DNA of 64,000 bases, from the NCBI GenBank assembly GCA_013214575.1, contig JABSSD010000134.1, forward strand, positions 24,199 through 88,198, in the 5' to 3' direction. This document shows positions 1 to 64,000 of this stretch, piece after piece. The notes beneath the pieces are model-generated. The model was not told where the DNA came from and did no database searches. It saw nothing but the letters and a program-made list of their open reading frames with translations. The position numbers and the translations under genes were made by a program. The stretch is from Paracoccaceae bacterium (GTDB lineage Bacteria > Pseudomonadota > Alphaproteobacteria > Rhodobacterales > Rhodobacteraceae). Within the stretch, counting starts at the first letter, position 1, and every line of letters starts with the position of its first letter.

Positions 1-1
1 T

Positions 2-145
2 TTTGTGGCCAACGAAGCGGCGCGGCGGTTTTACCACCGGCAGGGGTTTATCGAAATCGGCCGCAGCGATGGATCGAGTAACGAGGAATCGCTGCCTGAT
101 ATTTTTCTGCAATGGGCGGCGGGCCCGGAAGGCGACCAAGCATGA
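2..145 (+). CDS. GNAT family N-acetyltransferase, C-terminal fragment (starts before window)
   Basis: Open frame from base 2 gives FVANEAARRFYHRQGFIEIGRSDGSSNEESLPDIFLQWAAGPEGDQA*, a typical GNAT C-terminal NEAARRFYxxxGF motif; its TGA overlaps the next ATG (ATGA). Confidence 0.75.
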   Translation, partial: FVANEAARRFYHRQGFIEIGRSDGSSNEESLPDIFLQWAAGPEGDQA

Positions 146-1131
146 GCAATAAACCGGTGCTGTTTGATATCGAGGACACCGAGGCGGCGCCGGATGTGGC
201 GGCAGCGGATGCGGTGCCTGAGCTGACACAGGCGGCGCCAAGCGCGGCGATGCAACAGGCGGCGCGGCTGGCGGCGCAAAAACCGTCGCGGCTGGCGCGC
301 TGGTTCTGGAGCCTGGTGCTGGTTCTGATGGGCGCCGTTGTCTCGGTTGCCGCATGGGATTTTGCCAGTGGCTTGATTGCCCGGATGCCGCTGCTGGGCT
401 GGGCGGTGACTATTGGGTTGGGGGTGGCTTTGGGGCTGGCCTTGCTGATGGGCCTGCGCGAGCTGGCGGCCCTAGCGCGGCTGCGGCGGGTGGACGGGTT
501 GCGCCGTAGCGCCGAGGCTGTGGGCGATGATCTGACTTCGGCAAATGCCTTTGCCGCGCGGATTGATCGGTTCTATGCCGGGCGTGCCGAACTGTCCTGG
601 GGCCGGGCGCGGCTGGCCGAGCGGCGGGGCGATTTGCTGGATGCGGATGCGGTGCTGCTGCTGACCGAGGCCGAGCTGTTGCTGCCGCTGGACGGCGAAG
701 CCCTGCGGGCGGTTGAAGCGGCAGCGCGGCAGGTGGCGACGGTGACCGCGCTGGTGCCGCTGGCGCTGGCGGATGTGGTGACGGCGCTGGTCTCGTCGAT
801 GCGGATGATCCGGCAAGTGGCCGAGATCTATGGTGGCCGGGGCGGTTTCTTTAGCTCTTGGCGGCTGACCCGCGCGGTGCTGTCGCATCTGGTGGTCACC
901 GGCGCCGTTGCGGTGGGCGATGATTTGCTGGAGCCGGTGTTGGGCGGAACGGTGCTGTCGAAACTGTCGCGGCGGTTTGGCGAGGGGCTGATCAACGGAG
1001 CGCTGAGTGCCCGTGTGGGGATTGCGGCGATGGAGGTCTGCCGTCCGATGCCGTTTGGCAAAGGGCGCAAACCCAAGGTGCGGGCAGTGGTCCAGCGGGC
1101 GCTGACCGGGCTGTTTGGTAAGGCGGATTGA
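142..1131 (+). CDS. YcjF/TIGR01620 family inner-membrane protein (DUF697)
   Basis: 329 aa from ATG 142; two hydrophobic segments then a DUF697-like C-terminal region (ALADVVTALVSSMRMIRQVAEIYGGRGGFFSSWRL). Confidence 0.8.
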   Translation: MSNKPVLFDIEDTEAAPDVAAADAVPELTQAAPSAAMQQAARLAAQKPSRLARWFWSLVLVLMGAVVSVAAWDFASGLIARMPLLGWAVTIGLGVALGLALLMGLRELAALARLRRVDGLRRSAEAVGDDLTSANAFAARIDRFYAGRAELSWGRARLAERRGDLLDADAVLLLTEAELLLPLDGEALRAVEAAARQVATVTALVPLALADVVTALVSSMRMIRQVAEIYGGRGGFFSSWRLTRAVLSHLVVTGAVAVGDDLLEPVLGGTVLSKLSRRFGEGLINGALSARVGIAAMEVCRPMPFGKGRKPKVRAVVQRALTGLFGKAD

Positions 1132-1151
1132 CGGGGGCGGCGGCACGGCGC

Positions 1152-1580
1152 CTAAAATAGCTTTGGCGGTTGGTCCTTGGGCTGGCGCATTGATACGATG
1201 CCGGCGCGAAACCCCTCGCCGATACGATCGGCCAGCGCCGCCCAGCTGAGCGCCAGATGGGCGGGCAATTCTGCCTTTAGCACCTGATGAAACAGCGCCA
1301 GCCACAGCGGGAAATGCTCGGCTTTGATATCGGGGCGGGTCAGGTGCTGGCGCATTGGATTGCCGCTATAGCATTTCTCGCGCAGGATCGCGTTGCGCCA
1401 GAAGCGGCTGATCTTGTCCTCATGCGCGGGCCAGTCACCAGCGGCGATATGATCCGAGAAAATAGGCCCTAAAACTGGATGGCAGCGGATCTGCGCATAA
1501 AACACGCTCACCACCTGCGTGATTTGATCGGCGGTGATGTCAAAGCGTTTCAGCGGATTGTCCGGGGTGGTTTCGGGCAT
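1152..1580 (-). CDS. group III truncated hemoglobin
   Basis: MPETTPDNPLKRFDITADQITQVVSVFYAQIRCHPVLGPIF...HEDKISRFWRNAILREKCYSGNPMRQH matches the group III truncated globin pattern; start taken at the internal ATG. Confidence 0.85.
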   Translation of the reverse strand: MPETTPDNPLKRFDITADQITQVVSVFYAQIRCHPVLGPIFSDHIAAGDWPAHEDKISRFWRNAILREKCYSGNPMRQHLTRPDIKAEHFPLWLALFHQVLKAELPAHLALSWAALADRIGEGFRAGIVSMRQPKDQPPKLF

Positions 1581-1710
1581 GGCAGGGCCTGTATGTGACT
1601 TTTGGTGGGGGTGGTGTTGCAGCCTAGATAGAGGTCTGATTGATGGAGGAAAAGGCACAAAGCGCACGTAAGGGGGTGCTGCCCCCTCTTGGCCATGCGG
1701 CCAATTCACC

Positions 1711-1736
1711 CCTGGGATATTTTTGGCCAGATGAAG
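1711..1736 (+). repeat. dispersed intergenic repeat, copy 1 (CCTGGGATATTTTTGGCCAGATGAAG)
   Basis: Same core recurs near 6.46, 9.41, 12.22, 25.75, 35.04, 45.93, 47.46 and 56.16 kb. Confidence 0.7.
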
Positions 1737-1757
1737 GGCGGGCCGCCGTTTACGCTG

Positions 1758-2546
1758 TCAGCGTTCGGATGGGACAGCGGCGATCTGACCTTCGCCCGCG
1801 CGCGCATGGGCCACCGGGCCAAAATCACCCAGCTGATCGATGTGGCTGAACATGTTCAGGTACAGGGTTCGGATGGCGTGACTGGTCAGTTGCAGCGCCT
1901 TTGGTCCCGGGTGATAGGTTTCAAACTCCAATCCGCCAATTTTGATCACCGCATGACGGTCGAGGCTGAGGTGGAACACTTCGACGGGGGTGGGCGGTGC
2001 CGTTTCCACGATGCTCATGCCATCGTGAAATTCATGGACCGGGGTCAGCAGTGGTGCTGTGCCTGCGAGCGCCCGCAGGTGAGGCGGGGTGCGCAACAGC
2101 CGCGCCGCAGGTCCGGTGAGCACGCAGGACATCGGCCCCTGCAGGCCAAAACAATCGGCCATGAAACTGGTGAGCCTGTGACTGCGCCCGCGGGTGCTTG
2201 CCCGGCCGGGGATCAGGCTGGTACTGCCCTTCCACATCAAAGTTTGCGGGCTGCCATCCTGGGTGATCAGGCGATCCCCTGGCAACAGATCCTCCACCGC
2301 AATCGGGCCGGATTCGGTGTCCACCAGAGAGCCGCGGCAAAAGGCGCTAAAGGCGTCTTCGAACAGCGGCAGGGCTGGCGCGATGTGGTGGGTTTCGGCG
2401 ATATTGCCATTGGGCAGCAGGCTGGCAACCTCAAACCGTCGCAATTGGGGCCGGTTGGAGGCCCGCAGGCTGGCGGGGTCCTGCAGAATGGCACTGGATT
2501 TCGCCACGTTATTGGCTGCACGCTGTAACGAGTGAGGGATCGCCAT
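1758..2546 (-). CDS. Hint domain-containing protein
   Basis: FCRGSLVDTESGPIAVEDLLPGDRLITQDGSPQTLMWKGS is a Hint (hedgehog/intein) N-terminal block of the Rhodobacterales type. Confidence 0.85.
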   Translation of the reverse strand: MAIPHSLQRAANNVAKSSAILQDPASLRASNRPQLRRFEVASLLPNGNIAETHHIAPALPLFEDAFSAFCRGSLVDTESGPIAVEDLLPGDRLITQDGSPQTLMWKGSTSLIPGRASTRGRSHRLTSFMADCFGLQGPMSCVLTGPAARLLRTPPHLRALAGTAPLLTPVHEFHDGMSIVETAPPTPVEVFHLSLDRHAVIKIGGLEFETYHPGPKALQLTSHAIRTLYLNMFSHIDQLGDFGPVAHARAGEGQIAAVPSER

Positions 2547-2865
2547 TGTGGTCAGACCTTTTTCAGTTGCGCATCTGGGCCGGCCCCCACCGAAACCCTG
2601 AATGCTCTGCTTAAAATCGCTGTGATGATAAAATTGGGGGGTATTTATATCAATGTTTCAAAAGCACTGCATAAATATTTTTTGCATGTATTCCGGTTCC
2701 CTGTGACCGCCGGACGGCGTCCCGCGTTGGCGCCAATATGGCGATAATGTCCTAACATCGGGTAAGCGCGGCGCGGGCGGTGTTTGGCTGGCGCCACGGG
2801 CGGCTGGCGACTTAGCTGTCGGGTCGATCCGCAGAAATATGTCGCACCGCAGAGAACCACAGAGA

Positions 2866-3033
2866 TCAGGCGCTTTTGACTGCTGCGGTGGTGGTGTCGG
2901 CGGTGGCGTCGCGCGGGTTGCGGCGGCGGGCAATAGAGGCCTGCCGGGCCGGGCCACGGGTCCAGGGCATGACGACGTGGTGATCCTGTGCCGCTGTGAT
3001 GATTGAGTTCAGAAACCTGGTCTTGGCGGTCAT
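2866..3033 (-). CDS. small conserved Rhodobacterales protein, unknown function
   Basis: MTAKTRFLNSIITAAQDHHVVMPWTRGPARQASIARRR; good RBS (GGAGAA) upstream of ATG; resembles a recurrent MxTRFLxS..MPWTRG small protein in Roseobacters. Confidence 0.6.
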   Translation of the reverse strand: MTAKTRFLNSIITAAQDHHVVMPWTRGPARQASIARRRNPRDATADTTTAAVKSA

Positions 3034-3310
3034 GGTGCTTCTCCTGCCGGGGGGCTTAGGGCCCATTGCTGTGACTGGTTCCGTTATGCAGCGGCAATGC
3101 GCCGCCAATGTGGCTGATAGGTGAAATTTGACATTAAGTTGAGAGAGTCACGGTTTTGGGCGGGCAGGCGTTGAAAACACATATTTATTCCCGCATCAGG
3201 GGTGATTTGGCGCGGCTGGCAGCGGCAATTGTGGCGCTGGTTTTGCAAAGCTGCCGCAATCTGTGTGCCGGGCTGGGGCCGTGTTTCAACAGGGTGCCTC
3301 GATTTGAACC

Positions 3311-4066
3311 TTACAGGCGAATGCAGGAAATTAGGCGGCCGTAGTCGGCTTCTTTGGCGTGGGTGGTGCGGCGGTAGGAGTAGAACCGGTCTGGGTCGGA
3401 GTAGGTGCAGTGGCGGGTCCATTCGGCGCGGCCAATGCCAGCCTGACGTAGCTTTTGCAAACCCAGGCCCGGCAGGTCGAATAGGTATTTTCCGGCCTCT
3501 CCATTGGCAAAGAACCGGGCGTGGCCCGGGTCCTGCATCATGAAATCCTCAAAGAATTCCTCGCCGACCTCATAGGCCCGTTGCGAGATGGTGGGCCCGA
3601 TCACCGCAACCGTGTTGGCTCGCTCGGCGCCCAGGGCCTCCATCGCATCCAGAGTGGCCTCGAGCACCCCGTCCAGAGCGCCGCGCCAGCCGGCATGGGC
3701 GGCGCCGATGACGCCGGCCTGGGTATCGGCAAACAGCACCGGCTGGCAGTCGGCGGTCAGGATCGACAGGGCGATACCGGGGACATTGGTCACCATGGCA
3801 TCCGCCTGGGGGCGGTCTGTTGTGGCGGCTGTGATCGTCACCACATCGGGCGAGTGGACCTGATGAACCCCGGCCAGGGCCGATGGCTCGACCTGCATGG
3901 CCTGAGCAACACGGGCGCGGTTCAGTCTCACCGCCTCGGTTTGATCGGAGGAGCCTGTGCCGCAGTTGAGCCCCTGAAATATGCCCGACGAGGCGCCACC
4001 GCGACGGGTGAAGAAGCCGTGGCGGATCGGCGAGAGGGCGTCAGAGGTGAGAATTTCCAGCGTCAT
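3311..4066 (-). CDS. pgeF: peptidoglycan editing factor PgeF (YfiH/laccase-domain family)
   Basis: HGFFTRRGGASSGIFQGLNCG..., GVHQVHSPDV, ADCQPVLF, GAAHAGWRGALDGVLE motifs. Confidence 0.93.
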   Translation of the reverse strand: MTLEILTSDALSPIRHGFFTRRGGASSGIFQGLNCGTGSSDQTEAVRLNRARVAQAMQVEPSALAGVHQVHSPDVVTITAATTDRPQADAMVTNVPGIALSILTADCQPVLFADTQAGVIGAAHAGWRGALDGVLEATLDAMEALGAERANTVAVIGPTISQRAYEVGEEFFEDFMMQDPGHARFFANGEAGKYLFDLPGLGLQKLRQAGIGRAEWTRHCTYSDPDRFYSYRRTTHAKEADYGRLISCIRL

Positions 4067-5130
4067 GCGTTCAGTCCCGGTGGCGGAGTCGCCTGATCTG
4101 GGTAGAGCCCCAGTACTTTGAACAGGTTTCCCATTTCCTGTGGATGCGTCAAGCGCTGATGTGCGGCAATCAGGTTGTCCAGATCGCTGCCTGACAGGGA
4201 CGCCGCCAGAGTCTGGGCGCGGGCGGTGATGCCAAGACGGTCGAGAAAGATCCCCTGTGGGGTGACGCGGCTATAGGCGCAGCCGGCGGCTCTGGCGGTC
4301 AGGGCCAGCGCCTCAAAATCTACATGTGCGGTCAGATCCAGCTGCCCGGGGTCGGTCAGCGCATCGGCGAATTCATGGCCGCGCAGGGCTTGCAGGGTAT
4401 CGCCAAGGGCCCGCCAGTCGCCGTAGTCCACAATCAGCGCCGTACCGCCATGTCTGGCGAGGCGCTGGGCGATCAAGGCCACGATCGGGGTCGCCGCCTC
4501 GCAGATCTCGACCAGATCGCCGTCGTCGGTGTCGGCCAGCCGATGGTCAAGCGCCGGTTGCGCGGTCAGCGGCCCCAGACCAAAGGTCAAGTCACCCTGT
4601 TTGCGTCCAATCCGCTTTTCCCGCCACTGCTTGCCCTCGCGCAGGAACTGGCGAATGGGCAGCGCGTCGAAGAATTCGTTGGCAAGTAGCCACAGGGGTT
4701 GATCCGGCAGCCTATCCACGGTGGCCTGCCACTGCACCGGGTAGCCGCTGAGCGCGCGGTGTTGTTTGGCTTGCAGCGTGGGGGAGGCCTCGACCAGAAT
4801 GATCTGTGCGGCGGCGTGAAAGCCGGGGACAGATTTGGTGGCGCGCAGCAGGTCGGCCATCAGGGTGCCGCGTCCGGGGCCGAGCTCGGCCAGGGTGAAC
4901 GGGGCTGGGGAACCCTGATCGAGCCAGCTTTGCGCCAGTGACAGGCCCAGCATCTCGCCAAACATCTGGCTGATTTCAGGGGCGGTGATGAAATCGCCCG
5001 CCGCGCCCAGCGGGTCGCGGGTGGTGTAATAGCCGTATTTTGGGTTCAGCAGGCACTCACTCATGTAGTCGGCGACCGTGAGCGGCCCATCGACGTCGAT
5101 GCGGGCGATCAGGTGATCCCGCAGGCTCAT
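4063..5130 (-). CDS. class I SAM-dependent methyltransferase, MidA/NDUFAF7 family
   Basis: [59 protein letters not shown]; overlaps pgeF by 4 nt. Confidence 0.92.
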
Positions 5131-6050
5131 GGCTTGGCCTGTGTTTTGGCCTGTTCTTTTGACTGAGCTTTGAACTGGGCGCGCAGGATGAAGAAGACGC
5201 CCAGTATGATCATCGGCAGCGACAGCATCTGGCCCTGGGTGAGGCCGATCCCGTCGATCTGCCAGGCCAGTCCCAGGGGATTGCCGACCGAGATAAACTG
5301 AGCGTCTGGCTGGCGGACAAATTCAACAAGGAAGCGCGCGGCGCCGTAGCCTGACAGGAAGGTGCCCAGCAGCAGACCCGGTTTGTGAAAGGCACCGCGA
5401 CGATAGGCCAGCCATATTAGCAAGGTGCCCAGCAACAGGCCCTCCAGCAGCGCCTCATAGAGTTGCGAGGGGTGGCGTCCACAGATCTGTCCCAGCGCCT
5501 GACCGCAATCCTGTGCCGCGTAGCCCGGAAAGGCGACCGCCCAGGGTAGATCCGTGGGACGGCCCCAGAGCTCGGCGTTGACGAAGTTGGCCAGTCGGCC
5601 CAGCAGCAATCCAGGCGCAACCGTATGGGCCACCAGATCGGCCATGCCCAGTTTTGGGATGTTATGGCGCCGCGCATAGATCCAGCTGGCAACAATAACG
5701 CCGAGCAAGCCGCCATGAAAGGCCATGCCGCCCTCCCAGACCCGCAGGATTTGCAGCGGGTCATCAAGATAGACACCGGGTTGGTAAAACAGCACATATC
5801 CCAGCCGCCCGCCGAGGATAACGCCGAGAATGATCCAAGTGAGCAGATCCTCGACCTGATCGGGACGCATGGGCGGGGTCTGACCGGGCCAGAGCGCCGG
5901 GCGTTTCAGGGCGACAATGGCCAGCCGCCAGGCCAGGACAATGCCAGCGATATAGGCCAGCGCATACCAGCGCAGGGCAAACTCGAACCCGGCAATGGAA
6001 ATCGAGAAGATATCGGGCGAGAGGTCGGGGAATTGGATCATTGCATACAT
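5127..6050 (-). CDS. lgt: prolipoprotein diacylglyceryl transferase
   Basis: [45 protein letters not shown] motifs of Lgt; overlaps midA-like gene by 4 nt. Confidence 0.96.
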
Positions 6051-6147
6051 GTAAATCTGAATGCCCGTGCTGAGGATATAAAGTCAACGTCTTGCCGCCG
6101 AGCAATTGCTTGCCCATATAGGGTGCAAGCCAGCCATGGAGAAGATG

Positions 6148-6396
6148 ATGCAAACCCGAAATAAGATCCTCGACGATATTTCTCAGCTTATGACCAACGC
6201 TATGGGCGTGGCCCAGGGCGCCAAGGACGAGGCCGAAACCGCGATGAAAGGTCTGCTGGACCGCTGGTTGGCTGATCGCGACTTTGTGACCCGTGAAGAG
6301 TTCGACGCGGTGCGGGCGATGGCGCAAAAGGCCCGCGAAGAGAACGAGGCGCTGAGTGTTCGACTGGCGGCGCTGGAGCCATCCTCCAAAGACTGA
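6148..6396 (+). CDS. UbiK-like accessory factor (BMFP family)
   Basis: MMQTRNKILDDISQLMTNAMGVAQGAKDEAET...FVTREEFDAVRAMAQKAREENEAL; YqiC/UbiK pattern. Upstream in-frame start at 6106 also possible. Confidence 0.85.
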   Translation: MQTRNKILDDISQLMTNAMGVAQGAKDEAETAMKGLLDRWLADRDFVTREEFDAVRAMAQKAREENEALSVRLAALEPSSKD

Positions 6397-6429
6397 CAAC
6401 GCCCTGACGCTGGCGATTTGCTCACACCG

Positions 6430-6461
6430 GTGTGGCCCCGTGGTTGCGGGGTCGCTTTTTG
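6430..6461 (+). terminator. rho-independent terminator downstream of ubiK-like gene
   Basis: GGCCCCGtggttGCGGGGTCgcTTTTT hairpin plus T-run. Confidence 0.65.
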
Positions 6462-6483
6462 AGTATTTTAGAAAAGATGAAGA
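6460..6483 (+). repeat. dispersed intergenic repeat, copy 2 (degenerate)
   Basis: TGAGTATTTTAGAAAAGATGAAG after a GC hairpin, matching the family architecture. Confidence 0.5.
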
Positions 6484-6711
6484 TCTGGCGCACCACGCCA
6501 AGGATCTGGACACAGGCCCTGCATTTTGGGGTTAGATGTCTTTCATCCACAACTTATTGCAGTTATCCCCAAAATAAAGGTTGCCACCGTGCCGCTTCGG
6601 CCCCACCATATTTGGTATGGATACGGGGGCTATTCCCCGGTCAATTGTGCAATCAGCTAGTCATGGGGTTCAAACGGGCCTCTGCAACTAGAGATTTTGT
6701 GAGGTGGCACC

Positions 6712-7212
6712 GTGACCCTTTCCGAGCATCACCTGGACGATGATCTTCACCCTATTGATATCGTCGAGACCCTGGCCTCGCATCATGACTGGGAGTTTGA
6801 CCGGGTGGGCGATGACCAGATCTCGATGGCTGTCGAGGCCCAGTGGCGGACCTATGCGCTGACCCTGGCCTGGTCCAGCTATGACGAGACATTGCGCATG
6901 GTGTGCAGCTTTGAGATGGATCCGCCTGAGGCGAAGCTGCCCAAGCTCTATGAGCTGCTGAACAAGATGAATGACCAGTGCTGGACGGGCGCCTTTACCT
7001 ATTGGCCCAAGCAAAAGCTGATGGTCTATCGCTATGGCTTGGTGCTGACCGGCGGCCAGATGGCAGGGCCGGAACAGATCGACACCATGATCAACTGTGC
7101 CGTCAGCAGTGCCGAGCGCTATTATCCGGCGATTCAGCTGATGGTCTGGGGCGACCGCTCACCCGAGGACGCGATGCAGGTGGCCATTGCAGAGGCCTAT
7201 GGTCGCGCGTAA
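6712..7212 (+). CDS. YbjN domain-containing protein
   Basis: 166 aa, ...LYELLNKMNDQCWTGAFTYWPKQKLMVYRYGL, YbjN-type sensory fold pattern. Confidence 0.85.
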   Translation: MTLSEHHLDDDLHPIDIVETLASHHDWEFDRVGDDQISMAVEAQWRTYALTLAWSSYDETLRMVCSFEMDPPEAKLPKLYELLNKMNDQCWTGAFTYWPKQKLMVYRYGLVLTGGQMAGPEQIDTMINCAVSSAERYYPAIQLMVWGDRSPEDAMQVAIAEAYGRA

Positions 7213-7251
7213 CACTCGACCCTGAACTGAGTGTCAGGGAAGGGCGAGCAG

Positions 7252-8067
7252 ATGGATATGTCGGATATTGCAGCGCGGGGGCTGGTGCTGCTGGGCTGTG
7301 GCAAAATGGGATCGGCGATGCTGGCGGGATGGCTGGATGGCGGATTGCCTGCAGCCTCGGTCTCGGTGATTGATCCCTATCCGTCTGAGTGGCTGCAGAG
7401 CACCGGCGTTTTGATCAATCAACCTCTGCCCGCCGCACCGGCCATTGTGCTGATCGCGGTCAAGCCGCAGATGATGGGCGCAGCACTGCCCAATCTGCAA
7501 CTGCTGGGCGGTGGCAGGACCTTGTTTGTCTCGGTTGCTGCGGGCACTTCGATGTCCACTTTTGAAGATATTCTGGGGGCGGGCACGCCGATTGTGCGCG
7601 CCATGCCCAACACCCCCGCTGCGATCCGCCGTGGCATCACCGCAATCATCGGCAATCAGACCGCCACTGCGGCGGATCTGGACGCGGCGGATCTGTTGTT
7701 GTCGGCGGTGGGGCAGGTGGTGCGGCTGGACAGCGAGGCACAGATGGATGCGGTGACCGGGGTCAGTGGCTCTGGCCCGGCCTATGTGTTTCACCTGATC
7801 GAAACCCTTGCGGCGGCAGGCATGGCGCAGGGGCTGCCAGCCGCGCTGTCGATGCAATTGGCCAAGGCCACGGTGGCCGGCGCCGGGGCACTGGCCGAGG
7901 CATCCGAGGACAGCCCCAGCCAGTTGCGGGTCAATGTCACCAGCCCCAATGGCACCACCCAGGCGGCGCTTGAGGTGCTGATGGATGAGAGTGATGGCTT
8001 TCCGGCGCTGTTGAACCGGGCTGTCGGGGCTGCAACCAACCGATCCGAGGAGCTGTCGCGTGGCTGA
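7252..8067 (+). CDS. proC: pyrroline-5-carboxylate reductase
   Basis: LLGCGKMGSAMLAGWL; AVKPQMM; VRAMPNTPAAIRRGITAI; AVTGVSGSGPAYVFHLIE. Confidence 0.95.
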   Translation: MDMSDIAARGLVLLGCGKMGSAMLAGWLDGGLPAASVSVIDPYPSEWLQSTGVLINQPLPAAPAIVLIAVKPQMMGAALPNLQLLGGGRTLFVSVAAGTSMSTFEDILGAGTPIVRAMPNTPAAIRRGITAIIGNQTATAADLDAADLLLSAVGQVVRLDSEAQMDAVTGVSGSGPAYVFHLIETLAAAGMAQGLPAALSMQLAKATVAGAGALAEASEDSPSQLRVNVTSPNGTTQAALEVLMDESDGFPALLNRAVGAATNRSEELSRG

Positions 8068-8398
8068 GATTTCAATGGATGAGTTTTTGAAGGTGGATGT
8101 GCGGGTGGGTACGGTTTTGCGCGCAGAGCCCTATCCGGAGGCACGAAAGCCGGCGATCAAGCTGTGGATCGACTTTGGCGGTGAGATTGGCGAGAAAAAG
8201 ACCTCGGCGCAGATCACTGGACATTACCAGCCCGAGACGCTGGTGGGCAAACAGGTGATGGCGGTGGTGAATTTTCCGCCGCGCCAGATTGGCAAATTCA
8301 TCTCTGAGGTGCTGGTGCTGGGGCTGCCTGATGACAGCGGCGAGATCCGCCTGATCGGCCCTGATGGTCCGGTGCCACTTGGCGGAAGGATGCACTGA
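8060..8398 (+). CDS. tRNA-binding protein (CsaA/YgjH family)
   Basis: EFLKVDVRVGTVLRAEPYPEARKPAIKLWIDFG..KKTSAQIT..Y; QVMAVVNFPPRQIGKFISEVLVLG. Confidence 0.9.
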   Translation: MAEISMDEFLKVDVRVGTVLRAEPYPEARKPAIKLWIDFGGEIGEKKTSAQITGHYQPETLVGKQVMAVVNFPPRQIGKFISEVLVLGLPDDSGEIRLIGPDGPVPLGGRMH

Positions 8399-9348
8399 TG
8401 CGGGTATTATTGTCACGGCCACTGACGGGTGAGGTCGAAGCGCGGGCGCGGGCGGAATTTGATGTCGAGATCCGCAGCAGCACTGCGGTGATGTCTGCCG
8501 ATGAAATGCAGCGGGCTTTGGTTGAATTTGATGTGGTGATGCCAACGCTGGGCGATGCCTTTGATGCGGGGGTGTTTTCAAAGGTGCCTGATCCGCGCTG
8601 CAAATTGCTGGCCAATTTTGGCGTTGGCATCAACCATATCGATGTGGCCGCGGCGATGGCTAAAGGGATCGAGGTGAGCAACACCCCCGGCGCGGTGACC
8701 GATGCCACCGCGGATATTGCCATGACGCTGATGCTGATGTCGGCAAGGCGGGCGGGCGAGGGCGAGCGGCTGCTGCGCTCGGGGCAGTGGCAGGGCTGGC
8801 ATCCGACCCAATTGCTGGGCCTGCATCTGAGCGGTAAACAGGTTGGCATTGTCGGCATGGGGCGGATTGGCCAGGCGATTGCCCGGCGCTGCCACTTTGG
8901 CTTTGGCATGCAGGTGAGCTATCTGGCCCGCAGTGCCAAAGAGCTGGATTTTGCGGCTGACCGCGCCGAGAGCCTGATGGCGCTGGCCTCTGAGGTGGAT
9001 ATTTTGGTTGTCGCGGTGCCCGGTGGCGCTGAAACGCGACATTTGATCAATGTGGAGGTATTGGCGGCCATGAGGTCAAGCGCCCATCTGATCAATATAT
9101 CCCGTGGAGAGGTGATCGATGAGGCTGCGCTGATTGCCGCCCTGCAGAGCGGCCAGATTGGCGGCGCCGGGCTGGATGTCTATGAGTTCGAACCGGAGGT
9201 GCCCCAGGCCTTGATGGCGTTGGACAACGTCAGTCTGTTGCCGCATCTGGGCACCGCAACACAAGAGGTGCGCAGCGACATGGGGCATATGGTGCTGGAT
9301 AATGTCGCCGCCTTTGCCGCCGGGCGGGTACTGCCCAATCCGGTCTGA
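8398..9348 (+). CDS. 2-hydroxyacid dehydrogenase / glyoxylate reductase
   Basis: VGIVGMGRIGQAIARR Rossmann motif; ISRGEVIDEAALIAAL; LDVYEFEP. Confidence 0.93.
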   Translation: MRVLLSRPLTGEVEARARAEFDVEIRSSTAVMSADEMQRALVEFDVVMPTLGDAFDAGVFSKVPDPRCKLLANFGVGINHIDVAAAMAKGIEVSNTPGAVTDATADIAMTLMLMSARRAGEGERLLRSGQWQGWHPTQLLGLHLSGKQVGIVGMGRIGQAIARRCHFGFGMQVSYLARSAKELDFAADRAESLMALASEVDILVVAVPGGAETRHLINVEVLAAMRSSAHLINISRGEVIDEAALIAALQSGQIGGAGLDVYEFEPEVPQALMALDNVSLLPHLGTATQEVRSDMGHMVLDNVAAFAAGRVLPNPV

Positions 9349-9362
9349 TCCGAGTTGGGATG

Positions 9363-9401
9363 TTGGATTGGGGCGTTGGATTGCGGTGTTGGATTGGGGC
9401 G
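9363..9401. repeat. 13-bp tandem repeat x3 (TTGGATTGGGGCG)
   Basis: TTGGATTGGGGCG / TTGGATTGCGGTG / TTGGATTGGGGCG, directly abutting dispersed repeat copy 3. Confidence 0.8.
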
Positions 9402-9438
9402 CCGCCCCAAACCCCGAGGTATTTTCAACAAGAAGAAA
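9396..9438 (+). repeat. dispersed intergenic repeat, copy 3
   Basis: GGGGCGCCGCCCCAAACCCCGAGGTATTTTCAACAAGAAGAAA. Confidence 0.75.
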
Positions 9439-9506
9439 TCTGGCCCGAACGGGTATAGAGCCCATTGGGGCTTTTTTATGACGTCTCTTGGGGCGGCGTG
9501 GCGGGC

Positions 9507-10109
9507 TTATTCTGCCGCATGTCTGGGGGGGCGGTCGCCAACTGATTCGCGCCAGTGGCGGCGGCACAGCGACACATAGGTTTCATTGCCGCCGATTTGC
9601 ACCTGCGCGCCCTTGGTGATGGCCTTGCCGTTTTCATCCTGGCGCATCACCATGGTGGCCTTGCGGCCACAGCGACAGATGGTGCGGACCTCGCGCATTT
9701 CGTCGGCCAGCGCCAGCAGCGCCGCCGAGCCGGGAAACAGCTGACCCTGAAAATCAACCCGCAGCCCGTAACAGAGCACCGGCAGATCCAGGTCATCGAC
9801 GACACGGGCCAGTTGCCAGACCTGATCGGAGGTCAGAAACTGCGCCTCGTCGACAAAAACGCAGGCGATTTTCCCCTGCGCTATACGGTTACTGACCATG
9901 GCGAACAGATCGTCTGAGGGCGTGAACATATCCGCCTCGGCGCCAATGCCAATGCGCGACGCGATGCGACCGGTGCCTGCTCGGTTGTCAATCCGGGCGG
10001 TCAACAGCTGGGTGTCCATGTTGTTTTCGCGGTAATTGTGGGAGGCCTGAAGCAGCACGGTCGATTTGCCGGCGTTCATGGTCGAGTAGTTGAAGTAGAG
10101 TTTTGCCAT
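9507..10109 (-). CDS. tdk: thymidine kinase
   Basis: MAKLYFNYSTMNAGKSTVLLQASHNYRE; VFVDEAQFL; CYGLRVDF; zinc-finger cysteines. Confidence 0.96.
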   Translation of the reverse strand: MAKLYFNYSTMNAGKSTVLLQASHNYRENNMDTQLLTARIDNRAGTGRIASRIGIGAEADMFTPSDDLFAMVSNRIAQGKIACVFVDEAQFLTSDQVWQLARVVDDLDLPVLCYGLRVDFQGQLFPGSAALLALADEMREVRTICRCGRKATMVMRQDENGKAITKGAQVQIGGNETYVSLCRRHWRESVGDRPPRHAAE

Positions 10110-10483
10110 TTGCGAGGTTTAGCGCCTGGGGGGCAGGGTGGAAACCATTATTGCCGCGCGGCGGTAAATTTTGCGCCGCCCATGACCCGGCAAATAAAGC
10201 GCCGCCTGTCTGCTTTTTCCATACCGGGCGGAACAGCCCTGGGGATGGATGGATAAAGACAATACAGGCGACGCTTATGGCCGAAAATCGGCCAAGGATC
10301 AGGATGCTCACTCACTCCTAGTCCCCATTGGGTACCAAATGGGAAAATTCCACTATTATACTCTTTAAGGTCCCTGAAACCTGAGGGATAGCAAAGGTAT
10401 TGCATTTCGAATAGAAGACGATAATGGGAAAAAGATCGGGTGGTTCCCCATGGAACGCCGGACTATAAGCCGGGGCGTGATTG

Positions 10484-10942
10484 ATGGCGGATATTGGAAC
10501 TTATCTAAAAAAGCATACTGAAGCCCTCGTTAAGGATGTCGGGATCGAGGCAGCCTGCCAGATCACTGGCAAATCCAAGGCGACACTGGGGCGGTATTAC
10601 TCGGACAATGTGGAACATGCGGATCGGTTTATGCCGGTCGATGCGGTGGCCAAACTGGAGCAGGAATCATCTTTTCCGCATGTGACATCCGGGCTGGCTG
10701 ATCTCAAGAACATCGCCTTGTCATATGACAATCGCGGAACCGACGCGCCGAGCAGCGGTGGCGTCAATTCGGATGTCATTGCCCTGAGCCAGCGGTTCGC
10801 CATGCTGATGGGCGAATACCAGACTGCGATGGAGGACGGTATTATCACCGTCAATGAAGCCAAGCGGCTGCTGCGGGAAACGGTGAATTTGCAACATGTC
10901 CTGATCAACATGAAGCTGCATCTGGAAGAAGAGAGCGCCTGA
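10484..10942 (+). CDS. hypothetical protein with predicted N-terminal HTH-like segment
   Basis: MADIGTYLKKHTEALVKDVGIEAACQITGKSKATLGRYYSDN...; no clear named family recognised. Confidence 0.7.
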   Translation: MADIGTYLKKHTEALVKDVGIEAACQITGKSKATLGRYYSDNVEHADRFMPVDAVAKLEQESSFPHVTSGLADLKNIALSYDNRGTDAPSSGGVNSDVIALSQRFAMLMGEYQTAMEDGIITVNEAKRLLRETVNLQHVLINMKLHLEEESA

Positions 10943-10992
10943 ACTCGCCGACCTGAGCGCGCGGCCCGCTTTGCGGCGGGGCCCGGCAGCGG

Positions 10993-12117
10993 CTACCGGT
11001 GGCGGCGCAGGATCACCGAGCCGACCGAATAGCCGGCCCCGAAGGAGCAGATCAGACCGAGGTCGCCGGTGTCCAGATCGTCACAGTGTTGCGAGAAGGC
11101 AATGATCGAGCCGGCTGAGGATGTATTGGCGTAATCCTGCAGGATATTGGGCTGCTCGCCGGGCTCCGGGCTGCGGCCCAACACCTTTTTGCCGATGAAA
11201 TCATTCATCGCCTTGTTGGCCTGATGCAGCCACAGCCGTTTCAGATCGGTGTTGGCAATATCGTTATCTGCCAGATGCGCCGCGATGTGTTGGCTGACTA
11301 TCGGCAGCACTTCCTTGAACACTCTGCGGCCGTTCTGCATGAACTGCATGTCGCGGCGATCCTTGACCCCGTCGGGGCGCGAGCGGCGCAGGTAGCCGTT
11401 GTTGTTGCGAATATTATTGGAGAACTGAGTGGCGCAGCGGGTCGAGAGGATCTCAAAATGGGCGCCAGTGGCGTCCTCTTGGCGGGTGATCAGGGTGGCG
11501 GTGGCGACGTCGCCAAAGATGAAGTGGCAGTCGCGGTCGCGCCATTCCAGATGGCCCGAGCAGATTTCAGGATTGACCACCAGCGCGGTGCGGACCGAGC
11601 CCGCGCGCACCATGTCGGCGGCGGCCTGAATGCCAAATGTGGCCGAGGAACAGGCGACATTCATGTCAAAGGCAAAGCCCTGAGCGCCCAGCAACTGCTG
11701 GATCTCGATTGCCACCGCCGGGTAGGCGCGTTCCAGATTTGAGGCGGCGCAGATCACCAGATCGACATCTGCCGCGCTGCGTCCCGCCTGTGCAAGCGCC
11801 TTATGGGCCGCATCCAGCGCCATTTCGGCCATGATCGAGGGCTCATCGTCGCGGCGCTGGCGCAGTTGCGGGTACATGATCTCGGGGTTCAGAATGCCGG
11901 TCTTGTCCATCACATAGCGTTGATGAATGCCGCTGGCCTTGAGGATGAATTCCACCGAGGAATGCGCCATCGGTTCACGCTTGCCGGCGGCAATAGCCTC
12001 AGCATTTTTGGCGTTTTGGAGGTCGGCATAAGCGTTGAACGCCAGTACCAGTTCGGCGTTGGTGATGATGTGAGGCGGGGTGAAGACCCCGGTACCGGTA
12101 ATGGCGGGCGTGTGCAT
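10993..12117 (-). CDS. beta-ketoacyl-ACP synthase III family protein
   Basis: ITGTGVFTPPHIITNAEL; FDMNVACSSATFGIQAA; LHQANKAMNDFIGKKVLG; YANTSSAGSI; GYSVGSVIL. Confidence 0.88.
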   Translation of the reverse strand: MHTPAITGTGVFTPPHIITNAELVLAFNAYADLQNAKNAEAIAAGKREPMAHSSVEFILKASGIHQRYVMDKTGILNPEIMYPQLRQRRDDEPSIMAEMALDAAHKALAQAGRSAADVDLVICAASNLERAYPAVAIEIQQLLGAQGFAFDMNVACSSATFGIQAAADMVRAGSVRTALVVNPEICSGHLEWRDRDCHFIFGDVATATLITRQEDATGAHFEILSTRCATQFSNNIRNNNGYLRRSRPDGVKDRRDMQFMQNGRRVFKEVLPIVSQHIAAHLADNDIANTDLKRLWLHQANKAMNDFIGKKVLGRSPEPGEQPNILQDYANTSSAGSIIAFSQHCDDLDTGDLGLICSFGAGYSVGSVILRRHR

Positions 12118-12213
12118 GGGCTGGGGCTCCGGGTTTTTCACGGTGCCTGTGATTTGGCCATTTTCAGGGGGGGAGGTCAAGATCGGTTGCGGGTTCCGCC
12201 GGGGCAGGCGGCC

Positions 12214-12256
12214 GAGGCGCTGCCCCGGACCCCGAGGTATTTTTAACAAGAAGAAG
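12214..12256 (+). repeat. dispersed intergenic repeat, copy 4
   Basis: GAGGCGCTGCCCCGGACCCCGAGGTATTTTTAACAAGAAGAAG. Confidence 0.75.
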
Positions 12257-12339
12257 AGAGCGTCCCGCAGGTTTGAGGCTTTGGCCTGAAAATTCGCAGG
12301 TCAGGTGCTGCCTGGGTGTCTTGGCGTGAATATAGGCAA

Positions 12340-12372
12340 TGAAAAACCCCGGCCACATGGACCGGGGTTCTT
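12340..12372 (-). terminator. rho-independent terminator of carB
   Basis: Minus strand reads GAACCCCGGtccatgtggCCGGGGTTTTTC. Confidence 0.75.
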
Positions 12373-12410
12373 TGTCTCTAACATCCGGGGCTCCGCCTGT
12401 TCGGCGCGCC

Positions 12411-15770
<3,360 letters not shown>

Positions 15771-15901
15771 GGCCATATTCCTTTGATGTGCGCGAGTCGT
15801 GGCGCCCCCAAAGCGCCAAATTGTCATGGGTTATAGGCCCCGCGCGGAAAGGTGCAAGGGGGATCGGAACTGAGTTCAGAAATGCCGCAAAAATCGCTTT
15901 T

Positions 15902-15916
15902 GTTCGCATAGCGAAC
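15902..15916. promoter_or_regulatory. 15-bp inverted repeat GTTCGCATAGCGAAC in the carB/pabB divergent promoter region
   Basis: Perfect 6-bp arms with 3-nt spacer directly between divergently transcribed genes. Confidence 0.4.
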
Positions 15917-15955
15917 GTCTATATAGCCGATTATCGACACATGGAGTAAGCCAAG

Positions 15956-17077
15956 GTGCGCATCCGCTTTGATCAGGGGCCCAAGGGGCCGGGGACTTGT
16001 TTTGCGGGTCCACAGCGGTTGATCAGGGCGGATCAGCCGCATCAGGTGCCAGCGGCGCTGAAAGATCTGGATGCGGCGCGCGCCGCTGGTCATTGGCTGG
16101 CGGGCTATGCCAGCTACGAGCTGGGATATGCGCTGGAGCCGAAGCTGGCAGAGCTGATGCCCGCTGATCGGCGGCTGCCTTTGATGTGCTTTGGAGTCTA
16201 TGATGCGCCGGAGCAGAGCCGGTTGACCGAGACCCGTGCGGCAGTGCAGCGGCTGGTGCCGCGTTGGGATTTTGACCGCTATGCCACCGCCTTTGCGCAG
16301 GTGAAGCAAGCCATCGGCGCTGGGAATATCTATCAGGCCAATCTGACCTTTCCGCTGGATGCGGTGGTTTTGGGCGACAGTGAAGCCCTATATGCGGGGC
16401 TGATGGATGTTCAGCCGGTGGGCTATGGGGCGCTGGTCGAGCAGGGCGATCTGCCAGACCTGCTGTCGCGCTCGCCCGAGCTGTTTTTCCGCACCGAGGC
16501 GGATGGCAGGATCGAAACCCGGCCGATGAAGGGCACCCAGCCGCGCAGTGATGATCCGGTTGAGGATGCCGCCCGGCGGGATTTTCTGAAGCGCGATGAA
16601 AAGAACCGCGCCGAGAACCTGATGATCGTCGATCTGCTGCGCAATGACATCAGTCGGCTGGCACAGGTCGGGTCGGTCTCTGTGCCCGAGCTGTTTGCGA
16701 TTGAGAGCTACGCGACGGTGCATCAGATGGTGTCGACGGTGCGGGCGCAGTTGCGGCCCGGTGTCGGGCTGGGCGATATCCTGTCGGCGCTGTTCCCCTG
16801 CGGCTCAATCACCGGGGCGCCAAAAATCAGTGCCATGCAGATCCTGGCGGCGCTGGAACCCGACCCGCGCGAGATCTATTGCGGCACCATTGGCTGGGCC
16901 GCCCCGGATGGGAGCTCCTGTTTCAATGTGGCGATCCGCACCCTGATGGTCGAGGGTGGCAAGGCCACACTGAACGTCGGCGGCGGCGTGGTCTGGGACA
17001 GCACCGCCGAATCCGAGTATGAGGAGGCCCTATGGAAAACCAGATTTGCCCGCCAACCGCCGCCGACTTTCGGCTGA
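15956..17077 (+). CDS. pabB: aminodeoxychorismate synthase component I (chorismate-binding enzyme)
   Basis: SPELFFR...ETRPMKGTQPR; LRNDISRLAQVGSVSVPELFAIESYATVHQMVS; LFPCGSITGAPK; GTG start with GGAG upstream. Confidence 0.92.
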   Translation: MRIRFDQGPKGPGTCFAGPQRLIRADQPHQVPAALKDLDAARAAGHWLAGYASYELGYALEPKLAELMPADRRLPLMCFGVYDAPEQSRLTETRAAVQRLVPRWDFDRYATAFAQVKQAIGAGNIYQANLTFPLDAVVLGDSEALYAGLMDVQPVGYGALVEQGDLPDLLSRSPELFFRTEADGRIETRPMKGTQPRSDDPVEDAARRDFLKRDEKNRAENLMIVDLLRNDISRLAQVGSVSVPELFAIESYATVHQMVSTVRAQLRPGVGLGDILSALFPCGSITGAPKISAMQILAALEPDPREIYCGTIGWAAPDGSSCFNVAIRTLMVEGGKATLNVGGGVVWDSTAESEYEEALWKTRFARQPPPTFG

Positions 17078-17703
17078 TCGAGACCTTTGGCTATTGCCCC
17101 GGTCAGGGCATCGCCCATACGGCGCTGCATATTCAGCGGTTGCAGGGCTCGGCTGCCGCGCTGGGCTTTGATTTTGATCGGCACGCGGTGCTGCAGCAGA
17201 TGCAGGGTCTCACCTCAGATGTGCGCTTGCGCTGTCGGCTGACGTTGGGCCGGGCCGGGGACCTAGAGCTGACCACCGCGCCGATGCCCGCCAAACTGGC
17301 GCTGATGCGGTTTGTGATTGCCACCACCCGGCTGCACTCGGGTGATGCGCTGCGGCGCCATAAAACCACCCATCGCGAGGTCTTTGACCGGGCGCGGGCG
17401 GCCCTGCCGACGGGCATAGATGAGGCAGTGTTGCTGAATGAGCGGGATGAGGTCTGCGAGGGGACGATCACCAATATCGTGATCACCACGGCAGATGGTG
17501 AGCAGCTGACGCCGCCGCTGACCTCGGGCTGTTTGCCGGGGATCTATCGGCAAAGTCGGCTGAATATGGGCGGGCTGCGCGAGGCGGTTTTGACCCTTGG
17601 TGATTTGCAACAGGCCCACAGTATTTACCTGGTCAACGCGCTACGCGGGGCAACCCGGGCGATTTGGGCGCCTCAGTGCAGTCAATTCGCCCAGTTTGCT
17701 TGA
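17032..17703 (+). CDS. aminotransferase class IV (PabC/branched-chain aminotransferase fold)
   Basis: [48 protein letters not shown]; overlaps pabB. Confidence 0.88.
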
Positions 17704-17785
17704 CAATAGCGTCGCAACCCTGTGTATCGGCCCGGACGAATTCCGCGCTTTGCAGCGCCGATCCCGAGTGACGAAAGGTCAAATC

Positions 17786-19639
17786 ATGCACGCCTATCGC
17801 AGCCATACCTGCGCCACCCTGACTGCTGCCAATGTCGGCGAAACCGTTCGCCTGTCCGGTTGGGTCCATCGTGTCCGCGATCATGGCGGCTTGCTGTTCA
17901 TCGATCTGCGCGATCACTACGGTATCACCCAGATCATCGCCGACCCCGACAGCCCGGTGTTTGCCGAGCTGGAAAAGCTGCGCTCGGAGTGGTGTATCCG
18001 GATCGACGGCACCGTGATGGCGCGCGACGAGAAGCTGATCAACAAGACGATCCCAACCGGCGAGGTTGAGGTGTTCATTCGCGATCTCGAGGTGCTCGGC
18101 AAATCCGAAGAGCTGCCGCTGATGGTGTTCGGTGATCAGGAATACCCGGAAGAAACCCGCCTGAAGTATCGCTATCTGGACCTGCGCCGCGAGGCGATGC
18201 AGGACAACATGAAGCTGCGCTCGGACGTTGTTACCTCGATGCGCAAGCGCATGTGGGCAAAAGACTTCCGCGAGTATCAAACCCCGATCATCACCGCATC
18301 CAGCCCCGAAGGCGCGCGCGACTTTCTGGTGCCCTCGCGCCAGCATCCGGGCAAGTTCTACGCGCTGCCACAGGCGCCGCAGCAGTTCAAACAGCTGATG
18401 ATGGTTGCCGGCTTTGATAAGTATTTCCAAATCGCACCCTGTTTCCGCGACGAAGACCCGCGCGCCGATCGCTCGCCCACCGATTTCTACCAGCTTGACC
18501 TAGAGATGTCCTTTGTCACCCAGCAGGACGTGTTCGACACCCTGCAGCCGGTGCTTCAGGGCGTGTTCGAAGAGTTCGGCAAGGGCCGCAAGGTCGATGA
18601 TGTCTGGCCGCAGATCTCGTACAAAGACGCGGCGCTGTGGTATGGCACCGACAAGCCCGACCTGCGCAACCCGATCAAGATGCAGGTGGTATCCGAGCAC
18701 TTCCGCGGCTCTGGCTTTGCCATCTTCGCCAGCCTGCTGGAGAATGCGGGCACCGAAATCCGCGCCATCCCGGCCCCCAAGGGCGGCAGCCGCAAGTTCT
18801 GTGACCGGATGAACAAATTCGCTCAGGGCGAAGGTCTGCCGGGCATGGGCTATATCTTCTGGCGCAAGCAGTCGGCGGATTCCATTGCGCAAGAGCGCGG
18901 GATCACCGTTAAAGACGTCAACGCCATGGTCAAAGCGGGCGAGATCGTTCTGGGCAATGAGGCGGCAGGTCCGCTGGCCAAGAACATCGGCCCTGAGCGC
19001 ACCGAAGCGATCCGGCAGCAGCTGGGTCTGGAAGTCGGCGATGCGGCCTTCTTCCTGGGCGGCAAGCCAAAGGCGTTTGAAAGCGTAGCTGGACGCGCCC
19101 GGACCGCCATTGGCGACGAGCTGGGTCTGACCGACAAGGACCGGTTTGCCTTTGCTTGGATCGTCGATTTCCCGATCTACGAAGCGGACGAGGAAACCGG
19201 CAAGATCGATTTCGAGCACAACCCGTTTTCGATGCCGCAGGGGGGCATGGACGCACTGCTGGGCGATCCGCTTAAGGTGCTGGGTTATCAGTATGATCTG
19301 GCCTGTAACGGCTACGAGCTGGTGTCGGGCGCGATCCGCAACCACCGCCCGGAAATCATGTTCAAGGCGTTTGAAATTGCCGGCTACGGCAAGGAAGAAG
19401 TTGAAAAACGCTTTGGCGGCCTGGTCAATGCCTTCCAGTACGGTGCGCCGCCACACGGGGGCTGTGCCGCCGGTGTCGACCGTATCGTGATGCTGCTGGC
19501 AGACGAGGCCAACATCCGCGAAGTGGTGATGTTCCCGATGAACCAGCGCGCCGAAGACCTGATGATGAACGCCCCCAGCGATCCGACCTCGGATCAGCTG
19601 ATGGAACTGGGCCTGCGGCTGATCCCAAAGGATCAGTAA
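17786..19639 (+). CDS. aspS: aspartate--tRNA(Asp/Asn) ligase
   Basis: [49 protein letters not shown]; ...[24 protein letters not shown]. Confidence 0.97.
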
Positions 19640-19665
19640 TCCTGCCCAAATGGACAAAACCACCA

Positions 19666-19693
19666 AAGGCCCGGGCAATTCCCGGGCCTTTTT
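19666..19693 (+). terminator. rho-independent terminator of aspS
   Basis: AGGCCCGGGcaattCCCGGGCCTTTTT. Confidence 0.85.
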
Positions 19694-19827
19694 CATGGGC
19701 AAAGATAAGCCGATCATAAAAAAACCGGCCGAATATGGGAAACTGCGCGTATAAGCCTAAGTGATCCGTATCGGCGTTTATCAGGTCGGCTGAAGCACGG
19801 ACGTTGATTGCTTAGGAGCATGCCCGA

Positions 19828-21210
19828 ATGTTTTCACCTGCGCTGGCAGAGATCCGGTTTGGCTGTGGATTGTCACCTGATCTGCGGCCCAAAGGCTCGA
19901 CCGAGGATATCCTGCACAGGCTTGCCGGTCCCGACCACATGGCTATTGCCCATCCGACCGCAGATTTCGACAGCTTCTGGCCTCAATCAACGGCGCTCAA
20001 GGCGCTTCGTCGAAAGCGGCGTCTCGCCGAGGGAACCGATTCCTATGACGGTCTGAATGCCCAGTATAAAGCGATGCGACGAGAGGCCCGTTTCGACCAC
20101 ATCGGCTGGTTTGGCCAAATCATTCTGCGCCACAGCCAGACCGAAGATGGATTTCGCGAGAGATTGGCACTGTTCTGGGGCGACCATTTCACCGCCCAGG
20201 GCAAAAGCGGCCTGGCGAAACGGATGGGCGCGCCATATGTGGACACCGCGATCCGGCCCTATCTGTCTGGACGGTTTGCCGATCTGTTGATTTCGGCAGT
20301 CACCCATCCGCTGATGTTACACTATTTGGATCAGCACAAATCTATTGGCCCCAATAGCCGGGTTGCACAAAGATCCAGCGGGCAGAAGGGGTTGAACGAA
20401 AACCTGGCGCGTGAAGTGATGGAGCTTCATACATTGGGTGTCGGCGGGCCTTATACTCAGCGCGATGTGCGGCAACTTGCGGAACTGTTCACCGGGCTTG
20501 GCTTTAAGTCAAAAACAGGGTTCCAGTTCAAACCCAACATGGCCGAGCCGGGGTCTGAAACGGTGTTGGGGACGGAGTATGGCGGCGATCCGGCGCAGTT
20601 AGAGGCCATCCATACGGTGCTTGCGGATCTGGCGCACCACCCCGCGACAGCCCACCATATCGCCCGCAAACTGGTGGTACATTTTGTTTCGGACAGGCCT
20701 GACCCTGCGCTGGTGGATCACGTCGCGGCGCGGTTTCGCGCCACAGATGGCGATCTGGCCCAGGTCTATGCAGCCCTGCTGGAACATCCTGCCGCCTGGC
20801 GCCCGGAGCTGCGCAATGTAAAGCCGCCACTGGATTTTATCGCCAGTGCCTGCCGCGCCCTGGCGGTGCGGCCAGCGCATCTGAACCGGATGGCTCCCAA
20901 ACGGCTTGCCAAAGGGTTGCTGCTGCCATTGGTGCTGATGGGGCAACCCTGGGAGCGCTCAAATGGTCCCGATGGCTGGCCAGAAGAGGACGCGGCCTGG
21001 ATCACCCCTCAGGGGCTGGCCGCCCGAATGCGCTGGGCCATGCTGGCGCCACGACAGTTGATCAAACTACTGCCGCCACCCGAGATATTTGTCGAGACCA
21101 GCCTGGGCGGTTATGCCGATGGGCCGGTGCGATTTGCGGCGCGCGCGGCGGAAACTCAGGCTGAGGCGATTGGACTGGTGCTGTCCTCTCCCGCCTTCCA
21201 ACGCCGTTAA
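19828..21210 (+). CDS. DUF1800 domain-containing protein
   Basis: LALFWGDHFTA, NENLAREVMELHTLGVGGPYTQRDVRQLAELFTGLGF, DUF1800 hallmark motifs. Confidence 0.92.
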   Translation: MFSPALAEIRFGCGLSPDLRPKGSTEDILHRLAGPDHMAIAHPTADFDSFWPQSTALKALRRKRRLAEGTDSYDGLNAQYKAMRREARFDHIGWFGQIILRHSQTEDGFRERLALFWGDHFTAQGKSGLAKRMGAPYVDTAIRPYLSGRFADLLISAVTHPLMLHYLDQHKSIGPNSRVAQRSSGQKGLNENLAREVMELHTLGVGGPYTQRDVRQLAELFTGLGFKSKTGFQFKPNMAEPGSETVLGTEYGGDPAQLEAIHTVLADLAHHPATAHHIARKLVVHFVSDRPDPALVDHVAARFRATDGDLAQVYAALLEHPAAWRPELRNVKPPLDFIASACRALAVRPAHLNRMAPKRLAKGLLLPLVLMGQPWERSNGPDGWPEEDAAWITPQGLAARMRWAMLAPRQLIKLLPPPEIFVETSLGGYADGPVRFAARAAETQAEAIGLVLSSPAFQRR

Positions 21211-21222
21211 CAGGAGGGCAAA

Positions 21223-22455
21223 GTGATGCCATTGTCCCGTCGTCATTTCCTGGCCCGTTCCGCCGCCCTCGGCTGCTCGGCCGCCGCCAGCCCGCTGCTG
21301 AGCCCGGTCAGTTTTGCCGCCGCGCCCTGGGACAGCCGGCTGGTGGTGATCATTTTGCGCGGCGGTCTGGATGCACTGGATATGCTGCAGCCTTATGGCG
21401 ACGTCAATTATGCCGGGCTAAGGCCGACACTGGCGGGCGGTCCTGACCATGGCGGCCTGGATCTGGACGGCTTTTATGCGCTGCACCGGGGATTGGCGCC
21501 GCTGATGCCCCTGTGGAAACAGCAGCACCTGGGCTTTGTGCAGGCGGTTTCGACCCCGTACCGCAACCGGCGCAGCCATTTTGACGGCCAGGATCTGCTG
21601 GAGGCGGGAACCTCGGGGTTGCGACCGGGCGGCGATGGCTGGTTGAACCGCATGTTGCAACACATGGGCGGCGTCGAAAACCGCACCGCATTTGCCATCG
21701 GCCAGGGCGAGATGAAGCTGCTGCACGGGCCCGCGCAGGTCTCGGACTGGAGCCCGGATGCGGCCCTGACCCTAAGCCCGCAAGCCAAGCTGCTGGCGCA
21801 GCAGATGATGAAGGATGATCCGCTGTTCCACAGGGCGCTGGCCGAGGCGCTGGAGCTGTCGCAACAGGGCTCGATGATGCTGGGACAGCCCGCGAGTGCG
21901 GGTATGGATACGGGCATGGGCACTGAGGACATGACCATGCCGGTGCCCAGTCGCGGCAAGTCGCATTTGAAAATAGCTGAATTTGCCGCCGAAAGGTTGC
22001 GCGGCGACACCCGAGTGGCGGCTTTTTCGATCAATGGATGGGATACACATGCCAATCAGTCAAAGGGATTGGGGACGGCATTCCGGCGGTTGTCCGATAC
22101 GATTCTGGCCCTGCGCGACGGGGTCGGCGATGTGATCTGGGGCAAGACGGCGATCCTGGCGATGACTGAATTTGGTCGCACCGTGCGCGAGAACGGCTCT
22201 CGGGGCACCGATCACGGAACCGGCGGCGCCATGCTGCTGGCGGGCGGCGCCATTCGCGGTGGCCGGGTTCATGGGCGCTGGCCGGGATTGGCGGAGGTTG
22301 ATTTGTTTGACCGGCGCGATCTGAGGCCCACTGCGGATGTGCGGTCCCAGGCGGCCTGGATCCTGCGTGGGCTGATTGGGGTGGATCGGGCGCAGCTGGA
22401 ACAGGTCGTGTTTCCAGGGCTCGACATGGGCGATGACCCGGGGCTGCTATTGTGA
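21223..22455 (+). CDS. DUF1501 domain-containing protein with Tat-like signal
   Basis: LSRRHFLARSAALG signal; VVIILRGGLDALDMLQPYGD; INGWDTHANQ; MTEFGRTVRENGSRGTDHGTGGAMLLAGG. Confidence 0.92.
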   Translation: MMPLSRRHFLARSAALGCSAAASPLLSPVSFAAAPWDSRLVVIILRGGLDALDMLQPYGDVNYAGLRPTLAGGPDHGGLDLDGFYALHRGLAPLMPLWKQQHLGFVQAVSTPYRNRRSHFDGQDLLEAGTSGLRPGGDGWLNRMLQHMGGVENRTAFAIGQGEMKLLHGPAQVSDWSPDAALTLSPQAKLLAQQMMKDDPLFHRALAEALELSQQGSMMLGQPASAGMDTGMGTEDMTMPVPSRGKSHLKIAEFAAERLRGDTRVAAFSINGWDTHANQSKGLGTAFRRLSDTILALRDGVGDVIWGKTAILAMTEFGRTVRENGSRGTDHGTGGAMLLAGGAIRGGRVHGRWPGLAEVDLFDRRDLRPTADVRSQAAWILRGLIGVDRAQLEQVVFPGLDMGDDPGLLL

Positions 22456-22557
22456 CCGAGCATACCGATAAGCCTATCCGCGATGGGGCCACCGATCCCT
22501 GAAAATACGACGGTAATACCCGGTTGCCGCCAGAGCTGCAGCCGCCAGAAAGCCGGA

Positions 22558-22707
22558 TCAGTTGTCCGATGGCAGGACCAGTAATGACCCGGACCCATCT
22601 GGATCATTCTCAGCCCGGTTGCGGCGGATTTTCCCCGCCGCGAGCCTGGCCCGCCGGTAAAGGACTATGGCCAGGGTGACGCCAGCTATCAGTACGGTTT
22701 CCAGCAC
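22558..22707 (-). CDS. possible small membrane protein (49 aa, GTG start), not in supplied ORF track
   Basis: VLETVLIAGVTLAIVLYRRARLAAGKIRRNRAENDPDGSGSLLVLPSDN*; begins 1 nt past the response-regulator stop; one hydrophobic helix followed by basic residues. Confidence 0.35.
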   Translation of the reverse strand: MLETVLIAGVTLAIVLYRRARLAAGKIRRNRAENDPDGSGSLLVLPSDN

Positions 22708-22708
22708 G

Positions 22709-23428
22709 TCAGATCGCGAGTTTCTGGTTCAGGCGTTCTTGTACCAAGCCAGCGATCCGGGCAGCCTCTGTGGTCACCGGACGTCCCGTCGACAGGGCCT
22801 GGGCCAAACCGGTAGCGGCGTCTGCCAGTGAGCTGTCGCCAACACTGCGCGCAACCCCGCCCAGGAACTGGGCAACATAGGTCAGCATTTTGTCTTCCTG
22901 CGAGACATTCAGCACGTCTGCGACATGTGCCATGTCATCCTGAAAGGCCAGCAGGTCCGGGTGGATCACCTCATCCGGAAGATTCACTGCGCCAACGGGT
23001 TGGAAATCCGCAGGCAGGCGGGTCAGAATCGCCTGTTGAAAAGTGGCCAGCGAGGTCACTGGTTTTGCCAGAAACCCATCCGCTCCAGCCGCCAGTGCGG
23101 CATCATGGCCAGTATCATCGCCCGAGGTGCCCAGTACGACGCTGACGCGGGGACTGGCGGTCACCGTTTCCTCGATCAGGTCGACACCAGACCCATCGGG
23201 CAACCCGAGATCTACAATCAAAACCGAGGGGCGATAGACCTGCAAATGTCGTCGGGCCGATTTGAGACAATCAGCCCTTCGAATGCGGGCGCCACTGCGC
23301 AGGCACAGCAGGCGCATCGCCTCGCAGGCATAGCGGCTATCCTCAATAACAAGAATGGTCAGCCCCAATAGGGGCCGCCGGGTGGTGGGTTGGCGGTGTG
23401 CGGCGGCAAACAGGTCCGAATCGTCCAT
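22709..23428 (-). CDS. response regulator receiver protein
   Basis: LTILVIEDSRYACEAMRLLCLRSGARIRRADCLKSARRHLQVYRPSVLIVDLGLPDGSGVDLIEE receiver domain; helical C-terminus without obvious DNA-binding domain. Confidence 0.87.
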   Translation of the reverse strand: MDDSDLFAAAHRQPTTRRPLLGLTILVIEDSRYACEAMRLLCLRSGARIRRADCLKSARRHLQVYRPSVLIVDLGLPDGSGVDLIEETVTASPRVSVVLGTSGDDTGHDAALAAGADGFLAKPVTSLATFQQAILTRLPADFQPVGAVNLPDEVIHPDLLAFQDDMAHVADVLNVSQEDKMLTYVAQFLGGVARSVGDSSLADAATGLAQALSTGRPVTTEAARIAGLVQERLNQKLAI

Positions 23429-23601
23429 AACACTTGCTCCTTTCGGCAGACGCCCCGACGCTATGGAATCTAAGCTAATTCCGGGTTAACGCCGCGAATG
23501 GTCCGGCTGAGGTGCAATTCGCGGCACTGGGCGCATTGGCGCCCTTGCGGCGGCCTTTGACAGCCGGCATAAACGCCTCAAAAGCCCAGACAGGAGATGT
23601 G

Positions 23602-24009
23602 ATGATGATTGGCCGGTTGAACCATGTGGCGATTGCGGTGCCAGACCTCGAGGCCGCGATGGCACAATATCGTGACACTTTGGGGGCCAGCGTTGGCGCG
23701 CCACAGGATGAACCCGACCATGGGGTGACCGTGGTGTTCATCGAATTGCCCAACACCAAGATCGAACTGCTCTTTCCCCTGGGGGAGGGCTCGCCGATCA
23801 CCGGTTTCCTGGAGAAAAACCCCTCTGGCGGCATTCATCACATCTGCTATGAGGTCGATGACATCCTGACCGCCCGCGATCATCTGCTTGCCAAGGGCGC
23901 CCGGATCCTGGGCTCGGGAGAACCCAAAATTGGCGCCCATGGCAAACCGGTGCTATTCCTGCACCCGAAAGATTTCACCGGCTGCCTGGTGGAACTCGAA
24001 CAGGTCTGA
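23602..24009 (+). CDS. mce: methylmalonyl-CoA epimerase
   Basis: IGRLNHVAIAVPDLEAAMAQYRDTLGA; GIHHICYEVDDI; PVLFLHPKDFTGCLVELEQV. Confidence 0.94.
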   Translation: MMIGRLNHVAIAVPDLEAAMAQYRDTLGASVGAPQDEPDHGVTVVFIELPNTKIELLFPLGEGSPITGFLEKNPSGGIHHICYEVDDILTARDHLLAKGARILGSGEPKIGAHGKPVLFLHPKDFTGCLVELEQV

Positions 24010-24045
24010 GGTTAGACAGGTCGAAACTGAATAAAGGGGCGCGAC

Positions 24046-24321
24046 ATGGCAATCACTTCTGGACTGGTGCTTTATGCGGTGCTCTGGTTTCTGACTTTTC
24101 TGGTGATCATCCCGATCCGACTGGTAACCCAGGGCGACAAGGGGACGGTGGTGCCCGGCACCCATGCCAGTGCGCCGGAAACCCATTATCTCAAGCAGAA
24201 AGCCATCATCACCACCGTGGTGGCGGCGCTGCTCTGGGCGCTGATTGCCGGCATCATCCTGTCTGAGGTGATCAGCATCAATGACATGGACTGGCTGGAT
24301 GTCTATCCGGACCCTGAATGA
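24046..24321 (+). CDS. DUF1467 family protein
   Basis: MAITSGLVLYAVLWFLTFLVIIPIRLVTQGDKG. Confidence 0.88.
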   Translation: MAITSGLVLYAVLWFLTFLVIIPIRLVTQGDKGTVVPGTHASAPETHYLKQKAIITTVVAALLWALIAGIILSEVISINDMDWLDVYPDPE

Positions 24322-24377
24322 TCCTGAATGATCCTGCAGGTCTTTGCGGCGCTATGGCGGTGAAGGCGAAATCAGGA

Positions 24378-25070
24378 TCAGCCCCGCCTCTGTAGCGCGT
24401 GAAAGATATGGGTGAAGGTGGCGGCGCCCAGGATCGGGATCACCAGGTTGAGCAGCGGGATCGACAGCGGCATTGCCATCAGCGTGCCCGCCAGCCAAAT
24501 GGTGCCCAGATGTTTGCGGCGCAGCTTCTTGGCCTCAGGCAGGCCAATGCGACGGGCGGCGGCAAGGGTGAAATATTCCCGCCCCAGCAGAAACCCATTG
24601 AGCCCCCAGAAAATGAACGGCGCCGCCGGTGGCATCAGGCCATAGAGGATCAGCGCCAGAACATTGGCGGTGACCAACAGGCCCAGGAAATTCACCGTGT
24701 CCTTTAGCGCCGCCCAAAACGGTGTTTTGCCCACCGCAGGCAAATAAGGGAAATGCTTGTCCTCAACCGCCTGCGCCACCTCATCCAGAAACATCGAGGT
24801 GATCGCCGAAGCAACCGGAACCATCAGGAACATTGACAGGATCAGCATGAAAATCAGCGACCCGATCGACAGCAGGTCATCCAGCCAACGCACGTCTCCA
24901 AGCACCGGAACGTTTGCATCCGGGCCAACAAACCACTGGATCAGCACCAGAAACCCGGCATAGGCCGCGATCAGTAACGCCAGGGTCAAGCCAACGCCCA
25001 GGGCCAAAACCCGGCGGAATCTGGGATCACCTGTCTGTGCAATGGCCTTGAAAAAAGACTCAAAAATCAT
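24378..25070 (-). CDS. EI24 domain-containing protein (CysZ-like membrane protein)
   Basis: MIFESFFKAIAQTGDPRFRRVLALGVGLTLALL; NGFLLGREYFTLAAARR. Confidence 0.85.
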   Translation of the reverse strand: MIFESFFKAIAQTGDPRFRRVLALGVGLTLALLIAAYAGFLVLIQWFVGPDANVPVLGDVRWLDDLLSIGSLIFMLILSMFLMVPVASAITSMFLDEVAQAVEDKHFPYLPAVGKTPFWAALKDTVNFLGLLVTANVLALILYGLMPPAAPFIFWGLNGFLLGREYFTLAAARRIGLPEAKKLRRKHLGTIWLAGTLMAMPLSIPLLNLVIPILGAATFTHIFHALQRRG

Positions 25071-25645
25071 TCGCTCACCCAAGTTGTGAGAGTGGCAAGA
25101 TCGGGCCGCGGCCGTTCCGGCGGCTGGGCACCCTCGGTGGCGATATGGATCAGCCCGGCAATGCGTTCATTACCCGCCAGACCCAATCCTTCGCGGCAGA
25201 ACCCCGCATCATGACTGGCCCAGCCTGACAGCCAGTTGGCCCCCCAGCCCGCCGCAAGGGCGGCGTTCAGCAGGCTCAGGCAGACCGCCCCGGCTGAATA
25301 GCTCTGCTCGATGGGTGGGACTTTCTCACTTGGGGTCTGCACCTCAACAACAACAACGGCCAGATGCCCCAGTTCAAACTGGCTGCGACCCTTGGCGATA
25401 TCCGCCGGAGCTTTGCCCAGCCGCTCGCCTGCCTGCGAGGTGAGATCCGCCAGTCGCGCCATTGCGCCGCGTTCCACCACGATAAACCGCCAGGGTTCCA
25501 GCTTGCCATGGTCCGGGCAGCGCGCCGCCGCCGTCAGCAGCGGCGCCAGTTCAGCCCGGGTCGGGGCCGGCGCGACAAGCGTCTTGGCGGGGCGCGACCG
25601 CCGGTTGAGCAAAAAATCCAGCGCGGCAGAGTTCTGTCGGGGCAT
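25067..25645 (-). CDS. nitroreductase family protein
   Basis: MPRQNSAALDFLLNRRSRPAKTLVAPAPTRAELAPLLTAAARCPDHGKLEPWRFIVV. Confidence 0.92.
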   Translation of the reverse strand: MPRQNSAALDFLLNRRSRPAKTLVAPAPTRAELAPLLTAAARCPDHGKLEPWRFIVVERGAMARLADLTSQAGERLGKAPADIAKGRSQFELGHLAVVVVEVQTPSEKVPPIEQSYSAGAVCLSLLNAALAAGWGANWLSGWASHDAGFCREGLGLAGNERIAGLIHIATEGAQPPERPRPDLATLTTWVSE

Positions 25646-25745
25646 ATGTAAAGCCTTATTACATTCTATCTCTCCCATTTCGGCAGACCGGGCGGGAAAT
25701 TCAAGGCAAAAAGCAAAATCACCTCGGCGTTTCTTGCGGATCCGC

Positions 25746-25778
25746 TTCATCTGGCTGAAAATATCCCCGCCGGAGGCC
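25746..25778 (-). repeat. dispersed intergenic repeat, copy 5
   Basis: Minus strand: CAGGCCTCCGGCGGGGATATTTTCAGCCAGATGAAG. Confidence 0.7.
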
Positions 25779-25802
25779 TGAAAACCATGGCAATCGCTCA
25801 CC

Positions 25803-26111
25803 GTGCAGGCCATGACTGGTTTTATGGCAAAGCCAAAACGCAAAAACCTGCCGGACCTTGGACACCTGGCCTTGACCGGGGCGGAAATTGCGGTGCGGGT
25901 TACCCCCAGGGCGGCGCGCAATGCGATTGAACTCCGGGATGGGCAGTTGCGGATCTCGGTGACTGTGGTGCCCGAGAATGGCAAGGCCAACGGGGCTGTA
26001 CTGGGGCTTTTGTCCATCGCCATGGGGGTGGCGCCCTCTCAGTTACAGCTGAAACGCGGCCACAGCGCCCGCGAGAAACTGTTTATCTATTCGGGCCCGT
26101 CGCGCAGCTGA
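25803..26111 (+). CDS. DUF167 (YggU) family protein
   Basis: GAEIAVRVTPRAARNAIEL..GQLRISVTVVPENGKANGAVLGLLSIAMGVAPSQLQLKRGHSAREKLF. Confidence 0.9.
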   Translation: MQAMTGFMAKPKRKNLPDLGHLALTGAEIAVRVTPRAARNAIELRDGQLRISVTVVPENGKANGAVLGLLSIAMGVAPSQLQLKRGHSAREKLFIYSGPSRS

Positions 26112-26326
26112 TACACCCCTTCAGGCAGGTCCAGCGCCACCGACAGATCGCGCAGTTGGTCCTGCGACAGGGTGATGAGATGCACCCGGTCGCTGCGTGG
26201 GTCATATTGCTCAATGGTGACGCATTCGGCAAAGGAGTTGATGGTGACGTCCTCCTGCAAAGGCGCTTCGCCTTCATCCAGAAGAGTGATCACCGTGGCG
26301 TCAAACTCATGTTCGATGGTAAACAT
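26087..26326 (-). CDS. hypothetical protein, 79 aa, convergent and overlapping the DUF167 gene
   Basis: MFTIEHEFDATVITLLDEGEAPLQEDVTINSFAECVTIEQYDPRSDRVHLITLS; plausible composition, tail-to-tail 25-nt overlap. Confidence 0.6.
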   Translation of the reverse strand: MFTIEHEFDATVITLLDEGEAPLQEDVTINSFAECVTIEQYDPRSDRVHLITLSQDQLRDLSVALDLPEGVYQLRDGPE

Positions 26327-26476
26327 GAGATCAGCTTGCCCCGGGACTGCCGCGCTGGCAAGGCTTTGCAACATCCCGGTATCTTTTTCGCAATACCAAG
26401 GGCGGAGCGACGCTGGGCAATTGATCCCAAAGCAAAACATCCTCTAGTATGGGCCCGAGTGATCCGGGGGAGTGTC

Positions 26477-27196
26477 ATGCACCGTTTTCTGCTAGTGTTG
26501 GTCTTGTCCCTTGCCGCGTGCGAGATCTATGTGCCGCCTGTTGCGGGTCCGGGTCCGGGTGTCGGCGTGCCGCAAGCCCGGACAAAGGGCCTGGCCGGTG
26601 GCACGGCCAGTGCGGCCTTTGGGCCCGTAGCCCGGTCCGTCGAACCGGTAGCCGAGCGCGAATGTCGATCCCGAACGCAGGCGCGGAACTGCAATTTTCT
26701 GATCCGCATCGACCCGGACCCCAAAGCCCCCGCAAATGCCTATCAAAGCTTGGATCGCTCAGGGCGTCCGGTGATCACCTTTACCCGAAAAATGCTTGCA
26801 GAGCTTGCCAACCCGGATGAACTGGCCTTTGTGATGTCGCATGAGGCGGCTCATCACATCCGCGGTCACCTGGCGCGGCAGGAACAGAACGCCATTTCTG
26901 GCGCCATCATTTTTGCCGGACTGGCGACCATGGCGGGCGCCAGCGCCAGTGATATCGTCGATGCGCAGGACCTGGGCGCCATGGTGGGCGCCCGCAGCTA
27001 CTCGAAGGATTTTGAACTGGAGGCCGATCAACTGGGGACCATTATAACCCACCAGGCAGGATTCCGGCCCAGTGTTGGGGTGATGTTCTTTGCCCGCTTG
27101 CCCGACCCCGGTGACAGATTCCTGGGCTCCCACCCGGCCAATCCCGACCGGATAAGGATCGTGCAGCAGACCATTCACCGATACAATCTGAACTGA
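26477..27196 (+). CDS. M48 family metallopeptidase (predicted lipoprotein)
   Basis: MHRFLLVLVLSLAAC lipobox; DELAFVMSHEAAHHIRGH (HExxH); ELEADQLGT. Confidence 0.92.
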   Translation: MHRFLLVLVLSLAACEIYVPPVAGPGPGVGVPQARTKGLAGGTASAAFGPVARSVEPVAERECRSRTQARNCNFLIRIDPDPKAPANAYQSLDRSGRPVITFTRKMLAELANPDELAFVMSHEAAHHIRGHLARQEQNAISGAIIFAGLATMAGASASDIVDAQDLGAMVGARSYSKDFELEADQLGTIITHQAGFRPSVGVMFFARLPDPGDRFLGSHPANPDRIRIVQQTIHRYNLN

Positions 27197-27199
27197 CCC

Positions 27200-27628
27200 A
27201 TGCCCCAATCCTTCCTATCCAATCCACAACTAGTCCAGCTGGGTGTGGTCCTGACCGATCGCGGCTCGCGGTATGCGGTCTCCGGTGCGCCGGTGACAAC
27301 ACGGGATGAGATCAACGCAGTCCTGCGGGATCTGAAACGGCAGCGCTCATACGCCAAGGCCACCCATAACACCTGGGGGGCGCTGCTGCCCACTGGCGGG
27401 CTCAAGGCGGACGACGGCGAAAGCGGCGCCGGCATGGTGATACTGCGGATGCTGGAGCGGGCTGAGCTGCAGAACCACGTTATCATCGTCACCCGGTGGT
27501 ATGGCGGCAAGAAACTGGGCGGAGACAGGTTTCGGCGGGTGCAGGAGGCGGTCCGCGCCTATTTGGAGGACCACACCCCAGTCCCAGCCAAAACCCCAGC
27601 CAGCCACCGATACGGGGTTGAGGGGTAA
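27200..27628 (+). CDS. YigZ/IMPACT family protein
   Basis: LTDRGSRYAV; SYAKATHNTWGA; DDGESGAGMVILRMLE; VIIVTRWYGGKKLGGDRFRRV. Confidence 0.88.
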   Translation: MPQSFLSNPQLVQLGVVLTDRGSRYAVSGAPVTTRDEINAVLRDLKRQRSYAKATHNTWGALLPTGGLKADDGESGAGMVILRMLERAELQNHVIIVTRWYGGKKLGGDRFRRVQEAVRAYLEDHTPVPAKTPASHRYGVEG

Positions 27629-27641
27629 CCTGCTAAAAAGC

Positions 27642-27655
27642 TTGATCTATATCAA
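27642..27655. promoter_or_regulatory. FNR/FnrL-type box
   Basis: Exact consensus TTGAT-CTAT-ATCAA. Confidence 0.7.
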
Positions 27656-27981
27656 AGTGAGTTTGCTTTAAGCTGTTTACCTGCACCGGCATCTCAACGG
27701 ATCACGAGGCTGCCTTGATAGACATTGTGAGACTCAAAAGCCGCGCGGCTGCCGGACCGGATGAGCGGTGCTGTGAACCCGACACCGGTTCCGGTTTTCG
27801 CGACTGGATTGATCGACCGTGACGTTTGGATGGCGACGGGCGCAAGTTGTTGGTCCTGCGTCTTGCGATCTCCCTGCGATGTCTCTGCGCTCTGCAGGGT
27901 CATGCCCAGCCCATGGGGCAAAACACAGCACCGTTCATGCGGCTCATGACGCTCGGAAAAGAATGAAAATGGACCAAACTT

Positions 27982-28257
27982 ATGAAAGACTGGGCAACCC
28001 AACCTGCGCCGACAGGGGGGATCTACCGGCACCTGTGGTTGTTGAAAACAATGTCGAACGCGGTAGGTGTGGATCTGTCACAGGCCATGGCTGACGGCAC
28101 CCTGGGGGTGGCCGAGTACAGCCAGATGGTGAGCGAATGTCGCTTTGGCGGATGTGACAAAGCCTGTGTGCTCTGGCAGGCAAAGACCCAGGGTCAAGCC
28201 AATAGCCCGCCAGACCTATGCGCCAACAAAGAGGCCCTGGAGCGACTGAAACCGTAG
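27982..28257 (+). CDS. DUF6455 family protein
   Basis: MSNAVGVDLSQAMADGTLGVAEYSQMVSECRFGGCDKACVLWQAK...PPDLCANKEALERLK; conserved cysteine spacing. Confidence 0.75.
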   Translation: MKDWATQPAPTGGIYRHLWLLKTMSNAVGVDLSQAMADGTLGVAEYSQMVSECRFGGCDKACVLWQAKTQGQANSPPDLCANKEALERLKP

Positions 28258-28537
28258 CAACGGATGCCTCGGCGCCTTTGTGTGCCGCTTGCGAAGATCT
28301 GCTGCGTCATGACCGGAGATCCCAGAGCCCTGGACTAACCGTCTTTGCTCTGGCCCAATACCGTCCAGACATGCTCTCCGTCCCGTATGTCACCCAAATT
28401 CTCCCGCCCCCGCGCCAGACATTGGCTGCGCCAATCCCCGTTGCGGCGTTGGGCCCGGCGCCGCGCAGCGGCGCTTGGCCCAACCGCGGGAAGCATCTGT
28501 GATGCCCGACAGCGGGCGGGAGTGATTGGTTCGCGGA

Positions 28538-28780
28538 TCAGAGCTTGCTGTGGCTGCCGTCACAAAGTGGTGCCTTGGCAGAGTGTTTGCAGCCGCAGAA
28601 GAACAGTTTTTTGGTGGCTTGCGCGGTGTATTTGACCGGCTCAAAGCCACTTCCCTTGTGAGAACCATCACAGAACGGCTGCTTGCCGGATTTGCCACAG
28701 GCACACCAGAAATAGCTCTTTCCCTCGGTTACTTCGACGGGGAAGGGCGCTTTCTGGGCGATATTGGGGGCGTCGGACAT
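28538..28780 (-). CDS. CDGSH iron-sulfur domain-containing protein (two CDGSH motifs)
   Basis: FWCACGKSGKQPFCDGSHKGSGFEPVKY and FFCGCKHSAKAPLCDGSH. Confidence 0.95.
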   Translation of the reverse strand: MSDAPNIAQKAPFPVEVTEGKSYFWCACGKSGKQPFCDGSHKGSGFEPVKYTAQATKKLFFCGCKHSAKAPLCDGSHSKL

Positions 28781-29027
28781 GGCTTGGGGTCTCCCTGGCT
28801 GGTTTGGGTTGTTTTAGCCTTGCGGCGCTGGGCCGGTTCGTCAAGTCGGGTGTTTTGGTTTTCGTCGCCCTCGGCGGCAGGGGGGCTGCACCGGCAGTGC
28901 TTGCGCGGTGGCAATGTTTGAAACGGGGGAGCGCATCCGGGCGGTAGGGATAACAGCGTTGGCAGTTGTGTTGCTTGGGCAGTGGTGCCGCTGGGGATGG
29001 TTCTGGGAAGGGAACTTAACTAACAAT

Positions 29028-29102
29028 CCAAATCTTCGATTTGGTCAGCGCCCGACCCTCCCCACGGGAGGGCGCTTTGCACCCACCCAGGGTCAGGCGC
29101 TG
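29028..29102 (+). repeat. bipartite structured element, copy A
   Basis: Hairpin CCAAATCttcGATTTGG (29028-29044) followed by stem CAGCGCCcGACCCT...AGGGTCaGGCGCTG (29046-29102). Confidence 0.65.
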
Positions 29103-29827
29103 GGGTGAGCAGCTGAGGTTTCATCCTGATTTTTGAGTGCCAATAAACCTTCGGCCACTAAAATGCCTAAGCTCGAAGAGCAGGCCTTCCCTTCGTCGGG
29201 AGACAGAAATTCGGTGGGCGAATAAGGAACCATTTCTGCCATGTCTAACGCTAAAAATATGGACGTTTGAATGTGAACTCCAGCAAGAAGCCTAGCAGTG
29301 TCTTTATTGAAAACGGGTTCGATTTTGAACGGGATGTTGCCCAGAAGTGTGCTTAGGAGATTGTGTTTTGAAAGATGGGCGATTCCGGAGAGTTGACCGT
29401 ATGATTTCCCAATATGGCGGAGAGCTTTTAACCGAGGAGTTTCACCGTCAGCTTGACGGTTCTGTCGAATCCCTCGGAGAGCTTCAATTCCCTCAATAGA
29501 TTGTCTAACCAGCGTCGAAGCAGCGACTTAGTTACCTTTTCCAATTAGAGCAAATGTTAGCGGAGCATTCTGTAACATCGCAGTCTGAATGGCGGCCCGC
29601 CTTTGGTCGTCGAGTGATATCTGTGAGCGTAAACACGCTGCATCTCGAGAAATGACGGACCCACATGCTGATAGGGAGAGGTCAAAGGCTGTTATTAAGT
29701 GTCCTTCCGAAACCTGAAACTCTTTTTCAACCTTGGCTTCTTCGTCTCCAAGAGAATGTCTCAGAGTATTTGCGAATCCCAGGAATTCAAAGGGTGGAAA
29801 GTTATCACTCAAACAGTTCGTCCCCAC
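29093..29827 (-). pseudogene. unknown protein, reading frame interrupted by a single in-frame TAA at 29528-29530
   Basis: 99-aa ORF ends ...QNAPLTFALIGKGN*; the same frame continues open VAASTLVRQSIEGIEALRGIRQNRQADGETPRLKALRHIGKSYGQLSGIAHLSKHNLLSTLLGNIPFKIEPVFNKDTARLLAGVHIQTSIFLALDMAEMVPYSPTEFLSPDEGKACSSSLGILVAEGLLALKNQDETSAAHPSA* to 29093. Confidence 0.6.
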
Positions 29828-31212
29828 AAATCATACTCCCCAGCCTCATCCACCTCAACGGTGACCAGATCGCCGACGTTCAGCCCCTCGGTCCCCTCGT
29901 CAATGAACAGATTGCCGTCAATCTCGGGGGCGTCGGCTTTGGTGCGGCAGGTGGCGATGCCGTCTTCGTCGATGTCATCAATGATCACCTGCATCACCTG
30001 ACCAACCTTGGCCTGCAGCTTCGCCTCAGAGATCGTCTGGGCCTTCTGCATGAACCGCTCCCAGCGCTCTTGCTTGAGCTCTTCTGCCACATGATCCGGC
30101 AGCGCGTTGGAGCGCGCACCCGCGACGTTTTCGTACTTAAAACAGCCAACACGGTCCAGCTGTGCCTCGTCCATCCAGTCCAGCAGGTGCTGGAACTCTG
30201 CCTCGGTCTCACCGGGGTAGCCGACGATAAAGGTCGAGCGCAGGGTGATGTCGGGGCAGGTGGCGCGCCAGGCGGCGATCTCGTCCAGGGTCCTGGCACC
30301 GGCGGCGGGCCGCGCCATGCGTTTCAGCATATCCGGGTGCGAATGCTGGAACGGGATATCCAGATAGGGCAGCACTGCGGTGTCCGGGTCTGCCATCAGC
30401 GGGATCAGCTCGCGCACAAAGGGGTAGGGGTAGACATAGTGCAGCCGCACCCACAGGTCCTGCGGACTGCCAAGCTTGCCCAGCTCGCGGGTCAGATTGG
30501 TGATATGGCTGCGCACCTCAGCCCCCTTCCAGGGGTTCAAATCGTGTTTGCGGTCCATGCCATAGGCCGAGGTATCTTGCGAGATCACCAACAGTTCGCG
30601 CACCCCGGCAGCGACCAGCTTCTCGGCCTCGCGCAGTACGGCATGGGCCGGGCGCGACACCAGACGGCCGCGCATATCGGGGATGATGCAGAACTTGCAG
30701 CGGTGATTGCAGCCTTCCGAGATCTTCAGATAGCTGAAATGGCGCGGTGTCAGCTGGACGCCGGTGGCGGGCAGCAGGTCGACAAAGGGGTTGGGATCCG
30801 GCGGCACGGCGGCATGCACCGCGTCCAGCACCTGTTCGTATTGATGCGGCCCGGTGACCGCCAGAATGCGCGGGTGGTGCTCGCGGATGTAATCGGGTTC
30901 AGCGCCGAGACAGCCGGTGACGATCACCTTGCCGTTCTCCTTCAGCGCCTCGCCAATGGCCTCCAGGCTTTCGGCCTTGGCACTGTCGAGGAAGCCGCAG
31001 GTGTTGACGATCACCGCATCAGCCCCGGTGTAATCGGGCGAGATGCCGTAGCCCTCGGCGCGCAGCCGGGTCAGGATACGTTCACTGTCCACCAGCGCCT
31101 TGGGGCAGCCCAGGCTGACCATGCCAATGGTCGGCTGGCCGGCGCGTGGCGCATCACCGATTTGCAGTTTCGGGGCAAGGTCGGGGCGGAGCTCTGGCGG
31201 ATTGCTGGTCAT
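29809..31212 (-). CDS. rimO: ribosomal protein S12 methylthiotransferase
   Basis: [72 protein letters not shown]-terminal TRAM-like segment. Confidence 0.96.
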
Positions 31213-31280
31213 GAGGGGCCATATAGTATGGCTGAGCGCGTTTGGGAATGGAGGATTTTGCACTGTTTTGCACCTGTTTC

Positions 31281-31357
31281 GCCCGGTGGCACACCGGGCC
31301 GCGCCTGACCTTCCCCCCAGGAAGGCGCTTCTCGCCTCCCCAAGGTCAGGCGCGGCC
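31281..31357 (+). repeat. bipartite structured element, copy B
   Basis: Hairpin GCCCGGTggcacACCGGGC (31281-31299) followed by 16-bp perfect stem GGCCGCGCCTGACCTT (31297-31312) / AAGGTCAGGCGCGGCC (31342-31357). Confidence 0.75.
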
Positions 31358-31425
31358 CTTTGTTATGTGTTGATATGTCAGGTCAATCACCCCTAACCTG
31401 TAGCGAAAGCCATTTTGATGACGAG

Positions 31426-32859
31426 ATGAATTCATGCGTGACGAGACCCTGGAGGCGCCAGCGCCGAAACCCCGACCTGAAACCCGCAAACGCGAACCCC
31501 AGGTATGTGCTGATGACCCTGTATGGCGAGCAGGAGGGGGAGCATCTGAAAGAAGACCGTTTCCACAAGAACCGAAGGGCGTGGAATGCTTGGGTCGGGC
31601 AGGCGTTAAATGCCGAAGCGCGCAAGGCGGCGGCTGTGTCTTCGTTCGTCGACGTGGCCGAGCTGGCAGCCTGGGGGGATATTGGCGAGAAAATTGAAGC
31701 ACGGTTCAAGACGGAATTCCAACGGCGCAGCGGAGTACCTGCTGAGGCCATATTTATGCCAGATCCGACTGATGATATTAACATGGACAATATCACTTTC
31801 GCCACTGCGTTCGTTATGAGCAAAATGGTAGCCGCATCCCCATGCTCTTTCGGTTCAACGAATTTCCAGGGTGCCTCTTTCCAAAACACAACTTTCATGC
31901 AGAGTGCCTATTTCAACGGGACGACGTTCACCTGCGGTGCCAATTTCGACTATGCAACGTTCATGCAAGGTGCCCATTTCGACTCTGTGATTTTCAAGCA
32001 CCGGGCCTCTTTCAATAAGGCGACATTCTCCCAAGGGGGGATTTTCCTCTCTGCAACGTTCACAGGGGCTGCCGACTTTAAGGCTACAAACTTCATTTGG
32101 GGGGCCTCTTTTGGCTCTGCAGAATTCAAAATGGATGCTAATTTTGACTCTGCTATCTTCAGAGATTTTGTTTATTTCAGTGAGGCAAAGTTTGGCGTTG
32201 AGGACCCGACAAAATGGTGCCGCCCGGTTTTCAAAGACTGCCAGTTCGAAAAGCCAACCAGCTTTCGGGCCGCAGTGTTTTGCGATGATTACCCGGATTT
32301 TTCTGGCGCGGTGCTGCACGACAAAACGACATTCACCGCGAAGTTGGAACATTGGCCTGTCACGACAAAGCAAACTTCGGAACAGGCCAAAGATTGTTGC
32401 GCCATAATCCGGCATGCAGTCGCCAAACAGGGTCTGCCAGAGGAGGAACATTTTTTCTTTCGCCGCGAGATGCAGTTTGCCGGACAAATCGACTTTGGCT
32501 GGCAGCGGCTTCCGTACAAAATATTTGGCTGGTTCTCCGACTACGGCCACTCCATCGCCCGTCCGGCATTTTGGCTGCCTGTGATCTGGGCGTTTGGATT
32601 TGCCTGTTTCTGGGGATACTTTGCAAGTTGCTGTGTCCCTCATCCAAACTTGGTGATGGATCACCCAATGGGAACGGCCATGGCGCTCAGCTTCTCTAAC
32701 CTCTTTCCGCTGTTTGGCTTTGGTCGAACCATTCCAACAGAGGTCTTGGACGGCCTCCCAACCTCGCTGGCGGTTCTCTCCGGCCTGCAAACCGTCATCA
32801 GCCTGCCGCTGCTGTTCTTCCTTGGCCTTGGGCTGCGGCAACGGTTTCGCCTGCGTTGA
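31426..32859 (+). CDS. pentapeptide repeat-containing membrane protein with C-terminal TM/pore-like region
   Basis: Repeating ..F....F.. units (FQGASFQNTTFMQSAYFNGTTFTCGANFDYATFMQGAHFDSVIFKHRASF...) then two or more TM helices. An upstream in-frame start at 31360 exists. Confidence 0.85.
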   Translation: MNSCVTRPWRRQRRNPDLKPANANPRYVLMTLYGEQEGEHLKEDRFHKNRRAWNAWVGQALNAEARKAAAVSSFVDVAELAAWGDIGEKIEARFKTEFQRRSGVPAEAIFMPDPTDDINMDNITFATAFVMSKMVAASPCSFGSTNFQGASFQNTTFMQSAYFNGTTFTCGANFDYATFMQGAHFDSVIFKHRASFNKATFSQGGIFLSATFTGAADFKATNFIWGASFGSAEFKMDANFDSAIFRDFVYFSEAKFGVEDPTKWCRPVFKDCQFEKPTSFRAAVFCDDYPDFSGAVLHDKTTFTAKLEHWPVTTKQTSEQAKDCCAIIRHAVAKQGLPEEEHFFFRREMQFAGQIDFGWQRLPYKIFGWFSDYGHSIARPAFWLPVIWAFGFACFWGYFASCCVPHPNLVMDHPMGTAMALSFSNLFPLFGFGRTIPTEVLDGLPTSLAVLSGLQTVISLPLLFFLGLGLRQRFRLR

Positions 32860-32927
32860 ACCTCGCAAGCCATTGCGCCCCAGCTATGGCGCGTTAATCT
32901 AGGTCCGAACAGACAGGGAATTGGGCC

Positions 32928-34892
32928 ATGCGGTTGTTGTTTCGGATATTTGGCGCGCTGGTGATCACTGTGGTGGTGGTGATTGGCGGGCTGTTGCTGC
33001 TGCCGGGGGATAAGCTGGCTGAGCTGGTCTCGGATCAGTTAGAGGCGCAGACCGGGCGCAAGCTGTCGGTCAGCGGCGAGGTGGGCCTGTCGGTCTGGCC
33101 GGTGCTGGGCGTCAAGGCGCATGGGGTCAGCCTGTCAAATGCCGGTTGGGCGGCGGATCAGCCGATGTTGACGGCCGAGACCCTGTCGATTGGCATCTCA
33201 GCCCCGGACCTGCTGAATGGCGATGTGCGGATCAAATCAATTACTGCCCAGGCGCCGCATCTGAACCTGAGCACCAATGCCAGTGGTCAGGGCAACTGGG
33301 TGCTGACAGAAGTCAGTGACGCGGGCCGGTCGGACAGCCCCGAAGCAAGTGGGACTGTGGCGGGCGGGACAGCCGAGGGCGTCGGGGCCTCGCTCAGTAT
33401 TGAAATGCTGGTGCTGAGCGGCGCCAGCGTCAGCTATGCCGCCTATGGGGAACCTGTGGTCGAGCTGCGCAATATCGATCTGCAGCTGAAGTGGCCGGAG
33501 CCCAATGGCACTGTGGATCTGGCGATGACATTGCAGCGGCCAGGGGGGGTGGTGCAGATCAACGGCGAGATCGGCACCTTTGCGGCGTTCCTGGATGGCC
33601 AGGTGGCCTCGGTTGGGGTGACAGTGACCCGGGCGAATGATATCGTGCGGTTTGACGGTCGGGCTGGGATCAGTGGCGAGGCCTCGGGGCGGTTAACCCT
33701 GAAGACTGAGGACAGCGGAGCGGCGCTGCAGGCGGCTGGCTTGGCAGGCATGTCGCTGCCGCGCGGGCTGGGACAGCGCATAACCGCGGGCAGTGATCTG
33801 ACCTACACCCCGGATGGGCGGCTGACGCTGCGGGATCTGAGCTTAGATCTGGGCGGCAATGTGCTAACCGGCGCGGTGGATCTGACCCTGGGCGCGGTGC
33901 CGCATTTCACCGCCAAGCTAGCGGCGCAGGATCTGGATCTAGCGGCGCTGACTGCGGCGCCTGGCACCGGAGTTGGCACCGGCGCTGCCGCCAGCCCGGC
34001 GGGGTCTGGCTGGTCACAGGACTTCATTGATGCCTCGGGGCTGGCGCTGGCAAATGGCTCGCTGGAGTTGAGCATCGCCAGTCTGGATACCGGCAGTGTC
34101 AGGCTGGGGGCCAGCAAGCTGACCCTGTCGATTGACACTGCGCGCGCGGTGCTGAGCTTTCGGCCGCTGTCGGTTTTTGGCGGCACCGTGCAGGGGCAAC
34201 TGGTGGCCAACAATCGCAATGGCCTGTCTGTTGGCGGTAAGCTGAGCTATGCGGGCATTCGTCTGGAGCAGGCGCTGGGGCAGCTGGCGGGCTATGACCG
34301 GCTGCACGGTGAGGCCCTGGGTGAGCTGCAGTTTCTGGGCCTCGGCAATACGCAGGACGCCATCATGCGCTCGCTGAGTGGCAAGGGCTGGCTGGAGATC
34401 GGCAAGGGGTTCCTTACCGGTTTTGATCTGGAGGGGCTGATGCGATCGGGCAGCGGCAATGGCGGCAGCACTGTGTTTGATGCTCTGACCGCCAGCTACA
34501 CCCTGAAGGAGGGCAATCTGGACAATCAGGATCTGCTGATTTCCCTAAAAGCGGTGCGGGCTGATGGGTCTGGGCGGATTGGTCTGGGGGCGCAGGATCT
34601 GGATTATCTGTTCACCCCAACTGCGGCGGCGGTGAATGGCGGTCGCGGGCTTTCGATCCCGCTGCGCATCACCGGTCCCTGGGGCAATCCCAAAATTCGC
34701 CCCGATTTGAGCCAGATTCTGGAGGCTGAGATCGACGGCATCGAGGAGCAGGCCAGCGATCAGCTGCGCCGACAGCTGAGCCAGGAGCTGGAGGTTGAGA
34801 TCGCGCCCGAGCAGGATCTGCAAGAGGCAATACAGGATGGGCTGGAGCAGCGGGCCAAGGACAGCCTGCTGAAGCTGTTGCAGGGCAATTGA
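32928..34892 (+). CDS. AsmA family protein
   Basis: N-terminal TM; LVSDQLEAQTGRKLSVSGEVGLSVWPVLGVKAHGVSLSNAGWA; AsmA-type C-terminal GNPKIRPDL. Confidence 0.92.
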   Translation: MRLLFRIFGALVITVVVVIGGLLLLPGDKLAELVSDQLEAQTGRKLSVSGEVGLSVWPVLGVKAHGVSLSNAGWAADQPMLTAETLSIGISAPDLLNGDVRIKSITAQAPHLNLSTNASGQGNWVLTEVSDAGRSDSPEASGTVAGGTAEGVGASLSIEMLVLSGASVSYAAYGEPVVELRNIDLQLKWPEPNGTVDLAMTLQRPGGVVQINGEIGTFAAFLDGQVASVGVTVTRANDIVRFDGRAGISGEASGRLTLKTEDSGAALQAAGLAGMSLPRGLGQRITAGSDLTYTPDGRLTLRDLSLDLGGNVLTGAVDLTLGAVPHFTAKLAAQDLDLAALTAAPGTGVGTGAAASPAGSGWSQDFIDASGLALANGSLELSIASLDTGSVRLGASKLTLSIDTARAVLSFRPLSVFGGTVQGQLVANNRNGLSVGGKLSYAGIRLEQALGQLAGYDRLHGEALGELQFLGLGNTQDAIMRSLSGKGWLEIGKGFLTGFDLEGLMRSGSGNGGSTVFDALTASYTLKEGNLDNQDLLISLKAVRADGSGRIGLGAQDLDYLFTPTAAAVNGGRGLSIPLRITGPWGNPKIRPDLSQILEAEIDGIEEQASDQLRRQLSQELEVEIAPEQDLQEAIQDGLEQRAKDSLLKLLQGN

Positions 34893-34934
34893 TCGGGGAA
34901 TTGATCGGGGAATTGTCTGCTAACAGCGCTCTGA

Positions 34935-35054
34935 TAAGACTGGGGCTCTGCCACCGCCATTGGGCTTGGCCAATGGCGCTCAAATAAGGCTGGGGCTCTG
35001 CCACCGCCATTGGGCTTGGCCAATGGCGCTCAAATAAGACTGGGGCTCTGCCCC
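34935..35054. repeat. 50-bp tandem repeat, about 2.4 copies, fused to dispersed repeat copy 6
   Basis: TGGGGCTCTG at 34941, 34991 and 35041 (exact 50-nt spacing); each unit holds the hairpin CCATTGGgcttggCCAATGG. Confidence 0.9.
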
Positions 35055-35084
35055 AGACCCCGGGATATTTTTGGCCAGATGAAG
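35041..35084 (+). repeat. dispersed intergenic repeat, copy 6
   Basis: TGGGGCTCTGCCCCAGACCCCGGGATATTTTTGGCCAGATGAAG. Confidence 0.75.
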
Positions 35085-35147
35085 CCGGGGGGGGGCGGGG
35101 GTCTGACGGGAGATGTCGCGCCGGCGGGAGCTGGCGCGACTGAGTTT

Positions 35148-36644
35148 TTAGATGCTTTGGTCGTAGTCGCCGACCAGGGGTTCGGTGCGGATAACCGCAT
35201 CGATATCCGCAAAGATCGCTCGCATTTCCGCCTCGCTGTGTGAGCTTTCGCAGACCACCACCAGATTGGGGGTGTTTGAGGATGCGCGCACCAGGCCCCA
35301 AGAGCCATTGTCGAGGATGACGCGGGCGCCGTTGACGGTGACCACCTCTTTGATGGCGCGCCCGGCCAGAGATTCTCCAGCCTGGTATTTGGCGACCAGT
35401 TTTGCGACCAGACGCTCTAGCACCTGGTATTTCTCGGTATCGGCGCAATGGGGCGACATGGTGGGGGTGGCCCAGGTTTTGGGCAGGGCCTTGCGCAGGT
35501 CCGACATTTTCATCTCTGGATTGCGGTCCATCAGCTTGCAGATTTCCACCGCCACCCGCATGGCGCAGTCATAGCCGCGACCAAGGGGTTCGGCGAGGAA
35601 GTAGTGACCGGATTTCTCGAATCCAGCCAAGGCGCCGAGTTCCTTGACGCGGCGCTTCATGTGGCTGTGGCCGGTTTTCCAATAGTCGGCGGTGGCGCCG
35701 TTTTTCAACAGCTCGGGGTCAGAGGCAAACAACCCGGTGGATTTGACGTCGGCCACAAAGATGGCATTGGGGTAAATCTTGGACAGGTCGCGGGCCATGA
35801 TAACCCCCACCTTGTCGGCAAAGATTTCCTCGCCCTCGTCGTCGACCACACCGCAGCGGTCGCCGTCGCCGTCAAAGCCCAATGCAAAATCCGCGCCTGA
35901 GGCCCGCACGCTGTCGGCCATGTCATGCAGCATTTCCATCGCTTCGGGGTTGGGGTTGTAATGGGGAAATGTGTAATCCAGATCGTTATGGCTGGGCACC
36001 ACTTCGACGCCGATGCGCTCGAACAGTTCCGGGGCAAAGGCGGCGGCGGTGCCGTTGCCGGTGGCGCAGACCACCTTGAGCGGCCGGGTCATTTTGAAGT
36101 CACCGACCAGATCGTCCATGTAGGCCTCTTTGACTCCATCGACAAATTCGTAAGCGCCACCGGGGCGGGCGATGCCTTCGCCGTTGAGCACAATGTCGCG
36201 CAGTTCGCTCATTTCATCGGGGCCGTGGGTGAGCGGGCGTTCAAAGCCCATCTTGACCCCGGTCCAGCCATTGGGATTGTGGCTGGCGGTGACCATGGCC
36301 ACGGCGGGTACATCCAGGTGGAACTGGGCGAAATAGGCCATCGGCGACACCGCCGGGCCGATGTCCTTGACCAGCACCCCCCCCTGGATCAGCCCCAGCA
36401 TCAGCGCGTTCTTGATGCTGAGAGAATAGTCGCGGTAGTCGTTGGCCACCGCGATCACCGGGTCGATGCCGCGCGCAAACATCTGGGTGGCGAGGCCAAG
36501 GCCAAGCGCGGTGATGCCGGGCAGGTTGATCTCGTCCGGGTATTTCCAACGGGCGTCATATTCGCGAAAACCGGTTGGCACGATCATCGGATCACGCAGA
36601 AAATTCCAGCTGTTGGGGGTCACCGAGATGATTGGTTTGGTCAT
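35148..36644 (-). CDS. phosphomannomutase/phosphoglucomutase
   Basis: VTASHNPNGWTGVKMGF; DFALGFDGDGDRCGVVDDEG; EKSGHYFL; RASSNTPNLVV. Confidence 0.94.
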   Translation of the reverse strand: MTKPIISVTPNSWNFLRDPMIVPTGFREYDARWKYPDEINLPGITALGLGLATQMFARGIDPVIAVANDYRDYSLSIKNALMLGLIQGGVLVKDIGPAVSPMAYFAQFHLDVPAVAMVTASHNPNGWTGVKMGFERPLTHGPDEMSELRDIVLNGEGIARPGGAYEFVDGVKEAYMDDLVGDFKMTRPLKVVCATGNGTAAAFAPELFERIGVEVVPSHNDLDYTFPHYNPNPEAMEMLHDMADSVRASGADFALGFDGDGDRCGVVDDEGEEIFADKVGVIMARDLSKIYPNAIFVADVKSTGLFASDPELLKNGATADYWKTGHSHMKRRVKELGALAGFEKSGHYFLAEPLGRGYDCAMRVAVEICKLMDRNPEMKMSDLRKALPKTWATPTMSPHCADTEKYQVLERLVAKLVAKYQAGESLAGRAIKEVVTVNGARVILDNGSWGLVRASSNTPNLVVVCESSHSEAEMRAIFADIDAVIRTEPLVGDYDQSI

Positions 36645-36667
36645 TTGGAAAACTCTTTTACGCTACA

Positions 36668-37501
36668 TTAAAAGGTCATTGGGTTGGCTTTGGCCAAAGC
36701 ATCAAATGCCATCAAAGTTTCGATCAGCTGCGGCATCTGGTCGAGATAAATCATGTTGGGGCCGTCGGAGGGCGAGCGGTCCGGGTCTTCATGGGTTTCA
36801 ATGAAAATTGCGGCCACACCAATGGCGGCGGCGGCACGGGCCATCACCGGGGCAAATTCACGTTGGCCACCGGTGGAGCCCCCCAGCGCGGCCGGCTGCT
36901 GAACCGAGTGGGTGGCATCCATCACCACCGGATAGCCGGTGGCCGCCATCTGTGGCAGTGACCGCATGTCGGTGACCAGGGTATTGTAACCAAAGGAGGT
37001 GCCGCGTTCCGTCAGCAGGATGCGCCGATTGCCGGCGCTCTCAATTTTGGTGACGATATTGGCCATGTCCCAGGGGGCGAGAAACTGGCCCTTTTTGACA
37101 TTGATCGCGGCGCCGGTTGCGGCCGCGGCCAGCAGCAGATCGGTCTGGCGACACAGCAGCGCCGGGATCTGCAGGATATCGCAGACCGCAGCGGTGGGGG
37201 CACATTGCTCGGCGGTATGCACATCCGTTAGCACCGGAACGCCGATGGCCTGCTTGACGCTGTCGAGCATCGCCAGACCTTCGTCCATACCCGGCCCACG
37301 CACCCCACTGATCGAGGTGCGGTTGGCCTTGTCGTAGGAGGCCTTGAACACATATTGTGCCCCGGCGGCATCGCAGGCCTCTTTCATTTTGCCTGCGATC
37401 ATCTGCGCGTGATCGGCGCTTTCCAGTTGGCATGGACCGGCAATCAGGGTCAGGGGACGGTCGTTGCCGATTGTGAGGTTGGCGATTTGAATATTTTTCA
37501 T
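36668..37501 (-). CDS. kdsA: 3-deoxy-8-phosphooctulonate synthase
   Basis: [85 protein letters not shown]. Confidence 0.96.
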
Positions 37502-37505
37502 GAGC

Positions 37506-39251
37506 TTACGATGAGACCTGTTCGCGAAGGATGGACGCTGTGAGCGAGAACATCAGATAGATACCGGAAAAAATCAGGAAAGCCAAAATCGTATTTTCGA
37601 ATTTCCGGGGATAAGTTGCCTCTTGGCTGGGAACAGGCTGAACCGAGGTTGTAAGATAGCGCACCTGCCGGTTGGCCTCCATGCGGGTCTGCTCCACCTG
37701 CTGCAGCGCCGATTGCAGCATCAGATCACGGGTGGCCAGGTCTGCCTGAGCCATTTGGATCTGCACGCTAAGACTGGCCAGCGAGTTTTCTCCGGCCGAG
37801 GCGCTGATCATGCGTTGATTAAGCCGGTCAATGACCGCCAGCAGCCGGGAGATGTCGGCGCGGGTGCCAGCGACCTTGGCCTTGTTGGGGCGCGCATTGT
37901 CCAGCAGGGCTGCCAGTTCCAGCTCCTTTTCCTGCACTTTCACCTCAAATGTGCTGATCTGCGAGCGCAGCGACACGATCATCCCTTCGGGGTCCAGCAC
38001 GGAGCCTTTCTGTTGCAATTGAACCAGAGCCACCTGAGCCGTACGACGTGCTTTTTCGGCACTTTCCATGGCCAACTCGGCATCTTTCATCTGATTGCCA
38101 CGCTTGTTGATGGACAGGTTGTTGGCCATGTCCTCGGCATAGGCAATCAGGCTGCGCGAAAACTGGGCCGAGACCTCGGGGTCCGCCGCGGTGACCTCCA
38201 TTCGGATCGACCCCTCGGTCGGATCATAGCCAACTTTGACATTGCGGGTGTAGGTTTTATAGGCCTCTTCATTGCTGGGATTGTCGTTCAACCGCTGGAT
38301 CGGATCAATCCACGCCTGGGTGAAATGGGATTTATAGCCGATGTCCCGATCCAGCCGCAGCATCGCCTCTTTCGATTGCAGAAAACTTTGCACAGCGATC
38401 GAATCCTGGCTGGTGGCAAATTGGGTGCCAGTGAGCAGCCCCATTGCGCCGCCGCTGGTATTGTCAGCTTTCAGGATCAGAAACTCGGATTTGGCGGCAT
38501 ACATCGGCGTTGCGACGCTGTAGAAATAATACCCCGCCAGCAGCGGCGGCAGCATGACAAAAAAGGCCAGACGCCCCATCAGCAGCACCAACTTGCGGCG
38601 GCGGCGGTCGCTGATCTCGCGCTGGATGGTTTGGATGTCGCGGTTGCGCCGCTCGGCCGGGCTCATCTCGGTCGAGGGAAGGTTTGTTCTGGCGGCGGGA
38701 ACGGTCTGCGGCAGCTGTACGGCGCCGGGCGCGTCGGGGCTGTCGGCAGCGTGGGCCCTGTTCCGCGGCACCACAAGTTCCAGCATGTTGGAGCGCTTGA
38801 ACGGGTCGATGCCCTTTGCCCGCAGCAGCCGAACCGCATCAAAATCCGAGGTCGCAGGCAGATTGTGCTTTTGGGCCACCCGGCGCGCCATACGCAGCTG
38901 ACGACCTGTCAGCCCCTCATGGCGGATCGAGGCAATATCATTTTCAACCCCGGTTTCACGCGCTGAACTGACCTGACCACTGACCGGTGTCTGACCACGG
39001 GCCGGTGCCTGACCACTGATCGGTGATTGCGGCTCGGGGCCGGCCTGCATCTGGGCCGAAGCGGCAGCACTCTCGGCTCTTGGGCCGGGCACCGACCGGG
39101 CGCGGGCCGGTTGCACATTGGCAGAGCTCGCCGGACCGGTGTCCGGTTCCGTTGCTGTTGGCGCCGCCTGGCCGCCGCTGGGGGGGGCGCCACCGGGGGC
39201 GCCCGGATTGCGGCGGATGCGGAATTTTTTAGCCTTGGGTTTCGTAGTCAT
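37506..39251 (-). CDS. capsule polysaccharide export inner-membrane protein (KpsE/CtrB-like)
   Basis: Two terminal TM helices flanking a coiled-coil; [19 protein letters not shown]...[29 protein letters not shown]; Pro/Gln-rich cytoplasmic N-terminus. Confidence 0.87.
38973..39026. repeat. 18-bp in-frame tandem repeat x3 within kpsE-like gene
   Basis: CTGACCACTGACCGGTGT / CTGACCACGGGCCGGTGC / CTGACCACTGATCGGTGA encoding [18 protein letters not shown]. Confidence 0.85.
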
Positions 39252-39888
39252 AGAGCTGTTTCGCTTCTTCCAAGGTTTCAAACATATGCAAATGCCCATC
39301 CAGCAATACGGCGGCCGAGCGGGCAAATTTCTCTAGCGTCTGGGCCTGATGTGAGACGATGATAATGGTGGTGGTCTGCAACCGTTCTTCCAGGATCGCG
39401 CCTGCTTTTTTGTTAAATTCAACATCCGTGGTGCCTGGCATGCCTTCGTCGATCAAATAGATATCGAAATCCAGCGCCAGCATCAACGAGAAGCTGAAAC
39501 GCGACCGCATGCCAGAGGAATAGATGCCCACAGGCTGGTCAAAGTATTCCCCCAAACCGCAGAGCCAGCGGCAATAGGCCTCGACGTAGTCCGGATCCAG
39601 CCCATAAAGCTTGGCAATATAACGGGCGTTCTCCAAGGCCGACAACCGGGTGACCAGCCCGCCCATGAAGCCCAGCGGAAAAGACACTTTGCTGGACCGC
39701 AGGATCTCGCCGTCGTCGGGTTTTTCCAGCCCGGCCATCATGTTGATCAGAGTGGTCTTGCCGGTGCCGTTTGGGGCCAGCACCCCAAGCGATTTGCCCA
39801 GCTCCACCCGAAAGGAGACCTTGTCCAGGATCACCTTGTATTGGCTTCCGGTCCAAAAGGACTTGCTGACATTGTGAAACTCAAGCAT
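39229..39888 (-). CDS. ABC transporter ATP-binding protein (KpsT/CtrD-like polysaccharide exporter)
   Basis: VLAPNGTGKTTLINMMAGLEKPDDGEI; IYSSGMRSRFSFSLMLALDFDIYLIDEGMPGTTD. Confidence 0.9.
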   Translation of the reverse strand: MLEFHNVSKSFWTGSQYKVILDKVSFRVELGKSLGVLAPNGTGKTTLINMMAGLEKPDDGEILRSSKVSFPLGFMGGLVTRLSALENARYIAKLYGLDPDYVEAYCRWLCGLGEYFDQPVGIYSSGMRSRFSFSLMLALDFDIYLIDEGMPGTTDVEFNKKAGAILEERLQTTTIIIVSHQAQTLEKFARSAAVLLDGHLHMFETLEEAKQLYDYETQG

Positions 39889-40163
39889 CGTTTTTCCGGT
39901 ACTGCCCGCCCGGCCCTTGGTTTGGGGCTCTTCTCACGGATGATATATCAGGTGACGTGGCACCTTGTCCCTCCATAACAGAGGAGTGTTAACGGCCTAC
40001 GCGGCCAATTTGGCCATATTATGTCGAATTATGGCATAGTTTATCAATGGTCTATTAACCATTATCACCGCCGGATTGGGAGAAAAGATACCCCCATAAG
40101 GATATTTCCCGGGTGAGGGCGCTGGAGCGGACGCGGTTGATTGTTTTCGGTGGGGCAATAATG

Positions 40164-40778
40164 ATCATGGTGGAGAGTGAAGAGGTGAACAGCAGTGGTG
40201 ACTTGAAGGCAGAGATCCGCGGCTGCAGACTCTGTGCGGGCCGGTTTGCCGCCACCGCAACGGCCCATGTCCCGCGCCCGGTGGTTTGGTTTCGCGCCTC
40301 TGCCCGTCTGCTGATTGCCGGCCAGGCACCGGGGGCACGGGTGCAGGAAAGTGGCCGACCCTTTACCGACGCCTCCGGGGATCGGCTGCGGCACTGGCTG
40401 GGGATTGATGAGACCGTATTTTACGACAAAACCCGCATAGCCGTGGTGCCGATGGGGTTCTGTTTTCCCGGCTACAATGCCAAGGGCAGTGACCTGCCGC
40501 CACCGGCGCTGTGCCACCGGACATGGCATCACCGGGTGATGGCGCAATTGCCGAACATCGAGCTGACGGTCCTGGTCGGGGCCCATGCACAGCGCTTTCA
40601 TCTGGGTGTGAAAAAACCGGTCAGTGATCTGGTGCGCGGCTGGCGGGATTATGCGCCGCAGCTGTTTCCCTTGCCACATCCGTCCTGGCGCAATACCGGG
40701 TGGGTGAAGAAAAACCCCTGGTTCGAGGCCGAGCTGTTGCCGGAGCTGCGGGCCAGGGTGAAAGAGGTGTTGAAATGA
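40164..40778 (+). CDS. uracil-DNA glycosylase family protein
   Basis: CRLCAGRF...RLLIAGQAPGARVQESGRPFTDASGDRLRHWLGID; PLPHPSWRNTGW. Confidence 0.9.
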   Translation: MMVESEEVNSSGDLKAEIRGCRLCAGRFAATATAHVPRPVVWFRASARLLIAGQAPGARVQESGRPFTDASGDRLRHWLGIDETVFYDKTRIAVVPMGFCFPGYNAKGSDLPPPALCHRTWHHRVMAQLPNIELTVLVGAHAQRFHLGVKKPVSDLVRGWRDYAPQLFPLPHPSWRNTGWVKKNPWFEAELLPELRARVKEVLK

Positions 40779-41566
40779 CCGAGATCACCGCGCTGGACCG
40801 CGCCCATGCCGCGATGACCGAAGCGCCGGAAGATGCCGGCGCTCGGCTGCGGTTTTATGAACGTCTGGCGGATTGCGAATTGTTCATGATGCTGACCAAG
40901 GAGGCGGGGGACGGCAATATCTCGCCCGAGATGTTTGATCTGACCGATGGCACTTTTGTCTTGCTGTTTGATCGCGAAGAGCGGCTGGCGCAATTTGCCG
41001 ACCGCGCGGTGCCCTATGCGGCGCTGTCGGGCCGGGTGGTGGTGCAGATGTTGGCGGGGCAGGGCATTGGCCTGGGGCTGAACCTTGAGGTGGCCCCGTC
41101 CTCCATCCTGATCCCGGCCGAAGCTGTCACCTGGCTGCAGCAGACGCTTGCACACAGCCCGGAACAGGTCGAAGCGGCGCTTATCGAGGTTGCCGCGCCG
41201 ACCGGTCTTCCGCAGGTTCTGTTGACCGCGCTGGACAGCAAACTGGCCACCGCCGCTGGACTGGCAACCGCGGCCTATCTGGTAAGCGTTCGCTATGCCG
41301 GGGGCGGCCAGGGGCATTTGCTGGGTTTTATCGACGCCACCGAAGCCGCACAATCGGCCCTGGCCAAGGCGGCGGGCGAGGCGCTGACCTTCTCGGGGAT
41401 CGAGGCCGGCGCGATGGATGTGGGATTCTTTGCCAGCACCGATGTGATGACCGCGAAGCTGGACAAGGTCGGGTTGCGGTTTGATTTGCCGCAGGTGGAA
41501 GCGCCCAAACTCTATCAGCCGGAAATTCCCGGCAGCAACCCGGACAAGCCGCCAGTTTTGAAATAG
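40775..41566 (+). CDS. SseB family protein
   Basis: MTEITALDRAHAAMTEAPEDAGARLRFYERLADCELFMML; ...VVVQMLAGQGIGLGLNL...I.IPAEAVTWL; 4-nt overlap with upstream gene. Confidence 0.85.
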   Translation: MTEITALDRAHAAMTEAPEDAGARLRFYERLADCELFMMLTKEAGDGNISPEMFDLTDGTFVLLFDREERLAQFADRAVPYAALSGRVVVQMLAGQGIGLGLNLEVAPSSILIPAEAVTWLQQTLAHSPEQVEAALIEVAAPTGLPQVLLTALDSKLATAAGLATAAYLVSVRYAGGGQGHLLGFIDATEAAQSALAKAAGEALTFSGIEAGAMDVGFFASTDVMTAKLDKVGLRFDLPQVEAPKLYQPEIPGSNPDKPPVLK

Positions 41567-41650
41567 GCCCCAGCGCCTGGGTGCTGAAATAGGCCCCGGC
41601 ATCTTGGTGGATGCGAGTGTTGCCCGGCGGTGTCGCCGGGCAACGTTGGA

Positions 41651-42526
41651 TTATTCGGCGGCTGTTTCCAGCTTGTCCTGAGTGCGGTTGTCAAAATCCG
41701 ACGCATCATGACGTTCGCGTAATTGGCTGGATAGCTCGCCAAAGGCGCGGTTGACCATGCGGCCACGGCTGACAGCCGGGCGGGCGTCAATGGCCTTGGC
41801 CCAGCGCATCACGTGGGTATAGCTTGCCACGTCCAGGAACTCGGCGGCGTCATACAGGCGGCCCAGCACCAATTGGCCGTACCAGGCCCAGATCGCCATA
41901 TCGGCAATGCTGTAGTCGCCACCGGCGATATACTGGTGCTCCGCCAGCTGACGGTCCAGCACATCCAGCTGCCGCTTGGCCTCCATCGAGAAGCGATCAA
42001 TCGGGTATTGCCATTTCTCCGGCGCATAGGCGTAAAAATGGCCAAAGCCGCCGCCCAGATAAGGCGCGCTGCCCATCTGCCAGAACAGCCAGCTCATCAC
42101 TTCGGTCCGCTCGGCGCCGCTCTTGGGCAGGAAGGCGTCAAATTTCTCGGCCAGATGCATCATGATGGAGCCGGATTCAAACACCCGCTGCGGGCTGTCG
42201 CCGCTGTGATCCATCAGGGCCGGAATTTTGGAGTTCGGGTTGACGTTGACAAAGCCGGAGCCAAATTGGTCGCCTTCGCCGATGTTGATCAGCCAGGCGT
42301 CATACTCGGCGCCTGTGTGGCCCAGAGCCAGCAGCTCTTCCAGCATCACGGTGACCTTGACCCCGTTGGGCGTTGCCAGCGAGTAGAGCTGCATGGGGTG
42401 CTTGCCGACCGGCAGGTCTTTGTCCTGGGTGGCGCCGGCTACGGGCCGGTTGATCGAGGCAAATTTGCCGCCGCTTTCCTGTGACCAGGTCCAGACTTTT
42501 GCCGGTGTATAAGAAATATCGCTCAT
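41651..42526 (-). CDS. yghU: glutathione-dependent disulfide-bond oxidoreductase (YghU-like GST)
   Basis: YTPAKVWTWSQESGGKFASINRPVAGATQDKDLPVGKHPMQLYSLATPNGVKVTVMLEELL. Confidence 0.93.
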   Translation of the reverse strand: MSDISYTPAKVWTWSQESGGKFASINRPVAGATQDKDLPVGKHPMQLYSLATPNGVKVTVMLEELLALGHTGAEYDAWLINIGEGDQFGSGFVNVNPNSKIPALMDHSGDSPQRVFESGSIMMHLAEKFDAFLPKSGAERTEVMSWLFWQMGSAPYLGGGFGHFYAYAPEKWQYPIDRFSMEAKRQLDVLDRQLAEHQYIAGGDYSIADMAIWAWYGQLVLGRLYDAAEFLDVASYTHVMRWAKAIDARPAVSRGRMVNRAFGELSSQLRERHDASDFDNRTQDKLETAAE

Positions 42527-42816
42527 CTGTTGGGCCTTGTCCTATTTGTCTTGTTTGTGTCTGTTATAGCAGTGTTGCAGAAAATTGCATCGGTGCCAGT
42601 CTTTTACATTGTTGCCAGACTTAAGATGCATTTTGGAAATTCCAATGACTAAAAACCCAAATTGAAACATTTAGCGGATTTGGATCACATCACCTCGTGG
42701 ATGGACACAGCCGCGTGAGACCCCCTTCGCATCACCGCCAGAGTGCATATTGTGCTCAGCAACCCGACGTCAATGTCGGTGAAGTTGAGACCTGATATCT
42801 GCGAGAGGATGACTTT

Positions 42817-43335
42817 ATGACACGTTTTTTCCTGGCGGCCGCCACGGCAATTACCCTTGGCCTGCCTGCCTTTGCCGGCGAGCAATACATCGACAACACT
42901 GGCTTTGCCGTATCGGGCTATGATGTGGTGGCCTATCGTGGCCTGACGTCAAATGCGATTGGTACCCCACAGGTTTTGGGGGTGGCGGGGCAGGCCGGTA
43001 TCACCGCCGAATACAACGAGGCCACCTTTGCGTTCTCGACCGAGGAAAATCGGGATAAATTCCTGGCAAACCCCGAGTATTATGCACCTGTTTATGACGG
43101 CCACTGCGCCTATGGTGTGTCCAAAGGCGGCAAGGTGCCCGGCAATCCCAACCTGTGGCGCATCGTGGATGACAAGCTGTATCTGAACATCACCAAGGTG
43201 GTGGTTGGCTTCTGGGAGCAGGACATCCCGGGCAATATCAACCTGGCCGAGGGCAACTGGCCGGCTATCGAGGAAGCGGATGCCTCCGGCAACAAGATCC
43301 CCAACTTCACCTCTGCGGCCCCTGACAAGAGGTGA
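42817..43335 (+). CDS. YHS domain-containing protein, secreted
   Basis: Signal peptide; FAVSGYDVVAYRGL; AEYNEATFAFSTEENRDKFLANPEYYAPVYDGHCAYGVSKG. Confidence 0.9.
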   Translation: MTRFFLAAATAITLGLPAFAGEQYIDNTGFAVSGYDVVAYRGLTSNAIGTPQVLGVAGQAGITAEYNEATFAFSTEENRDKFLANPEYYAPVYDGHCAYGVSKGGKVPGNPNLWRIVDDKLYLNITKVVVGFWEQDIPGNINLAEGNWPAIEEADASGNKIPNFTSAAPDKR

Positions 43336-43368
43336 TTGAAAGACGCAGGTGCCATGCGTGCCAATGAA

Positions 43369-43408
43369 AAACGCCCCGAACCGCAAGGTCCGGGGCGTTG
43401 AATTTTTT
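43369..43408. terminator. bidirectional terminator between YHS gene and gcrA-like gene
   Basis: AACGCCCCGaaccgcaaggtcCGGGGCGTTgaaTTTTTT with A-run on the other side. Confidence 0.8.
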
Positions 43409-43423
43409 ACCAAGCTGGGCGGT

Positions 43424-44008
43424 TTACCGTTTCCGGTCGCGGCGCGCACTCATCGGCTGGAAGGCAACGCCAACATGGGCTTCGCAATAGGGCTTGCCCT
43501 GTTGTACGGTCAGGCCACAGAACCAGAAATCCTCGGTTGCGGGATCGCCAACCGGCCATTTGCAGGTGCGCTCGGTCAGATCCATCAGCGACAGGCGCTT
43601 TGCCTTCTTCTCGATCTCGTTGACCTTGGCCAGCGCCTCGGGGCTGATTTCATTGGCCGAGGGCTGCGGTGGCAGCGGCTGTCCGGCCGGAATGATCTGC
43701 TTGCGCACCGGCAGATTGGGCCTGCTGTCGGCGGATTTGGGCTGAGCAGGCGGGATCGGGCGGGCGGGCTCGGTCTTGGGCTGCGCCTTGGGCTTGACGG
43801 CGGGCTTGGCCACGACCGCCGGCTTTTCCTTGGGCTCGGCTGATTTGGCAGCGCCAGTGGAATTGCGGTTGGACAGGCCCAACCGGTGCACCTTGCCGAT
43901 CACCGCGTTCCGGGTGACACCGCCAAGTTCTTTGGCGATCTGGCTGGCCGACTGACCCTCGCCCCACATTTTCTTGAGCAATTCAACGCGCTCGTCTGTC
44001 CAGGACAT
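43424..44008 (-). CDS. GcrA family cell cycle regulator
   Basis: MSWTDERVELLKKMWGEGQSASQIAKELGGVTRNAVIGKVHRLGLSNR; C-terminal CKWPVGDPATEDFWFCGLTVQQGKPYCEAH. Confidence 0.95.
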   Translation of the reverse strand: MSWTDERVELLKKMWGEGQSASQIAKELGGVTRNAVIGKVHRLGLSNRNSTGAAKSAEPKEKPAVVAKPAVKPKAQPKTEPARPIPPAQPKSADSRPNLPVRKQIIPAGQPLPPQPSANEISPEALAKVNEIEKKAKRLSLMDLTERTCKWPVGDPATEDFWFCGLTVQQGKPYCEAHVGVAFQPMSARRDRKR

Positions 44009-44167
44009 ATCTTGCCTTTCCAAGCTAAAAGCGGCCCCAAGAAACCTGCGGCCGCCATAGTATTCTATATTGGTGCCTATTCTAGTCACTGCGCCGCGAG
44101 ATACAAGCCATCTTGCACCTGACGGCTCAGGGGTTATGCAGGCCGGACACAGCAACTGGAGGTAGCT

Positions 44168-44980
44168 ATGTCAGACACCGGATATCGCATCGGCCTGGGC
44201 GAGCGCCGCTTTGGCCGGGTCAATTGGCTGGGGCTGCGCACGATGGCAGGGCGCGAGGTCCAGCGCTTTCTGGTGGTCTGGACCCAGACACTGTTGGCGC
44301 CTTTGGTCACCTCGGCGCTGTTTCTGCTGATTTTTACCATCGCCATTGGGCCGCGTCGTGGCGATGTCATGGGGGTGCCATTCCTGACGTTTCTGGCGCC
44401 GGGTATCATGATGATGACGGTGATCCAGAACGCCTTTGCAAACACGTCCTCGTCGATCATGATCTCGAAAATACAGGGAAATATCGTTGATACGCTGATG
44501 CCGCCGCTGTCTGCGCTTGAGCTTCTGCTGGGCTATCTGGCGGGCGGAGTCCTGCGCGGCACCTGTGTTGCTCTGGGCATTGCACTGGGACTTGGGCTGG
44601 TGCTGGGCATCTGGCCGAGCTACCCAGTTGTGACCCTGGTCTTTGTGGTGTTGGGCGCGGCGTTTCTGGGCGGCCTGGGGGTCATTGCCGGCATCTATGC
44701 CAACAAGTTTGATCAGATGGCGGCGATCACCAATTTCATCATAACCCCACTGGCCTTTCTGTCCGGCACTTTCTACTCGGTGGCGGCGCTGCCGCCGGTG
44801 CTGAACACGCTGACCCATCTCAATCCGGTGTTCTACCTGATCGACGGCGTGCGATTCGGTATGATTGGCACCTCCGACAGCTCGCCCTGGCTGGGGCTGC
44901 TGGTCTGTGGTTGCGCGACGGCTGTGGTCTGGCTGCTGGGCTGGGCTATGCTGCGCTCGGGGTATCGTCTGAAGGCGTGA
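44168..44980 (+). CDS. ABC-2 type transporter permease
   Basis: Six-TM pattern; TFLAPGIMMMTVIQNAFANTSSSIMISKIQGNIVDTLMPPLSALELLLGY. Confidence 0.9.
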   Translation: MSDTGYRIGLGERRFGRVNWLGLRTMAGREVQRFLVVWTQTLLAPLVTSALFLLIFTIAIGPRRGDVMGVPFLTFLAPGIMMMTVIQNAFANTSSSIMISKIQGNIVDTLMPPLSALELLLGYLAGGVLRGTCVALGIALGLGLVLGIWPSYPVVTLVFVVLGAAFLGGLGVIAGIYANKFDQMAAITNFIITPLAFLSGTFYSVAALPPVLNTLTHLNPVFYLIDGVRFGMIGTSDSSPWLGLLVCGCATAVVWLLGWAMLRSGYRLKA

Positions 44981-45890
44981 TAGTGCGGGCCGGGCGTCGG
45001 CTGCGGGGCGGGCGCTGGCGCCCCTCGCGCCAGGCCAGCACCAGAGCACCGGTGAGGATAATGGCGGCGCCCAGCAGGGTCACCGCATCCGGGGCGACAC
45101 CAAAGCCAAGGAAATCATACAGGGCGGCAAAAATCAGCGTGGCATAGCTGAACGGCGCCACAAACGAGGCATCGGCGCGGGCCATCCCGTTGATGAAGCA
45201 GGCCTGGGCACAGGCCATCAACAGTCCCAAAGCGACCAGTGCGGCCCATTGCGCCGGGCTGGGCATCTGCCAGACCGGCAGCACAGCCGCCGAGGCGATC
45301 AGCATGCCAATGGCGTTATTGATCAGCAGCACCTGCAGCGGCGGCTCACGGTTAGCCAGTTTCTTGATGAAAATCAGCTCCAGCCCCATAATCATCGCTG
45401 CACCCAGCGCCAGCAGCGCCGCGGGCTGAAAGCTGGCCGGGGTCGGGCGCAGCAACACCATGGCGCCAATCAGCGCGACAGCCGCAGCGCCCCAGCGCCA
45501 GCGGCCGACCCTCTCGCCCAGCAGCGGGATTGCCAGCATCATGCCAAACACCGGGTTCAGAAAGGTGATCGCAGTGGCATCGGCCAGCGGGATGAAGGCC
45601 ACCGAGGCAAACATCAGCGATACCCCGGCCCAGCCGAAAGAGGTCCGGCCGATGTGCAATCTCCAGTTTGGCGGCGTCAGGCGCGGCCGCATCACCGCCG
45701 CAACCGAGGAAATGGCCAGAAAGGCAAAGACAAAACGTCCATGGCTGATCTGCAGCGGATGCAAGGCCGGGCCCAGCAAATCAGTGCCCAGTGCCTTGGC
45801 CATCAGCATGGTGCCGGCAATGAAGATGGTGGCCACCAGAATGAAGCTGGCAGCCTGCGCCGGGTTATCGGTGTTTGCTGTGCTCATCAC
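44946..45890 (-). CDS. DMT/EamA family transporter
   Basis: Ten hydrophobic segments; ADATAITFLNPVFGMMLAIPLLGERVGRWRWGAAAVALIGAMVLLRP. Confidence 0.92.
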   Translation of the reverse strand: MMSTANTDNPAQAASFILVATIFIAGTMLMAKALGTDLLGPALHPLQISHGRFVFAFLAISSVAAVMRPRLTPPNWRLHIGRTSFGWAGVSLMFASVAFIPLADATAITFLNPVFGMMLAIPLLGERVGRWRWGAAAVALIGAMVLLRPTPASFQPAALLALGAAMIMGLELIFIKKLANREPPLQVLLINNAIGMLIASAAVLPVWQMPSPAQWAALVALGLLMACAQACFINGMARADASFVAPFSYATLIFAALYDFLGFGVAPDAVTLLGAAIILTGALVLAWREGRQRPPRSRRPARTITPSDDTPSAA

Positions 45891-45933
45891 TCTGCGATGC
45901 GACAGCTGGTCAGCTTATGCAAGACCAAAGCTA

Positions 45934-45977
45934 TTGGGGCGCTGCCCCAAACCCCGGGATATTGTCAGCCAGATGAA
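45934..45977 (+). repeat. dispersed intergenic repeat, copy 7
   Basis: TTGGGGCGCTGCCCCAAACCCCGGGATATTGTCAGCCAGATGAAC. Confidence 0.75.
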
Positions 45978-46271
45978 CAGCGGATCCTTTGGGCGGCGGT
46001 TCGGGATCGGCACCGGGGCCCTGCCATATTGACCGGTGGGGCTGCGCAAAAAGGCTTTCCTTTCCCAATAACTTCCGATATGTGCTGCCGTTATGATCAA
46101 ACGCGCCTATATCACCCCGCCGACCATGGCCCTGCGACGCCGACGCTAATTTAGCGTTTCGGCCCCTTGATCCCTGCGCTTTTATCTCTGCGCAAACCTT
46201 ATCAACATCGTTGACCAACAGCCCAGCCTCATGCATTTCTTGGGCTTCTATTTCCGAAAAGGATGATCCTG

Positions 46272-47459
46272 ATGATCGCTTCCGTTCTGCCAACCTATAA
46301 CCGCGCCCCTTTGAACTTTGTCAAAGGCGAAGGTGCCTGGCTGATCGAGGCGGACGGCCGACGTTTTCTGGATCTTGGTGCCGGTATTGCGGTGAATGTG
46401 TTGGGTCATGCCCACCCGGCTCTGGTCGCGGCGCTTACCGAGCAGGCGCAAAATCTGTGGCATGTGTCAAACCTCTACCAGATCCCGCAGCAACAGGCGC
46501 TGGCCGACAGGCTGGTCGAACATACTTTTGCCGACACCGTGTTCTTCACCAACTCGGGCACCGAGGCCTGCGAACTGGCGGTGAAAATGGCGCGCAAATA
46601 CTTCTTCGACAAAGGCGAAGAGCAGCGGATCGAGATCCTCACATTTGACGGCTCTTTCCATGGCCGCTCGTCGGCCGGCATCGCCGCCGCTGGCTCCGAG
46701 AAAATGGTCAAGGGTTTCGGCCCGGTGCTGCCAGGTTTTGTGCATCTGACCTTTGGCGATCTCGACGGCGTTAGCAATGCGATCACCGACCAGACGGCGG
46801 CGATCATGATCGAACCTATTCAGGGCGAGGGCGGTATCCGCGCGGTTCCCGACGCGGAAATGAAGGCGCTGCGGGCGCTCTGTGACGACCATGGCCTGCT
46901 GCTGATCCTCGACGAGGTGCAATGCGGGGTCGGCCGGACCGGCAAGCTGTTTGCTCATGAATGGGCGGGTATCACCCCGGATATTATGATGGTCGCCAAA
47001 GGCATCGGCGGCGGCTTTCCTCTGGGTGCGGTGCTGGCCACCGAACAGGCCGCCTCTGGCATGACCACCGGCACCCATGGCTCCACCTTTGGCGGCAACC
47101 CGCTGGGCTGCGCGGTTGGCTGTGCGGTGATGGACCATGTCACTGACCCAGAATTTCTGGAGGAGGTGAATCGCAAGGCAGGGCTGCTGCGGCAAAAGCT
47201 CGAAGGTCTGATCGACGGCCACCCGGAGGTTTTTGGTTCGGTGCGCGGCTCTGGCCTGATGCTGGGTCTCAAATGCAAGCTGCCCAATATTGACGTAGTC
47301 AATGCGGGCTATGACAATCTGGTCATCACCGTCCCTGCCGCCGACAATGTTATCCGGCTGTTGCCGCCGCTCACCCTCAGCGACGATGACATCGCAGAGG
47401 CGGTGATCCGCCTCGACAAGGTGGCAACCCAGCTCTCAGGCCAGCTTACAGCCGCTTGA
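46272..47459 (+). CDS. argD: acetylornithine/succinyldiaminopimelate aminotransferase
   Basis: [95 protein letters not shown]. Confidence 0.95.
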
Positions 47460-47460
47460 T

Positions 47461-47507
47461 CTTCTTCTTGTTGAAAATACCTCGGGGGTCCGGGGGCAGC
47501 GCCCCCG
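47461..47507 (-). repeat. dispersed intergenic repeat, copy 8
   Basis: CTTCTTCTTGTTGAAAATACCTCGGGGGTCCGGGGGCAGCGCCCCCG (reverse orientation), between argD and argF. Confidence 0.75.
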
Positions 47508-47535
47508 CCCTGACCCTACAATAAGCGAAAACACT

Positions 47536-48462
47536 ATGAATCATTTCCTAGACATCCATAAGACAAACCCTGATGAGCTGCGCTGCATGATCGACCAGGC
47601 CAGTGCGATGAAACAGGCCCGTCTGACCCGCCCCAAGGGCGCGCCGGACGATGATCAACCGCTGGCGGGCCGCATGGTGGCGCTGATCTTTGAGAAACCC
47701 TCAACCCGGACCCGGGTGTCGTTTGATGTTGGCGTGCGCCAGATGGGCGGCCAGTCGATGGTGCTGTCGGGCAGTGACATGCAGCTGGGCCATGGCGAAA
47801 CCATCGCCGACACCGCCCGGGTGCTGTCGCGCTATGTGGATATGATCATGATCCGTACCTTTGACGAGACGGTGCTGATGGAGATGGCTGAATACGCCTC
47901 GGTGCCGGTGATCAACGGCTTGACCGACCGCACCCACCCTTGCCAAATCATGGCGGATATCCTGACCTTTGAGGAACATCGTGGCCCGATCCGGGGCAAA
48001 AAAGTAGTCTGGGCCGGCGACGGTAACAACGTCTGTGCCTCATTCCTGCATGCCGCCGGACAATTTGGCTTTGACCTGACCTTTACCGGCCCGGCCCAGC
48101 TGGATCCCGAGGATGAATTTATCGGCCTGGCCCGCAAGGCGGGCTCGAAGGTGGTGATCGAACGCGATGCGCGCAAAGCCGTCGAAGGGGCTGATCTGGT
48201 AGTGGCTGATACCTGGGTGTCGATGCACGACAGCCAATCCTCCAAGGAACGCCGCCACAACATGCTGCGCGGCTACCAGATCAACACCGAGCTGATGCGC
48301 CACGCCAAGCCGGACGCGCTGTTCATGCACTGTCTGCCCGCCCACCGCGAAGAAGAAGTTACCTCCGAGGTGATGGACGGTCCACAGTCGGTGATCTTTG
48401 ACGAGGCCGAAAACCGCCTGCACGCGCAGAAGGCCATCATGCGCTGGTGCCTGGAGGTCTAA
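47536..48462 (+). CDS. argF: ornithine carbamoyltransferase
   Basis: [54 protein letters not shown]. Confidence 0.96.
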
Positions 48463-48474
48463 GGCGGCTTTGCG

Positions 48475-49380
48475 ATGACCGAGCCAAAATTGCTGCTGCG
48501 GCCCATGCAGGGGGACTATGCGGTCTCTCGGGTCTCGCCTGACAATGGGGTACCAGACTGGGCCAGTGGGTCCGGTCTGGTGACGGTAACCCAGGCCGAG
48601 GATGAGATTTCGGTTCTTTGCCTCAGCCAGCGGGTGCCGCCCCAGGTCGAGCAGTCCGCAGGCTGGACCGCTGTGCAGGTCAGCAATCTGTTTGATTTTG
48701 ACCAACCAGGCGTGGTTCTGGCGGCAGCCCGGCCAGTGTCAGAGGCCGGGTTGGGCATATTTGTGGTCTCAACCTTTTACCGGGATTATCTTCTGATCCA
48801 GCACCGCAGCCTGCGCCGGGCTGAACTGGCCTGGCTTCAGGCCGGACACAGGGTTCAGGCACAGAGCCTGTTGCTGCGCCGCGCGACCCCCGAAGATTGC
48901 GATCGGATTGCCGAGTTCCATGTGCGGATGTGGCGCCAAACATATCGCGACATGGCGCCGGACGCAGCGATTCGGGCGTTGGATTTTGGCCGCCGTCAGG
49001 CCCAGTGGCGCGCCAGGCTTGCGGGTAGTCGGCATCACGCCCTGACCCTGTTGGCGCAGGATGATCAGGGCCAGATCCTTGGCCTTTGTGATCTGGCAAG
49101 ATCCGAGATCGCGGCCTTCCCCGAGGCGATGGAATTGACCAATTTATACGTCGACACTGCGGTCAGCGGGCTTGGCATGGGGCGTCATTTTCTGCGTCTG
49201 GCGCAGCATTGGGCGCAGCGTTCCGGACGATCGGACCTGGTGCTGGCTGTAGTGCGGCAAAACGATGCTGCGCTTGGCTTTTACCGCGCTTGCGGTGGTG
49301 ACCCGGTGGCGACAAGCCTCGATAAAGGGCCGCTGTGGCGCTCAGAGAATGTCATCATGCGCTGGCCTTCGGCGCTGTGA
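48475..49380 (+). CDS. ACT-like domain / GNAT N-acetyltransferase fusion
   Basis: N-term LRPMQGDYAVSRVSPDNGVPDWASGSGLVTVTQAEDEISVLCLSQRVP...GIFVVSTFYRDYLLI resembles COG3603-type ACT domains; C-term LRRATPEDCDRIAEFHVRMWRQTYRD...LTNLYVDTAVSGLGMGRHFL...NDAALGFYRACGG is GNAT. Confidence 0.85.
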   Translation: MTEPKLLLRPMQGDYAVSRVSPDNGVPDWASGSGLVTVTQAEDEISVLCLSQRVPPQVEQSAGWTAVQVSNLFDFDQPGVVLAAARPVSEAGLGIFVVSTFYRDYLLIQHRSLRRAELAWLQAGHRVQAQSLLLRRATPEDCDRIAEFHVRMWRQTYRDMAPDAAIRALDFGRRQAQWRARLAGSRHHALTLLAQDDQGQILGLCDLARSEIAAFPEAMELTNLYVDTAVSGLGMGRHFLRLAQHWAQRSGRSDLVLAVVRQNDAALGFYRACGGDPVATSLDKGPLWRSENVIMRWPSAL

Positions 49381-49461
49381 TCGGGTCCAACCTGCCGCGC
49401 GACAGGGGGGGCTGACGTGGGGCCGGCTGGACCGCTAAAATGCAGCGCGCTTGGGGGCGGC

Positions 49462-50955
49462 TTATCCGACCAGGGTGGTGAGCAGCAGGTAGATGCCTGC
49501 GGACATCACGGCAGCGGCGGGCACGGTGATGACCCAGGCGGCAAGGATGGTCATGAAGTGACTGCGACGCACCAGTTTGCGACGGCGGCGCTCTTCCGGG
49601 GCGAGGGCTTTCTTCTGGGGCCGCTTGGCCGAGGAGTTGCGCAACCGCCGCTCCATATGCCATTCGCGGAAGAATCCGACGCCAAAGACCGCGCCAACGG
49701 CGATATGGGTCGATGAGACAGGCAAGCCCATCCCGCTGGCGACAATCACCGTGATCGCGGCCGATAGGGACACGCAAAAGGCGCGCATCGGGTTCAGTTT
49801 GGTGATCTGGCTGCCCACCATGCGGATCAGCTTGGGGCCGAACAGGAACAAGCCAAACGAGATCCCCATTGCGCCGATCACCATCACCCAGGTTGGGATC
49901 ACCACCTTGGCGGCAAAATCACCAAATTCGGTGGCATGCACGATGGCGGCCAGGGGGCCCACCGCATTGGCCACGTCATTGGCGCCATGGGCAAAGGACA
50001 GCAGCGCGGCAGAGATCACCAGCGGCAGCCGGAACAGCACCTTGAGCGACTTGTTGCGGTTCTCCATGCCCTGTGACTGGCGCCGGATCAGCGGCAGGGT
50101 GATAGCATAAGACAGTGCCCCGATGGCGGCGCCAATGATCAATGCATCCTGCATGTCGATCTTGATCACCCGCTTTAGACCCTTCAGGGCCAGATAGGCC
50201 GAGAACACGCCCGCCATCACCCCGACCAGGATCGGCACCCAGCGGCGGGCGGCGGCAATCTTGTCGTCCTGATAGATAACGCGGGATTTGATCAGCGCCA
50301 GAAACAGCGCCGCAACAATGCCGCCCAGCACCGGTGAGATCACCCAGCTGGCGGCAATCTTGCCCATGGTTGGCCAGTTCACCACGGCCAGGCCGGCGGC
50401 GGCTATGCCCGCCCCCATGACGCCGCCAACCACCGAGTGGGTGGTGGAGACCGGAGCGCCCAGCCAGGTCGCCAGATTGACCCATAAAGCCGCAGAGATC
50501 AGCGCCGCCATCATCGCCCAGATAAAGATATCGGCGCTGCCGTCGGCGCTGGTCATGATGCTGGGGTCAATGATCCCCTTAGAGATCGTCGACACCACAT
50601 CGCCGCCGGCCAGCAAGGCGCCGGCGCTTTCGGCAATGGCCGCAATCAGGATGGCGCCGCCCATGGTCAGCGCATTGGCTCCCACCGCCGGCCCCATGTT
50701 GTTGGCCACGTCATTGGCGCCGATGTTGACCGCCATATAGGCGCCAAAGGCCGCTGCTGCGACCACCACATAATTGATCGGCGTGGTGCCCAGAAGAACG
50801 GCGGCAGCCAGGCCTGCCAGCACGATAAAGACCAGCGCAATGCCCGGACCGACCATTGGTCTTGAGACATAGCCGGTGGCATTTTCAAGAATCGCGATCC
50901 GGTTTAGATCGCGATCAAGTGTCTTCCATTGTCTGCGCTGTGGTTCGTCGGTCAT
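49462..50955 (-). CDS. inorganic phosphate transporter (PiT family)
   Basis: NIGANDVANNMGPAVGANALTM; GAPVSTTHSVVGGVMGAG; SFAHGANDVANAVGPLAAI; GLPVSSTHIAVGAVFGVGF. Confidence 0.95.
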   Translation of the reverse strand: MTDEPQRRQWKTLDRDLNRIAILENATGYVSRPMVGPGIALVFIVLAGLAAAVLLGTTPINYVVVAAAAFGAYMAVNIGANDVANNMGPAVGANALTMGGAILIAAIAESAGALLAGGDVVSTISKGIIDPSIMTSADGSADIFIWAMMAALISAALWVNLATWLGAPVSTTHSVVGGVMGAGIAAAGLAVVNWPTMGKIAASWVISPVLGGIVAALFLALIKSRVIYQDDKIAAARRWVPILVGVMAGVFSAYLALKGLKRVIKIDMQDALIIGAAIGALSYAITLPLIRRQSQGMENRNKSLKVLFRLPLVISAALLSFAHGANDVANAVGPLAAIVHATEFGDFAAKVVIPTWVMVIGAMGISFGLFLFGPKLIRMVGSQITKLNPMRAFCVSLSAAITVIVASGMGLPVSSTHIAVGAVFGVGFFREWHMERRLRNSSAKRPQKKALAPEERRRRKLVRRSHFMTILAAWVITVPAAAVMSAGIYLLLTTLVG

Positions 50956-51047
50956 CGTTTTAGTCCCGGTTGCAAGGATAAGACGCCGGGTAGACCGTCA
51001 CCGGCTTTGGTGCAAGGGATTTGTCCCGGGCCTCTGCGCGGGGCGGG

Positions 51048-51506
51048 TTACAGCTGGCGCAACAGGTCCCGCAGTTTCGGCTCCTGCACCAGATTGGCGG
51101 CCTCGGCGGCGCGAAACCATCGCCGCTTGCGCTGGTGACGCTCGGGGTAGGATTTGGATAATTTGGTCACCTTGGCAATATAGACCAGCGTCTGCACCGT
51201 TTCAGCGCGTCCCTTGCCCAGATTTTTTAGGTATTCGTAATGGCCGATCGGCGCTCCCTGAATGGTGGCCGTCTTGACGCCGGCCTCTTCCCAGGCCTCT
51301 TGCAGGGCCGATTCTGCGCCGTCTTTGCCGCTGATCGGCCAGCCCTTGGGCAGAATCCAGCGTCCGCTGCCGCGGCTGGTGACCATCAGCACATCAATGC
51401 CATCGGCCGTCTCGCGATAACACAGGGCGGCCACCTGCAGGCGTTTGGGTCGAAATAACATCGGCCTGAGAATTTCTTCCCAGGCCCGGGATAAGGAGGG
51501 GGTCAT
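51048..51506 (-). CDS. NUDIX hydrolase
   Basis: GRWILPKGWPISGKDGAESALQEAWEEAGV Nudix box-like. Confidence 0.92.
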   Translation of the reverse strand: MTPSLSRAWEEILRPMLFRPKRLQVAALCYRETADGIDVLMVTSRGSGRWILPKGWPISGKDGAESALQEAWEEAGVKTATIQGAPIGHYEYLKNLGKGRAETVQTLVYIAKVTKLSKSYPERHQRKRRWFRAAEAANLVQEPKLRDLLRQL

Positions 51507-51721
51507 GACTATTCGCAGCCTTTACGGCTTGCCTTAAGTTTGGAATTGGATACCGCATACATAGGGACCAGGTCGGAATATGCAATGTGGGCTGGGGCGA
51601 AGGCTCCGGACTGTTACATTTTCGACGGTTCATTGGTAGGCGGGTGCGGGCGGCTGCGCATTGACAATCTACTGCGACTGGGGCGCCATGCAGCAAATAT
51701 TGACAGGCATAGGAGAGCTCG

Positions 51722-52486
51722 ATGAAATCTGCACTGATCACCGGTGGCGCGCGGGGCATTGGATTTGCCACCGCCAGGGGATTGCTGGCCGAGGGCTGGC
51801 AGGTTGCGATCCTGGATCGGGATGGCGAGGCACTGGCCGCTGCGCTGACGGAGCTTCCGGGCGCCATTGGACTGGCGGGCGATGTGTCGCTGCCCGGCGA
51901 TGTCAGCCGCGCCGTTGCCGAGGTAACAGCGGCTTTTGGCCGTCTTGACGGGCTGGTGAACAATGCCGGTGTGGCTGATTTTGGCCCCATCCGCGACACC
52001 ACATATGAGCGCTGGCAGCGGGTGATGCGGACCAATCTGGATGGGCCGTTTCTGATGACCCAGGGGTTTACCGATCTGCTGGCGGCAGATGGCGGTGGCG
52101 CGGTGGTCAATATCACTTCGATTTCCGGGTTGCGGGCCAGCACCCTGCGGGTGGCCTATGGCACCTCCAAGGCGGCGCTGGCACAGCTGACATTGCAACA
52201 GGCTGCGGAACTGGGCGAGCTGGGCATTCGCGTCAACGCGGTGGCGCCGGGGCCGGTGGCCACCAAGCTGGCGATGGCAGTGCATTCGCCTGAAATCATC
52301 GCCGCCTATCACGATGCTCTGCCCCTGAACCGCTATGGCAAGGAAGACGAGATCGCCGCCGCGATCAATTTCCTGCTGTCTGACAAGGCCAGTTTCATCA
52401 CCGGCCAGATTCTGGCGGTGGATGGCGGCTTTGAGGCGGTGGGCATCGGCTTGCCAGCGCTGCGGGCGGTGGCGCAAGAAAGCTGA
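51722..52486 (+). CDS. SDR family NAD(P)-dependent oxidoreductase
   Basis: ALITGGARGIGFATARGL; LVNNAGVADFG; YGTSKAALAQLT; ITGQILAVDGGFEAVG. Confidence 0.94.
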   Translation: MKSALITGGARGIGFATARGLLAEGWQVAILDRDGEALAAALTELPGAIGLAGDVSLPGDVSRAVAEVTAAFGRLDGLVNNAGVADFGPIRDTTYERWQRVMRTNLDGPFLMTQGFTDLLAADGGGAVVNITSISGLRASTLRVAYGTSKAALAQLTLQQAAELGELGIRVNAVAPGPVATKLAMAVHSPEIIAAYHDALPLNRYGKEDEIAAAINFLLSDKASFITGQILAVDGGFEAVGIGLPALRAVAQES

Positions 52487-52491
52487 CATCC

Positions 52492-52522
52492 GGCCCTGAC
52501 ACTGGGCCCCGTGTCAGGGGCC
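52492..52522. terminator. terminator-like inverted repeat between SDR gene and hrpB (convergent)
   Basis: GGCCCTGACACtgggccccGTGTCAGGGgCC; no clear T-run. Confidence 0.45.
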
Positions 52523-52575
52523 CGTACCAGGACGGTGCGTCGGGCTGACCAGACGTACCGTTTTTCTGGTGTCAA

Positions 52576-55086
52576 TTATGGCTTTCGCCGTTTTACCCGC
52601 AGGGTCGGGTCTGCCTGAGTGGGGTCTTCGGGCCAGGGATGGCGGGGGTATTGCGCCCGCATGTCCTTGCGCACGTCGCTGTAGGAGCCTGTCCAGAAAC
52701 CGGGCAGATCGCGGGTGATCTGGATCGGGCGCCGGGCAGGCGACAGCAGGGTGATCTTCAGCGGCACGCCGCCACTGGCCGGATGTCGGGTGACGCCAAA
52801 CATTTCCTGTATCCGCAGCTCGATCTCGGGGCCTGCCTCGGCATAGGTGATCGGAATGCGATTGCCCAGCGGCGTGGTAAAGTGGCTTGCCGCCTCGCGG
52901 TCCAGCAGTTGGGTCTGCTGCCAGTCCAGCGCCGCCCGCAGCGCGGGCAGTAGATCAAAGCGTTTCCAGTCGTCGGCGGTTTTCACCCCGCTCAGCATTG
53001 GCAACAGCCAGTCGCCTAAGCTGTCGGTTAACCCCTGGATCGAGAAATCGGGCAGCTCATGGCCTTCGGCACGTACCAGTTCAACCCGCGCCGCCAACCG
53101 CGCCGCAGCGCCTGTCAGGCGCAGCCCAAACTCACGCACCCCGTCCAGCATCGCTGCCGCCACGGCTTCGGGCGGGACATCTTTCCAGACCTGATCGTCA
53201 AGCACCACGGCGCCAAAGCGTTCCTGTTTGCGTGCCACCACCCGGCGCTCGCGTTTGGACCAGTCACAGCTGCTGTGCCAGGCGATTTGATCGCCGAACA
53301 GCGCCCGGATTTCCCCCTGCGAGATCTGCGCCGCCATCCGCACCCGCGCCTCGCGCAGGTTGCCGTCACTGTCCAGCACCACGATGAACGGCGCCGCCGC
53401 CAGGGTGTCGCTGTCCTCCAGCACCACCCCCTTGCCGCCGGACAGCACATAACGCGGGGTATCCCCCTTGCGCCGTTGCCCAATGCGGTCGGGATAGGCG
53501 AGCGCGGCCATGGCGGCAGGGGGCAGCGTCGCATCAAGTCCCGGCTGGTCCGTGCCCTGCCGCTGCAAACGTCGGGTCTCTGCTTTGATCCGTTCCACCA
53601 CCGGCTGGTTCAGCTGGTAGGGGCGCTTGCGCTGGAAGCCCTTGGGGTCGCGCAGGGCCTGCATTCGCAGCAACAGATCACTTGGCGCGCCGCGCAACGG
53701 ATCGCGTTCGGCCATCAGTGCCGCCAGTGGCGCCGCCGCGCGGCCGCCGCTGACCAGCATATGAGCCAATCGCGGGTGCAGCGGCAGGCTGGCCAGCGCC
53801 TTGCCGTGCCTGGTGATCCGCCCCCCAGCGTCCAGCGCCCCCAACATCCGCAACAGGGCCTGCGCCTCGGTCATCGCTCCCTCGGGCGGCGGTGTCAGGA
53901 AGGACAAGTCACTTGCGGCGGCGCCCCAGAGGGCCAGTTCCAGCGCCAGACTGGTCAGATCTGCGGCCTCTATCTCGGCTGGAGGAAACGCCGCCAGCGC
54001 GCCTTCCTCGCCCCTGGTCCAGAGGCGGTAGCAGATGCCGTCTGCCACCCGTCCAGCCCGGCCCCGACGCTGGATCGCCTCGGCGCGGGTGACTTTCTCG
54101 GTGATCAGCCGCGACATGCCCGATCCGGGATCAAACCGCGCCCGGCGCGCCTGTCCCATGTCCACCACCACCCGGATATCCTGAATGGTCAGCGAGGTCT
54201 CGGCGATCGAGGTCGCCAGCACCACCTTGCGGCCGGATTTGACCGGCGCAATGGCGGCACGTTGCTCGGCAAAGGGCAGGGCGCCAAACAGCGGTCGCAG
54301 CACGCAGGTCTCTGGCAGTCGTGCTGCCAGTGCCGAGGCCGCCCGGCGGATCTCGCCCTCACCGGGGAGAAACACCAGGATGCCGCCTCCCGTGTCTCCG
54401 CCGGTGCCGCGGGTGTCCTTCTCGGCCTGCTGCACCAGATCCACCAGCGCATCCAGCCGCCGTGCCCGGGCGGAGGAGGCCCCTGTTGTCTGCCCCCGGG
54501 GCCCTTGTGTCGCTATGGGGCGCTCCAGCCAGCGTGTCTCCACATCGTAGCTGCGCCCCTGCGAGGTCACCATCGGAGCCTGCATCAGTTCGGCCACCGG
54601 GCCTGCGTCCAATGTTGCCGACATTGCCATCAGGATCAGATCGTCGCGCAGCGCGTCCGCCACTTCCAGACACAGCGCCAGGCCAAAATCGGCATTCAGT
54701 GACCGTTCGTGGAATTCGTCAAAGATCACCGCACCGATACCGGGAAGATCGGGGTTGCTCTGCAGCATCCGGGTCAGGATCCCCTCGGTCACCACTTCGA
54801 TGCGGGTGGCCTTGGATACCTTGGCGTCCCCGCGCACCCGGTAGCCGACGGTCTCACCGGCGCGCTCGCCCAGGGTCTCGGCCATCCGTTCAGCCGCTGC
54901 CCGCGCCGCCAGCCGCCGCGGCTCCAGCATCACGATGCGGCCTTTGGTCAGCCCGGCCTCCAGCATGGCCAGCGGCACCCGCGTGGTTTTGCCGGCACCG
55001 GGCGGCGCCTGCAGCACGGCACGCCCGTGGGCCCGCAGGGCGGATATCAATTCGGGCAGGACGGCATCAATGGGCAATTTTGTCAT
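52576..55086 (-). CDS. hrpB: ATP-dependent helicase HrpB
   Basis: VLQAPPGAGKTTRVPLAML; DEFHERSLNADFGLAL; ATSIAETSLTI; QRRGRAGRVADGICYRLW; C-terminal HrpB domain. Confidence 0.96.
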   Translation of the reverse strand: MTKLPIDAVLPELISALRAHGRAVLQAPPGAGKTTRVPLAMLEAGLTKGRIVMLEPRRLAARAAAERMAETLGERAGETVGYRVRGDAKVSKATRIEVVTEGILTRMLQSNPDLPGIGAVIFDEFHERSLNADFGLALCLEVADALRDDLILMAMSATLDAGPVAELMQAPMVTSQGRSYDVETRWLERPIATQGPRGQTTGASSARARRLDALVDLVQQAEKDTRGTGGDTGGGILVFLPGEGEIRRAASALAARLPETCVLRPLFGALPFAEQRAAIAPVKSGRKVVLATSIAETSLTIQDIRVVVDMGQARRARFDPGSGMSRLITEKVTRAEAIQRRGRAGRVADGICYRLWTRGEEGALAAFPPAEIEAADLTSLALELALWGAAASDLSFLTPPPEGAMTEAQALLRMLGALDAGGRITRHGKALASLPLHPRLAHMLVSGGRAAAPLAALMAERDPLRGAPSDLLLRMQALRDPKGFQRKRPYQLNQPVVERIKAETRRLQRQGTDQPGLDATLPPAAMAALAYPDRIGQRRKGDTPRYVLSGGKGVVLEDSDTLAAAPFIVVLDSDGNLREARVRMAAQISQGEIRALFGDQIAWHSSCDWSKRERRVVARKQERFGAVVLDDQVWKDVPPEAVAAAMLDGVREFGLRLTGAAARLAARVELVRAEGHELPDFSIQGLTDSLGDWLLPMLSGVKTADDWKRFDLLPALRAALDWQQTQLLDREAASHFTTPLGNRIPITYAEAGPEIELRIQEMFGVTRHPASGGVPLKITLLSPARRPIQITRDLPGFWTGSYSDVRKDMRAQYPRHPWPEDPTQADPTLRVKRRKP

Positions 55087-55179
55087 AGCCGCTTTATCGC
55101 CAAACTCTGCGGCAAGGTCTAGCCTCTGGACAACCGCGCCCGGCCTGCGCCAAACAGGCAGGTAAATACAGGAGTGCCC

Positions 55180-56157
55180 ATGACCATCGCCGAGCTCAGC
55201 CAGAAGATCCTGACCCGCGACCGCCGCGCCCTGGCCCGCGCCATCACCCTGGTCGAAAGCCAGCGTGCCGATCACCGGGTGATGGCCGAACAGCTGCTTG
55301 GCGTGCTGGCCACGCATCGTCGTCAGGCCTTGCGCATCGGGTTGTCAGGCACGCCGGGGGTGGGAAAATCCACCTTCATCGAGAGCTTTGGCCTGATGCT
55401 GACGGCGCAGGGGCTGCGGGTGGCGGTGCTGGCGGTTGATCCCAGTTCGGCCCGCTCGGGCGGGTCTATTCTGGGCGATAAAACCCGGATGGAGCGTCTC
55501 AGCCGGGATCCCAACGCCTTTATCCGGCCCTCTCCCAGCCAGACCCACCTGGGCGGCGTGGCGCGCCGCACCCGTGACGTGGTGGCCCTGTGCGAGGCCG
55601 CGGGTTTTGATGTGGTACTGATCGAAACCGTGGGCGTTGGCCAATCGGAAACTGTGGTGGCGGAAATCTCGGACCTGTTCCTGTTGCTCCTGGCCCCGGC
55701 CGGCGGCGATGAATTGCAAGGCGTCAAACGCGGCATCATGGAAATCGCCGATGTGATTCTGGTCAACAAGGCCGATGGCGATCTGAAACCCGCCGCCACC
55801 CGCACCTGCGCCGACTACTCCGGTGCCCTGCGGTTGCTGCGCAAACGGGTGCAGGATCCCCCCGGCTACCCCAAGGCGATGATGGTCTCGGCGCTTGAGG
55901 ATGAGGGTCTGGGGCAGGCCTGGACCGAACTGCAGCAGCTCAACAGCTGGCGCCGCGAACATGGTCATTGGGATCAACGCCGCGCCGAGCAGGCGCGCTA
56001 TTGGTTTGTCCAGGAGGTGCGCCAGACTTTGCTGGCACAACTGGACAGCCCCCAGGCCCGCGCCCGGATAACAGATCTGGGGGACCGCGTTGCCCAGGGC
56101 GATCAGAGCATCAGCCAGGCCGCCAAGCAGATGCTAACAACCCTGGACCCGACCTGA
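55180..56157 (+). CDS. meaB: methylmalonyl Co-A mutase-associated GTPase MeaB
   Basis: RIGLSGTPGVGKSTFIESFG; AVDPSSARSGGSILGDKTRMERLSRDPNAFIRPSPS; GVGQSETVVAEISD. Confidence 0.96.
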   Translation: MTIAELSQKILTRDRRALARAITLVESQRADHRVMAEQLLGVLATHRRQALRIGLSGTPGVGKSTFIESFGLMLTAQGLRVAVLAVDPSSARSGGSILGDKTRMERLSRDPNAFIRPSPSQTHLGGVARRTRDVVALCEAAGFDVVLIETVGVGQSETVVAEISDLFLLLLAPAGGDELQGVKRGIMEIADVILVNKADGDLKPAATRTCADYSGALRLLRKRVQDPPGYPKAMMVSALEDEGLGQAWTELQQLNSWRREHGHWDQRRAEQARYWFVQEVRQTLLAQLDSPQARARITDLGDRVAQGDQSISQAAKQMLTTLDPT

Positions 56158-56160
56158 GCC

Positions 56161-56206
56161 TTCTTCTTGTCTAAAATACCTCCGCCGGAGGCATGGCCCC
56201 AACGGG
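56161..56206 (-). repeat. dispersed intergenic repeat, copy 9
   Basis: TTCTTCTTGTCTAAAATACCTCCGCCGGAGGCATGGCCCC (reverse orientation). Confidence 0.7.
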
Positions 56207-56492
56207 GCCAATCGGTTAAAGTGCAGTCTCAACTGCGTTGATTGCAAGGATTGGAGGGCAGCTGCTCCTTCGAGCGCACCGTTGGGGATCAGGACGTCGT
56301 CGGATTGCACCGCTGGGACCAGGAAATCGTCGGATCGCAGCGCCGGGATCAGGAAAACACGGTCAGATGGCTTGACCCCACCAGTGATTCCTCCTAAATG
56401 CACCCAACCAGTTTTGGGTGTTGCCATCGGCCGCGCCCCTTGAGATTTTGGCTTTGGGATGTCCCGGGGCACCAGATACGAAGGATGAACCC

Positions 56493-56786
56493 ATGTCGCG
56501 CCGTTGCGAATTGACCGGAAAAGGCCCGATGTCGGGCAACAATGTCAGCCACGCCAAAAACCGCACCCGCCGTCGGTTTCTGCCGAACCTGAATGATGTG
56601 ACCCTGCAGTCCGAGATTCTGGGCCGCGGTGTCAAGCTGAAGATTTCGGCTGCTGCTCTGCGCACCGTCGATCACCGCGGTGGTCTGGATGCGTTCATGG
56701 TGAAAGCCAAGGACGACGAGCTGTCGATTGCGGCTCTGAAAGTGAAAAAAGAGATCACCAAGGCAACCGCTGCTGCCCAGGCCTGA
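56493..56786 (+). CDS. rpmB: 50S ribosomal protein L28
   Basis: [45 protein letters not shown]. Confidence 0.97.
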
Positions 56787-56822
56787 TCCTTGGCCTGATC
56801 CTTTCACCGGATCCAAGATTTT

Positions 56823-56852
56823 ACGCCCGGCATGAGTGATCATGGCGGGCGT
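56823..56852 (+). terminator. terminator of rpmB
   Basis: ACGCCCGgCATGAgtgaTCATGgCGGGCGTTTT. Confidence 0.7.
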
Positions 56853-56930
56853 TTTCTGTTGTTGCTGCAGCGCAAACTGCGACGGTTTGGGTCCTTGCAG
56901 GTGAATAGTCTCGCAGCCTATCTTGCGGCA

Positions 56931-57281
56931 ATGAAACTGCCTATGCGTTCATATCTGACCATGTTGCTGGTCCTGACCGTCACGCTGACCGCCTATAGCG
57001 CCGGCGCGATGGGCGGCATGCGCGATGCCACCGGACAGCTGGTCATCTGTTCGGGCACAGGTCCGGTGGTGATCTACGTGGACGCCGATGGTCAACCGGC
57101 CCGGGCGCCGGGGGACTGCCCGGATTGCATGCCGCTGAGCCTGGACGCATTGGCGTCCCCTCAACAGCTGCAGCTGAGTCTGCCACGCCCACAGGGGCGC
57201 GAGCCCGCCGCAGCGCCGCTGCGCATCCAGACCCGCCTGCGCCTGCGGGCCTGCGCCCGTGCGCCACCTTTTGTCTGCTGA
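56931..57281 (+). CDS. small secreted/membrane protein, DUF2946-like
   Basis: MKLPMRSYLTMLLVLTVTLTAYSAGAMGGMRDATGQLVICSGTGPVVIYVDADGQPARAPGDCPDCMPL; start placed downstream of the rpmB terminator. Confidence 0.65.
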   Translation: MKLPMRSYLTMLLVLTVTLTAYSAGAMGGMRDATGQLVICSGTGPVVIYVDADGQPARAPGDCPDCMPLSLDALASPQQLQLSLPRPQGREPAAAPLRIQTRLRLRACARAPPFVC

Positions 57282-57339
57282 TTCTTATCACTTCAAGATC
57301 CCAATAAAATCAAAAATCAGACCAAAGAGAGAGACTGTC

Positions 57340-57819
57340 ATGTCCTTCAAATCCGTTGTTATCGCCGCTGTTGCATCGCTCACACTGGCTGGCGCAGCTG
57401 GCGCCGATATGTCCAAAATCATGGTCGGTGACGCCTATGCCCGTGCCTCCAACAAAATGGCCGGTGCGGCCTTTATGGCGGTGATGAATGGCGCCGCCGA
57501 GGATGACCGGCTGATCTCTGTCAGCTCGGAGATCGCCAAGCGCACCGAGCTGCACACCCACATGGATATGGGCGATGGCATTATGAAGATGATGCACGTC
57601 AAAGAGGGCTTTGCCATTGCCGCAGGTGACACCCACATGTTGCAGCGGGGCGGCGACCACGTGATGTTCATGGGGCTGACCCAAGAGCTGAAGCAGGGCG
57701 ACATCATCAGCCTGACACTGACCTTTGAAAACGCCGGTGAGGTGATCGTGCAGGTGCCGGTTGATCTGGAGCGCAAACCCGCCGCAGGCGGTATGGGCCA
57801 CACTCAGCCCAGCAATTAA
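57340..57819 (+). CDS. copper chaperone PCu(A)C family, periplasmic
   Basis: Signal peptide; DAYARASNKMAGAAFMAVMNGAAEDDRLISVSSEIAKRTELHTHMDMGDGIMKM...L.RGGDHVMFMGL. Confidence 0.93.
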   Translation: MSFKSVVIAAVASLTLAGAAGADMSKIMVGDAYARASNKMAGAAFMAVMNGAAEDDRLISVSSEIAKRTELHTHMDMGDGIMKMMHVKEGFAIAAGDTHMLQRGGDHVMFMGLTQELKQGDIISLTLTFENAGEVIVQVPVDLERKPAAGGMGHTQPSN

Positions 57820-57953
57820 TCACCAGGTGGGCGGGGCGTCCGACGGCGCTGCCGCTCTCCTGCGCGCCCGGCCAGCCCAGCAGGGCCGGCTTGGCGGTGG
57901 CGCCCTGCGGTCAGGGGGGCTGAGTTGGGGGGCGTCAGTCAGATCAGAAGAGG

Positions 57954-58919
57954 CTATTCTTCGATCACCTGAAGCTGCCCGGCCAGCCAGGGCAGCTGGC
58001 TGATGGCCGGAGCAATGATCTGGCTTTGCACCAGATGGCGCATGGTCTGGGCGACATCGCGCGGCACTCGGTCGGCCCAATCGGCCGCGGCAAAAAGCGA
58101 AATACTGCGCGAGAATGAGCCAAATGGCAGCGCAAAGGCGTCAATTTGAGTGTGGAAACGGGCCGCCCGCATATAGCCTAGCGGCGTGGTCACCGCCCAG
58201 CCAATGCGCCGCGCCACCATGGCCATCAGCGCCAGATGCGAGCCGATCTCGAACCGCTCTTCAAACACCAGTTTCTGACGCGCCAAATGGGCCTCTATCT
58301 GTTGCGAGATCAGCTGCTCACGGCCGTACCGCAGCAAGGGCAAGTCGCTCAGTAGGTCACTTTGACGGCTGGGGTCCTTCAGCAACCCCTTGGGGGCCAC
58401 CAGAATGAAAGGGTCGCGCACCAGCGGGTATTCCGCGATTTCTTCGCGCAGCTCGCCGGTGCTGGCGGCGACTGCGATGTGCAACTCCCGTGCCGCCATT
58501 GCGCGGCTGATATCATGGCTCGAGGCGGTGATCATCTTGAACCGGCATTGGGTCAGGCTGTCGGCCAGAATAGTCGCCAGACGCGGGGTCAGATTATTGT
58601 CGAAATCGTCGATCAGCCCGATGGACAGGGTAGTCAGATGAGTAAGGTCCATCACCGTCAACTCGCTCTGCGCCAGCCGCAACTCGGATAGGACAACTTC
58701 GGTGCGGCTCAGAAAATTGCGGCCGGCGGTTGTCACCAGCATCGGGCGGCGGCCGTGGTCCACCAGATCCGAGCCCAGGGCCTTTTCAAGATTTCGAAGT
58801 TGTTGGCTGACCGCTGGCTGGCTCAGCCCGGTCAGTTCAGCAGCCTGGGCGACGGATCCTGTCTTGGCTAAAGCCTCAAATACCTCCAGCCCTCGCAGGG
58901 TGACTCCTTTCATCAACAT
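57954..58919 (-). CDS. LysR family transcriptional regulator
   Basis: LRGLEVFEALAKTGSVAQAAELTGLSQPAVSQQLRNLEKALGSDLVDHGRRPMLVTTAG. Confidence 0.94.
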   Translation of the reverse strand: MLMKGVTLRGLEVFEALAKTGSVAQAAELTGLSQPAVSQQLRNLEKALGSDLVDHGRRPMLVTTAGRNFLSRTEVVLSELRLAQSELTVMDLTHLTTLSIGLIDDFDNNLTPRLATILADSLTQCRFKMITASSHDISRAMAARELHIAVAASTGELREEIAEYPLVRDPFILVAPKGLLKDPSRQSDLLSDLPLLRYGREQLISQQIEAHLARQKLVFEERFEIGSHLALMAMVARRIGWAVTTPLGYMRAARFHTQIDAFALPFGSFSRSISLFAAADWADRVPRDVAQTMRHLVQSQIIAPAISQLPWLAGQLQVIEE

Positions 58920-59160
58920 CTGCCACGCTCCTGTTTTTGCCACACCTTTTGTTAAACTCTGCAGGCTTCGGGTCAAGCGGTAAATCCGCCCAAAGGCGAT
59001 AGGTCTGATTTAAGCGCGTCTTTAAGGTGAGCAGAGCAGGGGCGGCAGTGACTTTATCTATCTGGTATCTGCACCGGGCCGCGCCGGTTGCTGATCTGTG
59101 TAGGGTGTGTGCTGGCACGCACCAGCGGTGCCGCTTCGGGTTGGCTGCAGGTCCGGCGGG

Positions 59161-59475
59161 TTAGCTGCAGGTTCGGGCGGCACGTTCGCCGAAGGCTTTG
59201 TAGCGCAGCCAGAGCCGTTCGTCGCCGCTGCGGCTGGACTGCCGCACCACCTGCGCCTGATGCGGATCGTCGAACCAGCCGGCCACTTTCTTGCGTTCGG
59301 AGCGTGTCAGACTGGCATTGGCCACCTGCTGAATGCAGCCACAGATGGACCGAGACGCGGCGGTGCGGTCGGATTGCCGACAGGCGCGCTCAATCAGGTC
59401 AGCCTGAGCCGGGAGGGGGGTCATCATACCAAAAATTCCCGCGCAAACCGCCACGGTCAAAATACTCTTCATCAC
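59161..59475 (-). CDS. hypothetical periplasmic protein
   Basis: Signal peptide MMKSILTVAVCAGIFGMMTPLPAQA; ACRQSDRTAASRSICGCIQQVANASLTRSERKKVAGWFDDPHQAQ. Confidence 0.8.
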   Translation of the reverse strand: MMKSILTVAVCAGIFGMMTPLPAQADLIERACRQSDRTAASRSICGCIQQVANASLTRSERKKVAGWFDDPHQAQVVRQSSRSGDERLWLRYKAFGERAARTCS

Positions 59476-59634
59476 TGTTCACTCATCCTAGATCGGCGGA
59501 TCTTGGCGCCCGCATATGGGCGCATTATGGCGCAACCCCGACAGGGGGGCAATCATGGTAAACACCGGCGGATGTTTGGGCGGGATGTTGCCGGGGTAAA
59601 ACCTGTGTTGAACGCAAAGCCCAAGGCGCGAGGG

Positions 59635-59669
59635 ATTCGCATCATTCGCATCATTCGCATCATTCGCAA
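59635..59669. repeat. 9-bp tandem repeat (ATTCGCATC), about 3.9 copies
   Basis: ATTCGCATC ATTCGCATC ATTCGCATC ATTCGCAA. Confidence 0.9.
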
Positions 59670-59715
59670 CGGGCAGCGCCCTAAGCGCAGGGTGAATGGA
59701 CCAAGCGCAAAGGGG

Positions 59716-59790
59716 CGCGCCTGACCTTGGGTGGGCGCAACGCGCCTTCCCGGGGGGAAGGTCAGGCGCGGCCCGGTCTGGCGACCGGGC
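59716..59790 (-). repeat. bipartite structured element, copy C
   Basis: On the minus strand: GCCCGGTcgccagACCGGGC (59790-59771) followed by CGCGCCTGACCTT...AAGGTCAGGCGCG (59770-59716); near-identical to copy B. Confidence 0.75.
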
Positions 59791-59815
59791 GAAGGGCCTT
59801 TTCGACTTGGGTTTG

Positions 59816-61135
59816 CTACAGGTCAATTGGAGCGTTAGTCTCCGCCCCAAATTTGCTCATGAGGAATTCTCCGAGGTGGATCAAATTTTCTTCACGTTTT
59901 TCAGGGCCAATCTCGTCGCCTGACAGCATATAAAGAATTCCCGTGACACTGCACACAGCAAGAAATCCATTCCTGAGGAATGCCGAGTAATTTTTTCTCT
60001 CACGTTCGGAAAGCTCATCGGGCTTAGTCCGCTTTAGCAACTCGAGTTGTTCTTCCAGCTCTGCTACTTTTCCTTTTAGTCTGCCAACCTTTTCAATCAA
60101 AAAGTGCTCGGATGCCGTATTGACAGATGTTTTTTGCAATGACCCAGCAACGGATTGCATAAGTGCTGGAATGTCCTCCAGTGGCAAAAAACGGTCGGGG
60201 AGGCGATTTTCGAGTGTTTCCTTTCGGAAACCTGCAATTGCTTGCGAAATTTGGAATGAACAACTGTTCAAATTGGCGCTGATGACGACTTTGTTCTCGA
60301 TCAGGTGATGGACAGATTTCGGTTCGTATACAGGAAATCGGTCTTGTATCTGAGCGTCTGCAGAGCCAAAAATGCCCCGAATACTCTTAATCTCCCGCGC
60401 AACCGCCTCAGCCCCTTCTTCCCAAACCGCATCCTTGATCAGCGCCACCTGCAATTGCAGATCCCAATCGAGCGGCTTGCCCTCCAGCATGCTTTGATAC
60501 CAGTCGCGCCAGAAGGCCCAGGTCTCGTCTGGGTCTGGATGCGCGGCGAAACCCTCCCAATATCCCAATAAAGGTCCGATGTGGTCAGTCGAGGGCCACA
60601 GGGGGCGCTTAAACATTTCCACGTGGTTTCCATTTTGTCGAGCACGCGCATCAGCACGAACTACGGAATTGGTGAAGTTGATGAGGGGGGTGCCCAAGTT
60701 GGAGACGGAGTAGACAGCGAGGGCAATTGCATTGGCTGAGTTGACGGCGGAACGGACGGCGGAGTCGGCCGAATGGGCCGAGTCGGAGGTGGTAGTGGTT
60801 GTGGCGGAGATAGCGACTGAGAGGGCGACGCTGGAGTGGGCAGGGTCGAATCTGTAACCTGTTGTGATGGCGGCGGAGAAGGCAGCGGAATTCACCTTTT
60901 TCATAACAGGGGTTCGACAAGTGCTCGCAACCCCCGTTATGAGCGTCGCCCTGAAACAAGACAAAAGCAAGCCTTGGCCGTTCAAGCTCCCGAAGTTATT
61001 ATCAACTTCGGCCATTGCCACTGGCAGACTTCGCAGAGATGCCCGCGCCGCGATCGCCCGGCTCATCCGCGGATCTTGCGTCTGCAGCCAGCTTTCCAGC
61101 TGATCCATATCCTCAATTTTGTCAAAATCGTCCAA
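59816..61135 (-). CDS. accessory hypothetical protein, 439 aa, with Ala/Ser/Thr-rich low-complexity segment
   Basis: [29 protein letters not shown]-term; [44 protein letters not shown]; coiled-coil and hydrophobic C-term. Confidence 0.75.
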
Positions 61136-61221
61136 CTCAAAACGTCCTTAGCTCAAATAACCTATGCCGCACCCTATACGGCCGCTTGACCAGCGCAAGA
61201 TTCCAAATCATATCCCCTAGC

Positions 61222-63021
61222 ATGACCGAACTGTCCAAAATCCGCAATTTCTCGATCGTGGCGCATATTGACCACGGCAAATCCACCCTTGCTGACCGGC
61301 TCATCCAAGAGACCGGCACGGTGGCTGGCCGTGATATGAAGGCGCAGCTGCTCGACAGCATGGATATCGAGCGCGAGCGCGGTATTACCATCAAGGCCAA
61401 CACGGTGCGGATCGATTACACGGCCGACGACGGTGAGGCCTATGTGCTGAACCTGATCGACACCCCCGGCCACGTCGATTTCGCCTATGAGGTCTCCCGT
61501 TCCATGCGTGCGGTCGAAGGCTCGCTGCTGGTGGTCGACAGCTCGCAGGGGGTTGAGGCGCAGACCCTGGCCAATGTCTATCACGCGATGGCGGCCGACC
61601 ACGAGATCGTGCCGATCCTCAACAAGATCGACCTGCCCGCATCCGACTGTGACCGGGTTGCCGAACAGATCGAAGACGTCATCGGCATTGATGCCTCGGG
61701 CGCCATTCGGGTCTCGGCCAAAACCGGCGAGGGCATCCACGCCACCCTTGAGGCCATTGTCAAAGAACTGCCCGCCCCCAAGGGCACCCGCGATGCACCG
61801 CTCAAGGCGATGCTGGTAGACAGCTGGTACGACAGCTATCTTGGCGTCATCGTGCTGGTCCGCATCATCGACGGGGTGTTGAAAAAGGGCATGCGGGTCA
61901 GGTTCATGTCCAATGACACCCTGCACAGCATCGACCGCATCGGCGTGTTCCGCCCCGAGATGGAACCGATCGACGAGTTGGGCCCCGGCGAAATCGGCTT
62001 TCTCACCGCCTCGATTAAAGAGGTGCGCGACACCCGCGTTGGCGACACCATCACCAATGACCGCCACGGCTGCGAGGTGGCGCTGGACGGCTTTAAGCCC
62101 GCACAGCCGGTGGTGTTCTGTGGCCTGTTCCCGGTGGACAGTGCCGAATTCGAAGACCTGCGCGATGCCATCGACAAGCTGGCGCTGAACGATGCCTCCT
62201 TTACCTTCGAGATGGAGACCTCGGCGGCGCTGGGCTTTGGCTTTCGCTGTGGCTTCCTCGGGCTATTGCACCTCGAAGTGGTGCGTGACCGGATCGAGCG
62301 CGAATATGACATCAGTCTGATTACCACCGCGCCCTCAGTTGTCTATCACCTGCACATGCGGGATGGGAGTATGCGCGAGCTGCACAACCCTGCCGACATG
62401 CCGGACATGACCTATGTGGATCACCTGGAAGAGCCGCGCATCAAGGCAACCATTCTGGTGCCCGACGAATACCTCGGCGATGTGCTGAAACTGTGCCAGG
62501 ATCGTCGCGGCTTGCAGGTTGACCTGACCTATGCCGGCACCCGTGCCATGGTGGTCTATGACCTGCCGCTGAACGAGGTGGTGTTTGACTTTTATGACCG
62601 GCTGAAATCGGTGACCAAGGGCTATGCCTCGTTTGACTATCAGATGTTCGGCTACCGCGAGGATAATCTGGTCAAGATGTCGATCCTGGTCAACGACGAG
62701 CCGGTGGATGCGCTGTCGATGATGGTGCACCGTGACCGCGCCGACGCGCGTGGCCGTGCCATGGTGGAAAAGCTAAAAGAGCTGATTCCGCGCCACATGT
62801 TCAAGATCCCGATCCAGGCCGCCATCGGCGGCAAAGTGATCGCCCGCGAGACCCTGTCTGCCATGCGCAAGGACGTCACCGCCAAGTGCTACGGCGGCGA
62901 CGCCAGCCGCAAGCGCAAGCTGCTGGACAAGCAGAAAAAGGGTAAAAAGAAGATGCGCCAGTTCGGCAAAGTCGACATCCCGCAGGAAGCGTTTATATCC
63001 GCACTTAAAATGGACAGCTAA
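61222..63021 (+). CDS. lepA: elongation factor 4
   Basis: [34 protein letters not shown]...[20 protein letters not shown]; ends [36 protein letters not shown]. Confidence 0.98.
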
Positions 63022-63041
63022 AGCTGACCATTTTAAGTGCG
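63000..63041. repeat. 42-nt near-perfect palindrome spanning the lepA stop codon
   Basis: CGCACTTAAAATGG A CAGCT AA AGCTG A CCATTTTAAGTGCG; TAA stop at 63019-63021. Confidence 0.85.
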
Positions 63042-63331
63042 AGTGGGCGGCAGCGAATGACGCAGTCAATCGCGTGCCCGCACGGGAGTGTTCTGCGGGG
63101 CGAGTCGAAATAGACCGCGCCCTCTCAACACCAAACACAATCGTATCAGTCAAATTCGGGGGAGCATCAGCTCCGCCTATTCGGTTCTTGACGCCTCGCG
63201 TGAATTGAAAGCCACATATTTTGTATGGGACTCCATTGCGTAATTGATAGGAATAAAAAACCGAAGTCTCTTGTAGGAAATAGTAGATTGTAACATTGTA
63301 GAATAAAGCGTGCTTTCAAATTTAAGATATA

Positions 63332-63862
63332 ATGAAAAGTGATGTCATGGTCAGTTTTGTTCGTCCAGAGAATACAAAGTCGCGAGTTCGCGCAGCGGGG
63401 AAACGAATCACCAAGGGAAAAGGGACGCTTGAGGACAATTTGGTGCTCGAAAATTTCCGAGGTTCACATGCCTATATTCTGAACACATTTCAGGCTAATA
63501 TTCGGAACCACTCGCGTGGAAATGTTAGAACAGTTGGGCAACGTCTGAAACGGAGAAATACGATTCTCGACAAGCTTCGCCGTGAACCAAGCATGCCTTT
63601 GCCCGCCATGCATGACATTGCAGGATGTCGTATGGTGTTCGAGGATTTCAAGCAACTGGACGAAGTGCGACAGTCTATGCATGCAGCGCGATGGCGCCAT
63701 TCACTCACGCATAGTGTTGATCGTTACGATTATATACTAACACCAAAAGTGACAGGGTATCGGGGAATCCACGATGTTTACGAGTACAGAGTGAATTCGA
63801 TCGGTGGCGTTCCGTGGAATGGTTTGAAAATTGAAATTCAGTACAGAACATTACCTCAACAT
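63332..63862 (+). pseudogene. RelA/SpoT (ppGpp synthetase-like) domain protein, 5' part, disrupted by IS insertion
   Basis: MHDIAGCRMVFEDFKQLDEV...RYDYILTPKVTGYRGIHDVYEYRV...NGLKIEIQYRTLPQH, then family similarity stops exactly at an IS-like terminus. Not in supplied ORF track because the frame runs off the window. Confidence 0.75.
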
Positions 63863-64000
63863 GGCTTTGTTGCACAAATCGGCCTGAGGTCGGGCTCCCC
63901 CTTACCCCTGACGGACTTATCCTACGGTAACAGTTTCAGGTATGCCAAGAGCTGTGAATTCGTTGAGAATTGCGGCGCGAATTTGGATCTCCGCAACCTG
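63863..64000 (-). mobile_element. IS5-family-like insertion sequence (right end; continues beyond window)
   Basis: GGCTTTGTTGCACAAATCGGCC terminus similar to IS903/IS5-group ends; minus strand encodes a transposase C-terminus. Confidence 0.75.
63917..64000 (-). CDS. IS5-family transposase, C-terminal 27 aa (partial)
   Basis: Minus frame ...QVAEIQIRAAILNEFTALGIPETVTVG*, resembling C-termini of IS5-family transposases in Rhodobacteraceae. Confidence 0.65.
   Translation of the reverse strand, partial: QVAEIQIRAAILNEFTALGIPETVTVG

Follow-up and report, generated by a model that had tools for sequence, protein, structure and literature searches.

The gene that follows argD and argF at this locus of a marine bacterium raises the question of what an acetyltransferase joined to an ACT domain does at the end of a run of arginine genes. 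An earlier note had placed this fusion gene 12 nt after argF, with argD-argF upstream; within the window (the whole 64,000-nucleotide stretch of DNA that was analysed), the argF end, the ORF start and curated NCBIfam models for both arginine genes agree with that description (Table 1). The gap between argF and the fusion is short (about 10-30 nt) in every carrier, and the fusion is probably the final gene of an arginine operon, co-transcribed with argDF. The convergent gene downstream encodes a PHO4-family transporter, a frequent argF neighbour in relatives that lack the fusion. A GcrA-like cell-cycle regulator N-terminus (MSWTDERVELLKKMWGEGQSASQIAKELGG) was also spotted by eye in the window, at 43424-44155 on the minus strand. 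Our best reading, held with a little less than even confidence, is that the fusion is a lineage-restricted accessory enzyme, an amino-acid-gated acetyltransferase.

Table 1. Features of the argD-argF-fusion locus, in window coordinates.
Feature	Position	Strand	Basis
argD, acetylornithine aminotransferase	46263..47459	+	NCBIfam PRK01278 623 bits, TIGR00707 448 bits, over cut-off
argF, ornithine carbamoyltransferase	47536..48462	+	NCBIfam TIGR00658 378 bits (cut-off 281), PRK00779
argF-to-fusion spacer, 12 nt	48463..48474	+	too short for a terminator
ACT-GNAT fusion gene, 301 aa, ATG start	48475..49380	+	ORF list, Pfam, PDB match, alignment
A9CJY8-like_N domain, aa 13-55, first half of Atu0741-type ACT unit	48511..48639	+	PF21631 E 5e-13
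ACT_7 domain, aa 63-116	48661..48822	+	PF13840 E 2e-10
DQPGVV, aa 76-81 (D76-V81), fits canonical ACT DxPGx[LV] ligand-loop motif	48700..48717	+	sequence and alignment
STFYRD, aa 99-104, aligned to CASTOR1 S299-D304	48769..48786	+	alignment; generic to ACT_7
GNAT acetyltransferase domain, aa 131-297	48865..49365	+	PF00583; profile versus PDB 1wk4 E 5e-26, PaiA 1tiq E 9e-18
Acetyl-CoA pyrophosphate loop, SGLGMG, aa 231-236	49165..49182	+	alignment A3; R-G-x-G-x-G in most homologues
GPLW, aa 285-288, near-invariant in GNAT subfamily; probable acceptor-side loop	49327..49338	+	alignment A3
PHO4-family phosphate transporter, convergent	49462..50955	-	PF01384

All three Pfam matches in the fusion (PF21631, PF13840 and PF00583) exceed their curated cut-offs. 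The N-terminal ~127 aa carry A9CJY8-like_N followed by ACT_7 within about 125 aa, the arrangement of an Atu0741-type ACT unit, and aa 4-127 match the structure of Atu0741 itself (PDB 1zhv, E 3e-28, phmmer versus PDB), in agreement with the claim that the first ~120 aa are of ACT type. Atu0741 (A9CJY8) resembles the entire N-terminal half of the fusion but is free-standing, without a GNAT. The DxPGxL loop is the amino-acid contact of ACT domains (PMC6434083), and the fusion motif, DQPGVV, has V where this consensus has L. Across nine fusions aligned end to end, G13, W29, G32, D43, E44, W64, D76, P78, S99, T100 and D104 are invariant. We found no known function or ligand for the Atu0741/ACT_7 family in the literature. 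A structure predicted from two sequences was too poor to use (mean pLDDT 44), and no argument here rests on it.

The assignment of the C-terminal ~170 aa to the GNAT superfamily likewise holds: Acetyltransf_1 (PF00583) matches aa 175-274 (E 1e-8) and 1wk4 matches aa 134-276 (E 7e-13, phmmer versus PDB). The curated PF00583 score is accompanied by an acetyl-CoA loop and by Tyr and Asn residues of catalytic type, with S in place of R at the first position of the pyrophosphate loop in the window copy. H149, W153, Y157, R174, W178, E220, N263, Y270 and G285-W288 are invariant across the nine aligned fusions; these residues (the last four forming GPLW), together with S290 and W297, are invariant or near-invariant across the GNAT subfamily (alignment A3). 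The closest PDB relatives of this half are a Thermus thermophilus acetyltransferase (1wk4/2cy2) and the polyamine acetyltransferase PaiA (1tiq), both of which, unlike the fusion, are without an ACT domain. The PaiA model NF053587 scored 24 bits against a cut-off of 250, and none of the curated NCBIfam function models reached its cut-off on the fusion GNAT, which gave weak matches to many detoxifying GNAT families. The conserved, compact pocket would favour a small-molecule acceptor.

Full-length fusions occur in 4 of 199 genomes of one Rhodobacterales-type family, each representing a different genus and the window's genus among them; within the window's genus, five of eight genomes carry the full-length gene. 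Among the relatives with a name is Parasedimentitalea denitrificans CY04 (L066), which makes Parasedimentitalea the very probable genus of the window. In samples of 386 class and 399 phylum genomes, the members from outside the family yielded matches only to separate ACT or GNAT proteins. Plasmid-borne spread was considered and rejected, with no full-length copy among 72,556 plasmids.

Every fusion found sits in an arginine cluster, either directly behind argD-argF (the window's genus, G038 and G074) or, in genus g32, behind an argC that itself follows argF (argC by TIGR01851, 370 bits, cut-off 230). The gene after argF varies among 18 fusion-free relatives and includes PHO4, a ketopantoate-reductase-like gene and others. 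All carriers fall inside one fully supported clade of the argD+argF tree, which also includes non-carriers; the fusions group into one clade by their GNAT halves (support 85/98), and their ACT halves lie on one side of a modestly supported branch (66/88). Forcing carriers into an exclusive clade was rejected (p-AU 4e-48), as expected if the non-carriers within the clade represent losses. The simplest account is one fusion event behind argF, followed by vertical inheritance and several losses. Adjacency to argF (or to argF-argC) is thus conserved in every carrier found, though by one ancestral insertion, and because the carriers lie in a single clade this is weaker evidence than independent repeats would be. 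The notion that argF adjacency was repeatedly selected is weakened for the same reason.

The losses can be seen among congeners. G203, whose argF is 98% identical to that of the window, retains only fragments of the fusion gene, G205 has none of it, and in G204 the GNAT is intact but the ACT half is almost entirely gone; the gene is therefore dispensable, and the GNAT may work ungated. An isochorismatase-family hydrolase gene follows the fusion position in some congeners (L156:7480-8697 in G204, L108:883-1452 in G205). Where the fusion is kept, purifying selection acts on each half (comparisons of congeners give dN/dS of about 0.1-0.2, range 0.12-0.20), and a chance ORF is rejected by this ratio and by the domain matches. 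Between the two main fusion lineages, where dS is near saturation and only identities are relied on, the ACT half is 54-64% identical and the GNAT half 40-44%. This higher conservation argues that the ACT half has a specific role.

These patterns bear on the alternative that the protein is a small-amine or xenobiotic N-acetyltransferase with no arginine regulation, its ACT unit serving only stability or dimerisation and its operon position being an accident of one insertion. A single origin with repeated loss speaks for this alternative, which is also consistent with the persistence of the GNAT without ACT in G204, with the weak matches to detoxifying families and with the free GNAT relatives, for which a common neighbourhood was sought and only unrelated contexts were found. 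However, it leaves the better conservation of the ACT half and the retention of its DxPG motif to be explained, and the linkage has outlasted both neighbour turnover and the insertion of argC. Moreover, ACT-less GNAT relatives lie directly behind argF in two further genera (G139 and G097), and the GNAT tree does not show them as sister to the fusions. We regard this alternative as rather unlikely, but as one to keep in view.

Under the preferred reading of an amino-acid-gated acetyltransferase, the fusion would be translated as a third cistron after argD and argF. Its Atu0741-type ACT unit, probably dimeric, would bind an amino acid or a close metabolite, and binding would in turn adjust GNAT activity. 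The most likely reaction of the GNAT, given its PaiA/TTHA-like pocket, would be acetylation of a small amine by acetyl-CoA rather than synthesis of the N-acetylglutamate of the pathway. Joint expression with argDF would suggest a link between arginine or ornithine metabolism and either the ligand or the acceptor. Ligand binding, gating and the nature of ligand and acceptor are all steps that we infer.

Arginine itself is a candidate ligand in view of the earlier comparison with the eukaryotic sensor CASTOR1. The ACT_7 stretch at aa 64-110 aligns with the last ACT unit of CASTOR1 and CASTOR2 (E about 1e-3 and 2.5e-5), such that D76, V80, S99-T100-F101 and D104 correspond to D276, I280, S299-T300-F301 and D304 of CASTOR1. 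The D304A substitution abolishes arginine binding by CASTOR1, yet CASTOR2 has the equivalent residue and does not bind arginine (PMC5187391). D104 is conserved in the fusions but is generic to ACT_7, and the STFxxD motif is also found in CASTOR2; an arginine pocket argued from the D304 equivalent was therefore rejected as non-specific. The CASTOR1 pocket lies between two ACT pairs of a single chain, with S111/V112 supplied by the other pair (PMC5187391), whereas the fusion has one ACT pair and the partner face would require a dimer. Because the motif is general in ACT_7, CASTOR2 is a non-binder and the CASTOR1 pocket requires a second ACT pair, the CASTOR likeness is a lead rather than evidence for arginine, and it gives no specific support to a CASTOR1-like arginine sensor. 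That this bacterial CASTOR-superfamily unit senses arginine (or ornithine) for an operon-encoded acetyltransferase is doubtful; if true, it would be a previously undescribed output of arginine sensing and the first ligand assigned to the Atu0741 family.

A gated enzyme might instead act on proteins. In the actinobacterial AAPatA enzymes (SvePatA and AmiPatA), Cys or Asn gates an ACT-GNAT acetyltransferase (PMC6434083), and the fusion could be an analogue, an amino-acid-gated lysine or N-terminal acetyltransferase of Acs, ArgF/ArgD or other proteins. It shares with AAPatA the ACT-then-GNAT order and the DxPGx[LV] motif, but its ACT family is different (ACT_7/A9CJY8 versus classical ACT templates), as is its phylum. 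The near-invariant aromatic and Arg residues of the pocket and the kinship with PaiA and 1wk4 favour a small acceptor, and neither a deacetylase gene nor acs lies nearby. Protein acetylation is, on balance, improbable.

The earlier note had also raised feedback-controlled synthesis at the first step of the pathway, in which the fusion would be an auxiliary N-acetylglutamate synthase (NAGS) that acetylates glutamate, senses arginine through its ACT unit and replenishes the ArgJ cycle. Its place behind argDF/argC would suit such a role, as would the lack of an ArgA-type NAGS in carriers (TIGR01890 matches ArgB alone, as the kinase half); the invariant R174 could bind a carboxylate, and atypical short GNAT-type NAGSs exist (PMC4490483). 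Against this, no NAGS family reaches its cut-off on the fusion (the best, NF049894, gives 13.6 bits versus 280). ArgJ, which when bifunctional can supply N-acetylglutamate, is present in 14 of 14 genomes examined, all carriers included, and ArgB, at 288 aa, belongs to the long type, for which arginine feedback is already known. Near relatives without the fusion keep the same argDF genes (G203, G205, G077, G194, G044 and G005). The fusion-free G203, G139 and G097 contain ArgJ but not ArgA, so their first step can proceed without the fusion. The proposal is weakened on these grounds, and we consider even an auxiliary role improbable.

Some free-standing copies of the ACT gene hint at amino acids more broadly. 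On plasmids of Burkholderia ambifaria (L163:3483-3863) and Paraburkholderia graminis (L164:3483-3866), it comes last, behind hutH and the genes of a histidine-type ABC transporter, which suggests a histidine-linked role for the orphan Atu0741 family. A genome from a class other than that of the window has genes for an ArgP regulator and a LysE/ArgO exporter at one locus with a free ACT gene (L117:2-1887), and in an alphaproteobacterium a free ACT gene directly follows an unrelated GNAT gene at a distance of about 14 nt, the two being paired but unfused (L116:1498-2377). Most free copies are without amino-acid-specific neighbours; these contexts suggest amino-acid-linked roles, possibly with various ligands. 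Among free GNAT relatives, two have as neighbours a LysR gene and a gene of argininosuccinate-lyase type (L168:3492-6488, with full-length argH; L115:1408-3504, with a partial Lyase_1 match). Other loosely related GNATs, noticed post hoc, occur near argC in G761 and L087 and two genes from argH in Burkholderia; GNATs are numerous.

What stands of the proposed amino-acid-sensing acetyltransferase are its domains, its arginine linkage, the DQPGVV motif and the AAPatA precedent (PMC6434083); arginine specificity of the CASTOR1 kind lacks support and a NAGS role is weakened, while gating by an amino acid is plausible from architecture and precedent. The fusion resembles AAPatA in joining an N-terminal ACT domain, with its DxPGx[LV] motif, to a C-terminal GNAT. 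It differs from that family, which has actinobacterial hosts and an ACT domain modelled on classical templates (3W7B, 3O1L, 1PSD and 2J0X), whereas the fusion is alphaproteobacterial, has a PaiA/1wk4-like GNAT, sits in an arginine operon and carries an ACT unit of the Atu0741/ACT_7 type. As ACT-GNAT fusions are already known, what is new here is the different ACT family. This family is widespread and has a solved structure, and its fusion to an enzyme of measurable activity in an arginine operon means that its ligand can be assayed directly. Should that ligand be arginine or ornithine, bacterial relatives of CASTOR would be tied to amino-acid sensing, and ACT-gated acetylation would extend past the actinobacteria.
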